Source of the DNA: Flavobacteriaceae bacterium
Lineage (GTDB): Bacteria; Bacteroidota; Bacteroidia; Flavobacteriales; Flavobacteriaceae
Direction of reading: 5' to 3'
Assembly (NCBI GenBank): GCA_013214065.1
Contig: JABSPK010000014.1
Span: forward strand, 1-64,000
DNA length: 64,000 nt
Under the pieces are notes generated by a model. That model was not told where the DNA came from. It searched no databases and saw only the letters and a list, made by a program, of their open reading frames with translations. The stretch's first letter is position 1, and each line of letters starts with the position of its first letter. Below, one piece after another: positions 1-64,000 of the stretch. Position numbers and translations under genes: made by a program.

Positions 1-212
1 GCGTACATGGCCTTGAGCCTACGGTTCTCTTCCTGTAACGATTTGAGCTCTTTTAACTGTTGGGCGTCCATGCCACCGTATTTGCGCTTCCAACTGTAGA
101 ACGTGGCCGTGGTGATGCCCTTGTCCCGACAGATGTCGGTCACTTTAACCCCTGAATCGTACTGTTGCAACATCGCAACGATCTGTGTCTCGGTAAATCT
201 GCTCTTCTTCAT
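1..212 (-). CDS. IS3-family transposase OrfA, partial (3' end outside the window)
   Basis: DNA-binding helix-turn-helix subunit of an IS3-type transposase; its C-terminal part and OrfB lie left of the window. Read on the minus strand from the ATG at 210-212 it begins MKKSRFTETQIVAMLQQ, continues through a Tnp_1 helix-turn-helix with KVTDICRDKGITTATFYSWKRKYGG, and enters the leucine-zipper-like segment LKELKSLQEENRRLKAMYA at the edge. This start and order are standard for IS3-family OrfA proteins of about 90-100 residues. It is a different IS3 subtype from the element at 7.7-9.1 kb. Partial only because the window ends. Confidence 0.88.
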   Translation of the reverse strand, partial: MKKSRFTETQIVAMLQQYDSGVKVTDICRDKGITTATFYSWKRKYGGMDAQQLKELKSLQEENRRLKAMY

Positions 213-561
213 AATCTAAAAATAATTGATTTTTAAACTGTCCGAAAAACAGCGAAGCCTTCAGTCGGTATTGGGTCGGCGTAAATTTAAAGAGTACTTT
301 TTGGATTATTAGTACTTGGTTTGTTTGATTCCAAAATGCAAGCCATATTCCACAGTTCGGAATGCTGGATTTTCAACAGCGATTTTTTATTGTCAACAGG
401 AAAAAACTTGTTGTTATTTAAAAACAGACTTATCTGATGACGCCGTCTTAACATTTACATAAAGGTGTTTTTGTGTCAAAGTTAAGTTAAATCCTATGTC
501 CTTGATGCTGTTTTGAGTGATTTGACTTTTAGCTATTACATTTTTAATAAAAAACTTTGAT
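213..561. other. intergenic stretch between the IS edge and the pseudogene
   Basis: No gene is visible here. The 5' end of the left IS element probably lies near 238-252, where CTGTCCGAAAAACAG follows the short OrfA leader; IS3 ends often look like this, but the other end is outside the window so the terminal repeat cannot be confirmed. The remainder (about 255-561) is AT-rich with no exact TAnnTTTG promoter that I can find. Confidence 0.4.
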
Positions 562-1618
562 ATGAAAAGACAGCTATCCCTTCTACTGACTACTATTTTA
601 TTTTCTCATTTTTCACTCCTTATTTCGGTTACGCCTGTATTAGGGTAGTCTATCAAGGGCCCAATGGCAATATTATTACAGCTCGGTCTATGGACTGGAG
701 GGATGAAATGCCTGCGGATTTGTGGGTAATGTCAAGAGGTACAGAGCGTACGGGACGTGCAAGAGCGTTCTCAGTCAAATGGACCTCTAAATACGGCGGT
801 GTTATCTCTGTTTGTCATAATAGTACATCAGACGGGATGAATGAAAAAAATCTTGTAGGGAATTTACTCTGGTTGGCAGATTCACCTATCCCAAGTTTGA
901 AATAAATGGAGACACACCTGCAATATCACTCGCATTGTGGTTGCAATATGCATTGGATAATTTTGGAACCGTGGAAGAAGCGGTTGCTGAATTACGTAAG
1001 GAAGAATTTGTTGTTGTTTCTGCCAATATTCCTGGTACCGAAACCTTTGCAACAGTGCATTTATCCTTTTCTGATAAAACGGGTGATAATGCAATTTTTG
1101 AATATATCGACGGAAAATTACAGATTCATCATGACAGAAGTTATACAACGATGATTAATTCCCAAACGTTTGACCAACGATTAGCCATAAATGCATGCTG
1201 GAAGACTATTCCAGGGACGACGATGCTTTCAGGAACCAATAATCCTACAGATCGGTTTGGACGAGCTTCTTTCTATATGGATGCCCTACCAAAAATAGAT
1301 AATACGAGAGTGGCTGTCCCTGCCGAATTCAGTGTGGTCAGAAATGCTTCCGTTCCCTACGGTAATTCCACACCAGATCAACCAAATATCGCTAGCACAA
1401 GGTGGCGCACCGTGGCCGATCATAAGAATCTAGTGTATTATTTTGAGAACATCCTGAATCCGAATGTGGTTTGGGTAGAATTTAAGAATTTGGACTTTAG
1501 CAAAACTGCAAAACCGAGAAAACTTGATTTGGCCAACAATGAAAATTACTCCGGTGAATCTTCTAAAGATTTCAAAGTCACCGAAGCTTTTAAGTTTACA
1601 CCGGTCCCTGGAAGTTGA
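562..1618 (+). pseudogene. choloylglycine hydrolase-like Cys-Ntn amidase, broken by two frameshifts
   Basis: Remnant of a secreted linear-amide C-N hydrolase (choloylglycine hydrolase/penicillin V acylase family). A signal peptide starts at the ATG at 562 (MKRQLSLLLTTILFSHFS) and runs into a stop at 646-648. The conserved N-terminal nucleophile region GYACIRVVYQGPNGNIITARSMDW is read in another frame from about 624, so one frameshift lies just before it. That frame stops at 903-905, while the homologous continuation YPKFEINGDTPAISLALWLQ resumes in the third frame from about 886 and runs to the TGA at 1616-1618. Two indels in one gene make it a pseudogene. It is related to but clearly diverged from the intact gene at 6441-7544, so it is not a recent duplicate. 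Confidence 0.85.
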
Positions 1619-1685
1619 TTTGTTTTTGCTTCCAAAACGGTCTGTCACATTACAGAATTTAGTTAGTCTTGTTGATTGGTTTTAG

Positions 1686-3887
1686 TTACTTCAATTGGCC
1701 AATATCCTCGGGAGAGTCGGCAATAACTGACAACATGTCAAAATTAATAAGCAAACGGTTTTGGGAACCTTGATGTTCCGGATTATCAGGACCAATTTCA
1801 ACCATCTCAATGTTGGTGCTCGGTTTCTTTTCCTTTAAATATGCCATGATATTTTTTCGTAACGCGGTATTATAGGTCTCACATTGGCTTCTTACTTCCT
1901 CAGCAGGCACCAAAATAAGGGAAGCGGAATGGGCACTGATGGTATCGTTTCCGGTCTTCTTTCTAAGATAACGTTCAAAAGCTTTTTTATCCTTGAGATA
2001 ATCCTTTTTTTTCTCTCTAAAATATTGTTGTCCCAATGCCTCCAAGGCTACGGCCTGCATTTGTAGAGTGGTATCAACATAATGCTCCAATTGCACCTTA
2101 AGCCCATCCTTTATCGTTTCCATTTCAAGGAGCTTATCCAGTTTTTGGTAGTTGACCTCATTTGGTACGGTATCGTTGTAGGCGAAAACCAATTCTTGAT
2201 AGTCAGCTGGGTCCACGTCCACCAAGTTAGCAAGTGACGCTATGGGGTTCTGAACGGTTCCGGTTATTTTGTTCTTGATGGTCGTCCATACCAATTGCCA
2301 TATATCAATTTCAGGGTCTTTTGTATTTCCCCGTACCGGAACAGTGAGATTGACATCACCATTTTTATCCTTGAGTAGGAACAGGGCAAATTTTAAGGGG
2401 AGTGTATAAAGTCCTCCCTTTTTGTTCTCAACGGAAACATTTTTCACGAAAATTTGGTTCTCGCTCAGAATATCCCCATCGGTTACATTGGACTTGGAAT
2501 AATAGTAGAAATCCCCCAAGAGCACGTTGTGTCCGGTGTAATAATTCGCATAAATATTGATGTCCGAAAGCAGAAAGTTCTCAACGACCATGTCCAGACC
2601 CAGATTGTTAAAATCATTTGGGTTGATCCCCAGTTTTGATTTCAAATGGCCCCTATTGTTCAACAACATTTCTGAATCGATGGTTATCCAACGGGAATCA
2701 CTTGTGATAGTGTCCGAATCAATGGTGATTTCATTCAGGTGATAATTGAAACGCTCGCCGGTCAGATTGTCGCTATAATCCATCAAACCGCGGTCCACCT
2801 TTAATTTGTCTATCTGATAAAAGAGGTTGCCTGATGAAATTGTGTCGGTAGGCGTACCTGAAATCTCTTTGTCCGAGTTTTCGTCAGGTTGGTCCTCCAA
2901 TTTGAAAATTTGGAAAAAGTTGTTGGTTATGGAATCCAATTCAAAGTACACATAGGGCTGCGTTAAAGCAATGGTCCCTAATTTATAGGAGCTATTGGCG
3001 TAATCTATCTGCCGTAAATCTGTTGAAAATTCCTGTGCCGTGAAGAATTCCCTGTTCGATTTATCCACCATTTTAAGGTCGCTGACCTTGACCTCACCTG
3101 AAACCAGTGATTTTATCGGGTCGTTGACATTGCCATGAATTTTTAAGGTGCTGTTCATCTCCCCATCAAAATCATTTATCTCGGCATACTGGCTCACATA
3201 TACATAAAAAGCATTCAGGTTCAATTCGTTGATTTGAATGGCGGCATCAAACTCTCCATCATTTGGGTTGACGTTCAGGCTTGACTTGAAAAAACCACCA
3301 TTGTTAAGTGCAAATTCAAGATCTGCCTCACTCTTTTCAGTTTGGTCCCAGACAATCTGTGGCATAAAAAAGGAGAAGTGTTCGATTTGCGTAACCGTGT
3401 TGACGTTTCTATTATCAAAATAAAAGTTGGCATCCTTGAGCTCCAAATTGGAGAGGTGGTATTTGAATTCCTGCTCGTCTTCTGAAACACTGTCCTCGGG
3501 GGTGGAATGGAACGCTACTAAATCATCAAAATTGAAGGTGGAATCTTTCATGGCCAGGTTCACCTCCAGCCCTTCGACGAAAAAACACTCTAGATTTTTC
3601 TCACCAAACAAAAGCCGAAGTGGTTCAAGGTCGATGATAAGTGTATCAAAGCTGACAAAGATTTCTTTTTCATCCGATTCGAACATCTTAAAATCATAGG
3701 CCTTTGCGGTGCTGGTAAAATAATTGTATTTGAGTTTTCCCAAGTCAATTTGCCGCCCAATGAGTTCCTTACTGTTGTTGATTGCATATTTCTTGGCCAC
3801 AAACGGTAGGGCCCAGAGCACAATGGCCAGCCCCAACAGAAATCCTCCGATGGTGAAATAGGTACTGCGTTTAAATCTAAATAACAT
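1686..3887 (-). CDS. DUF748 (AsmA-like) inner-membrane-anchored envelope protein
   Basis: A 733-residue protein with one N-terminal transmembrane helix (about 11-30, GGFLLGLAIVLWALPFVA) and a long periplasmic body rich in beta structure. Repeated short segments of the type 'LDxLIxDLEPLRLLFGEKN' and 'YxLxxLxLxDxxFYFDN' are characteristic of DUF748 proteins, relatives of AsmA that span or bridge the periplasm. In this family the usual inference is a role in outer-membrane biogenesis or lipid traffic; nothing in the sequence proves it. The gene stands alone, convergent with the pseudogene to its left and divergent from the NlpE/META gene. A well-formed promoter lies about 90-120 bp upstream (see 3977-4007). 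Full length with an intact reading frame. Confidence 0.8.
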   Translation of the reverse strand: MLFRFKRSTYFTIGGFLLGLAIVLWALPFVAKKYAINNSKELIGRQIDLGKLKYNYFTSTAKAYDFKMFESDEKEIFVSFDTLIIDLEPLRLLFGEKNLECFFVEGLEVNLAMKDSTFNFDDLVAFHSTPEDSVSEDEQEFKYHLSNLELKDANFYFDNRNVNTVTQIEHFSFFMPQIVWDQTEKSEADLEFALNNGGFFKSSLNVNPNDGEFDAAIQINELNLNAFYVYVSQYAEINDFDGEMNSTLKIHGNVNDPIKSLVSGEVKVSDLKMVDKSNREFFTAQEFSTDLRQIDYANSSYKLGTIALTQPYVYFELDSITNNFFQIFKLEDQPDENSDKEISGTPTDTISSGNLFYQIDKLKVDRGLMDYSDNLTGERFNYHLNEITIDSDTITSDSRWITIDSEMLLNNRGHLKSKLGINPNDFNNLGLDMVVENFLLSDINIYANYYTGHNVLLGDFYYYSKSNVTDGDILSENQIFVKNVSVENKKGGLYTLPLKFALFLLKDKNGDVNLTVPVRGNTKDPEIDIWQLVWTTIKNKITGTVQNPIASLANLVDVDPADYQELVFAYNDTVPNEVNYQKLDKLLEMETIKDGLKVQLEHYVDTTLQMQAVALEALGQQYFREKKKDYLKDKKAFERYLRKKTGNDTISAHSASLILVPAEEVRSQCETYNTALRKNIMAYLKEKKPSTNIEMVEIGPDNPEHQGSQNRLLINFDMLSVIADSPEDIGQLK

Positions 3888-3976
3888 ATAATGATTCGAA
3901 ATAGGCGTAAATAAGTTGATCGGGTCTAGTATTAAACATTAATGGAATAAACGAATTTCTAGGACAGGTGTTATCT

Positions 3977-4007
3977 CAAAATTAGCCTTTAATGATTGAT
4001 GTTTCAA
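3977..4007 (-). promoter_or_regulatory. Bacteroidetes-type promoter for the DUF748 gene
   Basis: Read on the minus strand: TTG (4005-4007), a 20-nt spacer, then TAATTTTG (3977-3984), an exact match to the known sigma-ABfr pattern TTG-N17..23-TAnnTTTG. Transcription would start near 3970, giving an approximately 80-nt leader. The same spacer of 20 recurs upstream of two other genes here. Predicted only. Confidence 0.6.
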
Positions 4008-4276
4008 TAAGAGCCTAAAACCACTTGAAAATACTTACCCACATTATGAAACGTGTTAAGTAAACGTTATTAAAGGGGCTATAGCCTAAGTTTTCGGCAT
4101 ATTGTTCTTATTTCATTCCTTGACGGTTCATTAGGAAGGGAAACGCACTATAAAAGTTCACAAAAATGTTACATTGAAGATAACCCTATGTCCTTTAAAA
4201 ATCATAACTTTTAAAGAGTTAATTTAGATCTGGTCATGTGCTTATCTAAAAAGCTGCTAAATCCTTAACCACGAAT
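4008..4276. other. rest of the divergent intergenic region
   Basis: AT-rich region between the DUF748 promoter and the NlpE/META start codon. I find no exact TAnnTTTG box for the rightward gene; TAACTTTT at about 4204-4211 is the nearest but lacks the final G/A. No small gene or RNA is evident. Confidence 0.4.
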
Positions 4277-5077
4277 ATGAAAAAAGCGGTATTCCATATC
4301 ACAACATTGTTTCTCATCCTATTTGCCAGTTGTGATGAAAAAGTAAAAAAAGATGAAAACAATCGACGAACCCAAACAAAGGCATTGGACAATTCCAATA
4401 GCAAAAGCAATTTGGACTGGAATGGTACCTACACCGGAGTATTACCTTGTGCGGACTGTGAGGGTATTCAGGTCTCCTTGACCCTTTTTAAAAGTGGGGC
4501 GTATCAGAAGCAAACCATGTATTTGGGAAAAGAGGAGCAGGGGACGGGCACAAATGGTTTCTTTGAATGGAACGATGCAGGTTCCGCGATTACGATTAAG
4601 GAAGAAAACAACATACGTTCCTATCAGGTCGGCGAGAATATGCTATTTCATTTGGATAACGAGGGTAAAAAAATAGATGGGGATTTGGCCGAAAGGTATG
4701 TCCTTACGAAGAATTTGACCGATGTTGATTTGGAGGACAAAGAATGGCAGCTTTTTGAAATAAGGGGTCAAGGGATAGTAGGTCCCGAAGGTGTAATCCA
4801 ACCGAATATCACTTTTCACAGTGAACTTTCAAAGGTAACGGGTCATAATGGTTGTAATACGTTCACGTGCTCCTATGAGCTGAAAACAGGTAAACGTATT
4901 TCTTTGGGTAATATCGCTTCCACACTTATGGCCTGCCGAAATATGGAAATGGGGGATAGCTTCAATGAGGTGCTTCAAAAAATCGATAATTATTCTATTG
5001 CTGGAGATTCCATATTATCACTGAACAAGGCAAGAATGGCTCCACTCGTCCGGTTTAAGCTAAAGATTGAAAAGTAG
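4277..5077 (+). CDS. NlpE N-terminal domain plus META domain lipoprotein
   Basis: A 266-residue lipoprotein: type II signal peptide with lipobox LFASC (Cys19). Residues about 48-140 match the NlpE N-terminal domain, with the hallmark WNGTYTGVLPCADCEGI containing the CxxC pair Cys58/Cys61. Residues about 155-262 match the META/HslJ domain, with KEWQLFEI at its start and the typical ITFHSELSKVTGHNGCN segment. NlpE senses copper/envelope stress in enteric bacteria and META proteins are heat-shock or motility associated; the joint architecture is common in Bacteroidota and usually treated as an envelope-stress lipoprotein. It is followed by a strong terminator and stands alone. Confidence 0.88.
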   Translation: MKKAVFHITTLFLILFASCDEKVKKDENNRRTQTKALDNSNSKSNLDWNGTYTGVLPCADCEGIQVSLTLFKSGAYQKQTMYLGKEEQGTGTNGFFEWNDAGSAITIKEENNIRSYQVGENMLFHLDNEGKKIDGDLAERYVLTKNLTDVDLEDKEWQLFEIRGQGIVGPEGVIQPNITFHSELSKVTGHNGCNTFTCSYELKTGKRISLGNIASTLMACRNMEMGDSFNEVLQKIDNYSIAGDSILSLNKARMAPLVRFKLKIEK

Positions 5078-5103
5078 GGGAAACTCTTATGCCCCGAAAT
5101 AAT

Positions 5104-5134
5104 AAAAGCTTCCCGGTCAGGGGAAGCTTTTTTG
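5104..5134 (+). terminator. rho-independent terminator, probably bidirectional
   Basis: An 11-bp perfect stem, AAAAGCTTCCC (5104-5114) with GGGAAGCTTTT (5121-5131), six-base loop, followed by T residues. It lies 27 bp after the NlpE/META stop. The opposite strand ends in a T-rich run too, so it could also stop leftward transcripts from the OmpA gene. Confidence 0.88.
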
Positions 5135-5190
5135 TAAAAGAGTTTCTGTCATTTACGAATAACCTAAACTTAATCATCTAATCAATTGAA

Positions 5191-5868
5191 TTAATTTCTT
5201 TTTGCACGGGCATCTTCGATCATTTCTTTATTCGCTGAAACCCCGATTTCAACCCTTCTGTTCTTTACCTGGCCCTCCTTCGTTGCATTGTCAAAACGGG
5301 GTGCCGTCTCCCCAAAACCCTTTGAACTCATTCGGGACGCGGTTACTCCCTTTGATTGAAGATATTTCGCAACGGAATTGGCCCGGTCTATAGAAAGTTT
5401 CATATTGTAAGCGTCATCCCCTGAACTATCGGTATGGCCTTCAAGCATCAATTCCGTATCTGGGAACTCCAAAAATACTTCGGCAATTTTGTCAAGATTG
5501 ATTTTGGCCTCGGTGGTAAGCTGCGCACTGTTCAGACCAAAATTGACCCCGCTCTTGTCATCAAAAATCACATGAATTCCTTCCCCAACACGTTCGACTT
5601 CTGCCCCCGGAAGTACCTCTTCAATCTTCTGGGCCTGTTTGTCCATCTGTTTGCCGATTACGGCACCGGCAACGCCCCCTATGGCAGCACCAATCAAAGC
5701 TCCTTTGATATTACCCCCTATTAGTCCTCCTATTAAAGCTCCTCCGGCCACACCTAGACCTGCTCCCTTTTGGGATTTGTTCGCATTTTGGATGGCTTTA
5801 CAACCAATATTAAAGGAAAGTAAAGCTCCTACCAACACTAAACTTATTGTCTTTTTCATGATTTTCAT
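5191..5868 (-). CDS. OmpA-family lipoprotein with glycine-zipper segment
   Basis: A 225-residue outer-membrane lipoprotein. Signal peptide ends at a Cys at about residue 23 (LLSFNIGC). Residues about 36-75 form glycine zippers (GAGLGVAGGALIGGLIGG and relatives) likely to insert in or pack against membrane. Residues about 105-215 are an OmpA C-terminal peptidoglycan-binding domain with the canonical LEGHTDSSGDDAYN segment and the NRRVEI ending. It should tether the outer membrane to the cell wall. An internal ATG three codons downstream (5859) is an alternative start. Its upstream neighbour ends 16 bp before it, so the two are probably co-transcribed. Confidence 0.92.
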   Translation of the reverse strand: MKIMKKTISLVLVGALLSFNIGCKAIQNANKSQKGAGLGVAGGALIGGLIGGNIKGALIGAAIGGVAGAVIGKQMDKQAQKIEEVLPGAEVERVGEGIHVIFDDKSGVNFGLNSAQLTTEAKINLDKIAEVFLEFPDTELMLEGHTDSSGDDAYNMKLSIDRANSVAKYLQSKGVTASRMSSKGFGETAPRFDNATKEGQVKNRRVEIGVSANKEMIEDARAKRN

Positions 5869-5884
5869 ATTGTTTTAATCGTTA

Positions 5885-6391
5885 TTAGAGTTCTATTATG
5901 TCCGAAACCTTGTTGTAGGTTAAAACGACATCAAAAGGTTTTCCATTATCGGTCGTTTTCAATGACAACTTCATATCGGTTGGGGAAAGGTCCATGATCT
6001 TTAACCGGTACCCTGACTTTACGCTTGATAAAGGTCTGTTCTTTTGATCAACGAACTTAAATTGAAAGTCATTGGTACCATCCCCTGATTCGAACAAACT
6101 CCATACGATTCGATGTTCACTCGATTCACAACCACTGCCCGATGCATTCAAGGTAAACTTTCCTGTAGCATTGTTCGGGATGAATACCCACTCACTTTCT
6201 TTGAAACAAGTAGAGTTGGCCAAGCTAAAAAGATTGGCTTTGTAAAGCCCATCTTCTCCAACGAAACGGATATCACTAATTTGCCAAGTCCCTTTTAAAT
6301 CCTTTTTCTTTGGACTGGAATCTGCGGATGACTTTGTTGCCGTGCAAGAAAAGATTAAAAAACTGATTATAATTGGAAGTATTGATCTCAT
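5885..6391 (-). CDS. lipocalin-like lipoprotein
   Basis: A 168-residue lipoprotein with lipobox FLIFSC (Cys16). The body starts KKDLKGTWQISDIRF, the typical GxW opening of lipocalin-like domains in Bacteroidota, followed by alternating beta strands and a C-terminal TYNKV. Two internal cysteines (in STCFKESE and SGCESSE) could form a disulfide. No ligand can be inferred. It is 16 bp upstream of the OmpA-family gene on the same strand, suggesting one envelope operon. Confidence 0.65.
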   Translation of the reverse strand: MRSILPIIISFLIFSCTATKSSADSSPKKKDLKGTWQISDIRFVGEDGLYKANLFSLANSTCFKESEWVFIPNNATGKFTLNASGSGCESSEHRIVWSLFESGDGTNDFQFKFVDQKNRPLSSVKSGYRLKIMDLSPTDMKLSLKTTDNGKPFDVVLTYNKVSDIIEL

Positions 6392-6440
6392 GATTTTACA
6401 AAGGGTTTTTATGATAAAATTCGTTTAAAAAGCTATCCGA

Positions 6441-7544
6441 TTATTTGCCTCGTCCTATGGTCACCGTTTCATAATCCTGCGCCTTCACTGGATCCAATGC
6501 CCGTTTAATTAGTTCCTTTCCGGTAAAATCCATTGTGGTTAAATCAACCACACGAATCCTATGATTGTTCATGGTACGAAAATAATATTTAAGGGCCTTG
6601 GTGTCTGCCGCGGTGGTATATTGTGTGTCACCCAAAATGGAGGGGTCGTGTTTCGCACCCATGGTACCTATTGGGATATCAAAATTGTTCAAAATCCTAA
6701 AAGCCTCTGAAATTGCCCTCTCACCACTTTCTAGGGAAACGACAGAATTGCGCATCGCGGTGGCCCTGATAAATCTTGATGGAGGGGTATAGTCCCCTGG
6801 TAGGCCCAACATCCCACTTCCTGCACCAGTTGGTGTAATTTCCAGCTCTTCTATTTTGATAGGTGCGACCTCTCCGACACCAATGGAGATATAATTCTTT
6901 AAATTGGTGAGATGCCATGGGTAGGTTGGGCTATTGGTTAATACTCCAACAGCATTATCATAGATATGTAGTTGTTCGTCGGTATATTCAACGATGATAC
7001 TGTTTCCATTTTTATCCGATACCATATAATGCAAAGGAGCAGTAGTACCGCCTATTTCTTCTTCGGGTTTTGGAACCACCTTTATTTTTGGCAGTAACGA
7101 GTGAACGTCTTCCACGGATTCACAATTCGATAATAATAAAAGTGCTACTTCCGCAGGACTTATCGATGTATCCGATTGTGCTACATCAAAAGTTTGGTAC
7201 GAAGCGTAACCTGGCAAATAGAGAACGGAAACGGCCAATCCCTTTTCGTTAAGGCCATCTGCCACGCGTGCATCGCCAAGTGCATTGATTCCAACAAAAC
7301 CAAACTTGCCATTCCATTGCATACCCGTGACATCATTGGGTAATTCAACTGCAAAGGAGTAATTACGGGGAAAGACCAACAATTCGGGTTGCATATCGAA
7401 TGCCCCCCATTCCATCGTCCGCGCTTGAATAAATGCCCCGCTTTTACTTAGAAGGGTTATCCCAGTACATGCAAAAAGATTTGTTGATTGTGTCCAGAAC
7501 AATATTATGCCTAGACATAAATGGGTTACCGTAAGCTTTTTCAT
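6441..7544 (-). CDS. secreted linear-amide C-N hydrolase (choloylglycine hydrolase / penicillin V acylase family)
   Basis: A 367-residue Cys-Ntn hydrolase that cleaves linear amide bonds (bile salts, penicillin V or N-acyl compounds in characterised relatives). The signal peptide (MKKLTVTHLCLGIILFWTQS...) ends at Ala25 and mature residue 1 is Cys26, the nucleophile (ACTGITLLSKSG). The family arginine is in QARTMEW, the oxyanion asparagine region in LTNSPTYPWHLTNL, and the second arginine in SRFIRATAM. All expected catalytic positions appear present, unlike the pseudogene at 562-1618. A TTG-N18-TAATTTTA promoter precedes it. The natural substrate is unknown; in a marine flavobacterium N-acyl homoserine lactones or acyl amino acids are as plausible as bile salts. 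Confidence 0.88.
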   Translation of the reverse strand: MKKLTVTHLCLGIILFWTQSTNLFACTGITLLSKSGAFIQARTMEWGAFDMQPELLVFPRNYSFAVELPNDVTGMQWNGKFGFVGINALGDARVADGLNEKGLAVSVLYLPGYASYQTFDVAQSDTSISPAEVALLLLSNCESVEDVHSLLPKIKVVPKPEEEIGGTTAPLHYMVSDKNGNSIIVEYTDEQLHIYDNAVGVLTNSPTYPWHLTNLKNYISIGVGEVAPIKIEELEITPTGAGSGMLGLPGDYTPPSRFIRATAMRNSVVSLESGERAISEAFRILNNFDIPIGTMGAKHDPSILGDTQYTTAADTKALKYYFRTMNNHRIRVVDLTTMDFTGKELIKRALDPVKAQDYETVTIGRGK

Positions 7545-7572
7545 TTTTAATTGAGCGAAGTGGTTATCCCAT

Positions 7573-7601
7573 TAAAATTACGTAAAATGAATTAAGGCCA
7601 A
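7573..7601 (-). promoter_or_regulatory. promoter-like element for the Cys-Ntn hydrolase gene
   Basis: On the minus strand TTG (7599-7601), 18-nt spacer, TAATTTTA (7573-7580). One base off the TAnnTTTG consensus. It lies 29-57 bp upstream of the start codon. Confidence 0.4.
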
Positions 7602-7716
7602 GGTTAAGTTTTCATTAATTTTTTTGGACATTTATGTGCAAGATTTAGGAACGTAAGAGTGTAAATCTTCAACTAAAAGTGGACTAAACCTGGTTTAAAG
7701 TTAAGTGATGGTTTTG

Positions 7717-7744
7717 CTATCTTCAAGGCTAGCCTTGAAGATAG
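7717..7744. repeat. 28-bp perfect palindrome inside the IS leader
   Basis: CTATCTTCAAGGCT followed directly by its exact complement AGCCTTGAAGATAG, with no loop. It sits between the left IS end and the OrfA start (29 bp before the ATG). In many IS elements a hairpin here blocks transcription or translation entering from outside; as DNA it could also bind a protein or form a cruciform. No T-run follows, so it is not a classical terminator. Confidence 0.85.
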
Positions 7745-7772
7745 ATTCATCAACCTTTAAAATCACTTAAAA

Positions 7773-8123
7773 ATGAGAAAAAAGAGGAAGACCACCGAAT
7801 CAATCGTAAAGGACATCAAGAGAAAAACAAGGAAACAGTACCCTGCCGAGGAGAAGATACGCATCGTGCTGGGAGGCCTCAAGGGAGAGGAATCAGTAGC
7901 GGGAATCTGCCGTCGTGAGGGAATAGCCCCCGGGCTTTACTACCGATGGAGCAAGGATTTTCTTGAAGCTGGGAAGAAACGCCTGATGAGTGATTCCATG
8001 CGCGAGGCCAATACCAGTGAGGTCAGGGAACTCCGTGATGAGAACTCCGAGCTCAAGGAAACCGTTGCGGAACTCCTGCTACAGAACCGTGCGCTGAAAA
8101 AAAGTACGACTGGCTTAGGGTAA
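7773..8123 (+). CDS. IS3-family transposase OrfA
   Basis: A 116-residue helix-turn-helix protein that recognises the IS ends. The HTH_Tnp_1 domain covers about residues 22-70 (EEKIRIVLGGLKGEESVAGICRR... YYRWSKDFLEAGKKRL) and is followed by a leucine-zipper coiled coil (about 80-110). The ORF ends just after the slippery A7G run at 8097-8104, as is usual for IS3 elements, where a minus-one shift makes the OrfAB fusion. Intact in itself. Confidence 0.92.
   Translation: MRKKRKTTESIVKDIKRKTRKQYPAEEKIRIVLGGLKGEESVAGICRREGIAPGLYYRWSKDFLEAGKKRLMSDSMREANTSEVRELRDENSELKETVAELLLQNRALKKSTTGLG
8097..8104 (+). promoter_or_regulatory. A7G slippery site for programmed -1 frameshift (OrfA to OrfAB)
   Basis: Seven A residues followed by G. 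OrfA reads CTG-AAA-AAA-AGT; a one-base backward slip continues in the OrfB frame as AAA-AAG-TAC-GAC-TGG without a stop, giving ...KKYDWLRVKWRKYMRFSQQ, so OrfA and OrfB become one protein. IS3-family elements are known to use A-rich slippery sites of this kind. I did not establish a stimulatory downstream pseudoknot. Confidence 0.65.
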
Positions 8124-8137
8124 AATGGAGGAAGTAC

Positions 8138-9115
8138 ATGCGATTCAGCCAACAGGAAAAATATGAGATCATCAGGCTTGTGGAAACATCGGAGATAGGC
8201 GTGAACCGGACATTGAGGGAAATAGGGGTCAACAAGAGTGCCTTTTACAATTGGTACGCCAAGTACCGGGAGAATGGTTTTGACGGGCTCGTCCCCGGGC
8301 ACAGGGCACGCAACACCTATTGGAACAGGATTCCCCCGACAAGGTGCGCAGTAAAGTAGTGGAAATGGCCCTGGACTTTCCAGAGGTGTCCTGCCGTGGC
8401 CTTGCCTGCAAGATGACCGACGAACGGGAATACTATATCTCCGAGAGTAGTGTGTACCGCATACTGAAATCCCAAGGATTGATTACATCCCCGGCCTTTG
8501 ACACGGTATCGGCGTCCAACGAGTTCAAGGACAAGACCACAAGGGTGAACCAGATGTGGCAGACCGACTTCACCTACTTGAAGATCATAGGTTGGGGATG
8601 GTACTATCTATCGACCATACTGGACGATTACAGCCGTTACATAGTGCATTGGGAACTCTGCACCAATATGGGTGGAAGATGCCAAGAGAACCGTGGGAAA
8701 CGCCCTGGAAAAGGCAGGTCTGCCACCCGAACAAAGACCAAGGCTCTTGTCCGACAATGGCTCGTGCTACGTCAGCAACGACCTTAAAAAATTCATCAGG
8801 GACAAAGAAATGGACCATGTAAGGGGTAGACCAAACCATCCGCAGACACAGGGAAAGATAGAACGCTACCACCGTTCGATGAAGAACATCATCAAACTGG
8901 AGAACTACTTTCTGCCCGGGGAACTTGAACTTAGATTGGGCGAATTCGTGGACTATTACAATAATCACAGGTATCATGAAGCAATCAACAACCTTACCCC
9001 TACCGATGTATACTTTGCTAGGGATAAAAGGATATTGGAAAAACGTAAATCGATAAAGAAGAAAACAATACTCAAAAGAAGGAAAGAGCATCAAATGCAA
9101 CTATTGAAACTATAA
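8138..9115 (+). pseudogene. IS3-family transposase OrfB (rve/DDE integrase), two frame breaks
   Basis: Catalytic subunit of the IS. The parts, in order: HTH_21-type N-terminus from the ATG at 8138, then after a break near the C5 run at 8333-8337 the frame moves (PDKVRSKVVEMALDFPE), then after a second break near 8670 (LCTNMG / VEDAKRTV) it moves back. All three catalytic acidic residues are still encoded: Asp in WQTDFTY, Asp in LLSDNGSCYV, Glu in TQGKIERYHRS. The first lesion fits loss of one C from a six-C run; the second fits a two-base loss. As written it cannot make OrfB in one piece, though homopolymer sequencing error must be kept in mind for the first lesion. Confidence 0.85.
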
Positions 9116-9147
9116 CTTAAATTTGGGCTAAGCTAGTCCACATTCGT

Positions 9148-9345
9148 TTGAAGACATACAACTTCCACGAAACCAACGGGCATCCTAAAAAAGCGGTCAC
9201 CATCTATGAGAGGTTGTTGCCTTTATATCCCGAATCCGAAAACCTCTTGCGGCGTATGGCCAAGACCTATGCGGCCATGGGCTCGGAAAATGAGACCAAG
9301 AACTACAGGAAAAGGGCCGAAAAGGTGGCCAAATCGAAAAATTGA
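9148..9345 (+). pseudogene. 3' remnant of a TPR-containing protein cut off at the IS edge
   Basis: Sixty-odd codons open from the IS edge (reading ...IRLKTYNFHETNGHPKKAV from about 9142) encode the C-terminal one and a half tetratricopeptide repeats (KKAVTIYERLLPLYPESENLLRRMAKTYAAMG...NYRKRAEKV). There is no proper start codon with a leader, and the missing 5' part is not on the other side of the IS. This is best read as a gene truncated by a deletion that accompanied IS movement. The lost protein could have been, for example, a hydrolase with a TPR tail like the one at 38728-40242, but that is a guess. Confidence 0.65.
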
Positions 9346-9388
9346 GGGCGCTCCTTAGTAAAACCCAAAGATATCGGTAATGATCATC

Positions 9389-9396
9389 TATCTTTA
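9389..9396 (+). promoter_or_regulatory. possible -7 promoter element
   Basis: TATCTTTA, a one-base variant of TAnnTTTG seen upstream of several genes in this window, 65 bp before the DUF998 gene. No good TTG box stands at the expected distance, so support is weak. Confidence 0.25.
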
Positions 9397-9460
9397 ATTC
9401 CATTGGATGGTTGGGGACGCAAGTTCCCCAAGCTAAGGCAAAAAACCGTATCCGTAAACC

Positions 9461-10042
9461 TTGCATTTGAAACCAAAAGAAAAACAAGTCGGTTGGCTGG
9501 GGCTTCTCGCCCCAACACTGCTACTATTGGCCTTGTTGGTATTCGGAAGCTTGAATCCTGAATTTCGGTTTCAGGAAGATTTCATCAGCAAGCTCGGTGC
9601 CAAGGGATCGCCGAACGCCCTTGGATTCAACCTCATCGGTTTCGGTGCCGTAGGCATACTCCTTGCCGCCTTCGGATTCGGCTATGGGCGATTGCTGAAA
9701 GACAAACTGCTGGCTGTACTTCTGGCCTTGGTCGGTATTGGATTCGCCTTTACCGGCTTGCCCATCGACTTTGAGGAAGCCGATAATGTGGTGTCGAAAG
9801 CCCATATTTTGGCCATCTGTTTGGGACTGGCCGCTTGGTTGTTCGGTCTTTCACGCCTTGGGGCCAACCACAATCTGGAACCAAGAGTCCGAAAACGGGC
9901 CAATCGGACCGCGGTACTGTTGGTTTTGGCCATCATCGGTTTTGTAGCCGGACTGTGGTCGATGCCCATGACCCATCGCTTGGTGTTCTTGGTGGTCTTT
10001 GGATGGACGGCAATCACCGCAATAAAATTGCTAAAACCATGA
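9461..10042 (+). CDS. DUF998 family membrane protein
   Basis: A 193-residue polytopic membrane protein with about six hydrophobic helices. The segment FGSLNPEFRFQEDFISKLGAKGSPNALGFNLIGF is the hallmark of DUF998 proteins (internal residues shared across the family include DFISKLGA and N-A-L). No ATG is available; TTG at 9461 or TTG at 9467 are the likely starts, the latter giving MKPKEKQVGW. The stop overlaps the ATG of the following serine hydrolase (ATGA at 10039-10042), so the two are translationally coupled. Function unknown. Confidence 0.75.
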   Translation: MHLKPKEKQVGWLGLLAPTLLLLALLVFGSLNPEFRFQEDFISKLGAKGSPNALGFNLIGFGAVGILLAAFGFGYGRLLKDKLLAVLLALVGIGFAFTGLPIDFEEADNVVSKAHILAICLGLAAWLFGLSRLGANHNLEPRVRKRANRTAVLLVLAIIGFVAGLWSMPMTHRLVFLVVFGWTAITAIKLLKP

Positions 10043-11124
10043 TCTCAATGAAATGCTATTCACGATACTTGATGGTGGTGCTCCTTGTTGGCTTCTGGAT
10101 GGGCAGCTGCAAAACGGAAAACAAACCGCCGGCCGATGCTCCTAAGGAGGTTCAACCAAATTGGCCCACCAAGGGATGGACCTACGCTGACGGTCCACTT
10201 GCCCTTTCGTTTAGCAAAGCGATCGAATCTTTTCCGGGCAACTACTCGCTATTGGTGGTTCAAGACGGCAGCATTGTCTTCGACCACTACCAAGCCCCTT
10301 ATGCCAAAGACAGCCTGATCCATATAAACTCTTGTACCAAAACCCTGATCGCCCTCTTGTTCGGGGCGGTTTTCGAAACCGACTTTGGTCAGCAGGAAAA
10401 CCAACCGATACCAGCCTTTTTCCCGGAGTATGCGATTGAAGATCCCAAGATGCATGACATCCAAGTGAGGCATTTACTATCGATGAACAGTGGGCTGCGA
10501 TGGGAAGGGGGCATCGACGCCAATGACGTGATCCAAATGTCGGAAACCGAGGATTGGGCCCGATATGTATTCGCGCGGGACATTATGGAACCACCCGGAA
10601 CGACATTTCACTACAACAGCGGAGGCTCCCAGGTGGTGGCCACCCTCCTACACCGACAGACCCCAGAAGGTTTGCTCGCCTATGCCCAAAAGCAACTCTT
10701 CGAACCCATGGGCATATCAAATTACGAATGGGACCTGACTCCCAAGGGCATTCCCAAGGCCGGCTGGGGCCTTCATATGAAAATGGAAGACCTTGCCAAA
10801 CTGGGCTACCTTGTAGTAAACAAGGGCCAATGGGGCAGTGACCAGCTCGTGCCCGCAGCATGGATTACCCAAATGTATGCCAACCCCATCCCTGCAAATA
10901 ACACGTACGATTACGGCTATCAGGTCTGGTTGCCCAAGGCGCTTGGGACGGAAGTGATCTTGTTCCGGGGCAGCTATCCCCCATCGACCAAGATCGTCGC
11001 CGTCATCCCCGAATTCAATGCCGTCATGGTCTATGTTGGGGAGAACTACAACACCAACGACCTACTCCGTGAGCACATCATCCCGATTTTGAGGGGTGAA
11101 AAGGCACCCATGGACTCCCCTTGA
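10039..11124 (+). CDS. serine hydrolase lipoprotein, class C beta-lactamase fold
   Basis: About 361 residues from the ATG at 10039 (a second ATG at 10048). Lipoprotein signal with lipobox at FWMGSC. The nucleophile motif SxxK is SCTK (NSCTKTLIALL), the second motif is YNS (FHYNSGGSQV), and the C-terminal part has FRGSYPPSTKIV. These are features of the beta-lactamase/D-alanyl-D-alanine carboxypeptidase/esterase EstB superfamily. The middle motif is unusual: YNSG where most relatives have YSN. Substrate unknown, with peptidoglycan fragments, esters or amides all possible. It overlaps the DUF998 gene by 4 bp, so both are expressed together. Confidence 0.85.
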   Translation: MISMKCYSRYLMVVLLVGFWMGSCKTENKPPADAPKEVQPNWPTKGWTYADGPLALSFSKAIESFPGNYSLLVVQDGSIVFDHYQAPYAKDSLIHINSCTKTLIALLFGAVFETDFGQQENQPIPAFFPEYAIEDPKMHDIQVRHLLSMNSGLRWEGGIDANDVIQMSETEDWARYVFARDIMEPPGTTFHYNSGGSQVVATLLHRQTPEGLLAYAQKQLFEPMGISNYEWDLTPKGIPKAGWGLHMKMEDLAKLGYLVVNKGQWGSDQLVPAAWITQMYANPIPANNTYDYGYQVWLPKALGTEVILFRGSYPPSTKIVAVIPEFNAVMVYVGENYNTNDLLREHIIPILRGEKAPMDSP

Positions 11125-11178
11125 GGTCCAGGTGGTCGTACTTGACGCCATCCCTACCCCTATGTCCCTGTAAAACCC

Positions 11179-11186
11179 TAACTTTA
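11179..11186 (+). promoter_or_regulatory. possible -7 promoter element
   Basis: TAACTTTA, 29 bp before the ATG of the LAS-type peptidase gene; no TTG at the right spacing. Confidence 0.25.
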
Positions 11187-11214
11187 AGTCCAATGCGTGA
11201 CGCGACCATCGCTC

Positions 11215-12036
11215 ATGAAAAAGGCCAAGTGGGTTAATATGCTATTGAAAATCGTACTGCATCTTATGGTCATCGTCCTCCTCACAATAGTGACCCAAAT
11301 CGGAGGGCTCATCTATCTCTTGGCCCTACCCTGGGTTAAAAAAAAGGCACCCAAACGTCGGCTGAAACGCCTCGGGGTTTTTGCGGTTCTGTACCTCGTA
11401 GCGACCTTTTTAGTGGTGCCATTCCTGGCCCCGAAATTCGGAAGGGAAAAAATCAAGGAATCCGAATTCGTGCAGGCGCATTCGTTTTTTTACAAATTGG
11501 CGAACCGCAACTATGTACGCCCAGAGCTTAATCGGGCGATCAGTGATATCGCCACCCGGTACAACGAGAGGAACAGCGGAATCCAATTGGTCTATCTCGA
11601 TGCGAATTTCCCCTTTATCGACGGCTTCCCCCTACTGCCCCATCGCAGTCATGACGATGGAAAAAAAGTAGATGTCACTTTGGTGTATGAAGCTGACGGA
11701 CAGCTGACGAACAAAAAACCCTCGGTCAGTGGGTATGGGGTATTCGAAGGGCCCAAGCGTGGGGAATACGATCAGATCGGTCGCTGTAAACAGGCCGGCC
11801 ATTGGCAATACGATTTCCCAAAATACCTGAGTTTTGGGAACATCAACCGCGACATCGGTTTTTCGAAAAAAGGCACTCGGGATCTGGCCCGAACCATCGC
11901 TCGCCAACGGGAAGTCGGCAAGCTGTTCATCGAACCCCATCTAAAAATCCGCTTGGGATTGACGAGTGCCAAGGTGCGCTACCATGGTTGTCGGGCAGTG
12001 CGCCATGACGACCACATCCACTTCCAGTTGCGCTAA
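11215..12036 (+). CDS. membrane-anchored LAS-type (MepA/M74-like) peptidoglycan endopeptidase
   Basis: About 273 residues from the ATG at 11215 (an upstream GTG at 11197 is in frame but lacks support). Two N-terminal transmembrane helices (about 10-35 and 48-66) precede a periplasmic domain. Zinc-binding motifs of the LAS superfamily are visible: HRSHDDGKKVDV (H...D) in the middle and the C-terminal HDDHIHFQL (HxH). MepA-type enzymes cut D,D-cross-links in murein. The order of motifs and the HDDHxH ending match M74 peptidases; the membrane anchor is a difference from soluble periplasmic MepA. It sits between two serine-hydrolase genes that may share a cell-wall role. Confidence 0.72.
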   Translation: MKKAKWVNMLLKIVLHLMVIVLLTIVTQIGGLIYLLALPWVKKKAPKRRLKRLGVFAVLYLVATFLVVPFLAPKFGREKIKESEFVQAHSFFYKLANRNYVRPELNRAISDIATRYNERNSGIQLVYLDANFPFIDGFPLLPHRSHDDGKKVDVTLVYEADGQLTNKKPSVSGYGVFEGPKRGEYDQIGRCKQAGHWQYDFPKYLSFGNINRDIGFSKKGTRDLARTIARQREVGKLFIEPHLKIRLGLTSAKVRYHGCRAVRHDDHIHFQLR

Positions 12037-12168
12037 GACCCTTTTGGCGATGGAAACCCCGCGCTTCAGCTTGGATTTGCCCCCAATTCACTACCTTCAT
12101 TATCCGATACGAAGCCCGACCATTTATCAGGTCGCAAATCCGGATCGCCATTCAAAACATTACCGCCC

Positions 12169-13485
12169 ATGAGACATTTTTTGACCTTCGCCCTATTCCT
12201 TTGGTCCTTCGCCCTAACGCAGGCCCAAACCCTGGATACCAACAAACTGGACCGTTATTTCGAAGTACTCTTCGAAAACGACAAATTCATGGGTAGCATC
12301 GCCGTTTCGAAAGACGGACAGCTTATCTATACCAAGTCCGTCGGCTATGCCGATCAAGCGCAAGGCCTTGAGGCCACCGAAAAAACCAAATACCGGATCG
12401 GCTCGATCACGAAGTCGTTTACCGCCGTACTCATCTTCAAGGCCCATGAACAAGGCCTGTTGGACCTGGAGGCTACCATTGATCAATGGTTCCCGGAGGT
12501 CCCGAATGCCCCGGAAATCACGGTGAGTCACTTGTTAAACCATCGCAGTGGCATCTTCAATTTCACCAACGACCCCGACTATTTGACCTGGAACACCGAA
12601 GCGAAGAGCGAAGAAGAAATGGTCGCACTCGTCGTTGCCGGGGGTAGTGTGTTCAAACCCGACAGCAGGGCCGAATACAGCAACTCGAATTATGTGCTGT
12701 TGACCTTTATCCTAGAAAAAGTGTTCAAAGCCTCCTATGCCGATTTGGTGCGGATCCATATCACCGAGCCCAATGGGCTTAAAGACACTAATGTGTTCGG
12801 AAAGATGGACACCGCCGATAACGAAAGTAAATCCTACCAATACGCGGGCTTATGGAAGGAAGAGGCCGAAACCGACTTTACCATTCCCCTAGGGGCCGGG
12901 GCCATTACCGCCACGGCCAGTGATTTGACCCGCTTCGGGGATGCCTTGTTCGGTGGGCGCTTGTTGCAAGAGGAAAGCTTAAAACTCATGACTACGATTA
13001 CCGAAGGGTATGGACGGGGCATCTTCCAAGTGCCTTTTCACGAACATACCGGCTTTGGCCATTCGGGCGGTATCGACGGTTTCCGATCCATGTACACCCA
13101 TTTTCCTAAGGATAAGTTGACCTATGCCATGACCTCGAACGGACTGAACACGAACAGCAATGCCATCTCCATCGCGGTCTTGAGTGCCGTATACGGCCAG
13201 GATTTCGACATTCCGGAATTCAGTACCTACGCCGTTGCTGCTGAAGATCTGGATGCCTATTTAGGGGTGTATGCCACGGACCAAATCCCTTTAAAGGTCA
13301 CGGTGACCAAAAAAGGCAACACCTTGATCGCCCAAGGCAGTGGGCAGCCTCCTTTTGCACTGGAAGCGACGGATCGACACAAATTCAAACTCGATATGGT
13401 GGGTGCCGAATTCGAATTCCACCCAGAAAACAACACCATGGTCTTGTTTCAAGGAGGTGGACAAATCACCTTTACCAAGGAATAG
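12169..13485 (+). CDS. secreted serine hydrolase, class C beta-lactamase fold
   Basis: A 438-residue protein with a Sec signal peptide cut after QAQ (about residue 20). Nucleophile motif SITK in GSITKSFTAVL, second motif YSN in AEYSNSNYVLL, third motif HSGG in FGHSGGIDGFRS, a complete set for the beta-lactamase/DD-peptidase superfamily. A C-terminal beta-barrel-like lipocalin-type extension (about 345-438) is common in these bacterial esterase/peptidase homologues. Its substrate is unknown. It is the second of four paralogous SxxK hydrolases in the window. Confidence 0.9.
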   Translation: MRHFLTFALFLWSFALTQAQTLDTNKLDRYFEVLFENDKFMGSIAVSKDGQLIYTKSVGYADQAQGLEATEKTKYRIGSITKSFTAVLIFKAHEQGLLDLEATIDQWFPEVPNAPEITVSHLLNHRSGIFNFTNDPDYLTWNTEAKSEEEMVALVVAGGSVFKPDSRAEYSNSNYVLLTFILEKVFKASYADLVRIHITEPNGLKDTNVFGKMDTADNESKSYQYAGLWKEEAETDFTIPLGAGAITATASDLTRFGDALFGGRLLQEESLKLMTTITEGYGRGIFQVPFHEHTGFGHSGGIDGFRSMYTHFPKDKLTYAMTSNGLNTNSNAISIAVLSAVYGQDFDIPEFSTYAVAAEDLDAYLGVYATDQIPLKVTVTKKGNTLIAQGSGQPPFALEATDRHKFKLDMVGAEFEFHPENNTMVLFQGGGQITFTKE

Positions 13486-13555
13486 GACGACCTTGGTTTT
13501 GGGAATATCGCATCCCTAAGGCCGCTAGATTTAAACAGTAGATACAAATTCCGTT

Positions 13556-13945
13556 ATGGATAACTTTTTTCTTTCTTTTCTGGTGTTTTTCGGATTCATT
13601 TTCGTCGCCCGCTTGCTTAGCGATAGGGCCACGAAAAAATTGAGCGACCAGAAAAAAGCCGAATTGATCGATCTCTTTTCAAATTCCAGTAAATGGAGTT
13701 ACGGCATCGTCTTGTTGATTTTGGCGGCCTATTTTTTGGTACTGCGTTATGAGCTATTCGATTCCGGTGGGGCTACCATAGCCTATGTGGGCGCCCTTTT
13801 GGTATTTGTCGTAGTCAGTGCCCGGAAATCACATAAAAAATTGCGCGCGCACGGCTTTCCTGAAGCGTTCAACGCGAGCTACCTCATCTCCACCATCATT
13901 CGATTTGTTGGGATTTTGGTCTTTTTTGGATTGCTCATGCGTTGA
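13556..13945 (+). CDS. small membrane protein of unknown function
   Basis: A 129-residue protein with four hydrophobic helices (about 3-20, 50-68, 72-90, 108-127) and basic loops (KKLSDQKKAEL, ARKSHKKLRAHG). I do not recognise a family. Reading frame intact, start ATG well placed. It converges on the KDPG aldolase gene, whose stop is 14 bp away. Confidence 0.6.
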   Translation: MDNFFLSFLVFFGFIFVARLLSDRATKKLSDQKKAELIDLFSNSSKWSYGIVLLILAAYFLVLRYELFDSGGATIAYVGALLVFVVVSARKSHKKLRAHGFPEAFNASYLISTIIRFVGILVFFGLLMR

Positions 13946-13958
13946 ATAAGGTGTTTTA

Positions 13959-14624
13959 TCAAGCCCTTATTCGCTGGATTTGTGCTAAGGTCTGTGCGAC
14001 CGATGCTTGGATTCGATCGAATGCCTTTGCCTCGACCAAGGTTTGGTCAATAAGTTTCGAGCCCATACCCACACAACTAACCCCGGCGTCAAACCAAAGT
14101 TTCAGGTTCTCCAAATTTGGTGCGACCCCTCCCGTTGGCATTAGGGGTAGTTTTGGAAAAACCGCCTTGACCGAACTTACGAAAGTCGGACCCAGAACAT
14201 TACCAGGAAACACCTTGACCAATCGCGCCCCATGACCTTGAGCCTGATGGATTTCGGTCACCGTTCCGCAGCCAGGAATCCATAACACCTCTTGTTTTCG
14301 ACAATAGTCTGCCAATTCGGGAATCATGGCCGGAGAAACGATGAATTGTGCTCCTTTCTGGAAAAATGAATCGGCTTGTTCAGCGGAAAATATCGTTCCG
14401 ATACCCAAAATCAAATCGGGAAATTGCTTGGCGTGTCCTGCCAAAAGCGTGAAAACTTCCAAAGCGTTCGGACCGCGGTCGGTGAATTCGAAAACCCGCA
14501 CTCCCGCATGATAGCAGGATTCCATGACGCTTTTGGCCACTTCACTATCCGAATGGTTGAAAACGGGAACGAGTCCCACCGCTTCCATAGTCTGCAATAT
14601 TGAACTTTGTTCGCTTGACATCAT
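13959..14624 (-). CDS. eda: KDPG/KHG aldolase (2-dehydro-3-deoxy-6-phosphogluconate aldolase)
   Basis: Splits KDPG into pyruvate and glyceraldehyde-3-phosphate (Entner-Doudoroff and uronate pathways). The 221-residue class I aldolase has the Schiff-base lysine in RLVKVFPGN (about Lys137), the catalytic glutamate region FEFTDRG (about Glu46) and the phosphate loop TGGVAP. Two adjacent Met codons make the exact start uncertain by one residue. It lies 9 bp downstream of the KDG kinase gene, an obvious two-gene operon that runs the last two steps of hexuronate, pectin or alginate catabolism. Confidence 0.93.
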   Translation of the reverse strand: MMSSEQSSILQTMEAVGLVPVFNHSDSEVAKSVMESCYHAGVRVFEFTDRGPNALEVFTLLAGHAKQFPDLILGIGTIFSAEQADSFFQKGAQFIVSPAMIPELADYCRKQEVLWIPGCGTVTEIHQAQGHGARLVKVFPGNVLGPTFVSSVKAVFPKLPLMPTGGVAPNLENLKLWFDAGVSCVGMGSKLIDQTLVEAKAFDRIQASVAQTLAQIQRIRA

Positions 14625-14633
14625 TGTTCTTAC

Positions 14634-15677
14634 TTAACGGGCTACCCGCCCAGAAGCATCACCCCCCATCAATTTCTCCACTTCGGAAACCGAAACCAGA
14701 TTGGCATCCCCTGAAATCGTATGCTTGAGACAGGATGCGGCTGTAGCGAAATCCAGGGCTTTTTGATCTTCGCGATACCGCAACAAACCGTAAATCAATC
14801 CGGCCATAAAACTGTCACCACCCCCGACACGATCCACGATATGGGTGATTTGATATTGGGGTGATTTAAAAAGGTTTTTTCCATCATATAACACACCGGC
14901 CCAGGTATTGTGTGAAGCGGAAAGGGACCCCCTTAAAGTGGTTATGATTTTTTTGGCTTTCGGAAAACGTTCCTTCATTTGGGTACAGACCGATAAAAAA
15001 GCCTCTGCCTTGACCTGTTCCCCCTGTCTGGTAATGTCCAAGCCTTCCGGTTTGATACCAAAGTGTTTTTCGGCATCTTCTTCATTACCCAATACGATAT
15101 CGCAATACGAGGTCAGTTCGGTCATGATGGATTCGCGGTGTGCTGCATCGCAATAGGTCCACAATTTTGCGCGGTAATTCAGATCGGTCGAAATCGTAAT
15201 GCCCAAAGTATGGGCTTTTTTCACCGCTTCCAAACAAGCCTCGGCAGCCCCCTGCGAAATGGCCGGCGTGATGCCGGTCCAATGGAACCATTCGACCCCT
15301 TCGAACACGGCATCCCAATCGATCATTCGTTTTTCAATCTCGGCCATAGCCGAATGGGCGCGGTCATAGATTACCTTACTCCCACGGCTAACGGCGCCGG
15401 TTTCCAAGAAATAAATACCCAAACGATCACCCCCAAATATGATTTTGTCGGTTCCTACGCCTCGTTTTCTCATTTCCATCAAGGCACACTTTCCGATATC
15501 GTTATCGGGTAAACGGGTCACGAAATCAACATCCAACCCGTAATTGGCCAACGAAACGGCCACATTCGATTCACCCCCACCGTAAATCGCTTCGAAACGA
15601 TTGGCTTGGGAAAATCTCAAATAACCGGGTGTTCCGAGCCGTAACATAATTTCACCGAAGGTCACTACCTTGCCCAT
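14634..15677 (-). CDS. kdgK: 2-dehydro-3-deoxygluconate kinase (PfkB family)
   Basis: Phosphorylates KDG to KDPG. A 347-residue ribokinase-fold protein with the sugar-binding N-terminal GGGESNVAVSLANYG (about 33-47) and the C-terminal PfkB signature DRVGGGDSFMAGLIYG with the catalytic base Asp at about 288. Length is slightly above the ordinary 310-340. Paired with the aldolase, this makes KDG kinase the most likely specificity. No dehydratase, isomerase or polysaccharide lyase is beside it, so the sugar source must come from elsewhere. The divergent BASS transporter starts 187 bp upstream. Confidence 0.88.
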   Translation of the reverse strand: MGKVVTFGEIMLRLGTPGYLRFSQANRFEAIYGGGESNVAVSLANYGLDVDFVTRLPDNDIGKCALMEMRKRGVGTDKIIFGGDRLGIYFLETGAVSRGSKVIYDRAHSAMAEIEKRMIDWDAVFEGVEWFHWTGITPAISQGAAEACLEAVKKAHTLGITISTDLNYRAKLWTYCDAAHRESIMTELTSYCDIVLGNEEDAEKHFGIKPEGLDITRQGEQVKAEAFLSVCTQMKERFPKAKKIITTLRGSLSASHNTWAGVLYDGKNLFKSPQYQITHIVDRVGGGDSFMAGLIYGLLRYREDQKALDFATAASCLKHTISGDANLVSVSEVEKLMGGDASGRVAR

Positions 15678-15863
15678 AAGTTGTTAAATTGTATTTATGG
15701 CGTGGCAAAGGACCGGTCTTTTGCCATTGCTATGAACAAGATATCGTTTTTCACCGAAGCGAAGGTACTCAGCACCTTGATTTTAAAGCTGTGTTCCGTT
15801 GGGATGACGCCGTTTCATATCGGCATCCATTCTAAATAGCTTACTTTTAACCAAAACCCAGGC

Positions 15864-16952
15864 ATGGAAAAGAAAGGAAAACCCTTGGCTCTTTTGACTG
15901 CGCTAAACGCGCTCGGGGTGCTCGTGACCTACCTGTACAATGGCGATGCCCTGCTCGGACCTTTGGTCATCGTTTTTTTCGCTTTAGCCGCGCTGACCGT
16001 GGGGTTTTTCCCGAAAATCAAAGGTTTTGCCTTTACACTACTGATTTTCGCCGCTGTATCCGCTTCCATGTTCTACCCCCAAGTATTCATTTCGATCGGT
16101 GATTTTGAGACAAGCAAGTTGATCGTACCCCTATTGATCATTATCATGTTCGGCATGGGGACCTCCATCGGGTTCCAAGATTTCGTCGGGGTCGTTAGAA
16201 TGCCAAAAGGCGTATTGGTCGGCTTGATAGCCCAATTTACCATCATGCCTTTCATCGGATTCGGGTTGGCGAAGCTTTCGGGGCTTCCTCCTGAAATAGC
16301 GGCCGGCATCATTTTGGTCGGTTGTTCCCCCAGTGGATTGGCCTCGAATGTGATGGCCTATATCGCTGGGGCGAACTTGGCATTATCATTGACCTTAACG
16401 GCGGTAGCCACACTGTTGTCGCCTTTGGTGACCCCATTCTTTATGCAACTCCTGGCCAATGAATTGGTTCCCATTGATTTTATGGCCATGTTTTTGAGTA
16501 TTGTAAAAATCGTGATCCTCCCTATTTTGGCGGGCTTGCTCTTCAATCATTTCGCCCATGGTAAATTCAGGTGGCTCGATGCTTTAATGCCTAAAGTCTC
16601 CATGGCGGCCATTGCCATAATCATCACAGTGATCACTGCCGCTGGACGAGATTCTTTGTTATCCATTGGATTGATCTTGATCGTGGTGGTCTTCCTCCAT
16701 AATTTGTCAGGGTACATTTTAGGCTATTTCGGAAGTAAAATCGTGGGACTCGATGAAAAATCAGCCCGTACAGTGGCCTTCGAAGTGGGTATGCAGAACT
16801 CGGGATTGGCCTCGGGTATCGCCCTTGAAATGGGTCGGTTGGCCACTATGGGCCTGGCACCTGCTGTTTTCGGTCCCTTGATGAACATTACCGGTTCTTC
16901 ATTGGCAACGATTTGGCAGGATAAAAAAACAACGCCTTCACAAAATACTTGA
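15864..16952 (+). CDS. BASS-type (bile acid:sodium symporter family) transporter
   Basis: A 362-residue membrane protein of about ten helices. The two signature segments of the BASS family are present: GCSPSGLASNVMAYIAGAN (about 154-172) and FEVGMQNSGLASGIAL (about 310-325), the sodium/substrate crossover region. Family members move bile acids, pyruvate, pantoate or other organic anions; KDG permease KdgT belongs to the wider BART superfamily. Divergence from kdgK/eda suggests a keto-acid sugar or organic acid as substrate, but this is inference. The LysE gene follows after 4 bp. Confidence 0.85.
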   Translation: MEKKGKPLALLTALNALGVLVTYLYNGDALLGPLVIVFFALAALTVGFFPKIKGFAFTLLIFAAVSASMFYPQVFISIGDFETSKLIVPLLIIIMFGMGTSIGFQDFVGVVRMPKGVLVGLIAQFTIMPFIGFGLAKLSGLPPEIAAGIILVGCSPSGLASNVMAYIAGANLALSLTLTAVATLLSPLVTPFFMQLLANELVPIDFMAMFLSIVKIVILPILAGLLFNHFAHGKFRWLDALMPKVSMAAIAIIITVITAAGRDSLLSIGLILIVVVFLHNLSGYILGYFGSKIVGLDEKSARTVAFEVGMQNSGLASGIALEMGRLATMGLAPAVFGPLMNITGSSLATIWQDKKTTPSQNT

Positions 16953-16956
16953 ACCT

Positions 16957-17586
16957 ATGGAACCCACTACCTGGTTGTCATTCGTCGGAACCGTCATCCT
17001 ACTGGCTTTAACCCCGGGCCCGAGTATCCTATTGGTAACGGCTAATAGTATGAAGTATGGCAAAGCGAAGACCGTTGGGACCATTGCGGGGGATCTGACG
17101 GCCAACCTTTGTCAAATCATCCTAGCCGCTATCGGGTTGGCCACAATCGTAGTTTCTTCAGGTGAATTGTTCCAGCTGATCAAGTGGTTCGGTGTAGCGT
17201 ATTTGATTTATATGGGAATCGCGAAAATCATTGCAAAACCGACAACCGTATTGAAACAAGAGGGTAAGGAAAAACGCAGTTTTTCCAAGTTGTTCTTAGA
17301 AGGTTTCTTGATGTCCGCTGCAAATCCAAAGGCCATCGTCTTTTTTGCTGCTCTTTTTCCGTTATTTCTGGATGAAAGCCTCCCCGTGCTCCCTCAAATA
17401 GCGATCCTTGCCGTTACCTTTTTGTTGATTGACGGGCTTTCCTTGTTTGTGTATACGGTATTCGCCGAAAAACTGGGACACTATCTTGAAAACCAACAAA
17501 AAGTCCACCTTCAAAATCGCATTGTAGGCGGTTTGTTGATCCTAAGTGGTATGCTGCTATCTACGATAAAACGGACGACGAACTGA
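16957..17586 (+). CDS. LysE-family translocator (amino acid/metabolite exporter)
   Basis: A 209-residue protein with six hydrophobic helices. The N-terminal LALTPGPSILLVTANSMKYG is the classical LysE/RhtB signature. The family exports amino acids or related metabolites. It starts four bases after the BASS gene, so both should be on one mRNA; an import/export pair acting on small acids is plausible. It ends before a strong palindromic terminator. Confidence 0.88.
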   Translation: MEPTTWLSFVGTVILLALTPGPSILLVTANSMKYGKAKTVGTIAGDLTANLCQIILAAIGLATIVVSSGELFQLIKWFGVAYLIYMGIAKIIAKPTTVLKQEGKEKRSFSKLFLEGFLMSAANPKAIVFFAALFPLFLDESLPVLPQIAILAVTFLLIDGLSLFVYTVFAEKLGHYLENQQKVHLQNRIVGGLLILSGMLLSTIKRTTN

Positions 17587-17651
17587 TCGACACGCCCCTA
17601 AAAATCGCCTTGAAGGCCATCATTTCTAAAGCAAGTCCGTTCTGAAAACAT

Positions 17652-17679
17652 AAAAACCTGGGGAATTCCCCAGGTTTTT
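17652..17679. terminator. bidirectional rho-independent terminator
   Basis: Perfect 28-bp palindrome: AAAAACCTGGGG, centre AATT, CCCCAGGTTTTT. It lies between two convergent transcription units (LysE rightward, dienelactone hydrolase leftward), about 65 bp from the first and 40 bp from the second stop codon. A T-run is available on both strands. Confidence 0.92.
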
Positions 17680-17718
17680 GAATAGCCGTATCTATGGCTA
17701 TGAAAGTCACATTTCCTT

Positions 17719-18552
17719 TCAAAAAGCCTCGGCGAACAAAGCTTGGAGGCTGGCCCAAGATTTGGCATCGGCATCGGCATCATAGGCCAAAGGTAAATTG
17801 AATTTCTCCCCATTGGCATCGGCTTCCTTGCTGGTAAAGCTGTGCTTAACCCCCGGATAGGCGATGTATTGGTAGTCGGCTTGGATCGAATCCATGGCAC
17901 TTTTGAAGGCCGTTATGGATTCTGGGCTGATAAAGGGATCATCGGCCCCATTGCAGACTAAGACCTTGGCTTTCAATTGTTCGCCCGGCATCACGGGTAG
18001 TTGAACCCCACTATGGAAGGCGGCAACGGCATCGAGATCGGCACCGGAATTCGCCATGGTCAAGACCACACTCCCGCCAAAGCAATACCCAATGGCGGCG
18101 ATTTTGTCGGCATCTACCGAGGCATGGCCTTGTAATAGTTCGAGGGCCGCATTGAATCGACCAGTAGCTTCGGGCAGGTTGCCCATGACGCTGCTGGCAA
18201 ATTTTCCGGCATCTTCAGGGTGCTCGGCGAGTTTGCCATCGCCGTACATATCGACGGCCAAGGCTGTATACCCTAATTCGGCCAACATATCGGCCCGTTG
18301 GCGTACATAGTCGTTATGGCCCCACCATTCGTGTACGATCAACACTCCAGGGCGTTTTCCTTCGGCATTGGCATCGTAGGCGATATAGCCCTTGAGTTGG
18401 GTACTGTCTTTGGCATAGGTGACTTCTTCCCCTTTGACCGCGACGGCTACGGGTTCGGCCACCGTTTCTTCGGCCTTGTTTTCGGTTTTGGATTTACAGG
18501 CAGTACCTACGACAAGTAGGGCAACTGCGGCGGATTTTAAAATCGTTTTCAT
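17719..18552 (-). CDS. dienelactone hydrolase family lipoprotein
   Basis: A 277-residue alpha/beta hydrolase with a lipobox at VVGTAC (Cys19). Catalytic triad of dienelactone hydrolases: Cys in IGYCFGGSVV (about 157), Asp in NGADDPF (about 204), His in GVKHSFT (about 237); the conserved Glu lies in VHEWWGHN (about 75). Members open lactones or hydrolyse esters in the catabolism of aromatics, but many homologues are uncharacterised. The lipoprotein signal, with a 25-residue acidic/alanine-rich linker, places this one outside the cytoplasm. Ordinary length. Confidence 0.88.
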   Translation of the reverse strand: MKTILKSAAVALLVVGTACKSKTENKAEETVAEPVAVAVKGEEVTYAKDSTQLKGYIAYDANAEGKRPGVLIVHEWWGHNDYVRQRADMLAELGYTALAVDMYGDGKLAEHPEDAGKFASSVMGNLPEATGRFNAALELLQGHASVDADKIAAIGYCFGGSVVLTMANSGADLDAVAAFHSGVQLPVMPGEQLKAKVLVCNGADDPFISPESITAFKSAMDSIQADYQYIAYPGVKHSFTSKEADANGEKFNLPLAYDADADAKSWASLQALFAEAF

Positions 18553-18688
18553 GGTTTCGGAACATTTTGGTTTTTAAAGGTAGCGAATAAACCCAAGGAA
18601 ATAAAGGATCTCGTCTCATGGGATCAGCACGCTAGGACACTCCTTGAAATCCCTGTTGCTTACAGAAATATATGGGCATCCTTAAACC

Positions 18689-18719
18689 TTTGTCACCACC
18701 GACTTTCTTTCTATCTTTA
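18689..18719 (+). promoter_or_regulatory. promoter-like element for the VOC lipoprotein gene
   Basis: TTTG (18689-18692), 19-nt spacer, TATCTTTA (18712-18719). One base from the TAnnTTTG consensus. It is 46-76 bp before the start codon. Confidence 0.4.
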
Positions 18720-18764
18720 AAAGGCTTTTAAACGAGCACATTAGCTAACCATAAAGAACCCATC

Positions 18765-19301
18765 ATGAAAGCGATTACCCTCCTGCTGGCCGCCGTTTTG
18801 TTCCTCGGGGCCTGTACCGATCAAAAGGCCCTCGACGAGAAAGAGGCCCAATTGGCCGAACTCCAAGCCCAACTAGACAGCCTACAGCTGGCCCGATCTT
18901 CCGATTACGGGCAAATCGCCCCCTTTATGACCTTTCAAAAGGAAGATGCCGAAACGGCCATGACCTTCTATATGGGCCTCTTCGAAAATTCGGAAATCGT
19001 CAGCCTACAACGTTGGGGCAAAGACGCCCCCAGCAAGGAAGGTACCATCATGCACGCCAGCTTTACTTTGGATGGCCGCTTGTACCGCTGCAGCGACAGC
19101 CCCGCGATCCACGAATGGGACTTTACCCCGGCCGTATCCAATTATGTGGAATGTTCCGATGAGGCCCAGCTCAAAACGCTGTTCACCGCCTTATCCGAAA
19201 ATGGCCAGGTCCTCATGCCCTTGGGCAACTATGGGTTTAGCCAACAATTCGGTTTTGTGCAAGACCGCTTCGGGGTCTCTTGGCAATTGAATTTGCCATA
19301 G
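18765..19301 (+). CDS. exported VOC-superfamily (PhnB-like) lipoprotein
   Basis: A 178-residue protein. Residues 1-17 are a lipoprotein signal (lipobox FLGAC), followed by a coiled coil (about 20-43, LDEKEAQLAELQAQLDSLQ) and a PhnB-type vicinal-oxygen-chelate domain (about 48-178): IAPFMTFQKEDAETAMTFYMGLFENSE at its start and GFVQDRFGVSWQLNLP at its end, the canonical ending of PhnB/3-demethylubiquinone-type proteins. PhnB-like proteins are usually cytoplasmic; fusion to a lipobox and coiled coil is unusual. Function unknown. Intact and with its own promoter-like site. Confidence 0.82.
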   Translation: MKAITLLLAAVLFLGACTDQKALDEKEAQLAELQAQLDSLQLARSSDYGQIAPFMTFQKEDAETAMTFYMGLFENSEIVSLQRWGKDAPSKEGTIMHASFTLDGRLYRCSDSPAIHEWDFTPAVSNYVECSDEAQLKTLFTALSENGQVLMPLGNYGFSQQFGFVQDRFGVSWQLNLP

Positions 19302-19449
19302 GGTTTTGAAGCGTTAGGGATGATCAAAACAGTGGGGCAGCCTACGAATAATTGCTATTTTTAACCCACAGCAATTTCCAATACCTGCATTCCTGAAAGC
19401 GTTACGTCACATTACCATCCCTAAAAAATGGATCAGAAACGGCCTGATT

Positions 19450-20193
19450 TTGGTGCTGATAACGGTCTTGTCCAACCACCTGTTCCAACCGGATAACTCC
19501 CCCTTCAGTGATTCGTACGAATTTCCTTGGTTTGCCATCGGGGTTTCCATTGGCTTGACTTTGGTGGTGATCGTGATCACCGAACTCAACTACCGCTACT
19601 ACAAGCGCAGTCATTTTGCCCAAAGAATCAATGCACAATCCATCGGACGCTTCTTATTGACCACCTTGGGCTACATCAGTATCTTCTATGTCGCCTTCTA
19701 CTATTCCTTCAACGGGTTTATGGTCGAAACCATCATTCCGCTGCTCAACGGCTACGTCATTTCGTTATTGATGTGCGTGGTCGGTATCACAGGCTGGTAT
19801 GGTCCGGACCTCTATCGACTGCACCGTCGTACGGCGATCGAAGGGCAGCTCAAGGTCGACCATGCGGGCAAGATCAGCCTAGTGCCCTTTCAAGAAATCG
19901 CCTGGGTGTACAGCGAACATAAAAAAGCGTATATCGTCAAAACCGACGGTCGTTTGGTCCCCACCGATTTTACCTTGAACGAGGTAGAGGAAAAAATCAT
20001 GGCCCACCGCTTTTATCGTGCTAACCGACAGACCATTGTACACGCGGCTTCCATCGAACAGGTACAGGCCATTGAAAACGGCAAGCTATCGGTACGCTTG
20101 AAAGCGCGACTCAACGATGCGAAAACGGAGCCGATCAACATCAGCCGCTACAAAAAGCAGGAATTCCTGCAGTGGTTCGAAGACACCCCCTAG
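19450..20193 (+). CDS. membrane-anchored LytTR-family transcriptional regulator
   Basis: About 247 residues. Four hydrophobic helices (roughly 20-40, 65-85, 95-115 of this ORF plus one near its N-terminus) precede a C-terminal LytTR DNA-binding domain (about 145-247) with VPFQEIAWVYSEHKKAYIVKTDGR and FYRANRQTIVHAASIEQVQ. In Bacteroidota such proteins couple an envelope input to transcription. The start is uncertain: only TTG at 19450 is available inside the ORF, but the reading frame stays open upstream with ALRHITIPKKWIRNGLILVL, so the true protein may begin at a rare start some 40-70 bp earlier. Confidence 0.8.
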   Translation: MVLITVLSNHLFQPDNSPFSDSYEFPWFAIGVSIGLTLVVIVITELNYRYYKRSHFAQRINAQSIGRFLLTTLGYISIFYVAFYYSFNGFMVETIIPLLNGYVISLLMCVVGITGWYGPDLYRLHRRTAIEGQLKVDHAGKISLVPFQEIAWVYSEHKKAYIVKTDGRLVPTDFTLNEVEEKIMAHRFYRANRQTIVHAASIEQVQAIENGKLSVRLKARLNDAKTEPINISRYKKQEFLQWFEDTP

Positions 20194-20309
20194 CCCCTGA
20201 CGACCATTCGGGCATTTCTTTGCTACCATTCGGTCAAAACCTACGGTATTTGGGGCCTAGCACGGGAGACTACTTCATTTCTTTGTGACTCATCAAAACC
20301 ATTCACGTC

Positions 20310-20957
20310 ATGAAAAGCAGTACTTTGAAATTTTATCTGATTCCCATAACCGTCTTGATCCTAGGTACGATCATGTACTTTTTGGGCTATTTCCAAATGA
20401 TCTTTGCGGCCCTGATCGTCTTGATCGCAAGTGCCCTTGAATACGGCAAGGGGCTGTTCGCCTCCATGGGCTTCCAACGTTCGAAACGCAAAGCTTTCGA
20501 TCTCTTGGTCGTGGCCCCTTTGCTCGCCGCGGTCATCTTTTTTGTCTACCTCTACCTTTTGATCCCCGGAGTGACCTATTTGACGGGCGCCCCCATGGAC
20601 TTCAGTGCCTTTGAGGTCTATAAAGGGGACCTTCCGGCTATATTGACCCTTACGCTTTTTGCTTGGGTGTCGGCCGCCTTTGGCGAAGAAATCGTGTTTC
20701 GCGGGTATTTGATGCGGCAGTTCGTCAAGTTCTTCGGCGACGGCAAGCTGGCCCTGGTATTGAACATCCTGATCTTTGGGGTGCTCTTTGGCTATCTCCA
20801 TGCCTATCAAGGCATCAGTGGGCAGATCATCACCGGTATCATAGGCATGCTCTTGGCCACCATCTTTTACCTCCGCAAGTACGACCTTTGGTTCTGTATC
20901 GCGTTGCACGGCTTTATCGATACCATCGCCATGGTATTCATCTATTACGGAATCTAA
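20310..20957 (+). CDS. CPBP family intramembrane glutamic protease
   Basis: A 215-residue multi-spanning membrane protein of the CAAX protease/bacteriocin-processing family. The catalytic motif EExxxR is present in FGEEIVFRGYL (about Glu126, Glu127, Arg131), and the second-site His in FGYLHAYQG. These enzymes cleave peptides in the membrane; some confer bacteriocin immunity or process precursors. One of four CPBP proteins in this window. Start ATG well placed. Confidence 0.85.
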   Translation: MKSSTLKFYLIPITVLILGTIMYFLGYFQMIFAALIVLIASALEYGKGLFASMGFQRSKRKAFDLLVVAPLLAAVIFFVYLYLLIPGVTYLTGAPMDFSAFEVYKGDLPAILTLTLFAWVSAAFGEEIVFRGYLMRQFVKFFGDGKLALVLNILIFGVLFGYLHAYQGISGQIITGIIGMLLATIFYLRKYDLWFCIALHGFIDTIAMVFIYYGI

Positions 20958-21013
20958 AGGGGAAAGGCTTGGTTGGGGAGGATTCTCGCAAGGAATCCTT
21001 ACCTTAACCAAAC

Positions 21014-22720
21014 ATGAAAAAACTACTGATCCCGATCATCATCGTTGCGGCGGCCTGTGCGCCCCCCAAGGAAAAGACCAAGTCGATCTCAGAACTGGCC
21101 GATACCTATTTGGAACGCATGGCGGCCCGCTATCCGGAAGAGCGGTACTATTTTGACGTCCCTATTGACGACCACAACCGCTTTTCCGATAACGATTTGG
21201 AGGCCTTGGCCACCTGGCAGGCCTTTGAAGACAGCCTGTATACCGAACTCCAAGGTTTCGATGCCTCGGGTTTTGCCCAGGCCGACCAGATCACCTACTG
21301 GCTGCTGAAAGAGGAATTGGAACGCAGTCAGGCCTTAAGGGCCTGCAAACGCGAACTCTGGGATGTCGACCACAAATGGAACTTCTATAATAACTGGTTG
21401 AGCGTTGTCGATTTTCAACCCGTGGGTAGCGATAGTTTGAGGGAACAGGCCTTGGAACGGTGGAATATTTTTCCCGGCTATGTGGATGTCGAAATCGATA
21501 AGTTGGAGCGCGGCTTGGCCGAGGGCTACAGCATGCCGAAAGAGATCGTGCGTTTGGTCATCGACCAGGTGGATGTGTTATCGGGTTATGGCATCGAGGA
21601 ATCCCCTTTTATGGGTCCGGCTGAGCGCGATAGCAGTGCCGCCTTTAAAGCGGCCTGGCAAGAACTGGTGCTCGAGCGCATCCATCCCGCCCTAACGAAA
21701 TACGGCGATTACCTTAAAAACCAGTATTTGCCCAAGGCGCGCGATGAAGCCTCCGTCTTGGCCCTACCCACTGGGGAAGCCTGTTATCGGGCCTACATCC
21801 GAAGCAATACCACTACCAACCGAACCGGAAAAGACATTTTCGAACAAGGGCTCGAAATCGTGCAAGCCAATAGCGCGACCGTGCAGGACTTGGGGCAGCA
21901 CCTTTACGGTACTTCCGATTTTACCGAGATCATCGCGGGCATTAAATCCGATTCGACCCTCTATTTCAAAACGGCGGACGAGGTCTTGGCCCACGCCAAC
22001 GCCATGGTCGATTCGGCCCGACTGAAGTGTCCCGATTGGTTCGACCTACTCCCAAGTTCCGAAATGACCGTCAAGCCCTACCTGCCCCATGAATCGGGCA
22101 TTGGGTCCTATGAAATTGCCACGGACAACAACCCGGCCTATTTTCGCATTAGCCTGAGGAAGCCCGAACGGCAGACCTACCACAACAATGAGAAACTGGC
22201 CTTTCACGAGGGGTTTCCGGGGCACCATCTACAATTGGGCATCGAAGCCGATATCGAGGGCTTGCACCCGATCCGTGAGATCATGGGCTTCACCAGTTAT
22301 GCGGAAGGATGGGCCCGCTATGCCGAACAGCTTTCGGAAGAGATGGGGCTCTACCAACACAAAGCCTCCTTGATCCACCGAAGGTCATGGCCAGCCCGGG
22401 GTATGGTCATCGATCCCGCCCTGCACCTCAACCTTTGGCCCCGTGATTCGATCATTGACTTCATGATGGCTTCCGGTATGAGTCATGGCTCAGCAACCCG
22501 GCTGTACCAGCGCAGTATCGTATCACCGGCCCAGCTGACCTCCTACGATGTGGGCGGTGAGGAATTCAAAAGCCTACGTCAACAAGCGGAAACTGAATTG
22601 CAGGACGATTTCGATATCAAGGAATTCCACAAGGTGGTCTTGGAAAACGGATCCATCCCCTTATCGGCCTTACGCTTTCAGGTCGAACAGTGGATCGCGC
22701 GCAAGCAAGCGGGTAACTAG
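21014..22720 (+). CDS. DUF885 family putative zinc metallopeptidase lipoprotein
   Basis: A 568-residue lipoprotein (lipobox near AAAC, within the first 16 residues). DUF885 proteins are putative carboxypeptidase-like metallopeptidases with a zinc site of the form HExxPGHH: here HEGFPGHHLQLG at about residues 398-405, and the third ligand probably in YAEGWARYAE about 40 residues later. Length and architecture are those of the family. Peptide substrates unknown. It stands alone, about 57 bp after the CPBP gene, on the same strand; the second may be read through. Confidence 0.85.
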   Translation: MKKLLIPIIIVAAACAPPKEKTKSISELADTYLERMAARYPEERYYFDVPIDDHNRFSDNDLEALATWQAFEDSLYTELQGFDASGFAQADQITYWLLKEELERSQALRACKRELWDVDHKWNFYNNWLSVVDFQPVGSDSLREQALERWNIFPGYVDVEIDKLERGLAEGYSMPKEIVRLVIDQVDVLSGYGIEESPFMGPAERDSSAAFKAAWQELVLERIHPALTKYGDYLKNQYLPKARDEASVLALPTGEACYRAYIRSNTTTNRTGKDIFEQGLEIVQANSATVQDLGQHLYGTSDFTEIIAGIKSDSTLYFKTADEVLAHANAMVDSARLKCPDWFDLLPSSEMTVKPYLPHESGIGSYEIATDNNPAYFRISLRKPERQTYHNNEKLAFHEGFPGHHLQLGIEADIEGLHPIREIMGFTSYAEGWARYAEQLSEEMGLYQHKASLIHRRSWPARGMVIDPALHLNLWPRDSIIDFMMASGMSHGSATRLYQRSIVSPAQLTSYDVGGEEFKSLRQQAETELQDDFDIKEFHKVVLENGSIPLSALRFQVEQWIARKQAGN

Positions 22721-22784
22721 GGCATAGTAAGTTCATACTAACCCGTTATCTTAGCGCAACCATTGCTAAGGAAATGGCCTGATA

Positions 22785-22817
22785 TTGCGCTTTTTGGGCC
22801 AAGTGATCGTATCTTTG
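22785..22817 (+). promoter_or_regulatory. Bacteroidetes-type promoter
   Basis: TTG (22785-22787), 22-nt spacer, TATCTTTG (22810-22817), an exact TAnnTTTG. It would transcribe the small ORF at 22925 and msrB, with a leader of about 100 nt. Confidence 0.6.
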
Positions 22818-22924
22818 CAAAAAATTTTATAAAACGATGTTAAGTTTCTAGGATTTTCCGTCCAATAAAGGGAAGTCCGCTCCCGAAACAAAGAGCGACC
22901 ATTGAAATTTGCGATAGTAAGCCT

Positions 22925-23161
22925 ATGAAGATATCTCGCGAAAAAGCCAAGGAAATTTGCACCAAAAGCCAGTATGGTGAAGCCAAATGGTGGGAACTTG
23001 TGCAACTCAACATTTTTTTGCTCATCAGCAAGGACTGTGCGCGTTTTTCCTTGGAAAACCGAAAGCTCACCAGCCTTTGCGAAAATGCCGATTTGGTCAG
23101 CCTCAGTGAGGAAGACAAACAGGCCATGAAGGCGCAGTTGAACGAAAAGTCTTCCAATTAA
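22925..23161 (+). CDS. small cysteine-containing cytoplasmic protein of unknown function
   Basis: Seventy-eight residues, no signal peptide, no membrane helix. It reads [27 protein letters not shown]... and has three cysteines (at about 12, 38 and 52). It resembles a widespread family of small Flavobacteria proteins whose members often carry an HxxxCxxC-like motif as in small anti-sigma/zinc-binding proteins; here the would-be zinc-site residues are partly changed (N in place of H, S in place of C), so the site may be degenerate. The gene lies 59 bp before msrB, probably in the same transcript. Confidence 0.55.
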
Positions 23162-23220
23162 GGCCTCTTCGGATGGCTTCGGAATCCAAAGTCCAGCGAC
23201 GAATTAAAAACATACGACCC

Positions 23221-23751
23221 ATGCGTGTATCCCTACTCCTCCTTTGCAGCCTTGTCTCCTTAACGGCGGCCTGCCAATCGAAAACCACTTCCAAAGAAGC
23301 GGCCCAGACCTTCCCGATCCAAAAATCGGAGGCCGAATGGAAACAACAGCTCGATGACAAGCAATTCTATGTCTTGCGCCAACAGGGTACCGAATACGCC
23401 TTTACCGGGGCTTATTGGGACAACAAGAAAAAGGGCATCTATTATTCGGCGGCGACGGGGCAACCCCTGTTCAGTTCCGAACATAAATTCAAATCGCGCA
23501 CCGGTTGGCCCAGCTGTTCCAAGCCGCTAACAGAGGACGCCGTGATCGAAGTGGTCGATAAAAGCCATGGCATGGTGCGCACCGAAGTGGTCGATAGCGG
23601 TAGTGGATCGCATTTGGGCCATGTCTTCAACGACGGACCGGCCCCTACGGGACTCCGCTATTGCATGAATTCCGCTTCCTTGCTCTTCGTGGCCGAAGGG
23701 GAACCCTTGCCCGACATCGTCAAGCAATGGCAGGCGCAACAAGCCAAATAA
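23221..23751 (+). CDS. msrB: peptide-methionine (R)-S-oxide reductase MsrB, lipoprotein form lacking the zinc site
   Basis: Repairs oxidised methionine (R-sulfoxide) in proteins. From the ATG at 23221, residues 1-18 are a lipoprotein signal (LTAAC), so the enzyme works outside the cytoplasm. The family hallmarks are present: [11 protein letters not shown] (recycling Cys at about 99), [11 protein letters not shown] and RYCMNSASL (catalytic Cys at about 148). Many MsrB proteins carry two CxxC pairs for zinc; here the first reads [11 protein letters not shown] and the second [12 protein letters not shown], with all four positions lost, which is known in a zinc-free subgroup. The ORF extends upstream to 23173 but the ATG at 23221 is the better start. 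Confidence 0.93.
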
Positions 23752-23862
23752 GCAGCGTAGCGATTCCATCGGAAACGCTTTAAAACCTATCCTAAAGAAC
23801 CGTAGCGGTACTGAGTTTCGTCGCCCGAAAAGCCTACCTTGGTCCTGAATGCAAATACCGCC

Positions 23863-24561
23863 ATGCGCAAGACCTTTTTCAATTGGAGTACGGGTAAGGA
23901 TTCGGCCCTCGCCCTATATCGGTTACTACAAGACCAGGAACTGTCGATCGACCGTTTGTTGACCACCGTGAACCGAAATCACGACCGGGTTTCCATGCAC
24001 GGTTTGCGACGGGAGTTGCTCCTCAGTCAAGTCGCGGCGCTGGGCATCGACCACGACACGGTCGAACTACCCGAAAATCCGACCATGGAGGCTTACAATG
24101 CCCTCATGGGCGCCACTGTTGCGGAGTTGAAAGCAGCGGGCTATACGGACTGTGCTTTTGGTGATATTTTCCTAGAAGACCTTCGACAATACCGCGAACG
24201 GCAGTTAACTGGCATCCAATGCCATTTTCCCCTCTGGAAGCGCGATACCCATGAACTGTTCTTGGAATTCGCGGACCTGGGTTTTAAAGCCGTGGTGGTC
24301 TGCTTGAACGCAACGCTCTTGGACCCCGCCTTTTTGGGTCGCGAATTAGATCGTGATTTTTTAAAGGACCTCCCTCCTGAGGTCGACCCTTGTGGGGAAA
24401 ATGGGGAATTCCATACCTTTTGTTACGACGGCCCGATCTTCAAACGACCCGTTCCTTTTGTTTTGGGCGAGACCATTGAACGGCACTACCCCGCCCCTGA
24501 AGGAGATGAACGGGAGAGCGTGCCTTACGGGTTTATCGATCTCTTATCCAAAAAGACTTAA
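23863..24561 (+). CDS. Dph6/ATP-binding PP-loop family protein (diphthine-ammonia ligase-like)
   Basis: A 232-residue PP-loop ATPase (COG2102/DUF71). The ATP-binding motif is NWSTGKDSALALY near the N-terminus (residues about 7-19), an S-T-G-K-D-S variant of SGGKDS. The C-terminal half has the conserved DPCGENGEFHTF and CYDGPIF (about 185-210), diagnostic for this family. In eukaryotes and archaea it amidates diphthine; bacteria lack diphthamide so its role here is unknown. Bacterial homologues may act on small amides. Start ATG at 23863 chosen over upstream TTG at 23839. Confidence 0.85.
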   Translation: MRKTFFNWSTGKDSALALYRLLQDQELSIDRLLTTVNRNHDRVSMHGLRRELLLSQVAALGIDHDTVELPENPTMEAYNALMGATVAELKAAGYTDCAFGDIFLEDLRQYRERQLTGIQCHFPLWKRDTHELFLEFADLGFKAVVVCLNATLLDPAFLGRELDRDFLKDLPPEVDPCGENGEFHTFCYDGPIFKRPVPFVLGETIERHYPAPEGDERESVPYGFIDLLSKKT

Positions 24562-24690
24562 GTAATTGGGGAAAAGGCAAAGGATAAGGTAAGGAATGCG
24601 GTTGGAAATCATGTATCTTAGGACTTGATGCAAAAAAGTATCGACCGAATGGTCGGCACGCCAATATAGTGCAACACTGCAGAGATCAAC

Positions 24691-25152
24691 ATGAAGGTAT
24701 TGAAATACAAAAAGAAAAGAGAAAAGCTTGAAAATAACTGGCTTTTTAAATCATTGGAAAGCTTGGAGAAAGACGATTGGGGGACAGTGCCCGTAGGTGA
24801 AAGCTATCTTGTGACAAGCTGTTATAGAGTGAGAAAAAAGCCTTTAAACAGCTTAGAAATTGAGGATATCAGAATGCTGATCGGGCAAAATCTAGGTTTA
24901 AAATATGTAATCCCTTTAGCCCTCGAAATATTACAAAAAAATATCCTTGCTGAAGGTGATTTCTATGAGGGGGACTTACTCAAATCCGTTTTGACTAGCG
25001 ATCCCGACTATTGGAAGATAGAACGTGAGGACTGGAATACTGTAATAGCACTTTACGAAAACAACTTGGAAATAATCAAAAACGAAGCGGCGGAATACGA
25101 AACTGGAAGAGCACTAATTAAGGCGTTTAAGGAATTTGAAAAAATAAAATGA
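24691..25152 (+). CDS. cdiI: contact-dependent inhibition immunity protein (CdiI_2-like), orphan
   Basis: A 153-residue cytoplasmic protein. The order LFKSLESLEKDDWG, SYLVTSCYRVRKKPLNSL, IEDIRMLIGQNLGLKYVIPLALE and GDFYEGDLLKSVL is that of the CDI immunity family PF18593 (CdiI_2): strong match to remembered members. Such proteins neutralise a cognate toxin delivered by CdiA-type exoproteins. No CdiA/CdiB or other polymorphic toxin is in this window, so it is an orphan. Lower GC than neighbours on the left, a sign of recent arrival. Its stop overlaps the start of the Crp/Fnr gene by 4 bp (ATGA), so the two are translated as a unit. Confidence 0.8.
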   Translation: MKVLKYKKKREKLENNWLFKSLESLEKDDWGTVPVGESYLVTSCYRVRKKPLNSLEIEDIRMLIGQNLGLKYVIPLALEILQKNILAEGDFYEGDLLKSVLTSDPDYWKIEREDWNTVIALYENNLEIIKNEAAEYETGRALIKAFKEFEKIK

Positions 25153-25709
25153 AAGAAACAATCCAGTCGCTTTTGGAATTTTCGGAGGAGAGTTTTGACC
25201 GCTTGCTAAAAATCGCGACAGAAAAAGAAGTAGCAAAGCATCAAGTCCTATTCCGTCCTGATAAACCCACCAACAAGATTTTATTTTTAAAAGAAGGACT
25301 GCTCCGAGGTTATAAGATTAGCGATGGCAAAGACTACACCCACCATTTCTATTTTGAAAACTGGTTTGCAACGGATTTTTCCAGTTTTTTAAATGAAAAA
25401 CCGAGTCAAATCTTCATTGAAAGCATTGAAAAAACCAGCTATTACGAATTCAAAAAAAGAGATCTCCTAGACCTTTACAACAAATCACATCAGAACGAAA
25501 GATTAGGAAGGATCATTGCTGAAAAAGCGTTTCTTTCCACCGTAGAAAAGCTAGCCGATCTACAATTGCTCAACTTAATCGATAAGTACCATGCTTTGGT
25601 AAACAGAAACCCCAATTTGTTTCAAAGAGTGCCACAAAAGTACATCGCGTCTTATTTAGGGGTTTCCGAGCAGAGTTTGAGTAGGATCAAGAAACAGGCT
25701 ATTTCTTAA
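25149..25709 (+). CDS. Crp/Fnr family transcriptional regulator
   Basis: A 186-residue protein with a cyclic-nucleotide-binding fold (about 20-115; VAKHQVLFRPDKPTNKILFLKEGLLRGY) and a C-terminal helix-turn-helix (about 150-186; RVPQKYIASYLGVSEQSLSRIKK). This is the common single-domain-plus-HTH type of Flavobacteria, whose ligands are not known; no iron-sulfur cysteines are visible. It overlaps the CdiI-like gene by 4 bp. Whether it controls the immunity gene or the following hydrolase gene is unknown. Confidence 0.85.
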   Translation: MKETIQSLLEFSEESFDRLLKIATEKEVAKHQVLFRPDKPTNKILFLKEGLLRGYKISDGKDYTHHFYFENWFATDFSSFLNEKPSQIFIESIEKTSYYEFKKRDLLDLYNKSHQNERLGRIIAEKAFLSTVEKLADLQLLNLIDKYHALVNRNPNLFQRVPQKYIASYLGVSEQSLSRIKKQAIS

Positions 25710-25778
25710 CAAATGTGAATGCCTGCCTTGTGAATGGGCAGTTACTTTGTGACGTAATTGAATCTAATAACGTTTTCT

Positions 25779-27260
25779 ATGAAACTGCTTTTCACAGGCC
25801 TACTTTTTTGCCTTTCGTTGGTCTCTTTTTCAAACAATCAGACCGAAAAAAAATTCAAGCCCATTTTTACCGCATCCAAAGAGACCACCCATAAAATTCC
25901 CGAGGGGCAAAAGTATACGTTTGGCTATTTGGAAGTGCTCGAGGATAGAACCAAGCCGAATGGAAATACCATAAAATTACCCGTATACATTTTTAAAAGC
26001 CGGAGTACCAACCCTAAGCCCGACCCGATATTATATACGGTAGGTGGCCCCGGCTATACCTCCATGCGTGCCTCACAGTACATGAAATCCTATAAATATC
26101 TGGATGACCGTGATCTTATTTTATTCGAACAAAGAGGTACCCAATATGCCCAACCAAGTTTAGACTGCCCCGAATGGGCAAAGGCGATTTTTCAATCGAA
26201 CCTTCCTGGTTCCGATGCGACCAAAACGGATAGTCTTTTTCAAAATGCGGCCACCGCCTGCGGTGAACGATTGCGTAACCAAGGCATTGACTTAAACAGC
26301 TATACCACCACCCAGATCGCAGCGGATATCAATGACTTAATGGATGTTTTGGAAATTGGGGAGTATAATCTATTGACCATGTCCTATAGTACCAAAATCG
26401 GACAGGTTTTACTAAGGGATTATCCGGATAAGATCAGAAGCGTCGTCATGGATTCACCCCTTCCCTTGGAGGTGAATTATGATGAAGAAAGTGTGGGCAA
26501 TCTTTTAGGGTCTTTGGACAAACTATGCATCGATTGCGAAACGGATCCGAATTGCAATAGGGCCTTCCCCAATCTCAAAAGTCGCTTTCTCGCCTATTTG
26601 GAAGCGAAAACATACCATCCGCTTGAGGTACAGGTGGAACACCCTGAAAACGGAAAGTTGGAGACTTTTTACCTCAAAGGGGAAGACTTGATCAACGTAA
26701 TCTCCACTTCTACCGGAGGGGTACCCAACATCCCTTTTGAAATCAATAAATTACTTCAAAACGATTTGTCTTCAGTAAAGCAACAATTACAGTATTTATT
26801 CCAAAAACCAGGGGGTGGCATCGGAACCGGAATGCGTTTATCCGTTTGGTGTGCAGAGGAGTCGCCATTCAATTCCCAAGAAAAAATCGCTCAAGAAACT
26901 ACGAAGTACCCCGCGGTAAAGGGGCTATCGCCGGCGGTTTTCGACATGGAAGTCTGTAATATTTGGGGGGTCGAAAAAGTGCCTCAGATTGAGAATCAGG
27001 CGGTAAAAAGCGACATCCCCGTGCTTTTGATCAGTGGGGAATATGATGAAGCGACACCGGTCAAATGGGCTGCAGCGATGAGCGAAAATCTGACCAATTC
27101 CTTCCATCTGGTTTTTAAAGGCTGGAAACACGGTCCGACTACGAATTGGGGCAACCCCTGTGCGATGCAAGCTGCCAATGATTTCTTTAATAATCCCACT
27201 GAGCAACCAAAACCCGGGTGTTTGGAACAAATCAAAAGACCTGAATTTAAAACGGAGTAG
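25779..27260 (+). CDS. secreted alpha/beta hydrolase (TAP-like / prolyl-aminopeptidase-type)
   Basis: About 493 residues from the ATG at 25779. Sec signal peptide (about 1-20, LLFTGLLFCLSLVSFS). Oxyanion loop VGGPGYTS and the RGTQYA region match the proline iminopeptidase/TAP group. Nucleophile is in LTMSYSTKIG where most relatives have G-x-S-Y-G (here M-S-Y-S). The acid is likely Asp in SGEYDEATPV and the His in WKHGPTTNW. Two cysteine pairs (IDCETDPNC) may be disulfides. Substrates probably short peptides or esters. Confidence 0.82.
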   Translation: MKLLFTGLLFCLSLVSFSNNQTEKKFKPIFTASKETTHKIPEGQKYTFGYLEVLEDRTKPNGNTIKLPVYIFKSRSTNPKPDPILYTVGGPGYTSMRASQYMKSYKYLDDRDLILFEQRGTQYAQPSLDCPEWAKAIFQSNLPGSDATKTDSLFQNAATACGERLRNQGIDLNSYTTTQIAADINDLMDVLEIGEYNLLTMSYSTKIGQVLLRDYPDKIRSVVMDSPLPLEVNYDEESVGNLLGSLDKLCIDCETDPNCNRAFPNLKSRFLAYLEAKTYHPLEVQVEHPENGKLETFYLKGEDLINVISTSTGGVPNIPFEINKLLQNDLSSVKQQLQYLFQKPGGGIGTGMRLSVWCAEESPFNSQEKIAQETTKYPAVKGLSPAVFDMEVCNIWGVEKVPQIENQAVKSDIPVLLISGEYDEATPVKWAAAMSENLTNSFHLVFKGWKHGPTTNWGNPCAMQAANDFFNNPTEQPKPGCLEQIKRPEFKTE

Positions 27261-27285
27261 CTTATTGGATTCAACCGGTACATAA

Positions 27286-27323
27286 GCAATAGCGGTTTGG
27301 ATTTTTAGCCAAACCGCTATTGC
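27286..27323 (+). terminator. rho-independent terminator
   Basis: GCAATAGCGGTTTGG (27286-27300), 8-nt loop, CCAAACCGCTATTGC (27309-27323), a perfect 15-bp stem, followed by ATTTATTTATG. It lies 25 bp after the hydrolase stop. Confidence 0.88.
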
Positions 27324-27604
27324 ATTTATTTATGTTTATTCAAAGCTGACGGATTCGCAATATAGGGCTGCTGCTCATACAAGAGACCGATAGGCGCAAG
27401 CAGAATAAGGTATGTATAAGGATCTGGCAAAAACAAAAAAGTCTCAGAAATAATGATGTAAACAGAAAATAGCATAATTGAAGAAAAAAAGATAGCTTTA
27501 AATTAAAGCTGGTATTGATAGCCATAGGTCCTTGCCGTAACGATATAAAACCATGACCTTTGTCCCCATCCAACCAAAACCTAAGGCATCCCTTGAAAAA
27601 GCAC
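27324..27604. other. long leader of the DEAD-box helicase gene
   Basis: A 281-bp stretch with no gene. RhlE-type helicases in bacteria often have long, cold-regulated 5' leaders; this region contains several AT-rich runs and TTTAAATTAAAG but no clear consensus promoter. A minus-strand open frame here (27340-27684) is unsupported. Confidence 0.35.
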
Positions 27605-28873
27605 ATGCGATTTGAAGATTTAAAATTGATTCCCTCCATACGCAAAGCATTGCGGGAGGAACAGTATACGAAACCTACCCCCATTCAGGCAAAATCGATT
27701 CCCTTGGTTTTAAATCGGGAAGATGTACTGGGGAGTGCACAGACCGGAACGGGAAAAACAGCGGCCTTTGCCATTCCCATTATCCAGCATGTAGCGAACG
27801 ACCTGCAACACCCAAAGGGCAAAAGGAACATTGTCGCATTGATCGTGACCCCGACCCGTGAGCTGGCCCTACAAATCGGGGAGAGTTTTGCGACCTATGG
27901 AAAATATACGCCTGTTAAGAATATCGTGATATTCGGAGGGGTAAAACAGGGCGCACAAGTCAGGGCCCTGCACCAAGGGGTGGATGTATTGGTAGCCACT
28001 CCCGGCCGTTTGCTCGATTTGATGGATCAAGGGCATATCACCCTACGGCACATCAAGTATTTTGTGTTGGATGAAGCCGACCGTATGCTCGATATGGGGT
28101 TCATCAACGACATCAAGAAGATCTTGGCCAAACTGCCGAAACAAAGACAATCCCTCTTTTTCTCGGCCACCATGCCTCCGAATATTTTGAAATTGTCGCA
28201 GCAGATCTTGAACCAGCCCAAGCGGGTCGTTATCGATCCCGTTTCTTCAACCGCCGAAACGATCCAGCAGCATGTCTATATGACGAACCGCAGCAACAAA
28301 AAGGCCTTGCTTTTGCATATCCTCCAAGACCCTGAACTCGAACAGGTCTTGGTGTTTTCAAGAACGAAACACGGTGCGGATCGCATCGTAAGGGACCTTC
28401 GAAAGAAAAAAATCAACTGTGCGGCCATTCATGGCGATAAATCCCAAAACCAACGCCAAAGGGCCTTGCAAGAATTCAAAGTGGGTAAGATCAGGGCCTT
28501 GGTAGCCACCGATATCGCGGCGCGTGGCATTGATATCGACAAGCTCCGTTATGTGATCAATTACGACATCCCGAATGAGTCCGAGACCTATGTGCACCGC
28601 ATCGGACGTTGCGGTCGTGCCGGTGAGGAGGGCATCTCCATTTCGATCTGCGAACCGGAAGAAAACGCGTATTTGCGGGATATCGAAAAACTGATCCGGC
28701 AAAAGATCCAGGTCGTTAGCGACCATCCGTTTCCGCAAACGGACCGCCCGATGAACAAGGCGGAAAAGAAGGAAAAAGAAAAGGAGAAGCAGAAGCAACG
28801 GGAAGCATTTTTCGCCAATCGCAACAAAAAGAAAGGTTCGAATAAGCCCGGCTCCCGAAGAAGGAAAAGATGA
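27605..28873 (+). CDS. rhlE: DEAD-box RNA helicase, RhlE type
   Basis: ATP-dependent RNA helicase for ribosome assembly and mRNA turnover. From the ATG at 27605, 422 residues: Q motif (YTKPTPIQ), motif I AQTGTGKT, Ia PTRELALQ, motif II DEAD (VLDEADRML), motif III SAT, motif V TDIAARGIDI, motif VI HRIGRCGR, in order. A basic lysine/glutamate-rich tail (about 380-422, EKKEKEKEKQKQRE) ends it, typical of flavobacterial RhlE proteins. The ORF is open up to 27560 but 27605 gives the expected MRFEDLKL start. Strong 5' leader precedes it. Confidence 0.92.
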   Translation: MRFEDLKLIPSIRKALREEQYTKPTPIQAKSIPLVLNREDVLGSAQTGTGKTAAFAIPIIQHVANDLQHPKGKRNIVALIVTPTRELALQIGESFATYGKYTPVKNIVIFGGVKQGAQVRALHQGVDVLVATPGRLLDLMDQGHITLRHIKYFVLDEADRMLDMGFINDIKKILAKLPKQRQSLFFSATMPPNILKLSQQILNQPKRVVIDPVSSTAETIQQHVYMTNRSNKKALLLHILQDPELEQVLVFSRTKHGADRIVRDLRKKKINCAAIHGDKSQNQRQRALQEFKVGKIRALVATDIAARGIDIDKLRYVINYDIPNESETYVHRIGRCGRAGEEGISISICEPEENAYLRDIEKLIRQKIQVVSDHPFPQTDRPMNKAEKKEKEKEKQKQREAFFANRNKKKGSNKPGSRRRKR

Positions 28874-28955
28874 TGGGGGCGTGCGGTTAATCAGGAATGG
28901 AAACCACTGCTTCTTCCCAACTGGTATGACCCGAACCGGAGCATTAAATACAACC

Positions 28956-29546
28956 ATGAAAAGACTTGTTATCCTCATCCTCCTATGTGCAAGCTGTTCG
29001 CCCAAGCTCAGCAATAGCAGGCAAGCTTTGGATGAAAACCTGATTTATTGGAATGCAAACAGGCCGCTGGCCATTTCCGATTTTAAGGGAAGTAAGGAAA
29101 AAAGACCGTTTCAAGCCGCCACCTATTCCGGGTTGCAGGTCCTAAATCCGGTGAACGCCTGGTCGGGTAAAACCAAAGTCATCGTAAGAAGCTATTTTGA
29201 CCCTGAATTGTCTTACTTTAAAAGATCGGAACGGGATAGCAGCGTACTCGCCCACGAACAACTGCATTTCGACATCACCGAGCTTTACGCGAGAAAACTC
29301 AAAAAGGCCATTCTCGAAGCATGTGGTACGACCTACGCCTACTTTGAAAAACGCGATTCGATCTACCAACAAGTGACCTTGGAGTTGTCTGAAAAACAAG
29401 ATGCCTACGATACCGAGGTATACGCGGATCAGGCCTTGCAAGGCCGATGGCAGGATTGGACCAAGGATCAGCTCGACCGATACGAGGAATACGCAACCAA
29501 GGAAATCGAATTAAAGGCACCGCTGTTCTATTCCAACAAGAACTAA
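28956..29546 (+). CDS. DUF922 lipoprotein, putative secreted zinc protease
   Basis: About 196 residues from the ATG at 28956. Lipobox LLCASC near residue 14. The family motif HExxH is visible in LAHEQLHFDITELYARKL (about 91-96), preceded by SYFDPELSYFKR; DUF922 proteins are thought to be secreted Zn-dependent proteases. No substrate can be named. It follows the helicase by about 80 bp on the same strand; unlikely to be functionally linked. Confidence 0.75.
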   Translation: MKRLVILILLCASCSPKLSNSRQALDENLIYWNANRPLAISDFKGSKEKRPFQAATYSGLQVLNPVNAWSGKTKVIVRSYFDPELSYFKRSERDSSVLAHEQLHFDITELYARKLKKAILEACGTTYAYFEKRDSIYQQVTLELSEKQDAYDTEVYADQALQGRWQDWTKDQLDRYEEYATKEIELKAPLFYSNKN

Positions 29547-29610
29547 GAAAATTAAAGCAAAAAAAGCCTGTGAACGCCCATCATCCAGACGATTCCGATA
29601 GCTCAAAACC

Positions 29611-30153
29611 ATGGTAAAGACGATTTCCGAACAATCCGTTGACGAGATCATCACCTCAGGGCAGTTACAAAAGGTACATCTCTATCAGGTCAATGAAGCC
29701 TATTGGGAATTGGACGATACGGATCTGTGGATCATCGACGGTGCCATTGAATTGCAATTTCCGAGTGGCACGCTTACCATAGGTTGGTCAACGGACTATA
29801 ATATGTTCATCACCACGGATAGGGGTACGGCCAAGCTCCTCGGTGAACTTGACCATAAAGAGCTTCGACAAGGGAAAATCAGCAAAATCCACAAGCTAAC
29901 TGGAAAAACCGTCCAAGACATGCAATGCAAATGGGTCCCCTTCGAAGTTTGGGACGATGAGGCTGATGATTTCGTTGAGCAGACTACGCTGGTGGAGCTT
30001 TTGCTGACCTTTAATTCCAAGGAAAAAATCCAAATCGCTGCGGTCGACTATCAAATTGACGACGAAGAGAACCCCGTCGGTTTCCGGTATGATTTGATGT
30101 CCGAAATGGTGATTGTTTTGCAGCATCCCATTCCTATTGGACCACTAGCTTGA
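29611..30153 (+). CDS. hypothetical protein, 180 residues
   Basis: Cytoplasmic, acidic protein with alternating beta strands (LYQVNEAYWELDDTDLWIIDGAIELQF, GTLTIGWSTDYNMFITTDRG) and a repeated DDE/EDD pattern. I do not recognise a domain; it has the look of small, mixed alpha-beta immunity- or SMI1-like proteins, but no diagnostic motif. Intact frame and plausible ATG. Confidence 0.5.
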   Translation: MVKTISEQSVDEIITSGQLQKVHLYQVNEAYWELDDTDLWIIDGAIELQFPSGTLTIGWSTDYNMFITTDRGTAKLLGELDHKELRQGKISKIHKLTGKTVQDMQCKWVPFEVWDDEADDFVEQTTLVELLLTFNSKEKIQIAAVDYQIDDEENPVGFRYDLMSEMVIVLQHPIPIGPLA

Positions 30154-30212
30154 GCGTGACGAAACATAACTCATTTTTACCTAACTTCAATTTTCGATAA
30201 AGCGCCCCGCAC

Positions 30213-30220
30213 TAACTTTA
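30213..30220 (+). promoter_or_regulatory. possible -7 promoter element
   Basis: TAACTTTA, 65 bp before the next gene. No TTG at the expected distance. Confidence 0.25.
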
Positions 30221-30284
30221 AGGTTATACTTTGCTGCCTTTAGGTTTAGCTGTGAACGTTGTACAACACCTACATATCCTAACA

Positions 30285-30890
30285 ATGAAAATATTTGAGC
30301 AGAAAAAGTTCTTTACGAAAAGAGAGTTTAAAATAACGGAGTCCAAACTTTACTTCAATATTTCAAAATTTGGGGATGGGAATGAAATAGACATTCCTTT
30401 CGAGAATATAGATGGCGATAAGGTTTCATTCAAATCCACAAATGGTTTTGCGCTATCGGTAGCCCTGTTATTTTATTTTGTGGGCATTACTACCTACATC
30501 AGCAGCAATCTATATGGTGAAAACGAAGACCCTTATCTTGCCCTCTTTTGGCTTGGACTTGGCACAGTGATGCTTGTCATTTATTTCGTAACAAAAAAAG
30601 ACTTTTGGAAGATAAAGTTATCCAACAACAGCTATGTTTATGTCCATAAAAAAATTCCAAGTGAAGAAAAAACAAATGAATTTTTGGACGAGCTAATAAA
30701 CACCAGGAATCGCTATTTGCGTGAGAACTATGCCATTGTTGACGAACACCTGAACTATGAAAACCAGTTGGGCAATTTTCGTTGGTTAAAATCGATAAAT
30801 GCTATAACCAAAGAAGAATTTGACCAAAAGTATGAGGAATTAAAACGTACGGTTAAACCTGAAAAACGAAATGTTGGTTTTGGTAAATAA
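30285..30890 (+). CDS. hypothetical membrane protein
   Basis: About 202 residues from the ATG at 30285. Cytoplasmic N-terminal beta-rich part (KIFEQKKFFTKREFKITESKLYFN), two transmembrane helices (about 57-75 and 85-103), and a C-terminal cytoplasmic helical tail with repeated charged residues (EEFDQKYEELKR). The tail resembles short SHOCT-like tails only loosely. No family recognised. Confidence 0.55.
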   Translation: MKIFEQKKFFTKREFKITESKLYFNISKFGDGNEIDIPFENIDGDKVSFKSTNGFALSVALLFYFVGITTYISSNLYGENEDPYLALFWLGLGTVMLVIYFVTKKDFWKIKLSNNSYVYVHKKIPSEEKTNEFLDELINTRNRYLRENYAIVDEHLNYENQLGNFRWLKSINAITKEEFDQKYEELKRTVKPEKRNVGFGK

Positions 30891-31001
30891 TGCTTGACAA
30901 TACACACCATAGCTCATTCATGCCTCAAATGTAACTTCGTTATATTGCTGAAACGTTAACCTCAATAGGCGACCAACCAACCCTCATAAAAACCACACCT
31001 C

Positions 31002-31703
31002 ATGAGTGACCCTATAGAAAATGAAACCTTGCAAGAAGTTGAAAACGGCAGTCCGTTGGAACGGATCGACGGCGCATACATTTGGAATGAGATCGGCAGT
31101 GTCCTAAACTTTGACAAGGGCATCTTCTATACCATAAAGGAACTGATCCTTCGACCCGGCAAGACCGTTCGGGAGTTTTTGATCTATGACCGAAAAAGAC
31201 TCGTCAAACCCATCCTGTTCGTCATTTTCAGTTCGCTGTTCTTTGTGATCTGCCAACAGCTTTTCGGATTCAAAACAGGTACGGCCTCCGACGCTATCGA
31301 TAGTCCAGGAGTCCAAAAAGCATTTGAATGGGTCTCTGAAAACTTCGGTTTCGTCAACATCCTATTGGGCTTTTTCATCGGCTTCTGGATCAGGCTGTTT
31401 TATTTCAAATCCAAATTCAACATCTACGAAATCTTCATTTTGGTCTTCTTTACCATTGGAATTGGAAACTTGATTTTCGCGCTATACGGAATCCTTGAAA
31501 GTGCCACGGGTTGGCAGGTGAACGAAGTGGCCCTATATACCGCCTTGTTGTATTCGGCTTGGGCCATTGGCAACTTCTTTAATAAAAAAAGCCTTTGGAG
31601 CTATGTCAAAGGCTTTCTTGCCTATATCTTCGGGACGACTATGGGATCGTTCTTGATCATCCTCATCGGGATTCTGATCGATCTGATGAGCAAAAACGGC
31701 TAA
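31002..31703 (+). CDS. DUF3667 family membrane protein
   Basis: A 233-residue protein. The segment GAYIWNEIGSVLNFDKGIFYTIKELILRPGKTVREFLIYDRKRLVKPILF is characteristic of DUF3667, followed by five hydrophobic helices. The family is common in Bacteroidota and of unknown function. Many members carry an N-terminal zinc ribbon that is absent here. Confidence 0.78.
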   Translation: MSDPIENETLQEVENGSPLERIDGAYIWNEIGSVLNFDKGIFYTIKELILRPGKTVREFLIYDRKRLVKPILFVIFSSLFFVICQQLFGFKTGTASDAIDSPGVQKAFEWVSENFGFVNILLGFFIGFWIRLFYFKSKFNIYEIFILVFFTIGIGNLIFALYGILESATGWQVNEVALYTALLYSAWAIGNFFNKKSLWSYVKGFLAYIFGTTMGSFLIILIGILIDLMSKNG

Positions 31704-31770
31704 GCGGTCGCAAAACAAACGCGGTTGAACCGCTGTAACGAAACTTTAATTTACAAAGCCAGCAATTTCT

Positions 31771-32394
31771 ATGTTCTGTCATCATTGCGGATTTGAAACG
31801 GAAGAAGCAATTTGCCCCAACTGCGGCACGGTGATCGTACGACCCGAATCGAAGATCATCACCGCATGGAGGCATGAAACCAATATTGCGAAAGTGGCCC
31901 GGCATACTGATATCTTAGATTATATCCACACCTATGCTAAACGATCCAATGAACGCATCGATTCGCAATACATCCTCGACAAGTTGGATTTGGTGTTCGG
32001 TACGTTTACCGGATTGTCTACCAATCTGATCATGGAAATCGCGGTGCCGATCTATTCAAAACTTGGGGTCAAAACCGCAAAGCGGAAAACCGCCACCTTC
32101 GACCTGCCGATGAACGAAGTTTTCGTGCGGGTCCTCTGTGCCATTTCAGCGAATAAAAAGTTGGATTTCAACGAATTCCATCAAGCGAAAGACGGCATCT
32201 TGATCGTTGGCGACCTAAAACCCGATCTGCTCTCCTTCAAAGGAACATTGGTGATCACCTTAACCCAACAAAAGGAACGGGTACAGGCGGAATTCAACGC
32301 GGTGATCAAAGGGCAATTGTATGATTACGGAAAGAATGACCGCATCATTTCAAAACTCCTGGCCGATATCAAGTCGGTGCAGCTCAATGAATGA
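31771..32394 (+). CDS. zinc-ribbon protein of unknown function
   Basis: A 207-residue cytoplasmic protein. The N-terminus (1-20) is a zinc ribbon, CHHCG...CPNCG, with the four-cysteine pattern. Residues 30-207 have no family I recognise, with a beta-rich C-terminal half (GTLVITLTQQKERVQAEFNAVIKG). The gene lies between the DUF3667 gene and an inverted-repeat-bearing leader. Zinc ribbons of this type are often found at the start of DUF3667 proteins, so the two may once have shared a role. Confidence 0.6.
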   Translation: MFCHHCGFETEEAICPNCGTVIVRPESKIITAWRHETNIAKVARHTDILDYIHTYAKRSNERIDSQYILDKLDLVFGTFTGLSTNLIMEIAVPIYSKLGVKTAKRKTATFDLPMNEVFVRVLCAISANKKLDFNEFHQAKDGILIVGDLKPDLLSFKGTLVITLTQQKERVQAEFNAVIKGQLYDYGKNDRIISKLLADIKSVQLNE

Positions 32395-32413
32395 CCGGCT
32401 AAACCGATGACCT

Positions 32414-32500
32414 ATGATTTCCGATAGTCAGGGAGCCTTGCTGCGCCATACGGGTTTGGTACAACTTTTGCCGTAGCTTTCCATCAGTATCGGAAATCAT
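32414..32500 (+). promoter_or_regulatory. 13-bp inverted repeat overlapping a start codon
   Basis: ATGATTTCCGATA (32414-32426) is complementary to TATCGGAAATCAT (32488-32500), a perfect 13-bp match separated by 61 nt. The right arm contains the first two bases of the ATG at 32499-32501 and its immediate leader. In an mRNA the pairing could hide the translation start of the next gene. Confidence 0.7.
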
Positions 32501-33128
32501 GACAAAGACGCTCCAACTAATCCCGACTTTGGTCTTCTTTTCGTTTTTGGCAAGCAATGCCCAGAACGCCACACAGGAAGACTACCTTGTTTTGCATGCT
32601 AAGGACACCCTATACGGCACCGTAGCATATATCAACGAAAAAGCGGTGAATCGAGGGTTTTTCAAAAAAGTTAGATTGACCGATGCCCGTGGAAAAACCA
32701 AAAAGTTCAAACGGGACCACATAAGCGCCTTTCGACTAGACGGATCGGAGTATCATAGTTTTTGGTTAACCCAACCCCCTCAGACCTTTCCGCCGATTTC
32801 GTTAGTGAATCCCCGGTACGATATCGATGCGAACAAAGGCACGCACTACTTTTTAAAAGTCGTTCGGATCGGAAATTTGAGTCAGTATGACCTGGAATGG
32901 TTCGATCAGGGCGATAGCCAGTTGTGGTCGCTGTCCTTACTCAAAAAAAGCAACGATGCCTTTTTCATTAGGGCGGATCAAGGATTCTTAGGATTGAAGA
33001 AAAAGGTGCTGCTACGCTATTTTGAAGATTGCCCTAGCCTTATGGAAAAGATAGAAAAGTCGGAGCTCAAGGAAGTTTGGCAAGTCGTTGAAGCTTACGA
33101 TACGGACTGTGGAAAACAAAAACAATAG
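32499..33128 (+). CDS. hypothetical secreted protein
   Basis: A 209-residue protein with a signal peptide (about 1-22, ending SNAQ). The mature part reads LHAKDTLYGTVAYINEKAVNRGFFKKVRLTDARGKTKKFKRDHISAFR, a pattern seen in Bacteroidota envelope proteins with small beta-barrel-like domains. A cysteine near the C-terminus may be disulfide-bonded. I do not recognise a named family. The leader holds an inverted repeat covering the start codon. Confidence 0.6.
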   Translation: MTKTLQLIPTLVFFSFLASNAQNATQEDYLVLHAKDTLYGTVAYINEKAVNRGFFKKVRLTDARGKTKKFKRDHISAFRLDGSEYHSFWLTQPPQTFPPISLVNPRYDIDANKGTHYFLKVVRIGNLSQYDLEWFDQGDSQLWSLSLLKKSNDAFFIRADQGFLGLKKKVLLRYFEDCPSLMEKIEKSELKEVWQVVEAYDTDCGKQKQ

Positions 33129-33368
33129 CTTGCGTAAAATCAGCTGTCTTACTTTGAAGCATCCATAACCCGTACGATGATCGCGCTCGTGGAGTTATCA
33201 AAAGCTACCGACCCTATCCTTCGCTTCTTCCTTTTTTCCTAACTTACCGCAAACAGCGATGCGCAGGTGCCGAACCCACTGTCCGCACAATGATGGGAAC
33301 GGCCATACGCCACGCAAAATCAACGATAAAAGTGCCCTACGCAGTGCATTGGGGCCTTAATACGACTT

Positions 33369-35732
33369 ATGAAAAAATTGCTTCTCGCCCTACTGATCCT
33401 CCTGCTCCTTCTCGCAACCATTGGATTTATCTGGATAAAAAACGCCAACAACTTCAACCGCGACGGTTCGTTCGACATAGCGGTCAATGAACAGCCGATA
33501 GAGATTCTCCGTGATGAACACGGTATCGCCTATGTGATAGCGGACAACAAGGCTGATGCCATCAAGGGGCAGGCCTTTGTCACGGCACAAGACCGCCTCT
33601 TTCAAATGGAATTTTACCGGGCCTTGATCAAAGGGGAAGCCGCCCAACTGGTCGGTGCTTCCATGCTGGATTCCGATATAAAAATGCGGGTACTCGATCT
33701 CTATGGCAATGCGGAACGGAGTTTTCAATACTTGGATGAAGGGACCAAGGAAGTCTTGGGATGGTATTGTGAAGGGTTCAATGCCTATTTGGAGGTGGGA
33801 GCCGACGAATTTCCTTTGGAATTGGATTTGCTGAACATCGAGCCCAAACCCCTTCGACCGGTTGACATCGTCTCGGTCGCACACTTCATCGGCTTGTTCC
33901 ATAGTCAAAATATGGAGGATGAAATCCTCAGCCTGAACCTTTCCGCTTATATGGAAGATGCCGCTGAGTTGTTGCCGCTTTCCATCAATCTCGATCGCAG
34001 CAAACCCTTACCGACCGATACGACCGCCACCCTTTCGGGGAACCCGCTTTCAAAGCGGGAGCTGGTCGCAAACCCCCGCCCTACCCCCTTGATTCCCTAT
34101 CCCAGGCTAGGCTCGAACAATTGGGCGATTTCCGGAAGTAAATCCATATCTAAAAAGCCGATTTTGGCCAATGATCCCCATGTCGATGCCCGTGTCCTAC
34201 CTGGGACCTTCTATCCGATCGGATTGATCTGCCCGGACTTTAAGGCAGTGGGTATCGCGACTCCAGGCATTCCCGGGTTGTTAAGCGGCCGTAACGAATT
34301 CGTTTCCTTTGGGGTAACCAATGCCTATGGCGATAGCCAGGATCTTTTTTTGGAAACCCTTGATGGGGATTTTTATATGCAACATGGGGAAAAGGTCCCC
34401 CTTAAAAAACGAAAAGAAACGATTGCGGTCAAAGACGGTGCAGCGGTTTCCATAACGATACGATCTACCGAACGGGGTCCTATCATCTCTGATTTCCCCC
34501 TCTTCCATATCCTTACCGATAACGCGGTCAGCCTGCGCTGGTCGCTGGCAGAGACCAAAAGTAGCTCCATCGGTATGGATCGATTGCTCGAAACTACCGA
34601 CGTGGCCTCGTTCAGAAAGGCCCTCGCGGGCATGGACGCGATGTTTTTCAACTTCGTGATGGCTGATACCAAAGGCAATATCGCACACCAGGCGACTGGC
34701 CTTGTACCCATTCGGACCAAAGGCAACGGAACAGTGCCCCAAAAGGGCGATCAAGCGCCTACTTGGAAGGGGTTTATCCCAAAAGACAGTCTGCCCCACA
34801 TGATCAATCCGCAGCGGGGCTGGGTCGGCACCTCGAACCACGATACGCGCCCTGACGACTATCCGTATTACTACTCCAGTCATTTTTCGCCCTATTACCG
34901 GTATATGCGACAGAAGGAGTTCTTTGCTTCACACGAACAACTCGGATCCCAAGAACTATGGAACCTGATTTTCGACGTCAAGAACATGCAGGCGAAAAGT
35001 TTCGTTCCCTTGTTCGTTGCTGCCCTTCAGCAGGATGAACGTACCACAGCACTTGCCGATGTTCTCAGGGATTGGAACCAAGAAGATGCGATTGATGAAG
35101 TAGGGGCCGCGGTGTATACGGTGCTTTACAATGAATTGTTATACCGGGTCCTCGATGACGAATTACCGGATGAAATCGAAACTAGTTATTGGGAGAACGT
35201 GTATTATTGGAACCAGAGGTTGGACGAAATGATGCGCTCAGACCATCCGTTCATCGATAACAGGCAAACCCCGGAAAAGGAATCCCTAGATGACCTCATC
35301 ATCGCCTCTGGTTTGTTTACCACCGAGTTGTTGAAGGAACGGTTTGGTGAGGCTATTGAAGACTGGACCTGGGGCAACTTGCATACCGTCTATTTCTACA
35401 GCCCTATCAAGAAGGAAGGTTGGGGAAGCAAGCTTCTGGGTGCAGAGTTGCTTCCGAAGCAGGGATCGAACCAAACCCTGAATCGGGGCGGTTTCGTTAA
35501 AAACAAGGAACACCAGTATGACACAAGCTGGTTCAGTTCGTTTCGAATGGTGGCCGATATGGACGATCAAGAAAAGATCATGGGGGTCCTTTCAGGTGGA
35601 AGTGCCGCAAGGATCTTCCATCCGTACCACAAATCGCAACTGGAAAGTTGGAAGACCGGAGCCTGGATTCCGTATTGGTTTTCCGAGCGTCAGATCAGGG
35701 AACATGCCGAATTCAAACTTGTTTTGGAATAA
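33369..35732 (+). CDS. penicillin acylase family protein
   Basis: A 787-residue Ntn hydrolase precursor, normally self-cleaved into alpha and beta subunits in the periplasm. N-terminal hydrophobic anchor/signal (about 3-23). The alpha part has DEHGIAYVIADNKADAIKGQAFVTAQDRLFQMEFYRAL, typical of the family. The self-cleavage and catalytic serine is in GSNNWAISG (about Ser249), starting the beta chain. The expected Asn and residues for N-terminal activation follow (NWGTSNHDTRPDD-like region). Members hydrolyse amides such as penicillin G, N-acyl homoserine lactones or cyclic lipopeptides. The next gene starts on the stop (TAATG). Confidence 0.92.
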   Translation: MKKLLLALLILLLLLATIGFIWIKNANNFNRDGSFDIAVNEQPIEILRDEHGIAYVIADNKADAIKGQAFVTAQDRLFQMEFYRALIKGEAAQLVGASMLDSDIKMRVLDLYGNAERSFQYLDEGTKEVLGWYCEGFNAYLEVGADEFPLELDLLNIEPKPLRPVDIVSVAHFIGLFHSQNMEDEILSLNLSAYMEDAAELLPLSINLDRSKPLPTDTTATLSGNPLSKRELVANPRPTPLIPYPRLGSNNWAISGSKSISKKPILANDPHVDARVLPGTFYPIGLICPDFKAVGIATPGIPGLLSGRNEFVSFGVTNAYGDSQDLFLETLDGDFYMQHGEKVPLKKRKETIAVKDGAAVSITIRSTERGPIISDFPLFHILTDNAVSLRWSLAETKSSSIGMDRLLETTDVASFRKALAGMDAMFFNFVMADTKGNIAHQATGLVPIRTKGNGTVPQKGDQAPTWKGFIPKDSLPHMINPQRGWVGTSNHDTRPDDYPYYYSSHFSPYYRYMRQKEFFASHEQLGSQELWNLIFDVKNMQAKSFVPLFVAALQQDERTTALADVLRDWNQEDAIDEVGAAVYTVLYNELLYRVLDDELPDEIETSYWENVYYWNQRLDEMMRSDHPFIDNRQTPEKESLDDLIIASGLFTTELLKERFGEAIEDWTWGNLHTVYFYSPIKKEGWGSKLLGAELLPKQGSNQTLNRGGFVKNKEHQYDTSWFSSFRMVADMDDQEKIMGVLSGGSAARIFHPYHKSQLESWKTGAWIPYWFSERQIREHAEFKLVLE

Positions 35733-35977
35733 TGGCCACGCAGATTTGTCCAAAATGCAAACAAGATTCATTTACATGGCATCTGGATGATGAACTGACT
35801 GATCTCACCATTTGGGGTTGTCATTCGTGTTTTTATCAAGCCTTCGAAGACGAATCCAAAGAAGGGAAATGCAACTTGTGTGGGAAGGGTTTTGCCTTAC
35901 ATCTCAAAGATGAGGAGAAGTCCTATTGGTGGTGCCCGACCTGTGAATCGACTGAAGTCATGGATAGGAACGACTAA
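35732..35977 (+). CDS. small zinc-ribbon protein
   Basis: Eighty-one residues with four CxxC pairs: CPKC, CHSC, CNLC and CPTC, giving probably two zinc ribbons. Starts on ATG at 35732, sharing one base with the stop of the penicillin acylase gene, so the two are translationally coupled. Such small ribbons often handle nucleic acid or metal, but nothing specific can be said. Confidence 0.7.
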   Translation: MATQICPKCKQDSFTWHLDDELTDLTIWGCHSCFYQAFEDESKEGKCNLCGKGFALHLKDEEKSYWWCPTCESTEVMDRND

Positions 35978-35999
35978 ACTACATGGGAGGGTGGCCCTA

Positions 36000-36030
36000 T
36001 TGGGAACCTTAAAAGAATTCACTAACTTTA
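36000..36030 (+). promoter_or_regulatory. promoter-like element
   Basis: TTG (36000-36002), 20-nt spacer, TAACTTTA (36023-36030). One base from TAnnTTTG and 69 bp before the start of the next gene. Confidence 0.45.
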
Positions 36031-36098
36031 ATAAGGTCACCTACCGCTAGATCAACTTGTCAAAAGCAAGGGGTAATCGTTTGGTAATTGTTCGCGAT

Positions 36099-36764
36099 AT
36101 GAAAAGTTCCATGTTGATCATATTTCTAGTCTTTTCCTTTGGATTTACACGATGGGAGGATGTCATCACCGCTCAAACGCCGGACTACATAAAATTCAAT
36201 GGAAAGGAATATGCCTTGAACACGAATCCCTTGGAACCGTATTTTGAAAAGTACCCTGAAAAAAGGCCCCAATGGTATTCTACCGCTTTATATCGGGGTT
36301 ATATCGGACACTTCGAAATAATCGACAGCACCTTGTTATTGACTGATATTTCGCAACCAAGAAGAATAAAGGATAAGGACGGAACGATTCGATATAAGAA
36401 TATCTCGATCAAAAAACGGATATTCCCAGGTATAGACTCCTTAAAAATCGACTGGTACTCCGGAATCCTGATTTTGCCGCATGGAGAACGGATTAAATAC
36501 GTCCACCAAGGGTATGCATCCGAATATAGCCATTACGTGTTACTGGAAATCAAAAAGGGAAGGTTCCGAAAGCACAAAGCATACAAACACAAACAGTTTT
36601 TAAAATTTAAAGAACGACAGTACGAAGCATTCAAAAAAACCGAAGCTTACAAAATCGAATACCGGAAGTTACAAGAAAATTACCCGCCGGATTTTAAGAA
36701 ATCCATTGAAAAATTTTTAAAAGACTATGTCACGAATTATACGTCCGAATTTTTGGTTGATTAA
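36099..36764 (+). CDS. secreted protein of unknown function
   Basis: About 221 residues from the ATG at 36099. Signal peptide about 1-25. The start of the mature part, PDYIKFNGKEYALNTNPLEPYFEKYPEKRPQ, is shared by a family of uncharacterised proteins in Bacteroidota and Proteobacteria, with STALYRGYIGHFEI following. C-terminal half is a lysine-rich helical segment. No catalytic motif visible. Confidence 0.6.
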   Translation: MKSSMLIIFLVFSFGFTRWEDVITAQTPDYIKFNGKEYALNTNPLEPYFEKYPEKRPQWYSTALYRGYIGHFEIIDSTLLLTDISQPRRIKDKDGTIRYKNISIKKRIFPGIDSLKIDWYSGILILPHGERIKYVHQGYASEYSHYVLLEIKKGRFRKHKAYKHKQFLKFKERQYEAFKKTEAYKIEYRKLQENYPPDFKKSIEKFLKDYVTNYTSEFLVD

Positions 36765-36863
36765 AGATGCTTGTTAAAATCGGGGAGGCAGGCGGTTCGG
36801 ATTTTCCATAACTGCCTTAGTTAAAAACGTCTTGGGCACCCACGGAACAAAACATACAAAAGG

Positions 36864-37451
36864 ATGAAAACCAGCACACAAGTACTGCTCCTATACCTAG
36901 TGACTCTTTGTTGTGCTTTGACCTACGGACAACATGCCGATACGAACTGGTATAGCAGCCATGAAAAGAAAGGGGTGATGTTCCAAAACAGCTACCCGAA
37001 AGGCGGCCCATATACCGGCCCCACAACGGAACACTTCAAACACAGCTATTTGGTGTTTTACACCCGGGTCGTGAATACGAACGATCATCCGATCGATTTG
37101 GCCCTTCATTTTTCCGCCGAGGCGTTCCCAATCCCGGATTCCCCCACCACCTTCGTCAAAGTCCTATTGCCCCCAGACAGCATGACGCTTGCCAAGCGCG
37201 ATTCGATGAGCTATGGGCTAACCACCCTGGCCTCACTTGATGGGCCTTCGGAGTTCAAAAGAACGCTCAAGGCCAAGGAGGAGTGCTTGTTCTATACCGT
37301 TGCCCTGTTTTTTCAAACCCAAGAGGTTTTTTGGGAAGAAGCACGCGGGGGCAACCGGGCCGAATACCTTTTTGATGGGAAAAACGTCCTATTCAACATG
37401 CTGCCGCAAATCGAAGCCTTGGAATGCGGTACCGTTGGATTTAACCCCTAG
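36864..37451 (+). CDS. hypothetical secreted protein
   Basis: A 195-residue protein with a signal peptide (about 1-22, ALTYGQ). Two cysteines remain in the mature part (KEECLFYT and LECGTV), and beta-rich segments dominate (LALHFSAEAFPIP). No domain recognised. It precedes the AraC-type gene by about 50 bp and may be in its operon. Confidence 0.55.
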   Translation: MKTSTQVLLLYLVTLCCALTYGQHADTNWYSSHEKKGVMFQNSYPKGGPYTGPTTEHFKHSYLVFYTRVVNTNDHPIDLALHFSAEAFPIPDSPTTFVKVLLPPDSMTLAKRDSMSYGLTTLASLDGPSEFKRTLKAKEECLFYTVALFFQTQEVFWEEARGGNRAEYLFDGKNVLFNMLPQIEALECGTVGFNP

Positions 37452-37504
37452 CCTATCGTACCTTATACGCCATAATGGGGGAAGGCCCCCTTGCCAACGA
37501 TACC

Positions 37505-38623
37505 ATGGAACTCAGCTTGAATTTTACCCTTTGGAACCTATTGATCGGCATCTTTTTGATCGTCGGGTCCACCTTTGGGTTGCTGCTCTTCTTTACCAAA
37601 AGGAAGAATAAGGCGGCCAATAAATTCATGGCTTTTGTGGTCATGGCCATTTCCCTTTGGTTGGTGTGGGTGTTTTTATCGGATATCGGACTTTTGGAAT
37701 ACTACCCGAGAATCACCTGGTTTCCGATCACGACCTACTTGTTGTGTATCGGGCCGGCCTTGTATTTCTACGTGGTCAAACTCATTGACCCATCCTTCGG
37801 GTTCCAACCCAAACACTACCTGCATTTCAGTCCGATTCTATTGGAGCTTGCCTTTCATATCGTTCAGGTGCTAGAAAGTAATAGCACCGGCAAGCCCATT
37901 CATCAGACCCAAGCGTTTATCATGATCGGGCCCTTCTTTCAACTCTTGGCCATCCTATCCATTGCTGTTTATGTGCGGCTTTCCATATTAAAAATCAAGG
38001 ATTTTACCCAGCTACTGGCAGAGAACTACAGCAACAGCGATAAATACAAATTGGTATGGCTGAAGCGCTTGATCCTTTTTTTCGGACTCATGTGGATCTT
38101 GTGGTTGCCCTATACATTCGTCGATTTCTTCTTCTTTGATTATGAATTGGACTTTCGACAGTATTACCCCCTCTACCTCTTGATGGGTGTAGTGGCCCTT
38201 TTAATGGGCATCGAAGTGTTTCTGCGACCCGAATACGTGTTGCTGGAAATGAAACCCAATACCGAGAAAAAAGCCATCGATGGATTGGACCAAAAGGTCG
38301 ACTGGTTAAAAACGGAAATCGAACGGAATCTGTATTACCTCAATCCCGAATTGACCTTGAATTCTTTAGCCGAACAGCTTGAGCTGCACCCCAATTTGCT
38401 GTCGCGCATCATCAATGAAGGTAGCGGGAAGAACTTTTCGGACTTCATCAACGAATACCGGGTGGGGACCGTCATCGAAAAAATCAACAACAAGGCCTAC
38501 GACCACATCACCCTGGTCGGCATCGCCCATGAAAGCGGTTTCAATTCGAAAACCTCCTTTTACCGCACCTTCAAAAAGTTCACCGACAAAACCCCGTCGG
38601 AATATCTCAAACAAAAGGGATGA
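37505..38623 (+). CDS. AraC-family transcriptional regulator with N-terminal membrane domain
   Basis: About 372 residues from ATG 37505 (open to 37475). Seven or so hydrophobic helices (about 5-250) precede a C-terminal AraC-type double helix-turn-helix (about 285-372): LTLNSLAEQLELHPNLLSRIINEGSGKNFSDFINEYRV and HITLVGIAHESGFNSKTSFYRTFKKFTDKTPSEYLK. Such 7TM-AraC proteins of Bacteroidota sense an envelope signal and act on neighbouring genes. The downstream serine hydrolase ORF overlaps its stop (ATGA at 38620), so the two are likely coupled. Confidence 0.85.
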   Translation: MELSLNFTLWNLLIGIFLIVGSTFGLLLFFTKRKNKAANKFMAFVVMAISLWLVWVFLSDIGLLEYYPRITWFPITTYLLCIGPALYFYVVKLIDPSFGFQPKHYLHFSPILLELAFHIVQVLESNSTGKPIHQTQAFIMIGPFFQLLAILSIAVYVRLSILKIKDFTQLLAENYSNSDKYKLVWLKRLILFFGLMWILWLPYTFVDFFFFDYELDFRQYYPLYLLMGVVALLMGIEVFLRPEYVLLEMKPNTEKKAIDGLDQKVDWLKTEIERNLYYLNPELTLNSLAEQLELHPNLLSRIINEGSGKNFSDFINEYRVGTVIEKINNKAYDHITLVGIAHESGFNSKTSFYRTFKKFTDKTPSEYLKQKG

Positions 38624-38727
38624 CGGCCAAAAAAGGTTCCAAAAATGAAATATGGAACTCCCTTTTTGCAACGATGCCATGCCGATACGGCCACATCCCC
38701 TATCATTGTACCAACAAAGCCAAGCGC

Positions 38728-40242
38728 ATGGACAATCCACTGAATACCCATCGTACGAAGACCGCCATACAAGGCTTCCTGACAAAGCTAAGTGTCATGG
38801 TGCTAGTTTTCGGCATGGCCTCATGCACGGAAACCGAAAAGCCTACCGATACAACAGCATCGACCTTCACCCAAGAACTTTCCGCCCTCCAAGACTACTT
38901 TCAAATTCCTGGGCTTGCCATTTCCATCGAGAAGGATGGGGCGCTGATCTATGAACGCTATATGGGTGTGGCGGATCGGGAAACCGGGACACCCGTAAAT
39001 GAGAACACCTTGTTTCCCATAGCCTCCATCACCAAGGTCTTTTCAGGCGTGCTGGTGATGAAACTGGCGGCACAAAACAAATTATCCCTTGATGACCCCA
39101 TCAATACCTACCTGCCCGAGTCCGGGCTCCACGATTCCATATTGGTAAAGCATGTGCTCTCGCACACCTCGCAGGGGCGAATCGGCGAGGAATTCTATTA
39201 TAGTTCCCGCTTCGGCGCGCTCACTAAAGTCATCGAACTGGCGGCCGGTACATCCTTTTCGGAAGTGATGGAGCAAGAGATATTGACCCCGTTGCAGTTA
39301 CAACAAACCTTTTTGTTGCAAGATTCCACCCAAATCGAAAACTTGGCCAAACCTTATGTCTTGGACAATGGCATTGAAAACGGTTTTGTGGACTATGGCT
39401 ATTCCGCTTCCGCCGGCATCGTTTCCAACCTGAAAGACCTGGCCCTATTCAATCGGGCCTTAGACAACGACCAAATTATCGATAAGGCTTCGAAAGCGCG
39501 CATGTTCACCTCCTATCGCCCTGAATTGCCTTATGGCTATGGTATTTTCAACCAGCAGTTCGAAAATTTGGACATCGTGTGGGCCTATGGGCAATACGAT
39601 TGCTACTCCAGCCTCTTATTGAAAATTCCCGCGAAGGGCCTCACCCTGACCCTATTGGCGAACAACAGCTTGATGAGCGATCCCGCCCGATTGATCAATG
39701 GGGAGGTGACTTCTTCCCTATTCGCCATGAGCTTCCTAAAGAACTATGTGTTTGAACTCACCGAAACCCCTTTGTTCGAAAAAAGGGATGCGTTTTCAGA
39801 ACCGCTTGCGAACAGCAAGCTGTATCGGCAGAAAATAATGGCAGAAGCACTCGCGGCTTCCTATATGGCACGATACGATCCTGAGCAGATGATAACCAGT
39901 GCGGCCTTGATCGAACACCTCTTATCGACCTACCCCGAGTATTTGGAGTACGCCGATTTGAACCTGCTGCATACGCTGGCCTTCTTAAAGGATGTTGCCT
40001 TTTATATGGACTTGGGGGAGTTCAATGATTTCGATATTCCCTTGGAAAACATCGGAAACAAGCTTTTGGAAACCACACCTTACAATCCGTATGTGCACAC
40101 CTATCTCGGGAATTTCTACGCGAGAAAAGGGGAAAACAACAAGGCCAGGTACCATTTTGAGCATATCGTGAACGCCCCGAATTTTTCTTCGAATTGGTAT
40201 ACTAAAGAAGCCCAACAATGGCTCAACACGAACAAGGAATAG
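38728..40242 (+). CDS. serine hydrolase lipoprotein (class C beta-lactamase fold) with TPR tail
   Basis: From the ATG at 38728, 504 residues; lipobox FGMASC at about 34. Beta-lactamase-type domain has SITK (IASITKVFSGVL) and YSS (FYYSSRFGAL), third motif region less clear. A C-terminal helical tail (about 410-504) carries TPR-like repeats (YLGNFYARKGENNKARYHFEHI). The ORF is open to 38620, overlapping the AraC stop by ATGA; a longer protein starting there is possible but would lack a normal signal peptide. Regulator-hydrolase coupling suggests signal-dependent expression. Confidence 0.85.
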   Translation: MDNPLNTHRTKTAIQGFLTKLSVMVLVFGMASCTETEKPTDTTASTFTQELSALQDYFQIPGLAISIEKDGALIYERYMGVADRETGTPVNENTLFPIASITKVFSGVLVMKLAAQNKLSLDDPINTYLPESGLHDSILVKHVLSHTSQGRIGEEFYYSSRFGALTKVIELAAGTSFSEVMEQEILTPLQLQQTFLLQDSTQIENLAKPYVLDNGIENGFVDYGYSASAGIVSNLKDLALFNRALDNDQIIDKASKARMFTSYRPELPYGYGIFNQQFENLDIVWAYGQYDCYSSLLLKIPAKGLTLTLLANNSLMSDPARLINGEVTSSLFAMSFLKNYVFELTETPLFEKRDAFSEPLANSKLYRQKIMAEALAASYMARYDPEQMITSAALIEHLLSTYPEYLEYADLNLLHTLAFLKDVAFYMDLGEFNDFDIPLENIGNKLLETTPYNPYVHTYLGNFYARKGENNKARYHFEHIVNAPNFSSNWYTKEAQQWLNTNKE

Positions 40243-40245
40243 CAC

Positions 40246-41010
40246 ATGAAATCAAGCCACTTCACAAGGCTGGTTGTTTTGCTGGTGTGCATCACCGCTG
40301 TATCACAAACTACCGCTCCCCGAATCGAGATCGTACCGCCGACGGTAGCCCAAGAAGCCGCATCGGTTTGGCGTACGATCAACGATTATACCTTTCTGGA
40401 ACAACAAGGCTATACCATCCATTTGCCTGAAGCCCCTTTGATCGATTCCTTGATCCTCAAATCGAAAAAGGGGACTTTCGGAAATGGGGATTACGCCGCC
40501 GTTTACTCGCTCTTGGAAAGCCGGTTTTTCAAAGCTGCCGATTACGAACAAGCCCAAGGAAAAGTTGCGGAACAATTGGATCTCCTGCATGGGTTTTTGA
40601 CTCAAATCGCCCTTGAAAAAAGGGGATGGGACTGGGATTTCAACCTATTCAAACACTACCAAGTGGTGTTTACCTTGTACGGCACCGGAGGAAGTTACGA
40701 CCCCGAAAACGGAACGATCACACTGTTGACGAACCAAGCCGGGGATTTTGTGAAATACCCAAACCCGGCCTACACCATCATCCATGAGATCACCCATATG
40801 GGCATGGAGCATTCCGTCGTACAGGCCCACCAGCTTTCACACGGACTCAAGGAACGTTTGGTAGACACTTTCGTTTTGTTGCTATTTCAGGAAAAATTAC
40901 CGGAATACCGCGTCCAACAAATGGGCGACCCTGCCTTGGATGCTTCGCTACAAACCAAAAAGGATCTGGCATCCTTGGATGCCATTCGAAGCGACTTTGT
41001 AAAAGAATAA
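40246..41010 (+). CDS. secreted zincin-type metalloprotease of unknown family
   Basis: A 254-residue protein with signal peptide about 1-20. The zinc-binding motif HEITH stands in TIIHEITHMGMEH (His180, Glu181, His184), and the acidic third ligand may be Glu in LKERLVDTF about 25 residues later. Otherwise the protein has no family I recognise. It starts 3 bp after the serine hydrolase stop, so it belongs to the same operon as the AraC regulator and hydrolase. Confidence 0.7.
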   Translation: MKSSHFTRLVVLLVCITAVSQTTAPRIEIVPPTVAQEAASVWRTINDYTFLEQQGYTIHLPEAPLIDSLILKSKKGTFGNGDYAAVYSLLESRFFKAADYEQAQGKVAEQLDLLHGFLTQIALEKRGWDWDFNLFKHYQVVFTLYGTGGSYDPENGTITLLTNQAGDFVKYPNPAYTIIHEITHMGMEHSVVQAHQLSHGLKERLVDTFVLLLFQEKLPEYRVQQMGDPALDASLQTKKDLASLDAIRSDFVKE

Positions 41011-41040
41011 CGCTTGGCCACTTGACAGCTTAGGTACACA

Positions 41041-41106
41041 CTGGACACCTTTCGACCTGCCTCCATGCGAACAAAGGAAGGGTTCGGATGCGTCCAGCTT
41101 TTTTTT
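41041..41106 (+). terminator. likely branched rho-independent terminator
   Basis: CTGGAC (41041-41046) pairs with GTCCAG (41092-41097); inside, CATGCGAAC (41064-41072) pairs with GTTCGGATG (41082-41090), allowing one mismatch, and eight T residues follow. It closes the AraC/hydrolase/zincin operon. Confidence 0.65.
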
Positions 41107-41186
41107 GTGGACCTACTTCGCCCTTCTTTTCTTGAAAAGCAACAAGCCCTTCGCGAGATTTACACCCTCAATCAAAAAAAGAAACC

Positions 41187-42233
41187 ATGAGAGCACTTTG
41201 TTCAATAATCGCGGGCTGTTTTTTCTGGTGTACAACGACTACCCAAGGTCAGGAAAGCCCCCTCACCACCAAAGACAGTATTAGTACCCTCTACAATGCC
41301 TTATTCGAGGAGTTGCAGGAGAATTATTTGAATACCAAAGCCAAAGACTGGCCTGCCATGCGATCGTATACCCTAAAGGAAGCCTTACAAAATGAAAGCT
41401 TGGAGGCCTCCTTAAAACAAGCCACCAAACTGTTCGACAGCATTGAAGGAAACCATTTGATCTTGTTCTCTGAGAAAAACTGGTACGGCAGCACTTTGGG
41501 AAAACCGCTCAGTCAAGAGCAATTTAATAAAAGCACCTTGATCGCCTATGAAAGCAACAAACCCTTTGAGGCCAAGGTCATCCAAAAAAATTATGGTTAT
41601 GTGTACATCCCCGGCATGTTGCTCAAAGATGCCACTAGGGAAGAACTGGACGCAGCGGCGCAAAACATCTACGACGCGATTTTGGAAATCGACAACGCCA
41701 ATGACATCAAAGGCTGGATCATCGATGTGCGCCTGAATGTCGGCGGCAACTCCAATGTGATGTTGACCGGACTCTACCATTTGTTAGGCAACGGACGCAC
41801 CCATTTGGTACTCGATATCGACAAACATGTCAAGACCCTGTCCGGCCTGCATGAGGGGGTCTTGTATAAAAACCACAAAGAGAACAATGCGGTAACGATC
41901 GCTGCCCCACCCAAACCCCATATTACGGTAGCCTTGCTATCCGGGGTGTTGACCAACAGTGCCGGTGAATTCGTGATTTTGGGCTTTCGGGGGCGAAAGA
42001 ACACCATTGTGATCGGCGAAGAAAGTTATGGCAACACCACGGCCAATGATATGTATGACCTTCCCTTTGGGATCAAAGCGGCCATTACCGAAAGTTATGG
42101 AACCGATCGTTCGGCATGATATACGGCAACGATCGTACCGGATATCGAGGTCATCAAACAGACCAACTTTGAAAATTTCGACCAGGACCAAAACATCATC
42201 GAAGCCATTACATTCATCGACTCTAAACAATAA
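41187..42233 (+). pseudogene. S41 family peptidase, in-frame nonsense codon near the 3' end
   Basis: Secreted C-terminal-processing-type protease (signal peptide about 1-21). Family motifs: GWIIDVRLNVGGNSNVML and the nucleophile region LLSGVLTNSAGEFV, with the general base likely in the KNTIVIGEESYGNT segment. The open frame stops at the TGA at 42117-42119, 310 residues in, but the same frame continues as YTATIVPDIEVIKQTN... to a TAA at 42231-42233, restoring the C-terminus (about 37 residues) expected for S41 enzymes. A single CGA-to-TGA or similar change accounts for it. The truncated protein keeps the catalytic residues and might still be active. Confidence 0.8.
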
Positions 42234-42436
42234 ACGAAACCTTACCCAGCATTCGAAGCCAATCTACGCATCATAAGAATCGACAAGAAATCTAAAAACA
42301 TAGGATAGGGTGAGTTAACGCAATTCACTACCTTTTAGGTTGGAAATAGGCTCCGGCTAGTCAGGATACGGATGAAAGTACCGATTATCCACTACCCTAG
42401 CGGAAACCTTTCCAGCACATTTAAATTTCTTGAAGA

Positions 42437-42784
42437 TTGAAAACCTTTTTGATCATTGCCGCCTTATTGACTGTGCTCGTGCTCTATTTTTTTATCAGCA
42501 ACCGTTTGCAGGCAAAGAAGGAGCACAAACGCGGCTGGCGCACAAAAAGCCGGGGACGGGATGCGATTTTCTATGTAGAAAAATTTAAAGGGGGTTGGAA
42601 AAGCATCGAAATCGATGGGGAAATGCTGGTTGGTAAAATCAACAAAGTGCTGTACTTCAAAACGGAAGAGGAATGGAAAGGGTATCCGGATTGGGCACAA
42701 CACCGCAGCGAAATCATAACACGGATCAAGCAGGACTGGCCTCCAACAAGAACGGACTACGAAAACGATACCACTCATGGCTGA
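42437..42784 (+). CDS. small membrane-anchored protein of unknown function
   Basis: A 115-residue protein with an N-terminal transmembrane helix (about 3-22) and a basic cytoplasmic tail. Starts on TTG (42437); no ATG is available. The C-terminal part (KSIEIDGEMLVGKINKVLYFKTEEEWKGYPDWAQ) has no family I recognise. It overlaps the next gene by 8 bp. Confidence 0.5.
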   Translation: MKTFLIIAALLTVLVLYFFISNRLQAKKEHKRGWRTKSRGRDAIFYVEKFKGGWKSIEIDGEMLVGKINKVLYFKTEEEWKGYPDWAQHRSEIITRIKQDWPPTRTDYENDTTHG

Positions 42785-43052
42785 CGGAAGTTTATCCCAA
42801 TTCAAGGCGACCTTGGCCCGAAAACAAGCACGAAAAGAGAAAGCCAAAGGTAAATTCAAACGGAATAGGCTGGATTATACCAGCAAAGACACTGAAGGGG
42901 AATTCGACTTTCCGAAACTGACAGCTACTGAATTGGAAGAAGTGAAAAACAAAATCCGCTCCAAAGCAAAAGTCCAAAAGCGCAAAGAACGGGTCGTTCT
43001 TGGGTTACTACTCATAGGCCTCGTTTGGCTGTTATACTACATCAATCGATGA
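42777..43052 (+). CDS. small tail-anchored protein of unknown function
   Basis: Ninety-one residues: a highly basic N-terminal half (ARKQARKEKAKGKFKRNR), a helical acidic centre and one transmembrane helix at the C-terminus (about 73-89, VLGLLLIGLVWLLYYI). Overlaps the preceding gene by 8 bp, so the two are coupled and probably interact at the membrane. Confidence 0.55.
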   Translation: MADGSLSQFKATLARKQARKEKAKGKFKRNRLDYTSKDTEGEFDFPKLTATELEEVKNKIRSKAKVQKRKERVVLGLLLIGLVWLLYYINR

Positions 43053-43243
43053 CGGGGTACGATTTGAAATCTCTTTTGAGAAAGCGACTTATCTCAGTCA
43101 AATAAATCTTCTAGTTCCGATGGGCCTTTAGGAACTCCACAATATGGACTGACCCATAATAGGTTTTCGACCATTGCCATTTTTTACCTAATTTGAAAGC
43201 GGTAGGAAATCCGTTTCCTCCCCATCAAGCAAGAAATCGGCAT

Positions 43244-43798
43244 ATGAAGCAAATCATTCGGGAGGTCATCTCCGTGATCATCGGCATCCTCATCGCCCTG
43301 TTCATCAACAATTGGAACGATGAACGCAAGGAAAAAGCCTATCTCGACCAGATCTTTTCATCCATTGACAAGGAATTGGAAGACAGTGTGGCGGACATCC
43401 AACGGGTCATTCCCGCACAAATGGCCTCCATAGATACCCTCAACGCCTATATGGACGATGCGACGGTTTCCTTATACGAGATCGTCATCCGATCCAAAGG
43501 GGTATACTCGCCCATTATCAAAACGAATTCATGGAATGCCATAGCGACCACTAAAATCGAATTGATCGAATACGAGCGCTTGTCGGCACTTGCCGATATC
43601 GCCGAACGCAAAGAAAACCTGCTTAACCGCATTGAAAAGCAAATGGATTTCACCTTTCAGAACTTCGAATCCACCGATAAGAACAAAAAAGAGATTTTAA
43701 GGATGATGCTGTGGGACGTTGTAGGGGCCGAACAACGATTGCTTGCCCGGATCGAGGAAATCATCGAAACCGAACCCGACACCACAGCCACCAACTAA
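43244..43798 (+). CDS. hypothetical membrane-anchored protein of a common Bacteroidota family
   Basis: About 184 residues from ATG 43244. The opening MKQIIREVISVIIGILIALFINNWNDERK (transmembrane helix at about 5-22) followed by YLDQIFSSIDKELEDS is typical of a large uncharacterised family in Flavobacteria (related to DUF6090). Remainder helical. No catalytic motif. Confidence 0.65.
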   Translation: MKQIIREVISVIIGILIALFINNWNDERKEKAYLDQIFSSIDKELEDSVADIQRVIPAQMASIDTLNAYMDDATVSLYEIVIRSKGVYSPIIKTNSWNAIATTKIELIEYERLSALADIAERKENLLNRIEKQMDFTFQNFESTDKNKKEILRMMLWDVVGAEQRLLARIEEIIETEPDTTATN

Positions 43799-43846
43799 TC
43801 CGAACCTCCAATCCGCTATCACAGCGGTACCCAACCCATACAACCC

Positions 43847-44572
43847 ATGGAAAAAGTACTCGTAGAACACCTGCTGCATTTGATCTTCGTACTCCCGATC
43901 ATCGCCCTGACGTTAAAAAACAGGACCTCGGAAAGCCTAAAGATTTTGCTCTCGTTTTCCATCTTCTTTATCGGCAACAGCCTGTTATTGGCCTTGCCCG
44001 GTCATTTCCCCACTTTCCGGATCTTCGAGGGTCAGTGGAATTGGGACGGTAAGCTATTTGCGATCCTTGGGGCCGTAGTCTTCCTCCTGCTCTACCGAAA
44101 ATTCGAGCTCAAAGACTACTACCTCACCCTCAAACAGGACAAAAAACACCTGAAGAAGGGCATCATCATCATTAGCGCGATTTTCCTTTTGTCATCGGTC
44201 TTGAACATCGCCTTGAACCCCTTCACTACGGAATGGAATTGGGAAACCCTTATGTTCCAACTCAGCATGCCGGGGATCAATGAGGAAATCGCCTACCGGG
44301 GCATCATGCTAGGCTTGCTGGCCAAAATCCTCAAACCGAATAAATTCCTGCATCCCGCCATTATCGTCACCGCCATCCTTTTCGGATTGGGGCATGGCTT
44401 CTTTTTAGACGGCAATTGGGAGGTGGTCTTCAACGCGGCGCCCTTTTTCGGCACCTTTGCCTTGGGTATGATATGGGCGTGGATCACCATGAAGACGGGT
44501 AGCATTTTGCTGGCCTTGATTTCGCATAACCTGGGCAATGTCGCGGATGCCTTGATCAGTATGTGCAAATAA
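43847..44572 (+). CDS. CPBP family intramembrane glutamic protease
   Basis: A 241-residue membrane protein. Motif EExxxR in INEEIAYRGIMLGLL, His site in GLGHGFFLDG. Eight or so helices. Same family as the genes at 20310, 49414 and 50498. Starts 48 bp after the preceding gene. Confidence 0.85.
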   Translation: MEKVLVEHLLHLIFVLPIIALTLKNRTSESLKILLSFSIFFIGNSLLLALPGHFPTFRIFEGQWNWDGKLFAILGAVVFLLLYRKFELKDYYLTLKQDKKHLKKGIIIISAIFLLSSVLNIALNPFTTEWNWETLMFQLSMPGINEEIAYRGIMLGLLAKILKPNKFLHPAIIVTAILFGLGHGFFLDGNWEVVFNAAPFFGTFALGMIWAWITMKTGSILLALISHNLGNVADALISMCK

Positions 44573-44641
44573 GGCGTTCTCATAGTAGACGACCGTTGGA
44601 GCTTGGAATCACATGCTTAACAAAACTAGGTTTGATACCCA

Positions 44642-45979
44642 ATGAAGCACTTTAAAAAGATTTCATTTCTCGCTATGGTCTTGGGCTGGATCGCCCAAAC
44701 CTTGACGCACATCCTATGGTCCATATGGATCTTCGGCAATGCGGCCGGCGGTGATCTGGGGGTGGTGCTGTTTTGGTCGTCCTTTTTTATCTTGGTTTTT
44801 TACGGCCTTTTCATCCTTATCCCACGAAAAGGGATAATCAGGCTGGCCGAAGGTACCAACATATTCCTTTTTTCGCTGGTATCAGGATGTTATTCGCTCA
44901 TCGGATTTACCCTTTTGATCGGATGGGCCTTTTTAGCTTTTGGGGATTTCCTAGGGGTATTTTTGGATGCATTTTTCTGTGGACTGGTCTTCGGAATGGC
45001 CTTTCACCTCTTTTGGAACCATTGGCGACACAAATTCAAGGAAACCCATGCTTTTACCATCTTGCTGTCGCCCCTGCTGTTCCTTCTGCTCTTCTTAGTG
45101 GCTTTTCCCAAACTTTGCCCCTCCTATGCTTATCCCTTCATGCCCAAGTCCATACGCCATGAGATCCTAGCGAACACCATACCCAAATTCAAGCTTGGGG
45201 ATACCTTATCGGACTTGCAGAAAGCACTTCCTGGGGAATTCGAATTTGAGGATTGTCATGGGAGTCAGGGAGCCTCCCTAGAAAATTTCCAATACGTAAT
45301 CGAAGTCAATTGTTGTAAGATCGTCAGAATTGAGTACGGCCCGAGACAACATACCGGATATACTATGGGCGGTTTACCAACACCCTGTGATGAAACTACC
45401 GGGACCAAGGAAAAAAATAGCGGTACGAATTTGAAAACCGCCTTAATGGAATTGGAAATCGGCTGTTTGGACTTCGAAAACCTGTGGGCCGAATTCGAAC
45501 ATACCGATTATTCCGGAAGTCTTATTGACCGTAAATTAGAGCCTTGGTTATTCAACCTCCACGAAAAGGACAGTTCCCAATTTGAACAGGCCCACGGATT
45601 GGCGCCGAAATGCAAGCTATTTGAAAACGAAAAAATCGTTTCAATTGCCTTTGTCGACCTGTATGATTACAAATCTGCCTTGCACCTCTTTACTTTTAGC
45701 AAACCGAATATGGAACCCACTTCAAGTTTCCTCTTTTATGTAGTCGGTGGTGACGGAGAGGATTTTTGGAACATGGCCCCCGAAAAATCGGGTACACTGA
45801 CCTACCGTGTACTCGAAGAATTCGGCTACGACAATAGCGAATTGGAAGCAGACCAAGTACTAATCAAAGAACGGAGTGTGAAGGAATACACTATTAATCC
45901 CGTTCTAGGCACCCTTGACAAGCGGGTCTTAAAAACCGAACACAACCTGAAGGAATATCGAAATCGTGGTCCAAAATGA
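44642..45979 (+). CDS. hypothetical membrane protein, 445 residues
   Basis: Five or six transmembrane helices in residues 1-170, then a soluble domain (about 180-445) with cysteines (EDCHG, EVNCCK) and repeated charged beta segments. I do not recognise a family. Intact frame, ATG start, Flavobacteria-like composition. Confidence 0.5.
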   Translation: MKHFKKISFLAMVLGWIAQTLTHILWSIWIFGNAAGGDLGVVLFWSSFFILVFYGLFILIPRKGIIRLAEGTNIFLFSLVSGCYSLIGFTLLIGWAFLAFGDFLGVFLDAFFCGLVFGMAFHLFWNHWRHKFKETHAFTILLSPLLFLLLFLVAFPKLCPSYAYPFMPKSIRHEILANTIPKFKLGDTLSDLQKALPGEFEFEDCHGSQGASLENFQYVIEVNCCKIVRIEYGPRQHTGYTMGGLPTPCDETTGTKEKNSGTNLKTALMELEIGCLDFENLWAEFEHTDYSGSLIDRKLEPWLFNLHEKDSSQFEQAHGLAPKCKLFENEKIVSIAFVDLYDYKSALHLFTFSKPNMEPTSSFLFYVVGGDGEDFWNMAPEKSGTLTYRVLEEFGYDNSELEADQVLIKERSVKEYTINPVLGTLDKRVLKTEHNLKEYRNRGPK

Positions 45980-46060
45980 ACCAATTCAGTATATCAGTCG
46001 TGTAAACACGATTATTACACTACCGCATTTACTTCCGATCTCTTCAAAATCGTCTCATTA

Positions 46061-46091
46061 AAAAAACAAAAAGCATTCGTCGGAATGCTTT
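46061..46091 (-). terminator. rho-independent terminator of the MDR oxidoreductase gene
   Basis: AAAGCATTC, GTCG, GAATGCTTT (46070-46091). On the minus strand the stem is followed by TTTGTTTTTT. It lies 31 bp after the stop codon. Confidence 0.82.
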
Positions 46092-46121
46092 CTGTCTTTT
46101 TGGTTGCCTGCGAAGGCATTC

Positions 46122-47123
46122 TTAAACCGTGACCACGATCTTACCACGCTGCACATTGGATTCCATATACTTATGGGCATCCACGATCTCATCGAACACG
46201 AAGGTGCGGTCGATGATGGGTTGCAGAGCGGAAGTTGCGAACTTGTCGTACAGATAGGCTTTCCCGCGAGCAAGGCGTTCGGGATCTTTGGTGATTTCAA
46301 AAAGGGTATAGCCGCGAATGCTAAGGCCTTTTTGCAAGGACGTTAACAAGGGGTAAGGCGTCGGTTCGGGAGACAAAGCCCCATACTCGATAAGGATGCC
46401 TTGGTTTGCCAATGCCTTGGCCAAAGTTTCGATGGAAGGCCCCCCGACCGGATCGAAGATCACGTTCACTCCAGTGGCATTGGTGATATCATGCACCCGT
46501 TCCTCCAAGTCCTCATCATTCGTGACGATGACATGATCCGCCCCCGCATCGAGTAGGAACTGTTTTTTAGTAGCGGTTCGGGTGGTAGCGATGACCACGG
46601 CCCCTTCGGTTTTGGCGATTTGAATAGACGCCAGACCCACGCTGCTGCTCGCGGCGGTGATCAAGACGTGGTCACCTGGTTTCGTTTGGGCCAACTCGAT
46701 TAAGGCGCCATAGGCGGTGAGATAGGCCATCCAAATGGAGGTACCTTCTTCCGGACTCAGGGTATCCGGATACGCAGTGACCGCATGTTCCGGTACCGTG
46801 GCGTATTCGCCATACACCCCATACTGCCCGATGGAAAAAGCGGGAATGGTGCTGACCCGATCCCCTACCTTGACCGAGCTTACTTCTTCGCCAACAGCTT
46901 CTATGACCCCACTGACCTCATAGCCGATGCGGGAAGGAAATACCGGGGTCTCCAAATACTGGCCTTCGCGGAACATTACTTCGGCACGGTTGAGTCCGAT
47001 AGCGGCTACTTTGATCGTCACTTCATCCTTGGTCGGACTCGGGATGGACGCTTCTTCGATTTGCAATACATCGGCATTTCCAGTTTGGTGGAAACGGACG
47101 GTTTTGGCATTATTAGTAATCAT
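46122..47123 (-). CDS. zinc-independent MDR alcohol dehydrogenase / quinone reductase
   Basis: A 333-residue medium-chain dehydrogenase/reductase. N-terminal GroES-like half (IGLNRAEVMFREGQY), NAD(P)H-binding Rossmann motif HVLITAASSSVGLASIQIA (about 150), and C-terminal GKIVVTV. The structural and catalytic zinc ligands of alcohol dehydrogenases are not visible, so an NADPH:quinone or enoyl reductase is likely. Divergent from an HxlR repressor-type gene; HxlR proteins commonly control such oxidoreductases in response to aldehydes, quinones or disulfide stress. Confidence 0.85.
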   Translation of the reverse strand: MITNNAKTVRFHQTGNADVLQIEEASIPSPTKDEVTIKVAAIGLNRAEVMFREGQYLETPVFPSRIGYEVSGVIEAVGEEVSSVKVGDRVSTIPAFSIGQYGVYGEYATVPEHAVTAYPDTLSPEEGTSIWMAYLTAYGALIELAQTKPGDHVLITAASSSVGLASIQIAKTEGAVVIATTRTATKKQFLLDAGADHVIVTNDEDLEERVHDITNATGVNVIFDPVGGPSIETLAKALANQGILIEYGALSPEPTPYPLLTSLQKGLSIRGYTLFEITKDPERLARGKAYLYDKFATSALQPIIDRTFVFDEIVDAHKYMESNVQRGKIVVTV

Positions 47124-47152
47124 GATGGTACGTTTTTATCATTAATTCGTCA

Positions 47153-47183
47153 CAAAATTATCCCAATGGTTTACTTTTGTCAA
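47153..47183 (-). promoter_or_regulatory. Bacteroidetes-type promoter of the MDR gene
   Basis: On the minus strand TTG (47181-47183), 20-nt spacer, TAATTTTG (47153-47160), exact. Transcription should start near 47146, 23 bp from the start codon. The -33 box overlaps the operator-like repeat at 47172-47220. Confidence 0.65.
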
Positions 47184-47220
47184 GTAGTTATATTTTTGTA
47201 AGCTAGTCACGACAAAGTTA
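47172..47220. promoter_or_regulatory. imperfect inverted repeat, candidate HxlR operator
   Basis: TACTTTTGTC (47172-47181) and GACAAAGTTA (47211-47220) are an inverted pair with two mismatches over 10 bases. The stretch between also carries TAGTTA and TAGTCA half-sites. It sits in the divergent region between the MDR gene and the HxlR regulator and covers the -33 box of the MDR promoter. Confidence 0.5.
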
Positions 47221-47248
47221 CTATTGCTGTTTATCAAATAGTTGAAAA

Positions 47249-47614
47249 ATGAAAAAAAGTTCAGAAATAGAGCAACTTGCTGCCGAAACGCCCTGCGGGG
47301 TCAAAACCACCATGTCCGTTATCGGGGGAAAATGGAAAATCCGGATCATTTACGCCCTGTACTCGGAGATCAACCGCTTTGGGGTCATGCACCGCCACAT
47401 CCAAAACATCAGCAAAAAAATGTTGACCGATAGCCTACGGGAACTGGAAGCGGATGGCATCATCCACAGGGAGGTATTCGCCGAAGTGCCCCCGAGGGTC
47501 GAATACAGCCTAACGGAATTGGGTGAAAGTCTGCACAAGATCATCCATGAACTCAATGATTGGGGGCTCAAAAACGGAGACCGGCTGCAAACTCCGGAAT
47601 CCATACACTGCTAG
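47249..47614 (+). CDS. HxlR-family transcriptional regulator
   Basis: A 121-residue winged helix-turn-helix regulator. The motif CGVKTTMSVIGGKWKIRIIYAL (about 14-33) with a conserved N-terminal Cys is a hallmark of redox- or electrophile-sensing HxlR/YodB/HypR proteins. RYF-type wing in HREVFAEVPPRVEYSLTELG. Divergent from the MDR oxidoreductase, which it probably represses. Its partner at 47623-48039 faces it. Confidence 0.9.
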   Translation: MKKSSEIEQLAAETPCGVKTTMSVIGGKWKIRIIYALYSEINRFGVMHRHIQNISKKMLTDSLRELEADGIIHREVFAEVPPRVEYSLTELGESLHKIIHELNDWGLKNGDRLQTPESIHC

Positions 47615-47622
47615 CCGAACGA

Positions 47623-48039
47623 TCAACGATTACCGACCGCTGGATCCCGCAGTACCTGCGAATGTGCAATGAACCAGCTGCTGATATCGATCAATTTATG
47701 GGCCAGGGCAAACCCGAAATCCGTTAACGAATACACCACCTTTGGCGGGGCCTCCGCAAAAACATCACGCTTGACGATGTCATAGGCCACCAATTTCTTC
47801 AAGGTCACGGTCAACATGCGCGACGAAATGCCATCGATCTTGGTCTTTAGCTCCGTAAACCGGAGCGTTTCATAATACCCTAAGTTGAAAATACAGAACA
47901 GCCCCCATTTATCGAAGGAAGCCGATAAGTGGTTTTTCGTCGGACAAAACCCCTTTTCGAGAAACGGTTCGGTTTGGGTGTAATATTTTCCGATTTTTTT
48001 TCGCAGCCTATCTTGCTGTAAATCAGTTTTAGTTATCAT
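47623..48039 (-). CDS. HxlR-family transcriptional regulator
   Basis: A 138-residue winged helix-turn-helix protein (LRFTELKTKIDGISSRMLTVTLKKL and DVFAEAPPKVVYSLTDFG). The one N-terminal cysteine (GFCPTK) is conserved in the family. Convergent with the HxlR gene on its left (8-bp gap) and divergent from an MBL-fold hydrolase gene on its right, with operator-like palindromes between. Confidence 0.88.
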   Translation of the reverse strand: MITKTDLQQDRLRKKIGKYYTQTEPFLEKGFCPTKNHLSASFDKWGLFCIFNLGYYETLRFTELKTKIDGISSRMLTVTLKKLVAYDIVKRDVFAEAPPKVVYSLTDFGFALAHKLIDISSWFIAHSQVLRDPAVGNR

Positions 48040-48059
48040 GATGTTACTAGGTTACCGAT

Positions 48060-48080
48060 CTGTAAGTTATTGTTTTACAG
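48060..48080. promoter_or_regulatory. candidate HxlR-binding inverted repeat
   Basis: CTGTAA, 9-nt gap, TTACAG, a perfect 6-bp inverted repeat. It covers the -33 box (TTG at 48070-48072) of the rightward promoter. Confidence 0.5.
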
Positions 48081-48100
48081 AAACTAATGCGATACATTTG
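48070..48100 (+). promoter_or_regulatory. Bacteroidetes-type promoter of the MBL-fold gene
   Basis: TTG (48070-48072), 20-nt spacer, TACATTTG (48093-48100). Exact match to the consensus. Transcription should start near 48107, in the middle of the palindrome 48101-48115. Confidence 0.65.
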
Positions 48101-48115
48101 GTTACTTAAAGTAAC
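48101..48115. promoter_or_regulatory. palindromic operator at the transcription start
   Basis: GTTACTT A AAGTAAC, a perfect 7-bp inverted repeat around one central base, directly after the -7 box. A repressor bound here would block initiation; the adjacent HxlR regulator is the natural candidate. Confidence 0.65.
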
Positions 48116-48130
48116 TAAATTATCGAAAAT

Positions 48131-48922
48131 ATGGAAGATTTCGAAATTACTTTCAAATGGGTGGGTGCGGCCACATGGGTCCTCACCATCGATGGGGTCA
48201 AGATCGGATGCGACCCGGTACTCTGTAAAAAAGGGACCGTACAAGACCACCGCTATTTTCGGGCGAAAAGGCGCACCGAACCGAAATTCGAAGCGGCTGA
48301 TTTCGAAGGAATCGATTTCTGGTTATTGACCCATGCCCACGAAGATCATATCGATGTCCATGGATTGGGGGTCATCGCACCGGATACCAAAATATACGCC
48401 CACCCCAACCTCAAAAAATGGTTGCGATGGATTTACCCCACCGATGTGGACTATATCAAGCCCGGCATGCGACGACGGTTCAATAAGGGAGGGCTCACCC
48501 TGACCATCGAGGCTGTGCCGTGCGTTCATGCGAGCAATGCGATTGCAGCCGTATTGGCCGGCGGGGTCAACGGGTATTGGTTGACCGTTGAAAAAGAAGG
48601 GGCGGCCGTACAGCTGTATATTACGGGCGATACCATTGACCATCAAAAGGTGCGGACATTCGTAAAGGGCCGCAAAGCCGATATCCTCATCCCGAATATC
48701 GGTGGCGGGGGCTTGGATAAATTCGGCGGACCGTATACCTTCACCGCTTCCCAGATGATGACGTTCAGTAAAGTCGTCGATCCCGCCTTGATCTTACCCG
48801 TTCACCACACCTCCTTTTCCCTATACAAAGAACCCATTTCAGTGCTTGATTCTTGGAATGACCTCCGCATCCAGCGTTTTTCGGAAGGGGCTACCCTCAC
48901 CTTTCACAAAGCCTCCGCTTAA
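48131..48922 (+). CDS. metallo-beta-lactamase-fold hydrolase (UlaG-like)
   Basis: A 263-residue cytoplasmic hydrolase. The metal-binding signature HxHxDH is THAHEDHIDVHG (about 71-78), further ligands in ITGDTID and in PVHHTSFSLY. The family has L-ascorbate-6-P lactonase UlaG, lactonases and phosphodiesterases among its members. Divergent from an HxlR regulator and with a repressible promoter, so induced expression by an electrophile or lactone is a fair guess. Intact. Confidence 0.85.
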   Translation: MEDFEITFKWVGAATWVLTIDGVKIGCDPVLCKKGTVQDHRYFRAKRRTEPKFEAADFEGIDFWLLTHAHEDHIDVHGLGVIAPDTKIYAHPNLKKWLRWIYPTDVDYIKPGMRRRFNKGGLTLTIEAVPCVHASNAIAAVLAGGVNGYWLTVEKEGAAVQLYITGDTIDHQKVRTFVKGRKADILIPNIGGGGLDKFGGPYTFTASQMMTFSKVVDPALILPVHHTSFSLYKEPISVLDSWNDLRIQRFSEGATLTFHKASA

Positions 48923-49049
48923 AACCCAAAATGCGTATCGAAACCGGATGGCTTTAGGAAATCCATCACGATGCAGTATCTTTAAAACCGACGATATCTT
49001 TACAGGAACGCGACCTGCGAAAGACTGTTGGATTCCAAGAACGACAAAC

Positions 49050-49343
49050 ATGCTAAAACCAGTACGCATCGCTTATTTTCTAGGTATACTCGGTATAATA
49101 ACGGCCTTAAAACTGCAGTACGATCTGGCGTTGGACTATGCCGAGTTGACCGGTAAAGATCAGGCGCTTTTTAGCCTACGACACCTTGCCGTACTCCCCT
49201 GGGCGGGCTTGGGCGTGCTAACGATTATGTTGGCAAGCTTCGGACGCTTTCGTGGTGCCCCCTGGAAAGCCCTTTGGATCCCCATACTGCTCGGTGTCGT
49301 ACAAATACTGTTGGTCTTTTTGGAACTCTGGCGACTTGGGTGA
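49050..49343 (+). CDS. small membrane protein of unknown function
   Basis: From the ATG at 49050, 97 residues with three hydrophobic helices. The longer open frame upstream (from 48846) overlaps the MBL-fold gene and is not coding. No family recognised. Confidence 0.5.
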   Translation: MLKPVRIAYFLGILGIITALKLQYDLALDYAELTGKDQALFSLRHLAVLPWAGLGVLTIMLASFGRFRGAPWKALWIPILLGVVQILLVFLELWRLG

Positions 49344-49413
49344 ACCAATGCAGCACCCTTTGAAATCCATTGCGGGGCCACCTTAGATCAAGGAAAAAGC
49401 CCGATCTTGGGGT

Positions 49414-50055
49414 ATGGACTTCAAAAAAATACTGAACCTCATCACCATTGGTGTTATTGTCTTGTTGCCCCATGCGGGACTGTTCCCGTTTTTTACCTAC
49501 GCCATTCCCATACTCCTGCTGACGTACTTCGCCTTGAGAAAGTCCAACGAAAGCTTCGCTAACATCGGTTTCCGCTGGAAGCAATGTACCCTAAAAGCGG
49601 TGCTGGTCGGCGGGGGTGTCGCCTTGCTCATTGTGGCCTTTATGCAGCTGGTCTTCCATCCGTTGCTGGAGTCATTGATACCCCTGGAGTATCATGATAG
49701 CGGATTGACGGAGACCCTCCAAGAGAGCAAAGTACAGTTCTTGATCATGGTTATCATGGGTTGGTTGATTGGCGGCTTGTACGAAGAAATCGTTTTCCAC
49801 GGTTTTATCTTTACCCGCTTGGAGCAACTGATCCAAGGTCAGTACGCCACCCCTATCGGTTTTGCGATAACGGCCCTCCTTTTTGGCGGGTATCATATCC
49901 AACTGGGGGCCTTGGGCGTTGTAAACGCCTTGGTCGTCGGGGCGGTATACTTAGGGCTTTTCGTCTATTTCAAAAGAAACCTTTGGTACGCTATCATATG
50001 CCATGGGGTGTACAATACCACGGTCATGACCTTGTTGTATTTGGGGTATCTCTGA
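49414..50055 (+). CDS. CPBP family membrane protein with altered active site
   Basis: A 213-residue membrane protein of the CAAX/CPBP family. The catalytic EExxxR motif is EEIVFHG: the conserved Arg is His. The second-site His stays in FGGYHIQLG. Arg is nearly invariant in active members, so this may be inactive or have shifted chemistry. Otherwise length and helices are normal. One of four CPBP proteins in the window. Confidence 0.8.
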   Translation: MDFKKILNLITIGVIVLLPHAGLFPFFTYAIPILLLTYFALRKSNESFANIGFRWKQCTLKAVLVGGGVALLIVAFMQLVFHPLLESLIPLEYHDSGLTETLQESKVQFLIMVIMGWLIGGLYEEIVFHGFIFTRLEQLIQGQYATPIGFAITALLFGGYHIQLGALGVVNALVVGAVYLGLFVYFKRNLWYAIICHGVYNTTVMTLLYLGYL

Positions 50056-50117
50056 GCGCTGATCAGTAGCCAACCCGCACAAAATGATGTATCTTAACGA
50101 TACTATTTTGGAATACT

Positions 50118-50480
50118 ATGGAAGTAAGCGCATTGGTAACCCTTTGGTTCGCCAAATGGGAAACAGGAGAATACACAAAGCTACCCATTACCGAACAGTT
50201 CAAACACCACAGTCCCTTTGGCACGATCAAAGGAAAAAAAGCCTATATGGAATTGGTAGCCGCCAACGAGGACAAATTCCTAAGGCAGACATTTACCGTG
50301 CATGATACCATGTATGGCAAAGACAGAGCCTGCTTGCGCTACACCGCCCAACAAGGCGATGAATTTACCCTCGAAGTCAGTGAATGGTATTATATCAAAA
50401 ACGGGCGGATCGACGAGATTTTCGCATACTACCACATTGGGGACATCCGAACAGATCGCGCCATTGAAAATTACGCCTAA
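50118..50480 (+). CDS. SnoaL-like / NTF2-fold protein
   Basis: A 120-residue protein with the cone-shaped alpha-beta barrel pattern of SnoaL-like proteins: helix ALVTLWFAKWETGEYT, strand repeats ending SEWYYIKNGRIDEIFAYYHI. Such proteins bind or isomerise small molecules; no catalytic residue can be fixed here. 17 bp before the next CPBP gene, same strand. Confidence 0.75.
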   Translation: MEVSALVTLWFAKWETGEYTKLPITEQFKHHSPFGTIKGKKAYMELVAANEDKFLRQTFTVHDTMYGKDRACLRYTAQQGDEFTLEVSEWYYIKNGRIDEIFAYYHIGDIRTDRAIENYA

Positions 50481-50497
50481 AAGTCATTGAAAGCCTT

Positions 50498-51277
50498 ATG
50501 GAGCAACCCACGGACAGATCAAACCAAGAACTCCTTCACTATCTGCTGCTTAGCTTTTTTATCGCCTGGGGTATTTGGGTCCCGATTTATTTTGAGATCC
50601 TCCCCAAAACCTTGATCCCCTTTGGTTTTGTGGGCCCTATTGCCGCCGCCACCCTCCTTACCTATCGAAATTCAGGAAAGCAAGGATTGCGGACCTTGTA
50701 CAGCGGTTTGATCCGATTCAAAGTTAGGCCGATCTGGTATTTAGCCCTGTTCACACCCGCCTTGCTGACGTTGATGACCCATGGTATCTTTGCGCTCTTT
50801 TTCAAATTCGATGGGCTCACGAATCCCGGTGTGATCGCAATTAACTTCCTGATTATTTCCATTTTCTTGATCTTGGAAGAAGTGGGATGGCGGGGGTATG
50901 CCCTACCTCGCCTTCAAAAATCACGCAATGCCCTTGAATCCTCGCTGATTCTTGGAGGAGTTTGGGCTCTTTGGCATTTTCCCTTCTGGACGATTTCCCC
51001 CATTACAGGCGCTCCCGAACCGTTTTACATCTTTTACATCACCGGTTCGCTAGGGGCCCTTGCCATGGCGGTCATTCTCACCTGGATCTACAACAACACC
51101 CGACAGAGCATTTTGATGACCACGATGTGCCATGCCAGTTTCAATGCTACGATCGGGGCTATGACTTTTACGACATCGGACGCCCTTTACCATAATTTGA
51201 TTTTCGTAACCCTAAGCCTAGGGGCCAGTGTGATGTTGGTTGGGGCTTTTGGGAAACAAAGATTAAGCAAACACTGA
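50498..51277 (+). CDS. CPBP family intramembrane glutamic protease
   Basis: A 259-residue membrane protein. Motif LEEVGWRGYALPRLQ (EExxWRG) and second-site His in ALWHFPFW are complete. About eight helices. Follows the SnoaL-like gene by 17 bp, so both are probably in one transcript. Confidence 0.85.
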   Translation: MEQPTDRSNQELLHYLLLSFFIAWGIWVPIYFEILPKTLIPFGFVGPIAAATLLTYRNSGKQGLRTLYSGLIRFKVRPIWYLALFTPALLTLMTHGIFALFFKFDGLTNPGVIAINFLIISIFLILEEVGWRGYALPRLQKSRNALESSLILGGVWALWHFPFWTISPITGAPEPFYIFYITGSLGALAMAVILTWIYNNTRQSILMTTMCHASFNATIGAMTFTTSDALYHNLIFVTLSLGASVMLVGAFGKQRLSKH

Positions 51278-51326
51278 ACATGCCGTACACCCTTTATTCG
51301 AATCATACCAAGCCATACCCAAACCC

Positions 51327-52068
51327 ATGACCGACAACCTACAACAGACCTATATCAACTACTCCAACGAATTTAGACGTTCGAAGGGGTCTAAAGAAAG
51401 CCTTGCGAACTTGTATGACCTTCTGTACCACCTGGAGACCATAGCGCGTAGCCCCAATGAAAACCGGATCTTGTCGAACGTGCAAAGCCTCTTAGGGTAT
51501 CATAAATCAGCCTACGACACCTTTAAACCGACCGTAGCTACCGACGACCGAAAGGAACTGAAGAAACTGTACAAGTTGCAGGACATGGCCAAATCACATG
51601 GCGACTTTTTTGCGACCAAAGATTTGCGCAAACGCCATTACAAAAAAAGGCTCCCACTTTCAGCCGCTGATTTCCAACAAGGGGATGCCGGGGAGCACAG
51701 TTACCTCCACCTGAAGGACATCGTGATCTTCAACCAACCGACCCCCCCCCGATAGGGTCAGCATCGAATTTTTGGGAACGCATCACTTCGAGGAAGAGGC
51801 CGAACGGATCATCGGCTATATCAATTGGCTTGGGGACTGTAAAAAGGAATTGATCGCTTTTTACAACGCACAAATGAAGGACTATGTCGATGCCCCTGCC
51901 GATGCCGATTGGTACGACGGTTTGGAGGTAATCCGGGTAGAACTGATCTTGGGGAAAAAAGGAAAGCTGTTTGCAGAAATAACGGCGGGCGATACCTTCT
52001 TGCCCGACCATCTATTGGATATGGAATTCGAAGGGCGACAACTGCTAACCATGGGATACGATGGATAA
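51327..52068 (+). pseudogene. hypothetical gene split by a frameshift at a nine-C tract
   Basis: Residues 1-139 read in one frame (MTDNLQQTYINYSNEFRR...FNQPTPPR) and stop at 51753-51755; residues after the run C9 at 51742-51750 read in another frame as DRVSIEFLGTHHFEEEAERIIGY...to 52068. One C fewer restores a single 246-residue protein. Neither half matches a family I know; the C-terminal half (WYDGLEVIRVELILGKKGKLFAEITAGDTFLPDHLLDMEFEG) looks like a compact immunity-type domain. It could be a phase-variable gene, a pseudogene or a sequencing miscount in the C run. Confidence 0.7.
51742..51750 (+). repeat. C9 homopolymer inside a coding frame
   Basis: Nine consecutive C residues at the break between the two halves of the 51327-52068 gene. 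Homopolymer C/G tracts of this length change length at high rate in bacteria and are typical of phase variation. Confidence 0.8.
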
Positions 52069-52134
52069 AACAAGATCTTCCAAATTTCGATTGAACAAGA
52101 AGCAACCGTTGTTTGCGATCCAATACTTCCAACC

Positions 52135-52635
52135 ATGAAAAACTGCTTCCCCTATCTCCTTGTTTGCTTGTTGTTGGGATGCGCTTCCCACAAAAAAACC
52201 AACAAAATGGCTGCTGAAATCGACTGTGCCCAAACCTTCTATTTCGCTTATGATCCGCGAGGGGATTTCGAAAAATTCGAATATCTGGGATTGCCGACCT
52301 TCGGGGATTCCAAGTTTCCTGATTTCAACGAACGTTTTATCCGATCGGTGGAGGAATTGGACAAAGACACCCCAATGGCTTTGCATTATGTGGAGTCCGA
52401 TCGCCTACCGGCCAAGAACGAGACCTTTGCCGAAGTGTGGATCGAGGATATCCGGCTGATAGCGGGCTTTTCAAGCGCCGTACTCGAGGTGGATCTTGTG
52501 TATGAAATGCCGGGGGAAACCCTGCGTTTGACCGGAACCAACAAAATGAACGTCGGTTTCACCAAAAGGGGAAGCCTGTACAAAGCCCTGAAAAACGGAC
52601 ACTTTCTCTTTATCTCAGCGATTTGTGGACGATGA
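52135..52635 (+). CDS. hypothetical lipoprotein
   Basis: A 166-residue lipoprotein (lipobox LLLGC, Cys16). The mature part has an acidic, beta-rich domain (VDLVYEMPGETLRLTGTNKMNVGF). No family recognised. It follows the frameshifted gene by about 65 bp. Confidence 0.55.
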   Translation: MKNCFPYLLVCLLLGCASHKKTNKMAAEIDCAQTFYFAYDPRGDFEKFEYLGLPTFGDSKFPDFNERFIRSVEELDKDTPMALHYVESDRLPAKNETFAEVWIEDIRLIAGFSSAVLEVDLVYEMPGETLRLTGTNKMNVGFTKRGSLYKALKNGHFLFISAICGR

Positions 52636-52779
52636 AGATATGGGGTCTTTGAAAGATACCCCATCGGAAAGCCACGCCCAATTTGGGAGCGTCTTAAATT
52701 TTATCTAAATTTATCCATGAGTGAAAATTCCCATTAGGCAGAACACAATAACCACGGGAATAGGACGTAATCGAACACC

Positions 52780-53673
52780 ATGAGAAACATCATCACGATC
52801 GTATTCATCATCTTCAGTACCCAGCTAACTTTGGCCCAAGGGTATCAAGCTGAGTTTTTGAAATACTGCTAAATCAATGATACCGTGAATCAGTTAAAGG
52901 TGTTACAAAAATGGCAATCGGAAGACCCGAAGGATGCCGAGCTCTATACTAGCTATTTCAACTATCATTTTGCAAAATCAAAATCAGAGGTGCTTTCCTT
53001 ATCTACGGAAGAACCTACCGGAGAGCGCTTGGTATTGAAAGACAAGGAAAATAACACCGCAGGCTACCTGGGGAGCCAACTTCAATTTGATAAGGCGGAG
53101 CTTCAAAAGGGGTTCGTAAAAATCGATGAAGGAATCGCCCGGTATCCCAATCGGCTGGATATGCGATTTGGAAAAATCTATGCCTTGGGACAAGTCAAAG
53201 ATTGGGCGGCTTTCACCAATGAAATCCTGAAAACCATTGATCGGTCTGCCGAAAATGACAATCGTTGGACTTGGACGGACCATGAAAACTATGGCGGTGG
53301 TGAAAAAGGATTCCTTTTGGATATCCAAAACTATCAATTGCAGCTCTATGATACCGGAAACAACGACCTCTTGGAAAATATGAGAGTCATTGCCAAAAAA
53401 GTTCTGGAGCATTACCCAAAACATATCGAGAGCCTATCCAATTTATCGATTACCTATTTATTGACCGGCGAGTATGACAAAGCCCTTGAACCGCTTTTAA
53501 AGGCCGAACGGATCAATCCGAAAGACTATATCGTCCTTGCCAATATCGCCCAGGGCTATAAACTTAAAGGTGACAAGCAAAAAGCCATTGCCTATTATCG
53601 AAAAACCGCCGAATTCGGCGATGCCCAGGCCAAAGAATTCGCAAAGCAGCAAATAGCGGAATTGCAACAGTAA
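52780..53673 (+). pseudogene. secreted TPR protein with a nonsense codon after the signal peptide
   Basis: The ATG at 52780 starts a clean signal peptide (MRNIITIVFIIFSTQLTLAQ) and the frame then hits a TAA at 52870-52872. The same frame continues without further stops through a GTG at 52885 to 53673 with TPR-like helices (LLTGEYDKALEPLLKAERINPKDYIVLANIAQGYKLKGDKQKAIAYYRKTAE). A single CAA-to-TAA change explains it. If translated from GTG 52885 the protein would be cytoplasmic. Most likely a recently inactivated gene. Confidence 0.78.
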
Positions 53674-53758
53674 AAAAGAAACCCTTTTTTCGTTGGATTC
53701 AACGAATTGCCGTAACCAAACCGATACCCATAACGTCTAAAAACCAAACGACCGACCC

Positions 53759-54622
53759 ATGCGAAAGTTCCTAAAAGTGTTGAAGTGGCTCCTTGTCACT
53801 CTGTTTACCCTATTGGTAATCCTAGTGCTCTACCTGCGGTTTTCGCGATTTTCCGATAAGATGATCTATCAGACCAACGGCAGTCAATACGCCAAATTCA
53901 GCTCTGAATGGAAGCATGAAGAACATTATTTCAAAAGGGATGGGGAAGTCGCCCTCCACGGTGTCCTTTTCAAACCGGATTCCATCCCCCCTATAGCCAC
54001 CATTTTCCACTTTTCAGGGAAAGGGATGCACTTGATGTCGGCCGTTCAAACCACCTACAAACCCTTATTGGAAGCAGGATTTCAGGTCTTTTGTTACGAG
54101 CGCCGCGATTTTGGGCAATCGAATGGCGAAGCGACCAATTCAAAAACGCTTCAAAGCGACGCCCTGGCCGTTTTTGATGAAGTCGTCGACATGAAAGGTG
54201 TTGCGGATACGCCCATCATCATTTGGGGCCAATCCTTGGGTGGTGCTTTTGCCACCATGACCGCGGGCCATCGGGTAGATCGGATCGAAGGGCTGTTGCT
54301 GGAAGGAACCTTTAGCTCCTTCCCCGACATCGGAAAGGTCTATGCCAATGCCTTGAACCTCGAAAAGGTGAAATGGGTGGTACCCCTGATTATGAACAAT
54401 GATTTTCCGGCCATGGAAGAAATACAAAAGGTGACCGTACCCACCACCATCATCCATAGCTCCACCGACAAGGAAGTACCCTATGCCTTGGGCAGGAAAC
54501 TGTTCGAAGCGGCCGATCCCAACACCACCCGGTTTTGGGCGATCGAAGGCAAGCACATTCGCGGTATCCTGGATTATGAAGCCCCTTATGTGGCCGAATT
54601 CATAAAGTTCCTGCAACCCTAA
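53759..54622 (+). CDS. membrane-anchored alpha/beta hydrolase
   Basis: A 287-residue protein with an N-terminal hydrophobic anchor (about 8-26). The nucleophile elbow is GQSLGG (IIWGQSLGGAFATM), the acid in SSTDKEVPYALG, the His in EGKHIRGILDY. BAAT/Serine aminopeptidase-like fold; substrate unknown. Confidence 0.85.
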   Translation: MRKFLKVLKWLLVTLFTLLVILVLYLRFSRFSDKMIYQTNGSQYAKFSSEWKHEEHYFKRDGEVALHGVLFKPDSIPPIATIFHFSGKGMHLMSAVQTTYKPLLEAGFQVFCYERRDFGQSNGEATNSKTLQSDALAVFDEVVDMKGVADTPIIIWGQSLGGAFATMTAGHRVDRIEGLLLEGTFSSFPDIGKVYANALNLEKVKWVVPLIMNNDFPAMEEIQKVTVPTTIIHSSTDKEVPYALGRKLFEAADPNTTRFWAIEGKHIRGILDYEAPYVAEFIKFLQP

Positions 54623-54706
54623 CGGTTGTGTATCTTCAGAAGAAATGCTAGCTTGAACACAGTCGATCAAGGGCCATGGACCATTGCCCATTGAAAACAA
54701 TCTCGA

Positions 54707-55951
54707 ATGCTGAGTAACAAGTATCTGCTCTTCCTATTGTTCTTTCATTGTGTGGCGTTCACCAACGCACAATCCGACGTGTTCACCAAGGTCAAGCCGG
54801 AAATGGTGGGACTTTCAACGGACAGCCTGCAAAAAATGAATGCGCATTTCCACCGACTGGTCGACGACGGCAAGCTGGCGGGGATCCAAACCGCGATCTT
54901 GCGTCATGGCCAACTCGCCCAGTTCGACAGCTATGGGTATGCCAACCTTGCGGAAGCCACACCGCTCGACGAAGGAAGCCTGTTCCGTATTTTTTCCATG
55001 ACCAAACCGATCGTATCGGTGGCCCTGATGCAATTGTACGAACAAGGGAAATTCAAACTGGACGACCCGCTCTACAAGTTCATTCCCGAGTTCCGGGAGA
55101 TGAAGGTGTTTTCCGAAAAAGGCCTGGTCAAAGCCAAAATCCCGATCCGGATCATCGATCTGCTCCGCCACAGTTCCGGTTATACCTATGGGCGAAGCGC
55201 ACTTCCTGAAATGGACCGCATGTACCGCGAGGCGCATGTGCACGCCTCGACCACGAACCGGGAGTTCGTGCTGAAGTTGAGCCGACTGCCGCTGTATTTC
55301 GAACCCGGCACCGACTGGCGCTATGGTTTTTCGACCAACATCTGTGGGTATTTGATCGAGGTCCTTTCAGGCAAGGACTTGGATCGCTATTTGAAAGAGC
55401 ATATCCTGACACCCCTGAACATGCACGACACCCATTTTCAGGTGCCCCAAGACAAAGTCGATCGGTTTACCGTGGGCTATCGCTGGCAAGAAGGCTCGGG
55501 CTTGCAGCGAAGTGAAGCCCAACGAAACAACCGCTATACCCGAAAGGTCACCTTGTTCAATGGGGGTGGTGGCATGGTATCGACGACCAATGATTACCTT
55601 CGCTTTTGCCAAATGTTGTTGAACAAAGGGGAAGGCAACGGACAGCGCATTCTCAAGGAAGCAACGGTGGCTTTGATGTTACAAGACCAACTACAAGAAG
55701 TGCGGCCGTATCAAGAACGACTTCGTCTTCCCATGGGCGAGTCGGGTTTTGGTTTGGGTTTCGCGATTCGGGGCAGTGATGCAAATCATTTGGAACGGGT
55801 TTACGGTTGGGGGGGCGCGGTCGGCACCTACTTCAAAATCGATTTGGAGCACGACATGGCCTATGTGATGATGATCCAATTGGCACCGCACCGCCACCTG
55901 GGACTTCGGCAATTGATCCAAGATTATATCGAAGCGGCCTTGGTGCCATAG
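54707..55951 (+). CDS. secreted serine hydrolase, class C beta-lactamase fold
   Basis: A 414-residue protein with signal peptide about 1-21. Nucleophile motif SMTK (FSMTKPIVSV), second motif YGFSTN in DWRYGFSTNIC, third motif WGGAVGT. These match the EstB/CubicO-type esterase branch. It lies directly before an AraC regulator. Substrate unknown; esters or beta-lactam-like amides are typical. Confidence 0.9.
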   Translation: MLSNKYLLFLLFFHCVAFTNAQSDVFTKVKPEMVGLSTDSLQKMNAHFHRLVDDGKLAGIQTAILRHGQLAQFDSYGYANLAEATPLDEGSLFRIFSMTKPIVSVALMQLYEQGKFKLDDPLYKFIPEFREMKVFSEKGLVKAKIPIRIIDLLRHSSGYTYGRSALPEMDRMYREAHVHASTTNREFVLKLSRLPLYFEPGTDWRYGFSTNICGYLIEVLSGKDLDRYLKEHILTPLNMHDTHFQVPQDKVDRFTVGYRWQEGSGLQRSEAQRNNRYTRKVTLFNGGGGMVSTTNDYLRFCQMLLNKGEGNGQRILKEATVALMLQDQLQEVRPYQERLRLPMGESGFGLGFAIRGSDANHLERVYGWGGAVGTYFKIDLEHDMAYVMMIQLAPHRHLGLRQLIQDYIEAALVP

Positions 55952-55978
55952 CCCGCGTAAAATCAGGGAAGTAAGTCT

Positions 55979-56797
55979 ATGGATATCCAAATTTTTCAAC
56001 CGAAACACCCGCGCTTACAAGCCCTTGTCCAAAACTACTATGTCTTGCAAAGCCAGAAAGACGAGACCGTTACCTACCTGACCTTCCCCAAGCCGTATAG
56101 CGTCCTCTCACTGTACAAAGGGGCCGAAATCACCCACCTCCAGAACAGGATGCGTATCGAAGCCAAGCTGGAAGCCCCCTTAATTGCTGACCTCACCTTC
56201 TCGTACAGCCAACCCTTGTTGATCGAATACCAGGGATCGATCAGGGAATTGACGGTGTATTTCAAACCTTTGGGGATACATGCCTTTGGATCCCCATTTA
56301 AAGGGAAGGCGACGAAATCGGAGGAGTTCTTTACATCAGCCGACGACAGGATGAAACTGGATACCCTCTTAGACCGCGGGCAAACGGAGGCCTTGATCGA
56401 TAGCCTTGAAACCTATTTGGTGTCCAAACTAACCGAGTTCAGACATCCCTTTCTCCATCGATTCGTGGAGGCGGTGACCAATGACCCGACCCTATCCCTA
56501 GCCCAACTTTCAAAGTCTTATGGCATCAGCCAAAAGACCCTGATCAAACATGCCAAGGCCTATCTCTTCAGGACCCCTTCACAGTTCATAAAAGTGGTCC
56601 GCTTTTACAGCAGCCTGAAAGCGTACGATACCAAGGGCCACGGTACCCTATCCTTGACGGAAATCGGGTACAGCGCTTCCTTTTTCGATCAAGCCCATAT
56701 GATCAAGGAATTCAAAACCCTCACCGGATTCACTCCGCGGCGATTCTTCAATAATCTGGAACGCACCGACGGAAATTTAAACTGGATTTTCTTGTAG
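55979..56797 (+). CDS. AraC-family transcriptional regulator
   Basis: A 272-residue protein. C-terminal AraC double helix-turn-helix (about 170-270; TLSLTEIGYSASFFDQAHMIKEFKTLTGFTPRRFF). N-terminal region is the DUF6597-like beta domain of many flavobacterial AraC proteins (TFPKPYSVLSLYKGAE). No transmembrane segment. Between a serine hydrolase and the Ntn/propeller fusion, either of which may be its target. Confidence 0.85.
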   Translation: MDIQIFQPKHPRLQALVQNYYVLQSQKDETVTYLTFPKPYSVLSLYKGAEITHLQNRMRIEAKLEAPLIADLTFSYSQPLLIEYQGSIRELTVYFKPLGIHAFGSPFKGKATKSEEFFTSADDRMKLDTLLDRGQTEALIDSLETYLVSKLTEFRHPFLHRFVEAVTNDPTLSLAQLSKSYGISQKTLIKHAKAYLFRTPSQFIKVVRFYSSLKAYDTKGHGTLSLTEIGYSASFFDQAHMIKEFKTLTGFTPRRFFNNLERTDGNLNWIFL

Positions 56798-56865
56798 GGG
56801 TAAAAATTATACAATCCCTTCTTGTTCGGGGACCGTATCTTGCCTAGCGCAAAATATACCGAGCT

Positions 56866-58986
56866 ATGATGTATTTCTTACGCCTTTGTGCCCTGGTACT
56901 CACCTTGATAATACCGTACTACGGCTATGGCTGTTCGATTTTCATCAGCTCGAAACAGGGTCGGGTATTGGTGGGGGCTAATGAAGATTCGCTGACATCG
57001 TTTCGCAACCTTTGGTTCGTTCCGGCCAAGGAAGGACGGTATGGGGCGGTGTTTTTCGGCCAGAACGACATGCAGACCCAGGCCGGCATGAACGAACACG
57101 GCTTGTTTTTTGATTTTGCAGCGATTCCGCGCATCAGCCCAAAATCCACTCAAATCAACTTCATTCCCATTGCCGAAATCCTGGCCACTTGTAAAACCGT
57201 TGAAGAGGCTTTGAATCTGTATCAAAAATACACCTATGCTTCCTACGGCTCGCAAATGCTCTTGGCCGACGCGACGGGGAATTCCGTTCTGATCAATGCC
57301 GACACCATCGTGCGAAAGACCGGCGATTACCAAATCACGACGAACTTCAACATCTGCGAGCTGGAGACCGAAACCTACGATTGCCTACGCTATGATAAAA
57401 TCGATAGGGCCCTAAGCAGCTCCGAGACGATTTTCGTGCCGTTTTTCCAGGATATTCTTCGTGATGTGCACCAAGAAGGACGGATAGCGACCCAAAATTC
57501 CAGCGTTTTCGACCTCAAGGCACGTAAAATACATATGAATTGGTTTCATGATTATTCCGAAACGGTGGTCATCGATCTGCAAGAGGAATTGAAAAAGGGC
57601 TTCCGGATCGAGCCTTTGGGTAATCGTTTCCAACAAAAGAATTTCGCTTCGATCCAATTTCGGGAATCCGAGGAAGGCTATTTTTACCATACCCTGCTCC
57701 ATACCTTCGAACATGATGGCCTAACTGCCGGAGCCACCTTTTACCAAGGCTATGTGAACACCCATCCCGACACATCGGAATCCGCAAAAATTGATCTGAA
57801 CTGGATCCCCTATGGTTTAATCGCAAAAGCACGGGTCGCCTACGACAACCTGTCCTTCGATTATTACTATATCCCTTCCTTGCAGACCTACCGACCGATT
57901 TGGGGGTCACGACATCCGTTGTTGTATCAAGCCCTTGACATTCTAGAACTTATCGAGGCCAAACAATGGATCGATGGGGACTTCTTCTTTGAAGAAATCC
58001 ACGGCTATATCCAAATGGTCCTTGGCAACAAAAACCAAGCCGTGGCGCGCTATGAAAAGGCGATTAGCCTTGCCGAAAAAGGGTCCAGAGAACAAAAACG
58101 GGCCACACTGATGTTGGCCTTGATCCGTGAGGCGGATTTCCCCAAAAACAACAATGAACACCTGAAATACCTCAAACAGCGCCCCCCTGGCTTACACCCC
58201 AAAGTATTCGCGCCCGAAATGGTTTCTAAGCGCACGGAATACGAATTCGGCTCCGTATTCAACGCCTCCGGCACGGAATGCTTTTATGGGGTCGATGTCA
58301 ACGGTAAGGAAGAAATCCGGTATACCAAGTTGGAGGGTGACCAATGGACCAGCCCGAAAACCCTGCTCACCCATCCGGTCTTTGGTTACAACGACCCCTT
58401 TCTTTCACCGGACGAAAACCGGCTGTACTTCATTTCGCGAAGGACCAATGACGGGCAAGGGAAGCCTAAGGATTACGACATTTGGTATGTGCAAAAGGAA
58501 GGTGATGCTTGGTCGGAACCCATCAATGCAGGACCACACATCAATACGGGTTCGAACGAGTATTATATTTCCTTCACCAAGAACGGGGATCTCTATTTCT
58601 CATCGAACACCAAGGCGCCGGAAAACCAGCAGGATGATTTTGACATTTATGTTTCCAAAAACAGCAATGACCAGTTCCAAAAGCCCATCCCTTTGGGAAG
58701 CGCCATCAACACCCCTGCCTATGAAGCCGATGTTTTTGTCGACCCGAATGAAACCTTCTTGATATTCTGTGCCCAACGAAAGGAAGGATTCGGCCAAGGG
58801 GACTTGTACATCAGTTTTAAAAAGGCCGACGGCACTTGGTCGGTTGCCAAAAACATGGGGGAAACCATCAACACTTCCGGCCATGAACTCTGCCCCTTTG
58901 TGACTGCTGACGGAAAATACTTGTTCTACACTAGCAACAAAGATATTTATTGGGTCAGTGCCGAAATTTTGGAGCGTTATCGTTGA
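56866..58986 (+). CDS. secreted Cys-Ntn hydrolase fused to a PD40-type beta-propeller
   Basis: A 706-residue protein. Signal peptide about 1-22; the first mature residue is Cys23 (GYGCSIFISSKQGRVLVGANEDS), the Ntn nucleophile, and the rest of the N-terminal half (to about 330) has the MNEHGLFFDFA and TTNFN segments of the choloylglycine hydrolase/acyl-CoA:6-APA acyltransferase-like fold. Residues about 370-440 are a TPR-like helical linker, and residues about 460-700 hold PD40 propeller repeats (FLSPDENRLYFIS, KNGDLYFSSN, VTADGKYLFYTSN). A Cys-Ntn hydrolase joined to a WD40-like propeller is unusual. Third Cys-Ntn gene in the window. AraC regulator directly upstream. Confidence 0.8.
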   Translation: MMYFLRLCALVLTLIIPYYGYGCSIFISSKQGRVLVGANEDSLTSFRNLWFVPAKEGRYGAVFFGQNDMQTQAGMNEHGLFFDFAAIPRISPKSTQINFIPIAEILATCKTVEEALNLYQKYTYASYGSQMLLADATGNSVLINADTIVRKTGDYQITTNFNICELETETYDCLRYDKIDRALSSSETIFVPFFQDILRDVHQEGRIATQNSSVFDLKARKIHMNWFHDYSETVVIDLQEELKKGFRIEPLGNRFQQKNFASIQFRESEEGYFYHTLLHTFEHDGLTAGATFYQGYVNTHPDTSESAKIDLNWIPYGLIAKARVAYDNLSFDYYYIPSLQTYRPIWGSRHPLLYQALDILELIEAKQWIDGDFFFEEIHGYIQMVLGNKNQAVARYEKAISLAEKGSREQKRATLMLALIREADFPKNNNEHLKYLKQRPPGLHPKVFAPEMVSKRTEYEFGSVFNASGTECFYGVDVNGKEEIRYTKLEGDQWTSPKTLLTHPVFGYNDPFLSPDENRLYFISRRTNDGQGKPKDYDIWYVQKEGDAWSEPINAGPHINTGSNEYYISFTKNGDLYFSSNTKAPENQQDDFDIYVSKNSNDQFQKPIPLGSAINTPAYEADVFVDPNETFLIFCAQRKEGFGQGDLYISFKKADGTWSVAKNMGETINTSGHELCPFVTADGKYLFYTSNKDIYWVSAEILERYR

Positions 58987-59144
58987 TTTGATTCAGGGTG
59001 AATTGGAATACTAAGGAATTTTTTTACACCTCCTGAATTCATATACTTACTTCCTGAAAAAAATAACGTAAGCGTTTCCTGTTTCTTAATTTAAGTCAAT
59101 GCTTGGTGAATTCCGCAAGGCTAATTTTGACCTTATTTGGTTCA

Positions 59145-59603
59145 ATGAGCACACTTACCGTAAAAAAAGGGGAAGTTCTTCAAAGACCTGGAGAATTGAA
59201 CTCTAAACTATACCTAGTTGTTTCCGGTCTACTTCGCAGTTATTTTCTAGACCAAAAAGGGAGGGAACATATTTTCCTTTTCGCCGCTGAAGGTTCGGTT
59301 ATGGTGGATCACATCCCGCCCAATCTTCCTTGCGACCTGTTTATTGATGCCTTGGGAGACAGCCAAGTCGTGACTTACGATAAAAATTACTGGAATGCAC
59401 ATAATAACATGATGGAGATGTTACAAAGAATCGACATCCTCCAGAAGCGGGTCATTATGAATATGGGGGAAAGCATCTATGACCGCTATCACTATTTCTT
59501 GCAACTGTATCCGGATATCGTGCCTCGAATTCCCCAAAGAATGATTGCTTCTTACTTAGGGGTTACCCCTGAAGCGCTAAGTAAGGCCAAGCATAGAAAA
59601 TAA
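59145..59603 (+). CDS. short Crp/Fnr-like regulator
   Basis: From ATG 59145, 152 residues; a GTG at 59106 gives 165. Cyclic-nucleotide-binding-like beta roll (TVKKGEVLQRPGELNSKLYLVVSGLLRSYF) and a C-terminal helix-turn-helix remnant ending RIPQRMIASYLGVTPEALSKAKHRK. It is shorter than the ordinary 190-200 at both ends: the N-terminal helix is incomplete with the ATG start, and only a few residues follow the recognition helix. It may be functional from GTG, or may be a slightly decayed copy. First gene of the AT-rich 59-64 kb block. Confidence 0.7.
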   Translation: MSTLTVKKGEVLQRPGELNSKLYLVVSGLLRSYFLDQKGREHIFLFAAEGSVMVDHIPPNLPCDLFIDALGDSQVVTYDKNYWNAHNNMMEMLQRIDILQKRVIMNMGESIYDRYHYFLQLYPDIVPRIPQRMIASYLGVTPEALSKAKHRK

Positions 59604-59734
59604 TTTCACCGCATGTGATTAAAATGTTAAATATTTTAACTCTTAATTTAAATTAATGTACGGGGAAATTGTTGAACCTAAATTCGGTCGGTCGATTAAA
59701 AGAACAAAATCGACGTGAAGGCTAAAAAACCAAC

Positions 59735-61153
59735 ATGAAAAAACTACCAATTACCCTAATACTTGCCTTATTCCTTTTCACTTTTATCATGCATTCACAG
59801 GAAGTGGAACTTAAAGCACCGCCCAGCTTTATGGATGATAGTGCTGATGAAGATTACAGCTATCTAAAGAACAAGGACACGGCGAGCACCTATGATAAAA
59901 TGTTTGCACAATCGCTCAAGTTCATTCCTCTTGGTAAAAGCAAGAAAAGCTATTTGACGCTAGGTGGTCACTATAGGGCGCGTTTTGAGAGCACAATAAA
60001 TGATAACTATACCGATGAAAATGACATCTACTACTCTCAGCGACTGAACTTAAATACCAATTTACATCTTGGAAAACACATACGCGTGTTTGCTGACCTA
60101 TTCCATGGATTTACCAGTGGTGAAGAAGACCGGCTTTTTCAAGATGATGATATCGCTTTTCATCAGGCTTATGTTGAATTTACGGTACCTAATCAGGACA
60201 CTGATTTTACATTTACATTCGGTCGAAAACAGCTGGAATTTGGGGCTGGTCGATTGGTCGCCCGCAGAAATGGTACCAATATGCGTAGGAGCTTCGATTT
60301 GTTGAAGCTCGACTATAATTTCAACCAAAACAAGATTGAAACGTTCTACGGAAAGGAAGTACAGTCTGAATTTGGTGCCTTTGACAACGATTATACCTTG
60401 TTCGACAGTAATGCAAGCAACAACCCTAAACTATGGGGTATCAATGCCGATTTCAATGTAAAAGGGATAATAGGTAAAACACAATTCTACTATTTAGGGT
60501 TTCGCTCTGATTTTGCCAGCTTTAGCGATCTCAGCGGAGAAGAAACACGCCATTCCGTTGGATTTCGTCGCCACGGAAAGATTGGCAAACGTATGGTATT
60601 CAACACTGAGTTGGTATATCAATTCGGCAAACTGGGCGAGGCAAATATCAGCGCTTTCAATATAGAGCTCGACTATAAGTATACTTTGATCAATACGCCG
60701 TGGACCCCAAGGTTAGGTATTAAATTCGACTATTCCTCCGGAGATCGTAATAGCGGTGATGACAAGTTGCAGACCTACAATCCACTATTTGTAAATCCTG
60801 GACTCTACAGTTTGGCAGCGGTAAATACACCCATAAACCTGAATGGTTTGCATCCAAATCTAAAGATATGGCCATTCGAAGGGTTCTCGATCTATATGGA
60901 TTACGCCTTCTTTTTCCGGTCTTCAAAAGAAGATGCATTGTATACCCCGGCACGCTTTATCCTGCGGGATGCCACAAGGGGAACGAGTGCCTATTTAGGA
61001 AGTGCCTTTGGCATGAAAATTTTATATGAAATCAATAGGAACATCGAATTTGAATGGCGCACCACCTACTTTATTGCCGGTGATTTCGTGAAGGAATCCG
61101 GTGAATCGAACAATATATTTTTTACAGGGCCGACCTTGGAATTCAAATTTTAA
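59735..61153 (+). CDS. alginate-export family outer-membrane porin
   Basis: A 472-residue beta-barrel. Signal peptide about 1-21. The body matches the alginate-export domain (PF13372): YLTLGGHYRARFE near the start, FTFGRKQLEFGAGRLVARRNGTNMRRSFDLLKL in the middle, and a C-terminal strand ending in GPTLEFKF (aromatic ending for outer-membrane insertion). In Pseudomonas AlgE exports alginate; flavobacterial homologues are mostly uncharacterised and may let anionic or other substrates in or out. Starts 131 bp after the Crp-like gene. Confidence 0.8.
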   Translation: MKKLPITLILALFLFTFIMHSQEVELKAPPSFMDDSADEDYSYLKNKDTASTYDKMFAQSLKFIPLGKSKKSYLTLGGHYRARFESTINDNYTDENDIYYSQRLNLNTNLHLGKHIRVFADLFHGFTSGEEDRLFQDDDIAFHQAYVEFTVPNQDTDFTFTFGRKQLEFGAGRLVARRNGTNMRRSFDLLKLDYNFNQNKIETFYGKEVQSEFGAFDNDYTLFDSNASNNPKLWGINADFNVKGIIGKTQFYYLGFRSDFASFSDLSGEETRHSVGFRRHGKIGKRMVFNTELVYQFGKLGEANISAFNIELDYKYTLINTPWTPRLGIKFDYSSGDRNSGDDKLQTYNPLFVNPGLYSLAAVNTPINLNGLHPNLKIWPFEGFSIYMDYAFFFRSSKEDALYTPARFILRDATRGTSAYLGSAFGMKILYEINRNIEFEWRTTYFIAGDFVKESGESNNIFFTGPTLEFKF

Positions 61154-61264
61154 GCAGGTTGGATTTTAATCCTGTAAGGCATAAAAATTAAAAACCAATA
61201 AATAACAAAAAACAAAAATAATGAAACCAATTTCCAGAACCTCTTATTTCCAAAACCTAGTAAG

Positions 61265-63166
61265 ATGAAAAAAAGCGTCAAAATAGTTGCGGCAATTTTA
61301 ATATTAGTGTTGATCAGCGAAAATGCCAAAGCACAAGAACAAGTTTCAATTCCAGAAAAAGACAAGGCCTTATCCTACTACGATCGGGATAAAATAGACG
61401 TCAGTAACCTGCGACATTTTTATGATGGCATGCTCATGGCGGATGTAATGATCCATGCGGATGCGATGTTCGATGCTGAATCGAAATGGAAGATGACCCT
61501 TTATCAAATGATTCGATTGGGAAGCAATCATTATCAGCTTAGAAGTGCCTACCAATTGTACCTTATGGGAACCCCCATGAATGAGGTATTGGGCATATGG
61601 TCGCCCGATCATATTGAATCGATCAAAGACAAGCGCCTACAGGCCGCATTCCAATACATAAAGCAAATTACCTCCTATCCCTCTGAAGTAAACGGCGACA
61701 CCCATGGGTTACTTCGCACCCATTTTATTGATCGTCAGATTGCAGAATTAATGGAGCTTGCCGCAATCAATGCTGAAAATGCACTCCACGACAACCTGTT
61801 ACCCATACCTACGGATCAGAAAATGCTTGATTGGGGAATGAAGAACTTGAAGATGGTCGGTTGGAAACCCAAACATAACAAAAGCAACAGTACCAACGAA
61901 CAACGAGCCAATGCCTTTGTTGGTGATCTTCTAAAACAAGCATATACCGATGTCATCGCTAACTGGCATCCGGAAGATTTGACAGCAGCAGCACCGGAAT
62001 TTCAAAAGGATTTCGTGAATCTAGTGACCGGTTATGATGTTAGTCCTTCTTTAGAAGATGCGGATGGCGATGGTGTTGAAGATCCGTTTGATGCCGCCCC
62101 GAATGACCCAAAAAGTTGGAAGGCGCCGAATCAGGACAAAAACAAAACGTCAAAGGGATCCACATCAAAATTCAATAGTGCTGCCTACGATTTCCAATAC
62201 TACAAAAGACCTACGGCCCAGAAAAGCGAGTATCCCTATAGCGATAGAAACAAGTTCGATACGGAGTGGACACGTCAGAGTTCCGTCGGGACCGCAAAAA
62301 TGGAAGATTATTTCTCCGGTATTGATCGCGCTACTTCAATGAAGTTCAGATGGCAGTTCTTTTTTATATATCAGCTTTCCGCCGGCTGTGTGCATTGTAA
62401 AGTGCATGGGTCTTATGGAATCTATTTAAAAACCCAGGAGAACTTTCCAAATGGTAAAATCACCGAAGATGAAATGCCCGATGTAATGAAAGGAATCTAT
62501 GCATTGTTCGATTTCGAACGGTCCGATATGTTCACGGAAGCTGAGAAATCGGCATTCCGCTTTGCTAGGGATGCGGCGGTCATACCGAATCGAACGACTG
62601 CGGCACATATAGAAGACCTGCGCCGGTATTATAGCGACAGGGAAATCCAGGAAATTATCATGACGCTATTGGCAGGGGCGCGACTGTCAACGGGAATGCT
62701 ATCCCAGATAACGGTTACGGATCGCTTGTCAATGACGTTCGCACTCAGGCATTTAACCCCAAACGGTTGGAATCCCGGACAGCATATCGGGTGGCCAAAT
62801 GAACAACGACGTTACTACATGTCTGAAGCAGGGCAAGCCGCTGCCGACTTTATGCAACAAGGTAAAGTTTTTGATTCGGCTTCCGAATGGCTTGACACCC
62901 ATGTACCATTGGCCGTCGACACCGATGGCGATGGAGTAGACGACGAATTTGATGGTTTCCCTAACAATCCTGAAAAATGGGCAGACACGGACAAAGATGG
63001 TCTGGAAGACAATCTTGATGACGACATTGATGGGGATGGCTTATCGAATGAAGAAGAGTTGATTGCCCGGACTTTTCCATATAAAGCCGATTCTGACGGT
63101 GACGGAGTAGATGATGCCACCGAAATAAAGAACGGTACCGATCCTATCGACCCACATCATTTTTAG
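61265..63166 (+). CDS. secreted protein with two CMD/AhpD-like halves and thrombospondin type 3 repeats
   Basis: A 633-residue secreted protein (signal peptide about 1-23). Residues about 40-250 and 350-540 look like two diverged carboxymuconolactone decarboxylase (CMD/AhpD-like) helical domains. The second has the redox motif CVHCKVHG (Cys375, Cys378, His381) and YYSDREIQEIIMTLLAGA, both typical of the fold; the first keeps helical segments such as IDRQIAELMELAAINAEN but lacks the CxxC. Each half is followed by calcium-binding TSP3 repeats (DADGDGVEDPFDAAPNDP at about 265; DTDGDGVDDEFDGFPNNP and three more at 552-633). Exported AhpD-like proteins with such repeats are rarely described. Intact. 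Confidence 0.75.
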   Translation: MKKSVKIVAAILILVLISENAKAQEQVSIPEKDKALSYYDRDKIDVSNLRHFYDGMLMADVMIHADAMFDAESKWKMTLYQMIRLGSNHYQLRSAYQLYLMGTPMNEVLGIWSPDHIESIKDKRLQAAFQYIKQITSYPSEVNGDTHGLLRTHFIDRQIAELMELAAINAENALHDNLLPIPTDQKMLDWGMKNLKMVGWKPKHNKSNSTNEQRANAFVGDLLKQAYTDVIANWHPEDLTAAAPEFQKDFVNLVTGYDVSPSLEDADGDGVEDPFDAAPNDPKSWKAPNQDKNKTSKGSTSKFNSAAYDFQYYKRPTAQKSEYPYSDRNKFDTEWTRQSSVGTAKMEDYFSGIDRATSMKFRWQFFFIYQLSAGCVHCKVHGSYGIYLKTQENFPNGKITEDEMPDVMKGIYALFDFERSDMFTEAEKSAFRFARDAAVIPNRTTAAHIEDLRRYYSDREIQEIIMTLLAGARLSTGMLSQITVTDRLSMTFALRHLTPNGWNPGQHIGWPNEQRRYYMSEAGQAAADFMQQGKVFDSASEWLDTHVPLAVDTDGDGVDDEFDGFPNNPEKWADTDKDGLEDNLDDDIDGDGLSNEEELIARTFPYKADSDGDGVDDATEIKNGTDPIDPHHF

Positions 63167-63224
63167 TTAATCCGCAAAGATTCCAAAAACAGCAATCAAC
63201 TTATTAACATTTAATCATAATACT

Positions 63225-64000
63225 ATGAAATTTCAATGCACAGTTTTTCTTGCTTTATTTCTTTTGACCATCGCATGCAGCGAATCTACAGCCGATGGGT
63301 CTTCAGAACAAACTTTGAACGCCAAGGTTTCGACCGAGATTCCGATTTGGGCGAAATTAGATGGAGCGAACGTACTAGCCTTTGGTCCTGATAACGTCCT
63401 CTTTATTGGCGACAGTAAAGGAGCACGGATATATGCAGTTACAACGGAGGCGACCGAACTAAAGGATGCCATACCCTACAATCTCGAAGGATTCGATCTT
63501 CTTGCAGGGGAAAAACTTGGTCTTTCACCAAGGGATGTGATCATCAACGACATGAAAATACATCCTATGAGCCAAGAAGCCTACGTGTCCATAAAATTAG
63601 GGCACGAACCAAGTGCTAAATCCGTCATAGCAATCGTAAACCCAACAACCTCCGAAATTCGATTATTGAAAATCGGCAAAGCCAACACGATCCAAGTTTC
63701 AATTGACAATCCCGCTTCACCTGATTTAGTGTTTTGGGAAGAAACCCCGGCTTCAACACTGAGTATAACTGACATCGATTATCATGATGGACATATTTAT
63801 GTTGCTGGTTTGACCAATAGTGAATTCGCTTCGACACTTCGAAAGATCGAGTACCCATTCGATAATGTACAGGAATCCGTAAATAGCATAGAAATGTACC
63901 ATGCGGTACATACGCAAAACGAAACAAGGGCACCTATTCGAACGATGCTTTTTGATAAAATCAACGGCGAATCCACCTTGTTGGCAAGTTATACCTGTAC
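63225..64000 (+). CDS. secreted beta-propeller-like lipoprotein, partial (3' end outside the window)
   Basis: Begins MKFQCTVFLALFLLTIACS with a lipobox (TIAC, Cys18), and continues as a beta-rich protein with repeated blocks of the form VLAFGPDNVLFIGDSKGARIYAV and DIDYHDGHIYVAGLTN, typical of six/seven-bladed propellers. It runs off the window after about 258 residues. It is 58 bp after the TSP3/CMD gene and probably in the same operon. No enzyme motif seen in the visible part. Confidence 0.75.
   Translation, partial: MKFQCTVFLALFLLTIACSESTADGSSEQTLNAKVSTEIPIWAKLDGANVLAFGPDNVLFIGDSKGARIYAVTTEATELKDAIPYNLEGFDLLAGEKLGLSPRDVIINDMKIHPMSQEAYVSIKLGHEPSAKSVIAIVNPTTSEIRLLKIGKANTIQVSIDNPASPDLVFWEETPASTLSITDIDYHDGHIYVAGLTNSEFASTLRKIEYPFDNVQESVNSIEMYHAVHTQNETRAPIRTMLFDKINGESTLLASYTC

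Follow-up and report, generated by a model that had tools for sequence, protein, structure and literature searches.

A same-strand run of genes in a contig of a Flavobacteriaceae bacterium, of which the first 64,000 nucleotides were analysed here (the window), encodes a Crp-like regulator followed, within the window, by proteins that are predicted, from N termini judged by eye, to be exported. We tentatively read this cluster as the part of a stress response that acts in the cell envelope, directed at oxidants or electrophiles that react with thiols (quinones, hypohalous acids, halogenated small molecules), a reading to which we assign a probability of roughly one in three. The constant unit of the locus is the gene pair for an unnamed lipoprotein, here called the "propeller" protein, and its Ig-like partner, not the gene for a tandem CMD/AhpD-like protein of 633 aa. 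The run starts at 59145, extends beyond the window end, and has the following gene order and features:

59103 to 59129, + strand: promoter-like site, TTG...TAnnTTTG (by pattern), 15 nt upstream of the likely Crp ATG.
59145 to 59603, + strand: Crp/FNR-type regulator, 152 aa from the ATG at 59145, or 166 aa if begun at the TTG at 59103.
59735 to 61153, + strand: outer-membrane porin of the Alginate_exp family, 472 aa (PF13372, E 1.3e-51).
61265 to 63166, + strand: 633-aa protein, predicted to be exported (N terminus judged by eye to resemble a signal peptide), with tandem CMD/AhpD-like halves and TSP3-like motifs.
61337 to 62050, + strand: half A of that protein, CMD-like, residues ~25 to 262, active-site residues lost (from alignments).
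62057 to 62083, + strand: first TSP3-like motif, residues 265 to 273, between the halves (by pattern).
62165 to 62899, + strand: half B, CMD-like, residues ~301 to 545, with C375-x-x-C378-x-x-H381 (Bmp8 match, HHalign).
62918 to 63163, + strand: C-terminal TSP3-like stretch, motifs at residues 552, 574, 587, and 609 (by pattern; PF18884 below its cut-off).
63225 to 64000 in the window, gene end at contig position 64535, + strand: unnamed "propeller" lipoprotein, 436 aa (from sequence).
64560 to 65357, past the window, same strand: Ig-like lipoprotein partner, with an in-frame TGA (64653 to 64655) within the gene in this contig; then the DoxX_2, FMN_red, and PycTM genes.

The open reading frames lie where an earlier note on this DNA had placed them, and its description of the products after the regulator as a set of exported proteins holds, on the N termini read by eye. 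The note had also supposed that the cluster might continue to the right, and the genes for the Ig-like protein, DoxX_2, FMN_red, and PycTM were found there; from the CMD gene onward, through the genes for DoxX_2, the NADPH-dependent FMN reductase, and PycTM, the intergenic gaps measure 2 to 58 nt. As for the DNA being AT-rich, the GC content of the cluster is below that of the whole window (42.3% versus 46.6%), but the difference is mild, with 4.9-kb blocks of the window spanning 40 to 52%.

The protein at the head of the cluster passes the Pfam cut-off for cNMP_binding (28.9 bits against 27.5), its match to HTH_Crp_2 is weak (14.2 bits against a cut-off of 27), and it is 52% identical to the Crp-like protein encoded ahead of the CMD homologue in locus L104. 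The Crp-like assignment proposed earlier is probable. As for the start placed at 59103, the ATG at 59145 is more likely the true one, because the alignment with the L104 homologue begins there (by eye) and because the promoter-like site overlaps the TTG at 59103. The TTG...TAnnTTTG motif, which we take to be a promoter motif of the Bacteroidota kind, is weak evidence, since 15 such sites occur in 78 kb when both strands are counted.

The proposal that the 633-aa protein contains a tandem duplication of an AhpD/CMD-like domain holds in sequence comparisons. In BLASTP, run without composition correction against a database of one sequence, the two halves were 22% identical with an E of 9e-9 over an aligned stretch that takes in a TSP3-like motif, and HHalign of the two halves gave 96.4% and 1.1e-9. 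Against 16 cytosolic CMD-like proteins, HHalign returned 84.5% and 6.9e-6 for half A and 98.6% and 7.2e-16 for half B, while ten column-shuffled controls of half A reached at most 0.9%. These 16 proteins represent 16 of 29 non-window CMD loci; loci with internal stops were excluded, and L027, which has none, is also absent. Pfam assigned no CMD family to the 633-aa protein at E≤1, and the NCBIfam matches were weak (YciW-related, E 1.1e-6, 28.5 of 310 bits; peroxid_rel, E 0.0014, 18.5 of 81.8 bits). Bmp8, a tetrabromopyrrole debrominase, was the only significant solved relative of half B in a phmmer search of the PDB (two entries, 6ohi at E 5.8e-9 and another at 6e-8). A predicted model of the full protein is helical in both halves, but at a mean pLDDT of 36.5, from 3 sequences, it is too poor to speak for or against an AhpD fold.

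The redox CxxC site attributed to the duplicated protein is present but confined to half B, where C375 and C378 are followed by H381; in half A, S87, Y90, and R93 replace C, C, and H. In all three members known, half A is cysteine-free and has lost CxxCxxH, and CVHCxVHG is present in half B of the window and L103 proteins, the two members that extend that far. The TSP3 repeats stand as five calcium-repeat-like motifs of the form DxDxDGxxD found by pattern (residues 265, 552, 574, 587, and 609), but TSP3_bac (PF18884), the sole Pfam family for this protein, reaches 23.5 bits where the cut-off is 25. We found no paper joining CMD with thrombospondin type 3.

A pattern scan, whose reach is limited to close relatives, yielded two other homologues of the 633-aa protein, in L103 and L104, both short MAG contigs for which wrong binning is possible; pattern scans of viral contigs gave no relative of the CMD protein or of the "propeller" protein. 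In L103, a "propeller" homologue is encoded on the opposite strand at a distance of 225 nt from the CMD gene; the locus also has a LysR gene, and the contig has no Ig-like gene. In L104, a Crp homologue and a SnoaL-like gene lie upstream of the CMD homologue, and there is no "propeller" gene. The homologues do not stand without neighbours in common with the window, which would have counted against the earlier note: L103 shares the "propeller" family and L104 the Crp family. The porin does not consistently accompany the CMD protein, since the MAG of L103 lacks a porin match and that of L104 has only a 30% match on a different contig. The CMD protein as the constant centre of the locus was ruled out, because in L080 and L081 the porin is followed directly by the "propeller" gene of a porin-"propeller"-Ig arrangement, and neither stretch contains a CMD gene.

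The Ig-like gene lies at most 400 nt downstream of the "propeller" gene in 39 of 46 cases, and the pair is found in two phyla. The "propeller" protein carries no Pfam, NCBIfam, or PDB name, and the propeller assignment of the earlier note found no confirmation: the window protein has no Pfam match at E≤1, its L080 relative matches SBBP at E 0.089 and nothing else, and the family profile has no significant match in the PDB. A model of the L103 protein with the window part consists mostly of strands but, at a pLDDT of 34.2 from 2 sequences, is too poor to assign a fold. H226, H229, E233, Y256, and C258 are invariant, and the H, H, E, and C, unchanged in 28 sequences, suggest a site with chemistry.

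The window's "propeller" protein belongs to a subfamily of 10 members (support 0.99), for which context was counted in 9 loci after a near copy, L054, was dropped. L104 was excluded from the counts because it has no "propeller" gene, as was the L082 nitroreductase, which is the L081 gene, since those stretches share part of a single contig. In eight of the nine loci, one or more genes for FMN_red, LysR, pirin, GST, or nitroreductase lie nearby, the exception being L080. An FMN_red homologous to that of the window occurs in four (L009, L051, L125, and L126), with no match in L052, L080, L081, L103 (only 5.4 kb), or L124. The other large subfamily, represented by 24 loci, gave no match to the FMN_red, LysR, pirin, or GST queries, and the Fisher p of 0.003 for FMN_red between the subfamilies is post hoc and uncorrected for kinship and locus length. 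By Pfam, the 61 neighbour proteins of the nine loci include LysR (6), FMN_red (4), Alginate_exp (3), and Pirin (2); among the best 25 of 157 families for 135 neighbours in 15 loci of the other large subfamily, none of these four reached a count of three. SDR matches also occur in 4 of that subfamily's 24 loci, and L135 has a MarR match. For the GC-rich L052 and L125, where ORF picking was partly antisense, annotated or codon-checked genes were substituted in one comparison. Pirin, NAD(P)H-dependent oxidoreductase, GST, and hemerythrin are annotated beside "propeller" members of Vibrio, Leisingera, and Mesorhizobium (4 of 11 plasmid matches examined). On Vibrio plasmids, a pair annotated as hypothetical and Ig-like is 39 to 40% ("propeller") and 38 to 39% (Ig-like, directly downstream) identical to that of the window, but differs in lying near genes for LysR, pirin, and an NAD(P)H-dependent oxidoreductase and in having no porin or half B match on the stretch. 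Detoxification families are common, and their identity varies from locus to locus.

The redox theme of the earlier note is supported by the Ig-like, DoxX_2, and FMN_red genes past the window and by the neighbours of relatives. In the envelope response that we favour, the Crp-type regulator would sense stress and a toxic compound would cross the porin; the cysteine pair of half B would reduce or dehalogenate it outside the cytoplasm, becoming a disulfide, while half A would be a copy that serves structure or binds the substrate. The "propeller" protein and its Ig-like partner may hold or process the same class of compound, and the flavin reductase would handle what enters the cell. RclX of Pseudomonas aeruginosa, presumably the same protein as RcsA, is AhpD-like. 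It is required against HOCl and HOSCN and, as a CxxC protein in oxidant defence adjoining its own regulator gene, resembles the present case in description; its regulator is RclR, and the available part of the source mentions neither a "propeller"/Ig pair nor TSP3 motifs (PMC7950407). Chlorite dismutase neighbourhoods are likewise associated with an AhpD-like protein (PMC9751292). We found no paper combining most of pirin, DoxX, quinone oxidoreductase, LysR, and electrophile.

A possible but doubtful alternative is a catabolic uptake module, in which the regulator and porin would serve the import of a nutrient, either a small compound of aromatic or halogenated type or sugars derived from algal polysaccharide; extracytoplasmic steps on it would fall to the CMD protein and the pair, and later ones to the downstream genes. 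The alginate-export porin call itself is sound (176.1 bits for PF13372 against a cut-off of 25.2), and four of the 44 "propeller" loci (L009, L080, L081, and L099) have a porin next to the "propeller"/Ig-like pair, those of the last three being 45 to 47% identical homologues. Unlike in alginate systems, however, the scan of the adjoining genes found none for alginate polymerase or secretion. L080 and L081 contain amidohydrolase genes, L052 encodes a CoA transferase and an acyl-CoA dehydrogenase, and the window's contig carries a luciferase-like monooxygenase gene, all of which would suit catabolism; yet no ring-cleavage, dioxygenase, or further polysaccharide family appeared among the neighbours scanned (including the best 25 of 69 families), and LysR, MarR, Crp, pirin, nitroreductase, and CDGSH suit detoxification at least equally. 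Uronate processing, also suggested earlier, finds no support in the adjoining genes, yet an agarase-like gene (72390 to 73541, PDB match E 2.3e-9) lies ~8 kb downstream of the "propeller" gene. It fits a polysaccharide setting and counts against the detoxification reading, but at least four other genes separate it from the FMN_red gene; the gene after it has no PDB or NCBIfam match.

In a narrower form of the detoxification reading, which we consider unlikely, half B would be an extracellular reductive dehalogenase or hypohalite scavenger, stripping halogen from organic halogens or HOBr/HOCl. The match to Bmp8 argues for this, as that protein shares the CMD/AhpD-like domain and the C-x-x-C-x-x-H spacing and is proposed to debrominate via cysteine oxidation to a disulfide (PMC5577590). 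The spacing cannot single out debromination, however, because the cytosolic CMD-like proteins of the window's own family share it (GCRYCxAH). Moreover, Bmp8 is a 195-aa chain in a brominated-pyrrole pathway, whereas the window protein has a doubled domain with a degenerate copy, a signal-like N terminus, and TSP3-like motifs, and no bmp-type families or halogenase were found among the neighbours scanned. It is still harder to credit that the set is structural or adhesive, with enzymatically dead CMD halves and with binding by the TSP3-like motifs and Ig-like domains. The cysteine-free half A and weak NCBIfam matches of the TSP3 stretch to the cohesion proteins MtsC and MtsD, far below cut-offs, point that way, but the CVHCxVHG retained by half B and the invariant residues of the "propeller" protein argue for chemistry.

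Taken beyond this locus, the envelope response suggests a broader proposal, which we regard as conceivable though rather doubtful: the "propeller"/Ig-like pair may form a hitherto undescribed system for redox detoxification outside the cytoplasm, present in at least two phyla and having a His/His/Glu/Cys enzymatic site; rare members would have taken on a secreted Bmp8/AhpD-like thiol enzyme, one half of it degenerate, to reduce or dehalogenate toxins at the surface. If so, CMD/AhpD thiol chemistry would also work extracytoplasmically, in a doubled and half-degenerate form, and an unnamed exported pair would for the first time have a role open to testing, that of conferring resistance to oxidants, quinones, or organohalogens.

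The cluster described in the earlier note, in which a Crp-like regulator is followed by genes for putatively exported proteins only, is real, and its interpretation as an outer-membrane redox or aromatic/uronate-processing module was borne out in part, but it is not confined to the window. The contig (87,477 bases, of which the window covers the first 64,000) carries these genes:

From 59145, plus strand: Crp-like gene
Second, after the Crp-like gene, plus strand: Alginate_exp porin gene
Third, after the porin gene, plus strand: gene for the 633-aa tandem CMD/AhpD-like protein (CMD protein)
Ending at 64535, past the window, plus strand: gene for the 436-aa lipoprotein termed "propeller" in the earlier note
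64560-65357, past the window, plus strand: Ig-like lipoprotein gene
Thereafter, in this order, plus strand: DoxX_2, FMN_red and PycTM genes
After PycTM, plus strand: gene for a 1,221-aa protein whose end resembles Omp85 barrels

The successive intergenic gaps are 131, 111, 58, about 25, 14, 9, 45 and 2 nt, and the close spacing from the CMD gene onward suggests that these genes would be expressed as one transcript. The 1,221-aa protein has no Pfam match, and its Omp85-like end scores below the cut-off; the PycTM (Pycsar effector) gene, 2 nt ahead, lies with it within 66344-70587 (L009:7345-11588 in the locus around the cluster). The Ig-like gene contains a single in-frame TGA near its start (64653-64655; L009:5654-5656), where aligned relatives have no stop, and is otherwise open; the TGA represents either decay or a sequencing error. 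Farther downstream, TMEM175-type and luciferase-like genes precede a gene (72390-73541; L009:13391-14542) whose product matches beta-agarases in PDB (E 2.3e-9) and nothing significantly in Pfam or NCBIfam; the 453-aa protein encoded right after it was named by no family or PDB match searched. The protein encoded at 56866-58986, inside the window, combines an AAT/C45 acyltransferase-like domain at its N terminus with PD40 repeats at its C terminus that resemble PorE/OmpA-type proteins.

The CMD protein starts with an N terminus judged by eye to be signal-like; half A follows, separated from half B by one TSP3-like motif (residue 265), and four further motifs of this kind lie at the C terminus. 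Pfam CMD models do not detect it. The halves are homologous (22% identity, E 9e-9; HHalign 96.4%), and each matches cytosolic CMD-like proteins from other genomes of the family in profile comparisons (16 of 29 loci used), in which column-shuffled half A controls (n=10) reached at most 0.9%. Half B has the site C375-V-H-C378-K-V-H381, with the C-x-x-C-x-x-H spacing of cytosolic CMD-like proteins and of the tetrabromopyrrole debrominase Bmp8 (AGCMYCKSH). The strategy of Bmp8 resembles that of thyroid deiodinase. Half A has S87, Y90 and R93 at the positions matching C, C and H of half B, and its cysteines are also absent from both true relatives (L103 and L104).

These relatives, a Rhodobacteraceae MAG locus (L103; 52%; 5.4-kb contig) and a Flammeovirgaceae MAG locus (L104; best-matching segment 61%; truncated where its 7.0-kb contig ends), were the only true ones among 14 matches in a pattern scan of the species-wide collection, a scan that detects close relatives only. 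At E<=1e-10, the 633-aa query gave nothing beyond a TSP3 match in any of the 148 other family genomes searched; phylum-wide, matches at E<=1e-6 came up in 7 of 394 other genomes, always inside the TSP3 stretch (residues 545-631). Half B alone (E<=1e-5) matched in 47 of 396 other family genomes at 22-31% identity; these are ordinary CMD-like proteins. None of 197 other genomes in the family of genome G773 matched (E<=1e-12), and plasmids gave two weak matches (26-28%). In L103, a "propeller" ORF begins 225 nt from the CMD gene on the opposite strand, and a LysR gene is present. Upstream of the CMD homologue in L104 are a SnoaL-like gene, a Crp-like gene 52% identical to that of the window and a shorter second Crp-like frame; the two frames are successive (L104:4429-5267), and the second is possibly broken. 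Thus, "propeller" and Crp linkage each hold for two of three CMD loci, with the L103 and L104 contigs both short. For the porin, the L103 MAG contains no match, and the L104 MAG contains only one at 30%, on another contig.

The constant part is not the CMD protein but the unnamed "propeller"/Ig-like pair: a co-oriented Ig-like gene follows within 400 nt for 39 of 46 "propeller" genes (44 loci, not all independent, being kin or from one genome in L051/L054, L103/L124/L133, L081/L082 and L089/L102). The exceptions are at contig ends (L126 and L133), have the porin between the two genes (L099), have the Ig-like gene upstream (L100 and both L102 genes) or have no Ig-like gene found (L103). "Propeller" homologues occur in 21 of 248 other family genomes and 6 of 246 other phylum genomes (E<=1e-10), in 9 of 244 genomes in the order of G773 (E<=1e-20) and in 11 plasmid records, for 4 of which gene surroundings were read. 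Pfam, NCBIfam and PDB searches gave no naming family; invariant positions among 28 sequences include D63, H226, H229, E233, Y256 and C258. A Mesorhizobium ciceri plasmid has two pairs about 5 kb apart (L053:8989-17987), with GST, SDR, LysR and peroxiredoxin-like genes between them.

In a FastTree tree, the window "propeller" joins L080 and L081 (support 1.0) within a first group of ten (0.99) that includes members from Vibrio, Leisingera and the order of the Rhodobacteraceae MAG. A second group comprises 25 genes (24 loci), all from the phylum of the window (0.8), and a third has 11 members (weak support, 0.61). Window-like FMN_red is found in 4 of 9 first-group loci (near copy L054 left out) versus 0 of 24 second-group loci (Fisher p 0.003, post hoc, ignoring kinship and unequal locus length). 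Across these 24 loci, LysR, pirin and GST queries had no match, SDR queries matched 4 and a MarR query matched 1. Pfam tallies agree with the query counts among the matches listed, both for the first group (61 neighbours, 9 loci, best 25 of 69 families) and for the second (135 neighbours, 15 of 24 loci, best 25 of 157 families). Matches to LysR, GST, pirin or hemerythrin occur in some loci of the third group, and a different FMN_red is present in L099 and L137. In L080, L081 and L099 the porin gene neighbours the pair, as does a Crp-type gene in the last two of these loci; TMEM175-type genes occur in L080 and L081, as they do downstream on the contig of the window.

Bmp8 is treated in PMC5577590, and PMC7918430 calls its step dehalogenating in one place and decarboxylating in another; other AhpD-like proteins considered are RclX of Pseudomonas aeruginosa (PMC7950407) and one near chlorite dismutase (PMC9751292). 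The gene content, the tandem halves, the loss of the half A motif, the pairing and the gene context are all seen directly in the sequences. In the working that we propose, the proteins would be exported and may act by thiol chemistry on an electrophilic, oxidizing or halogenated compound, and the flavin reductase would have a part in the response.
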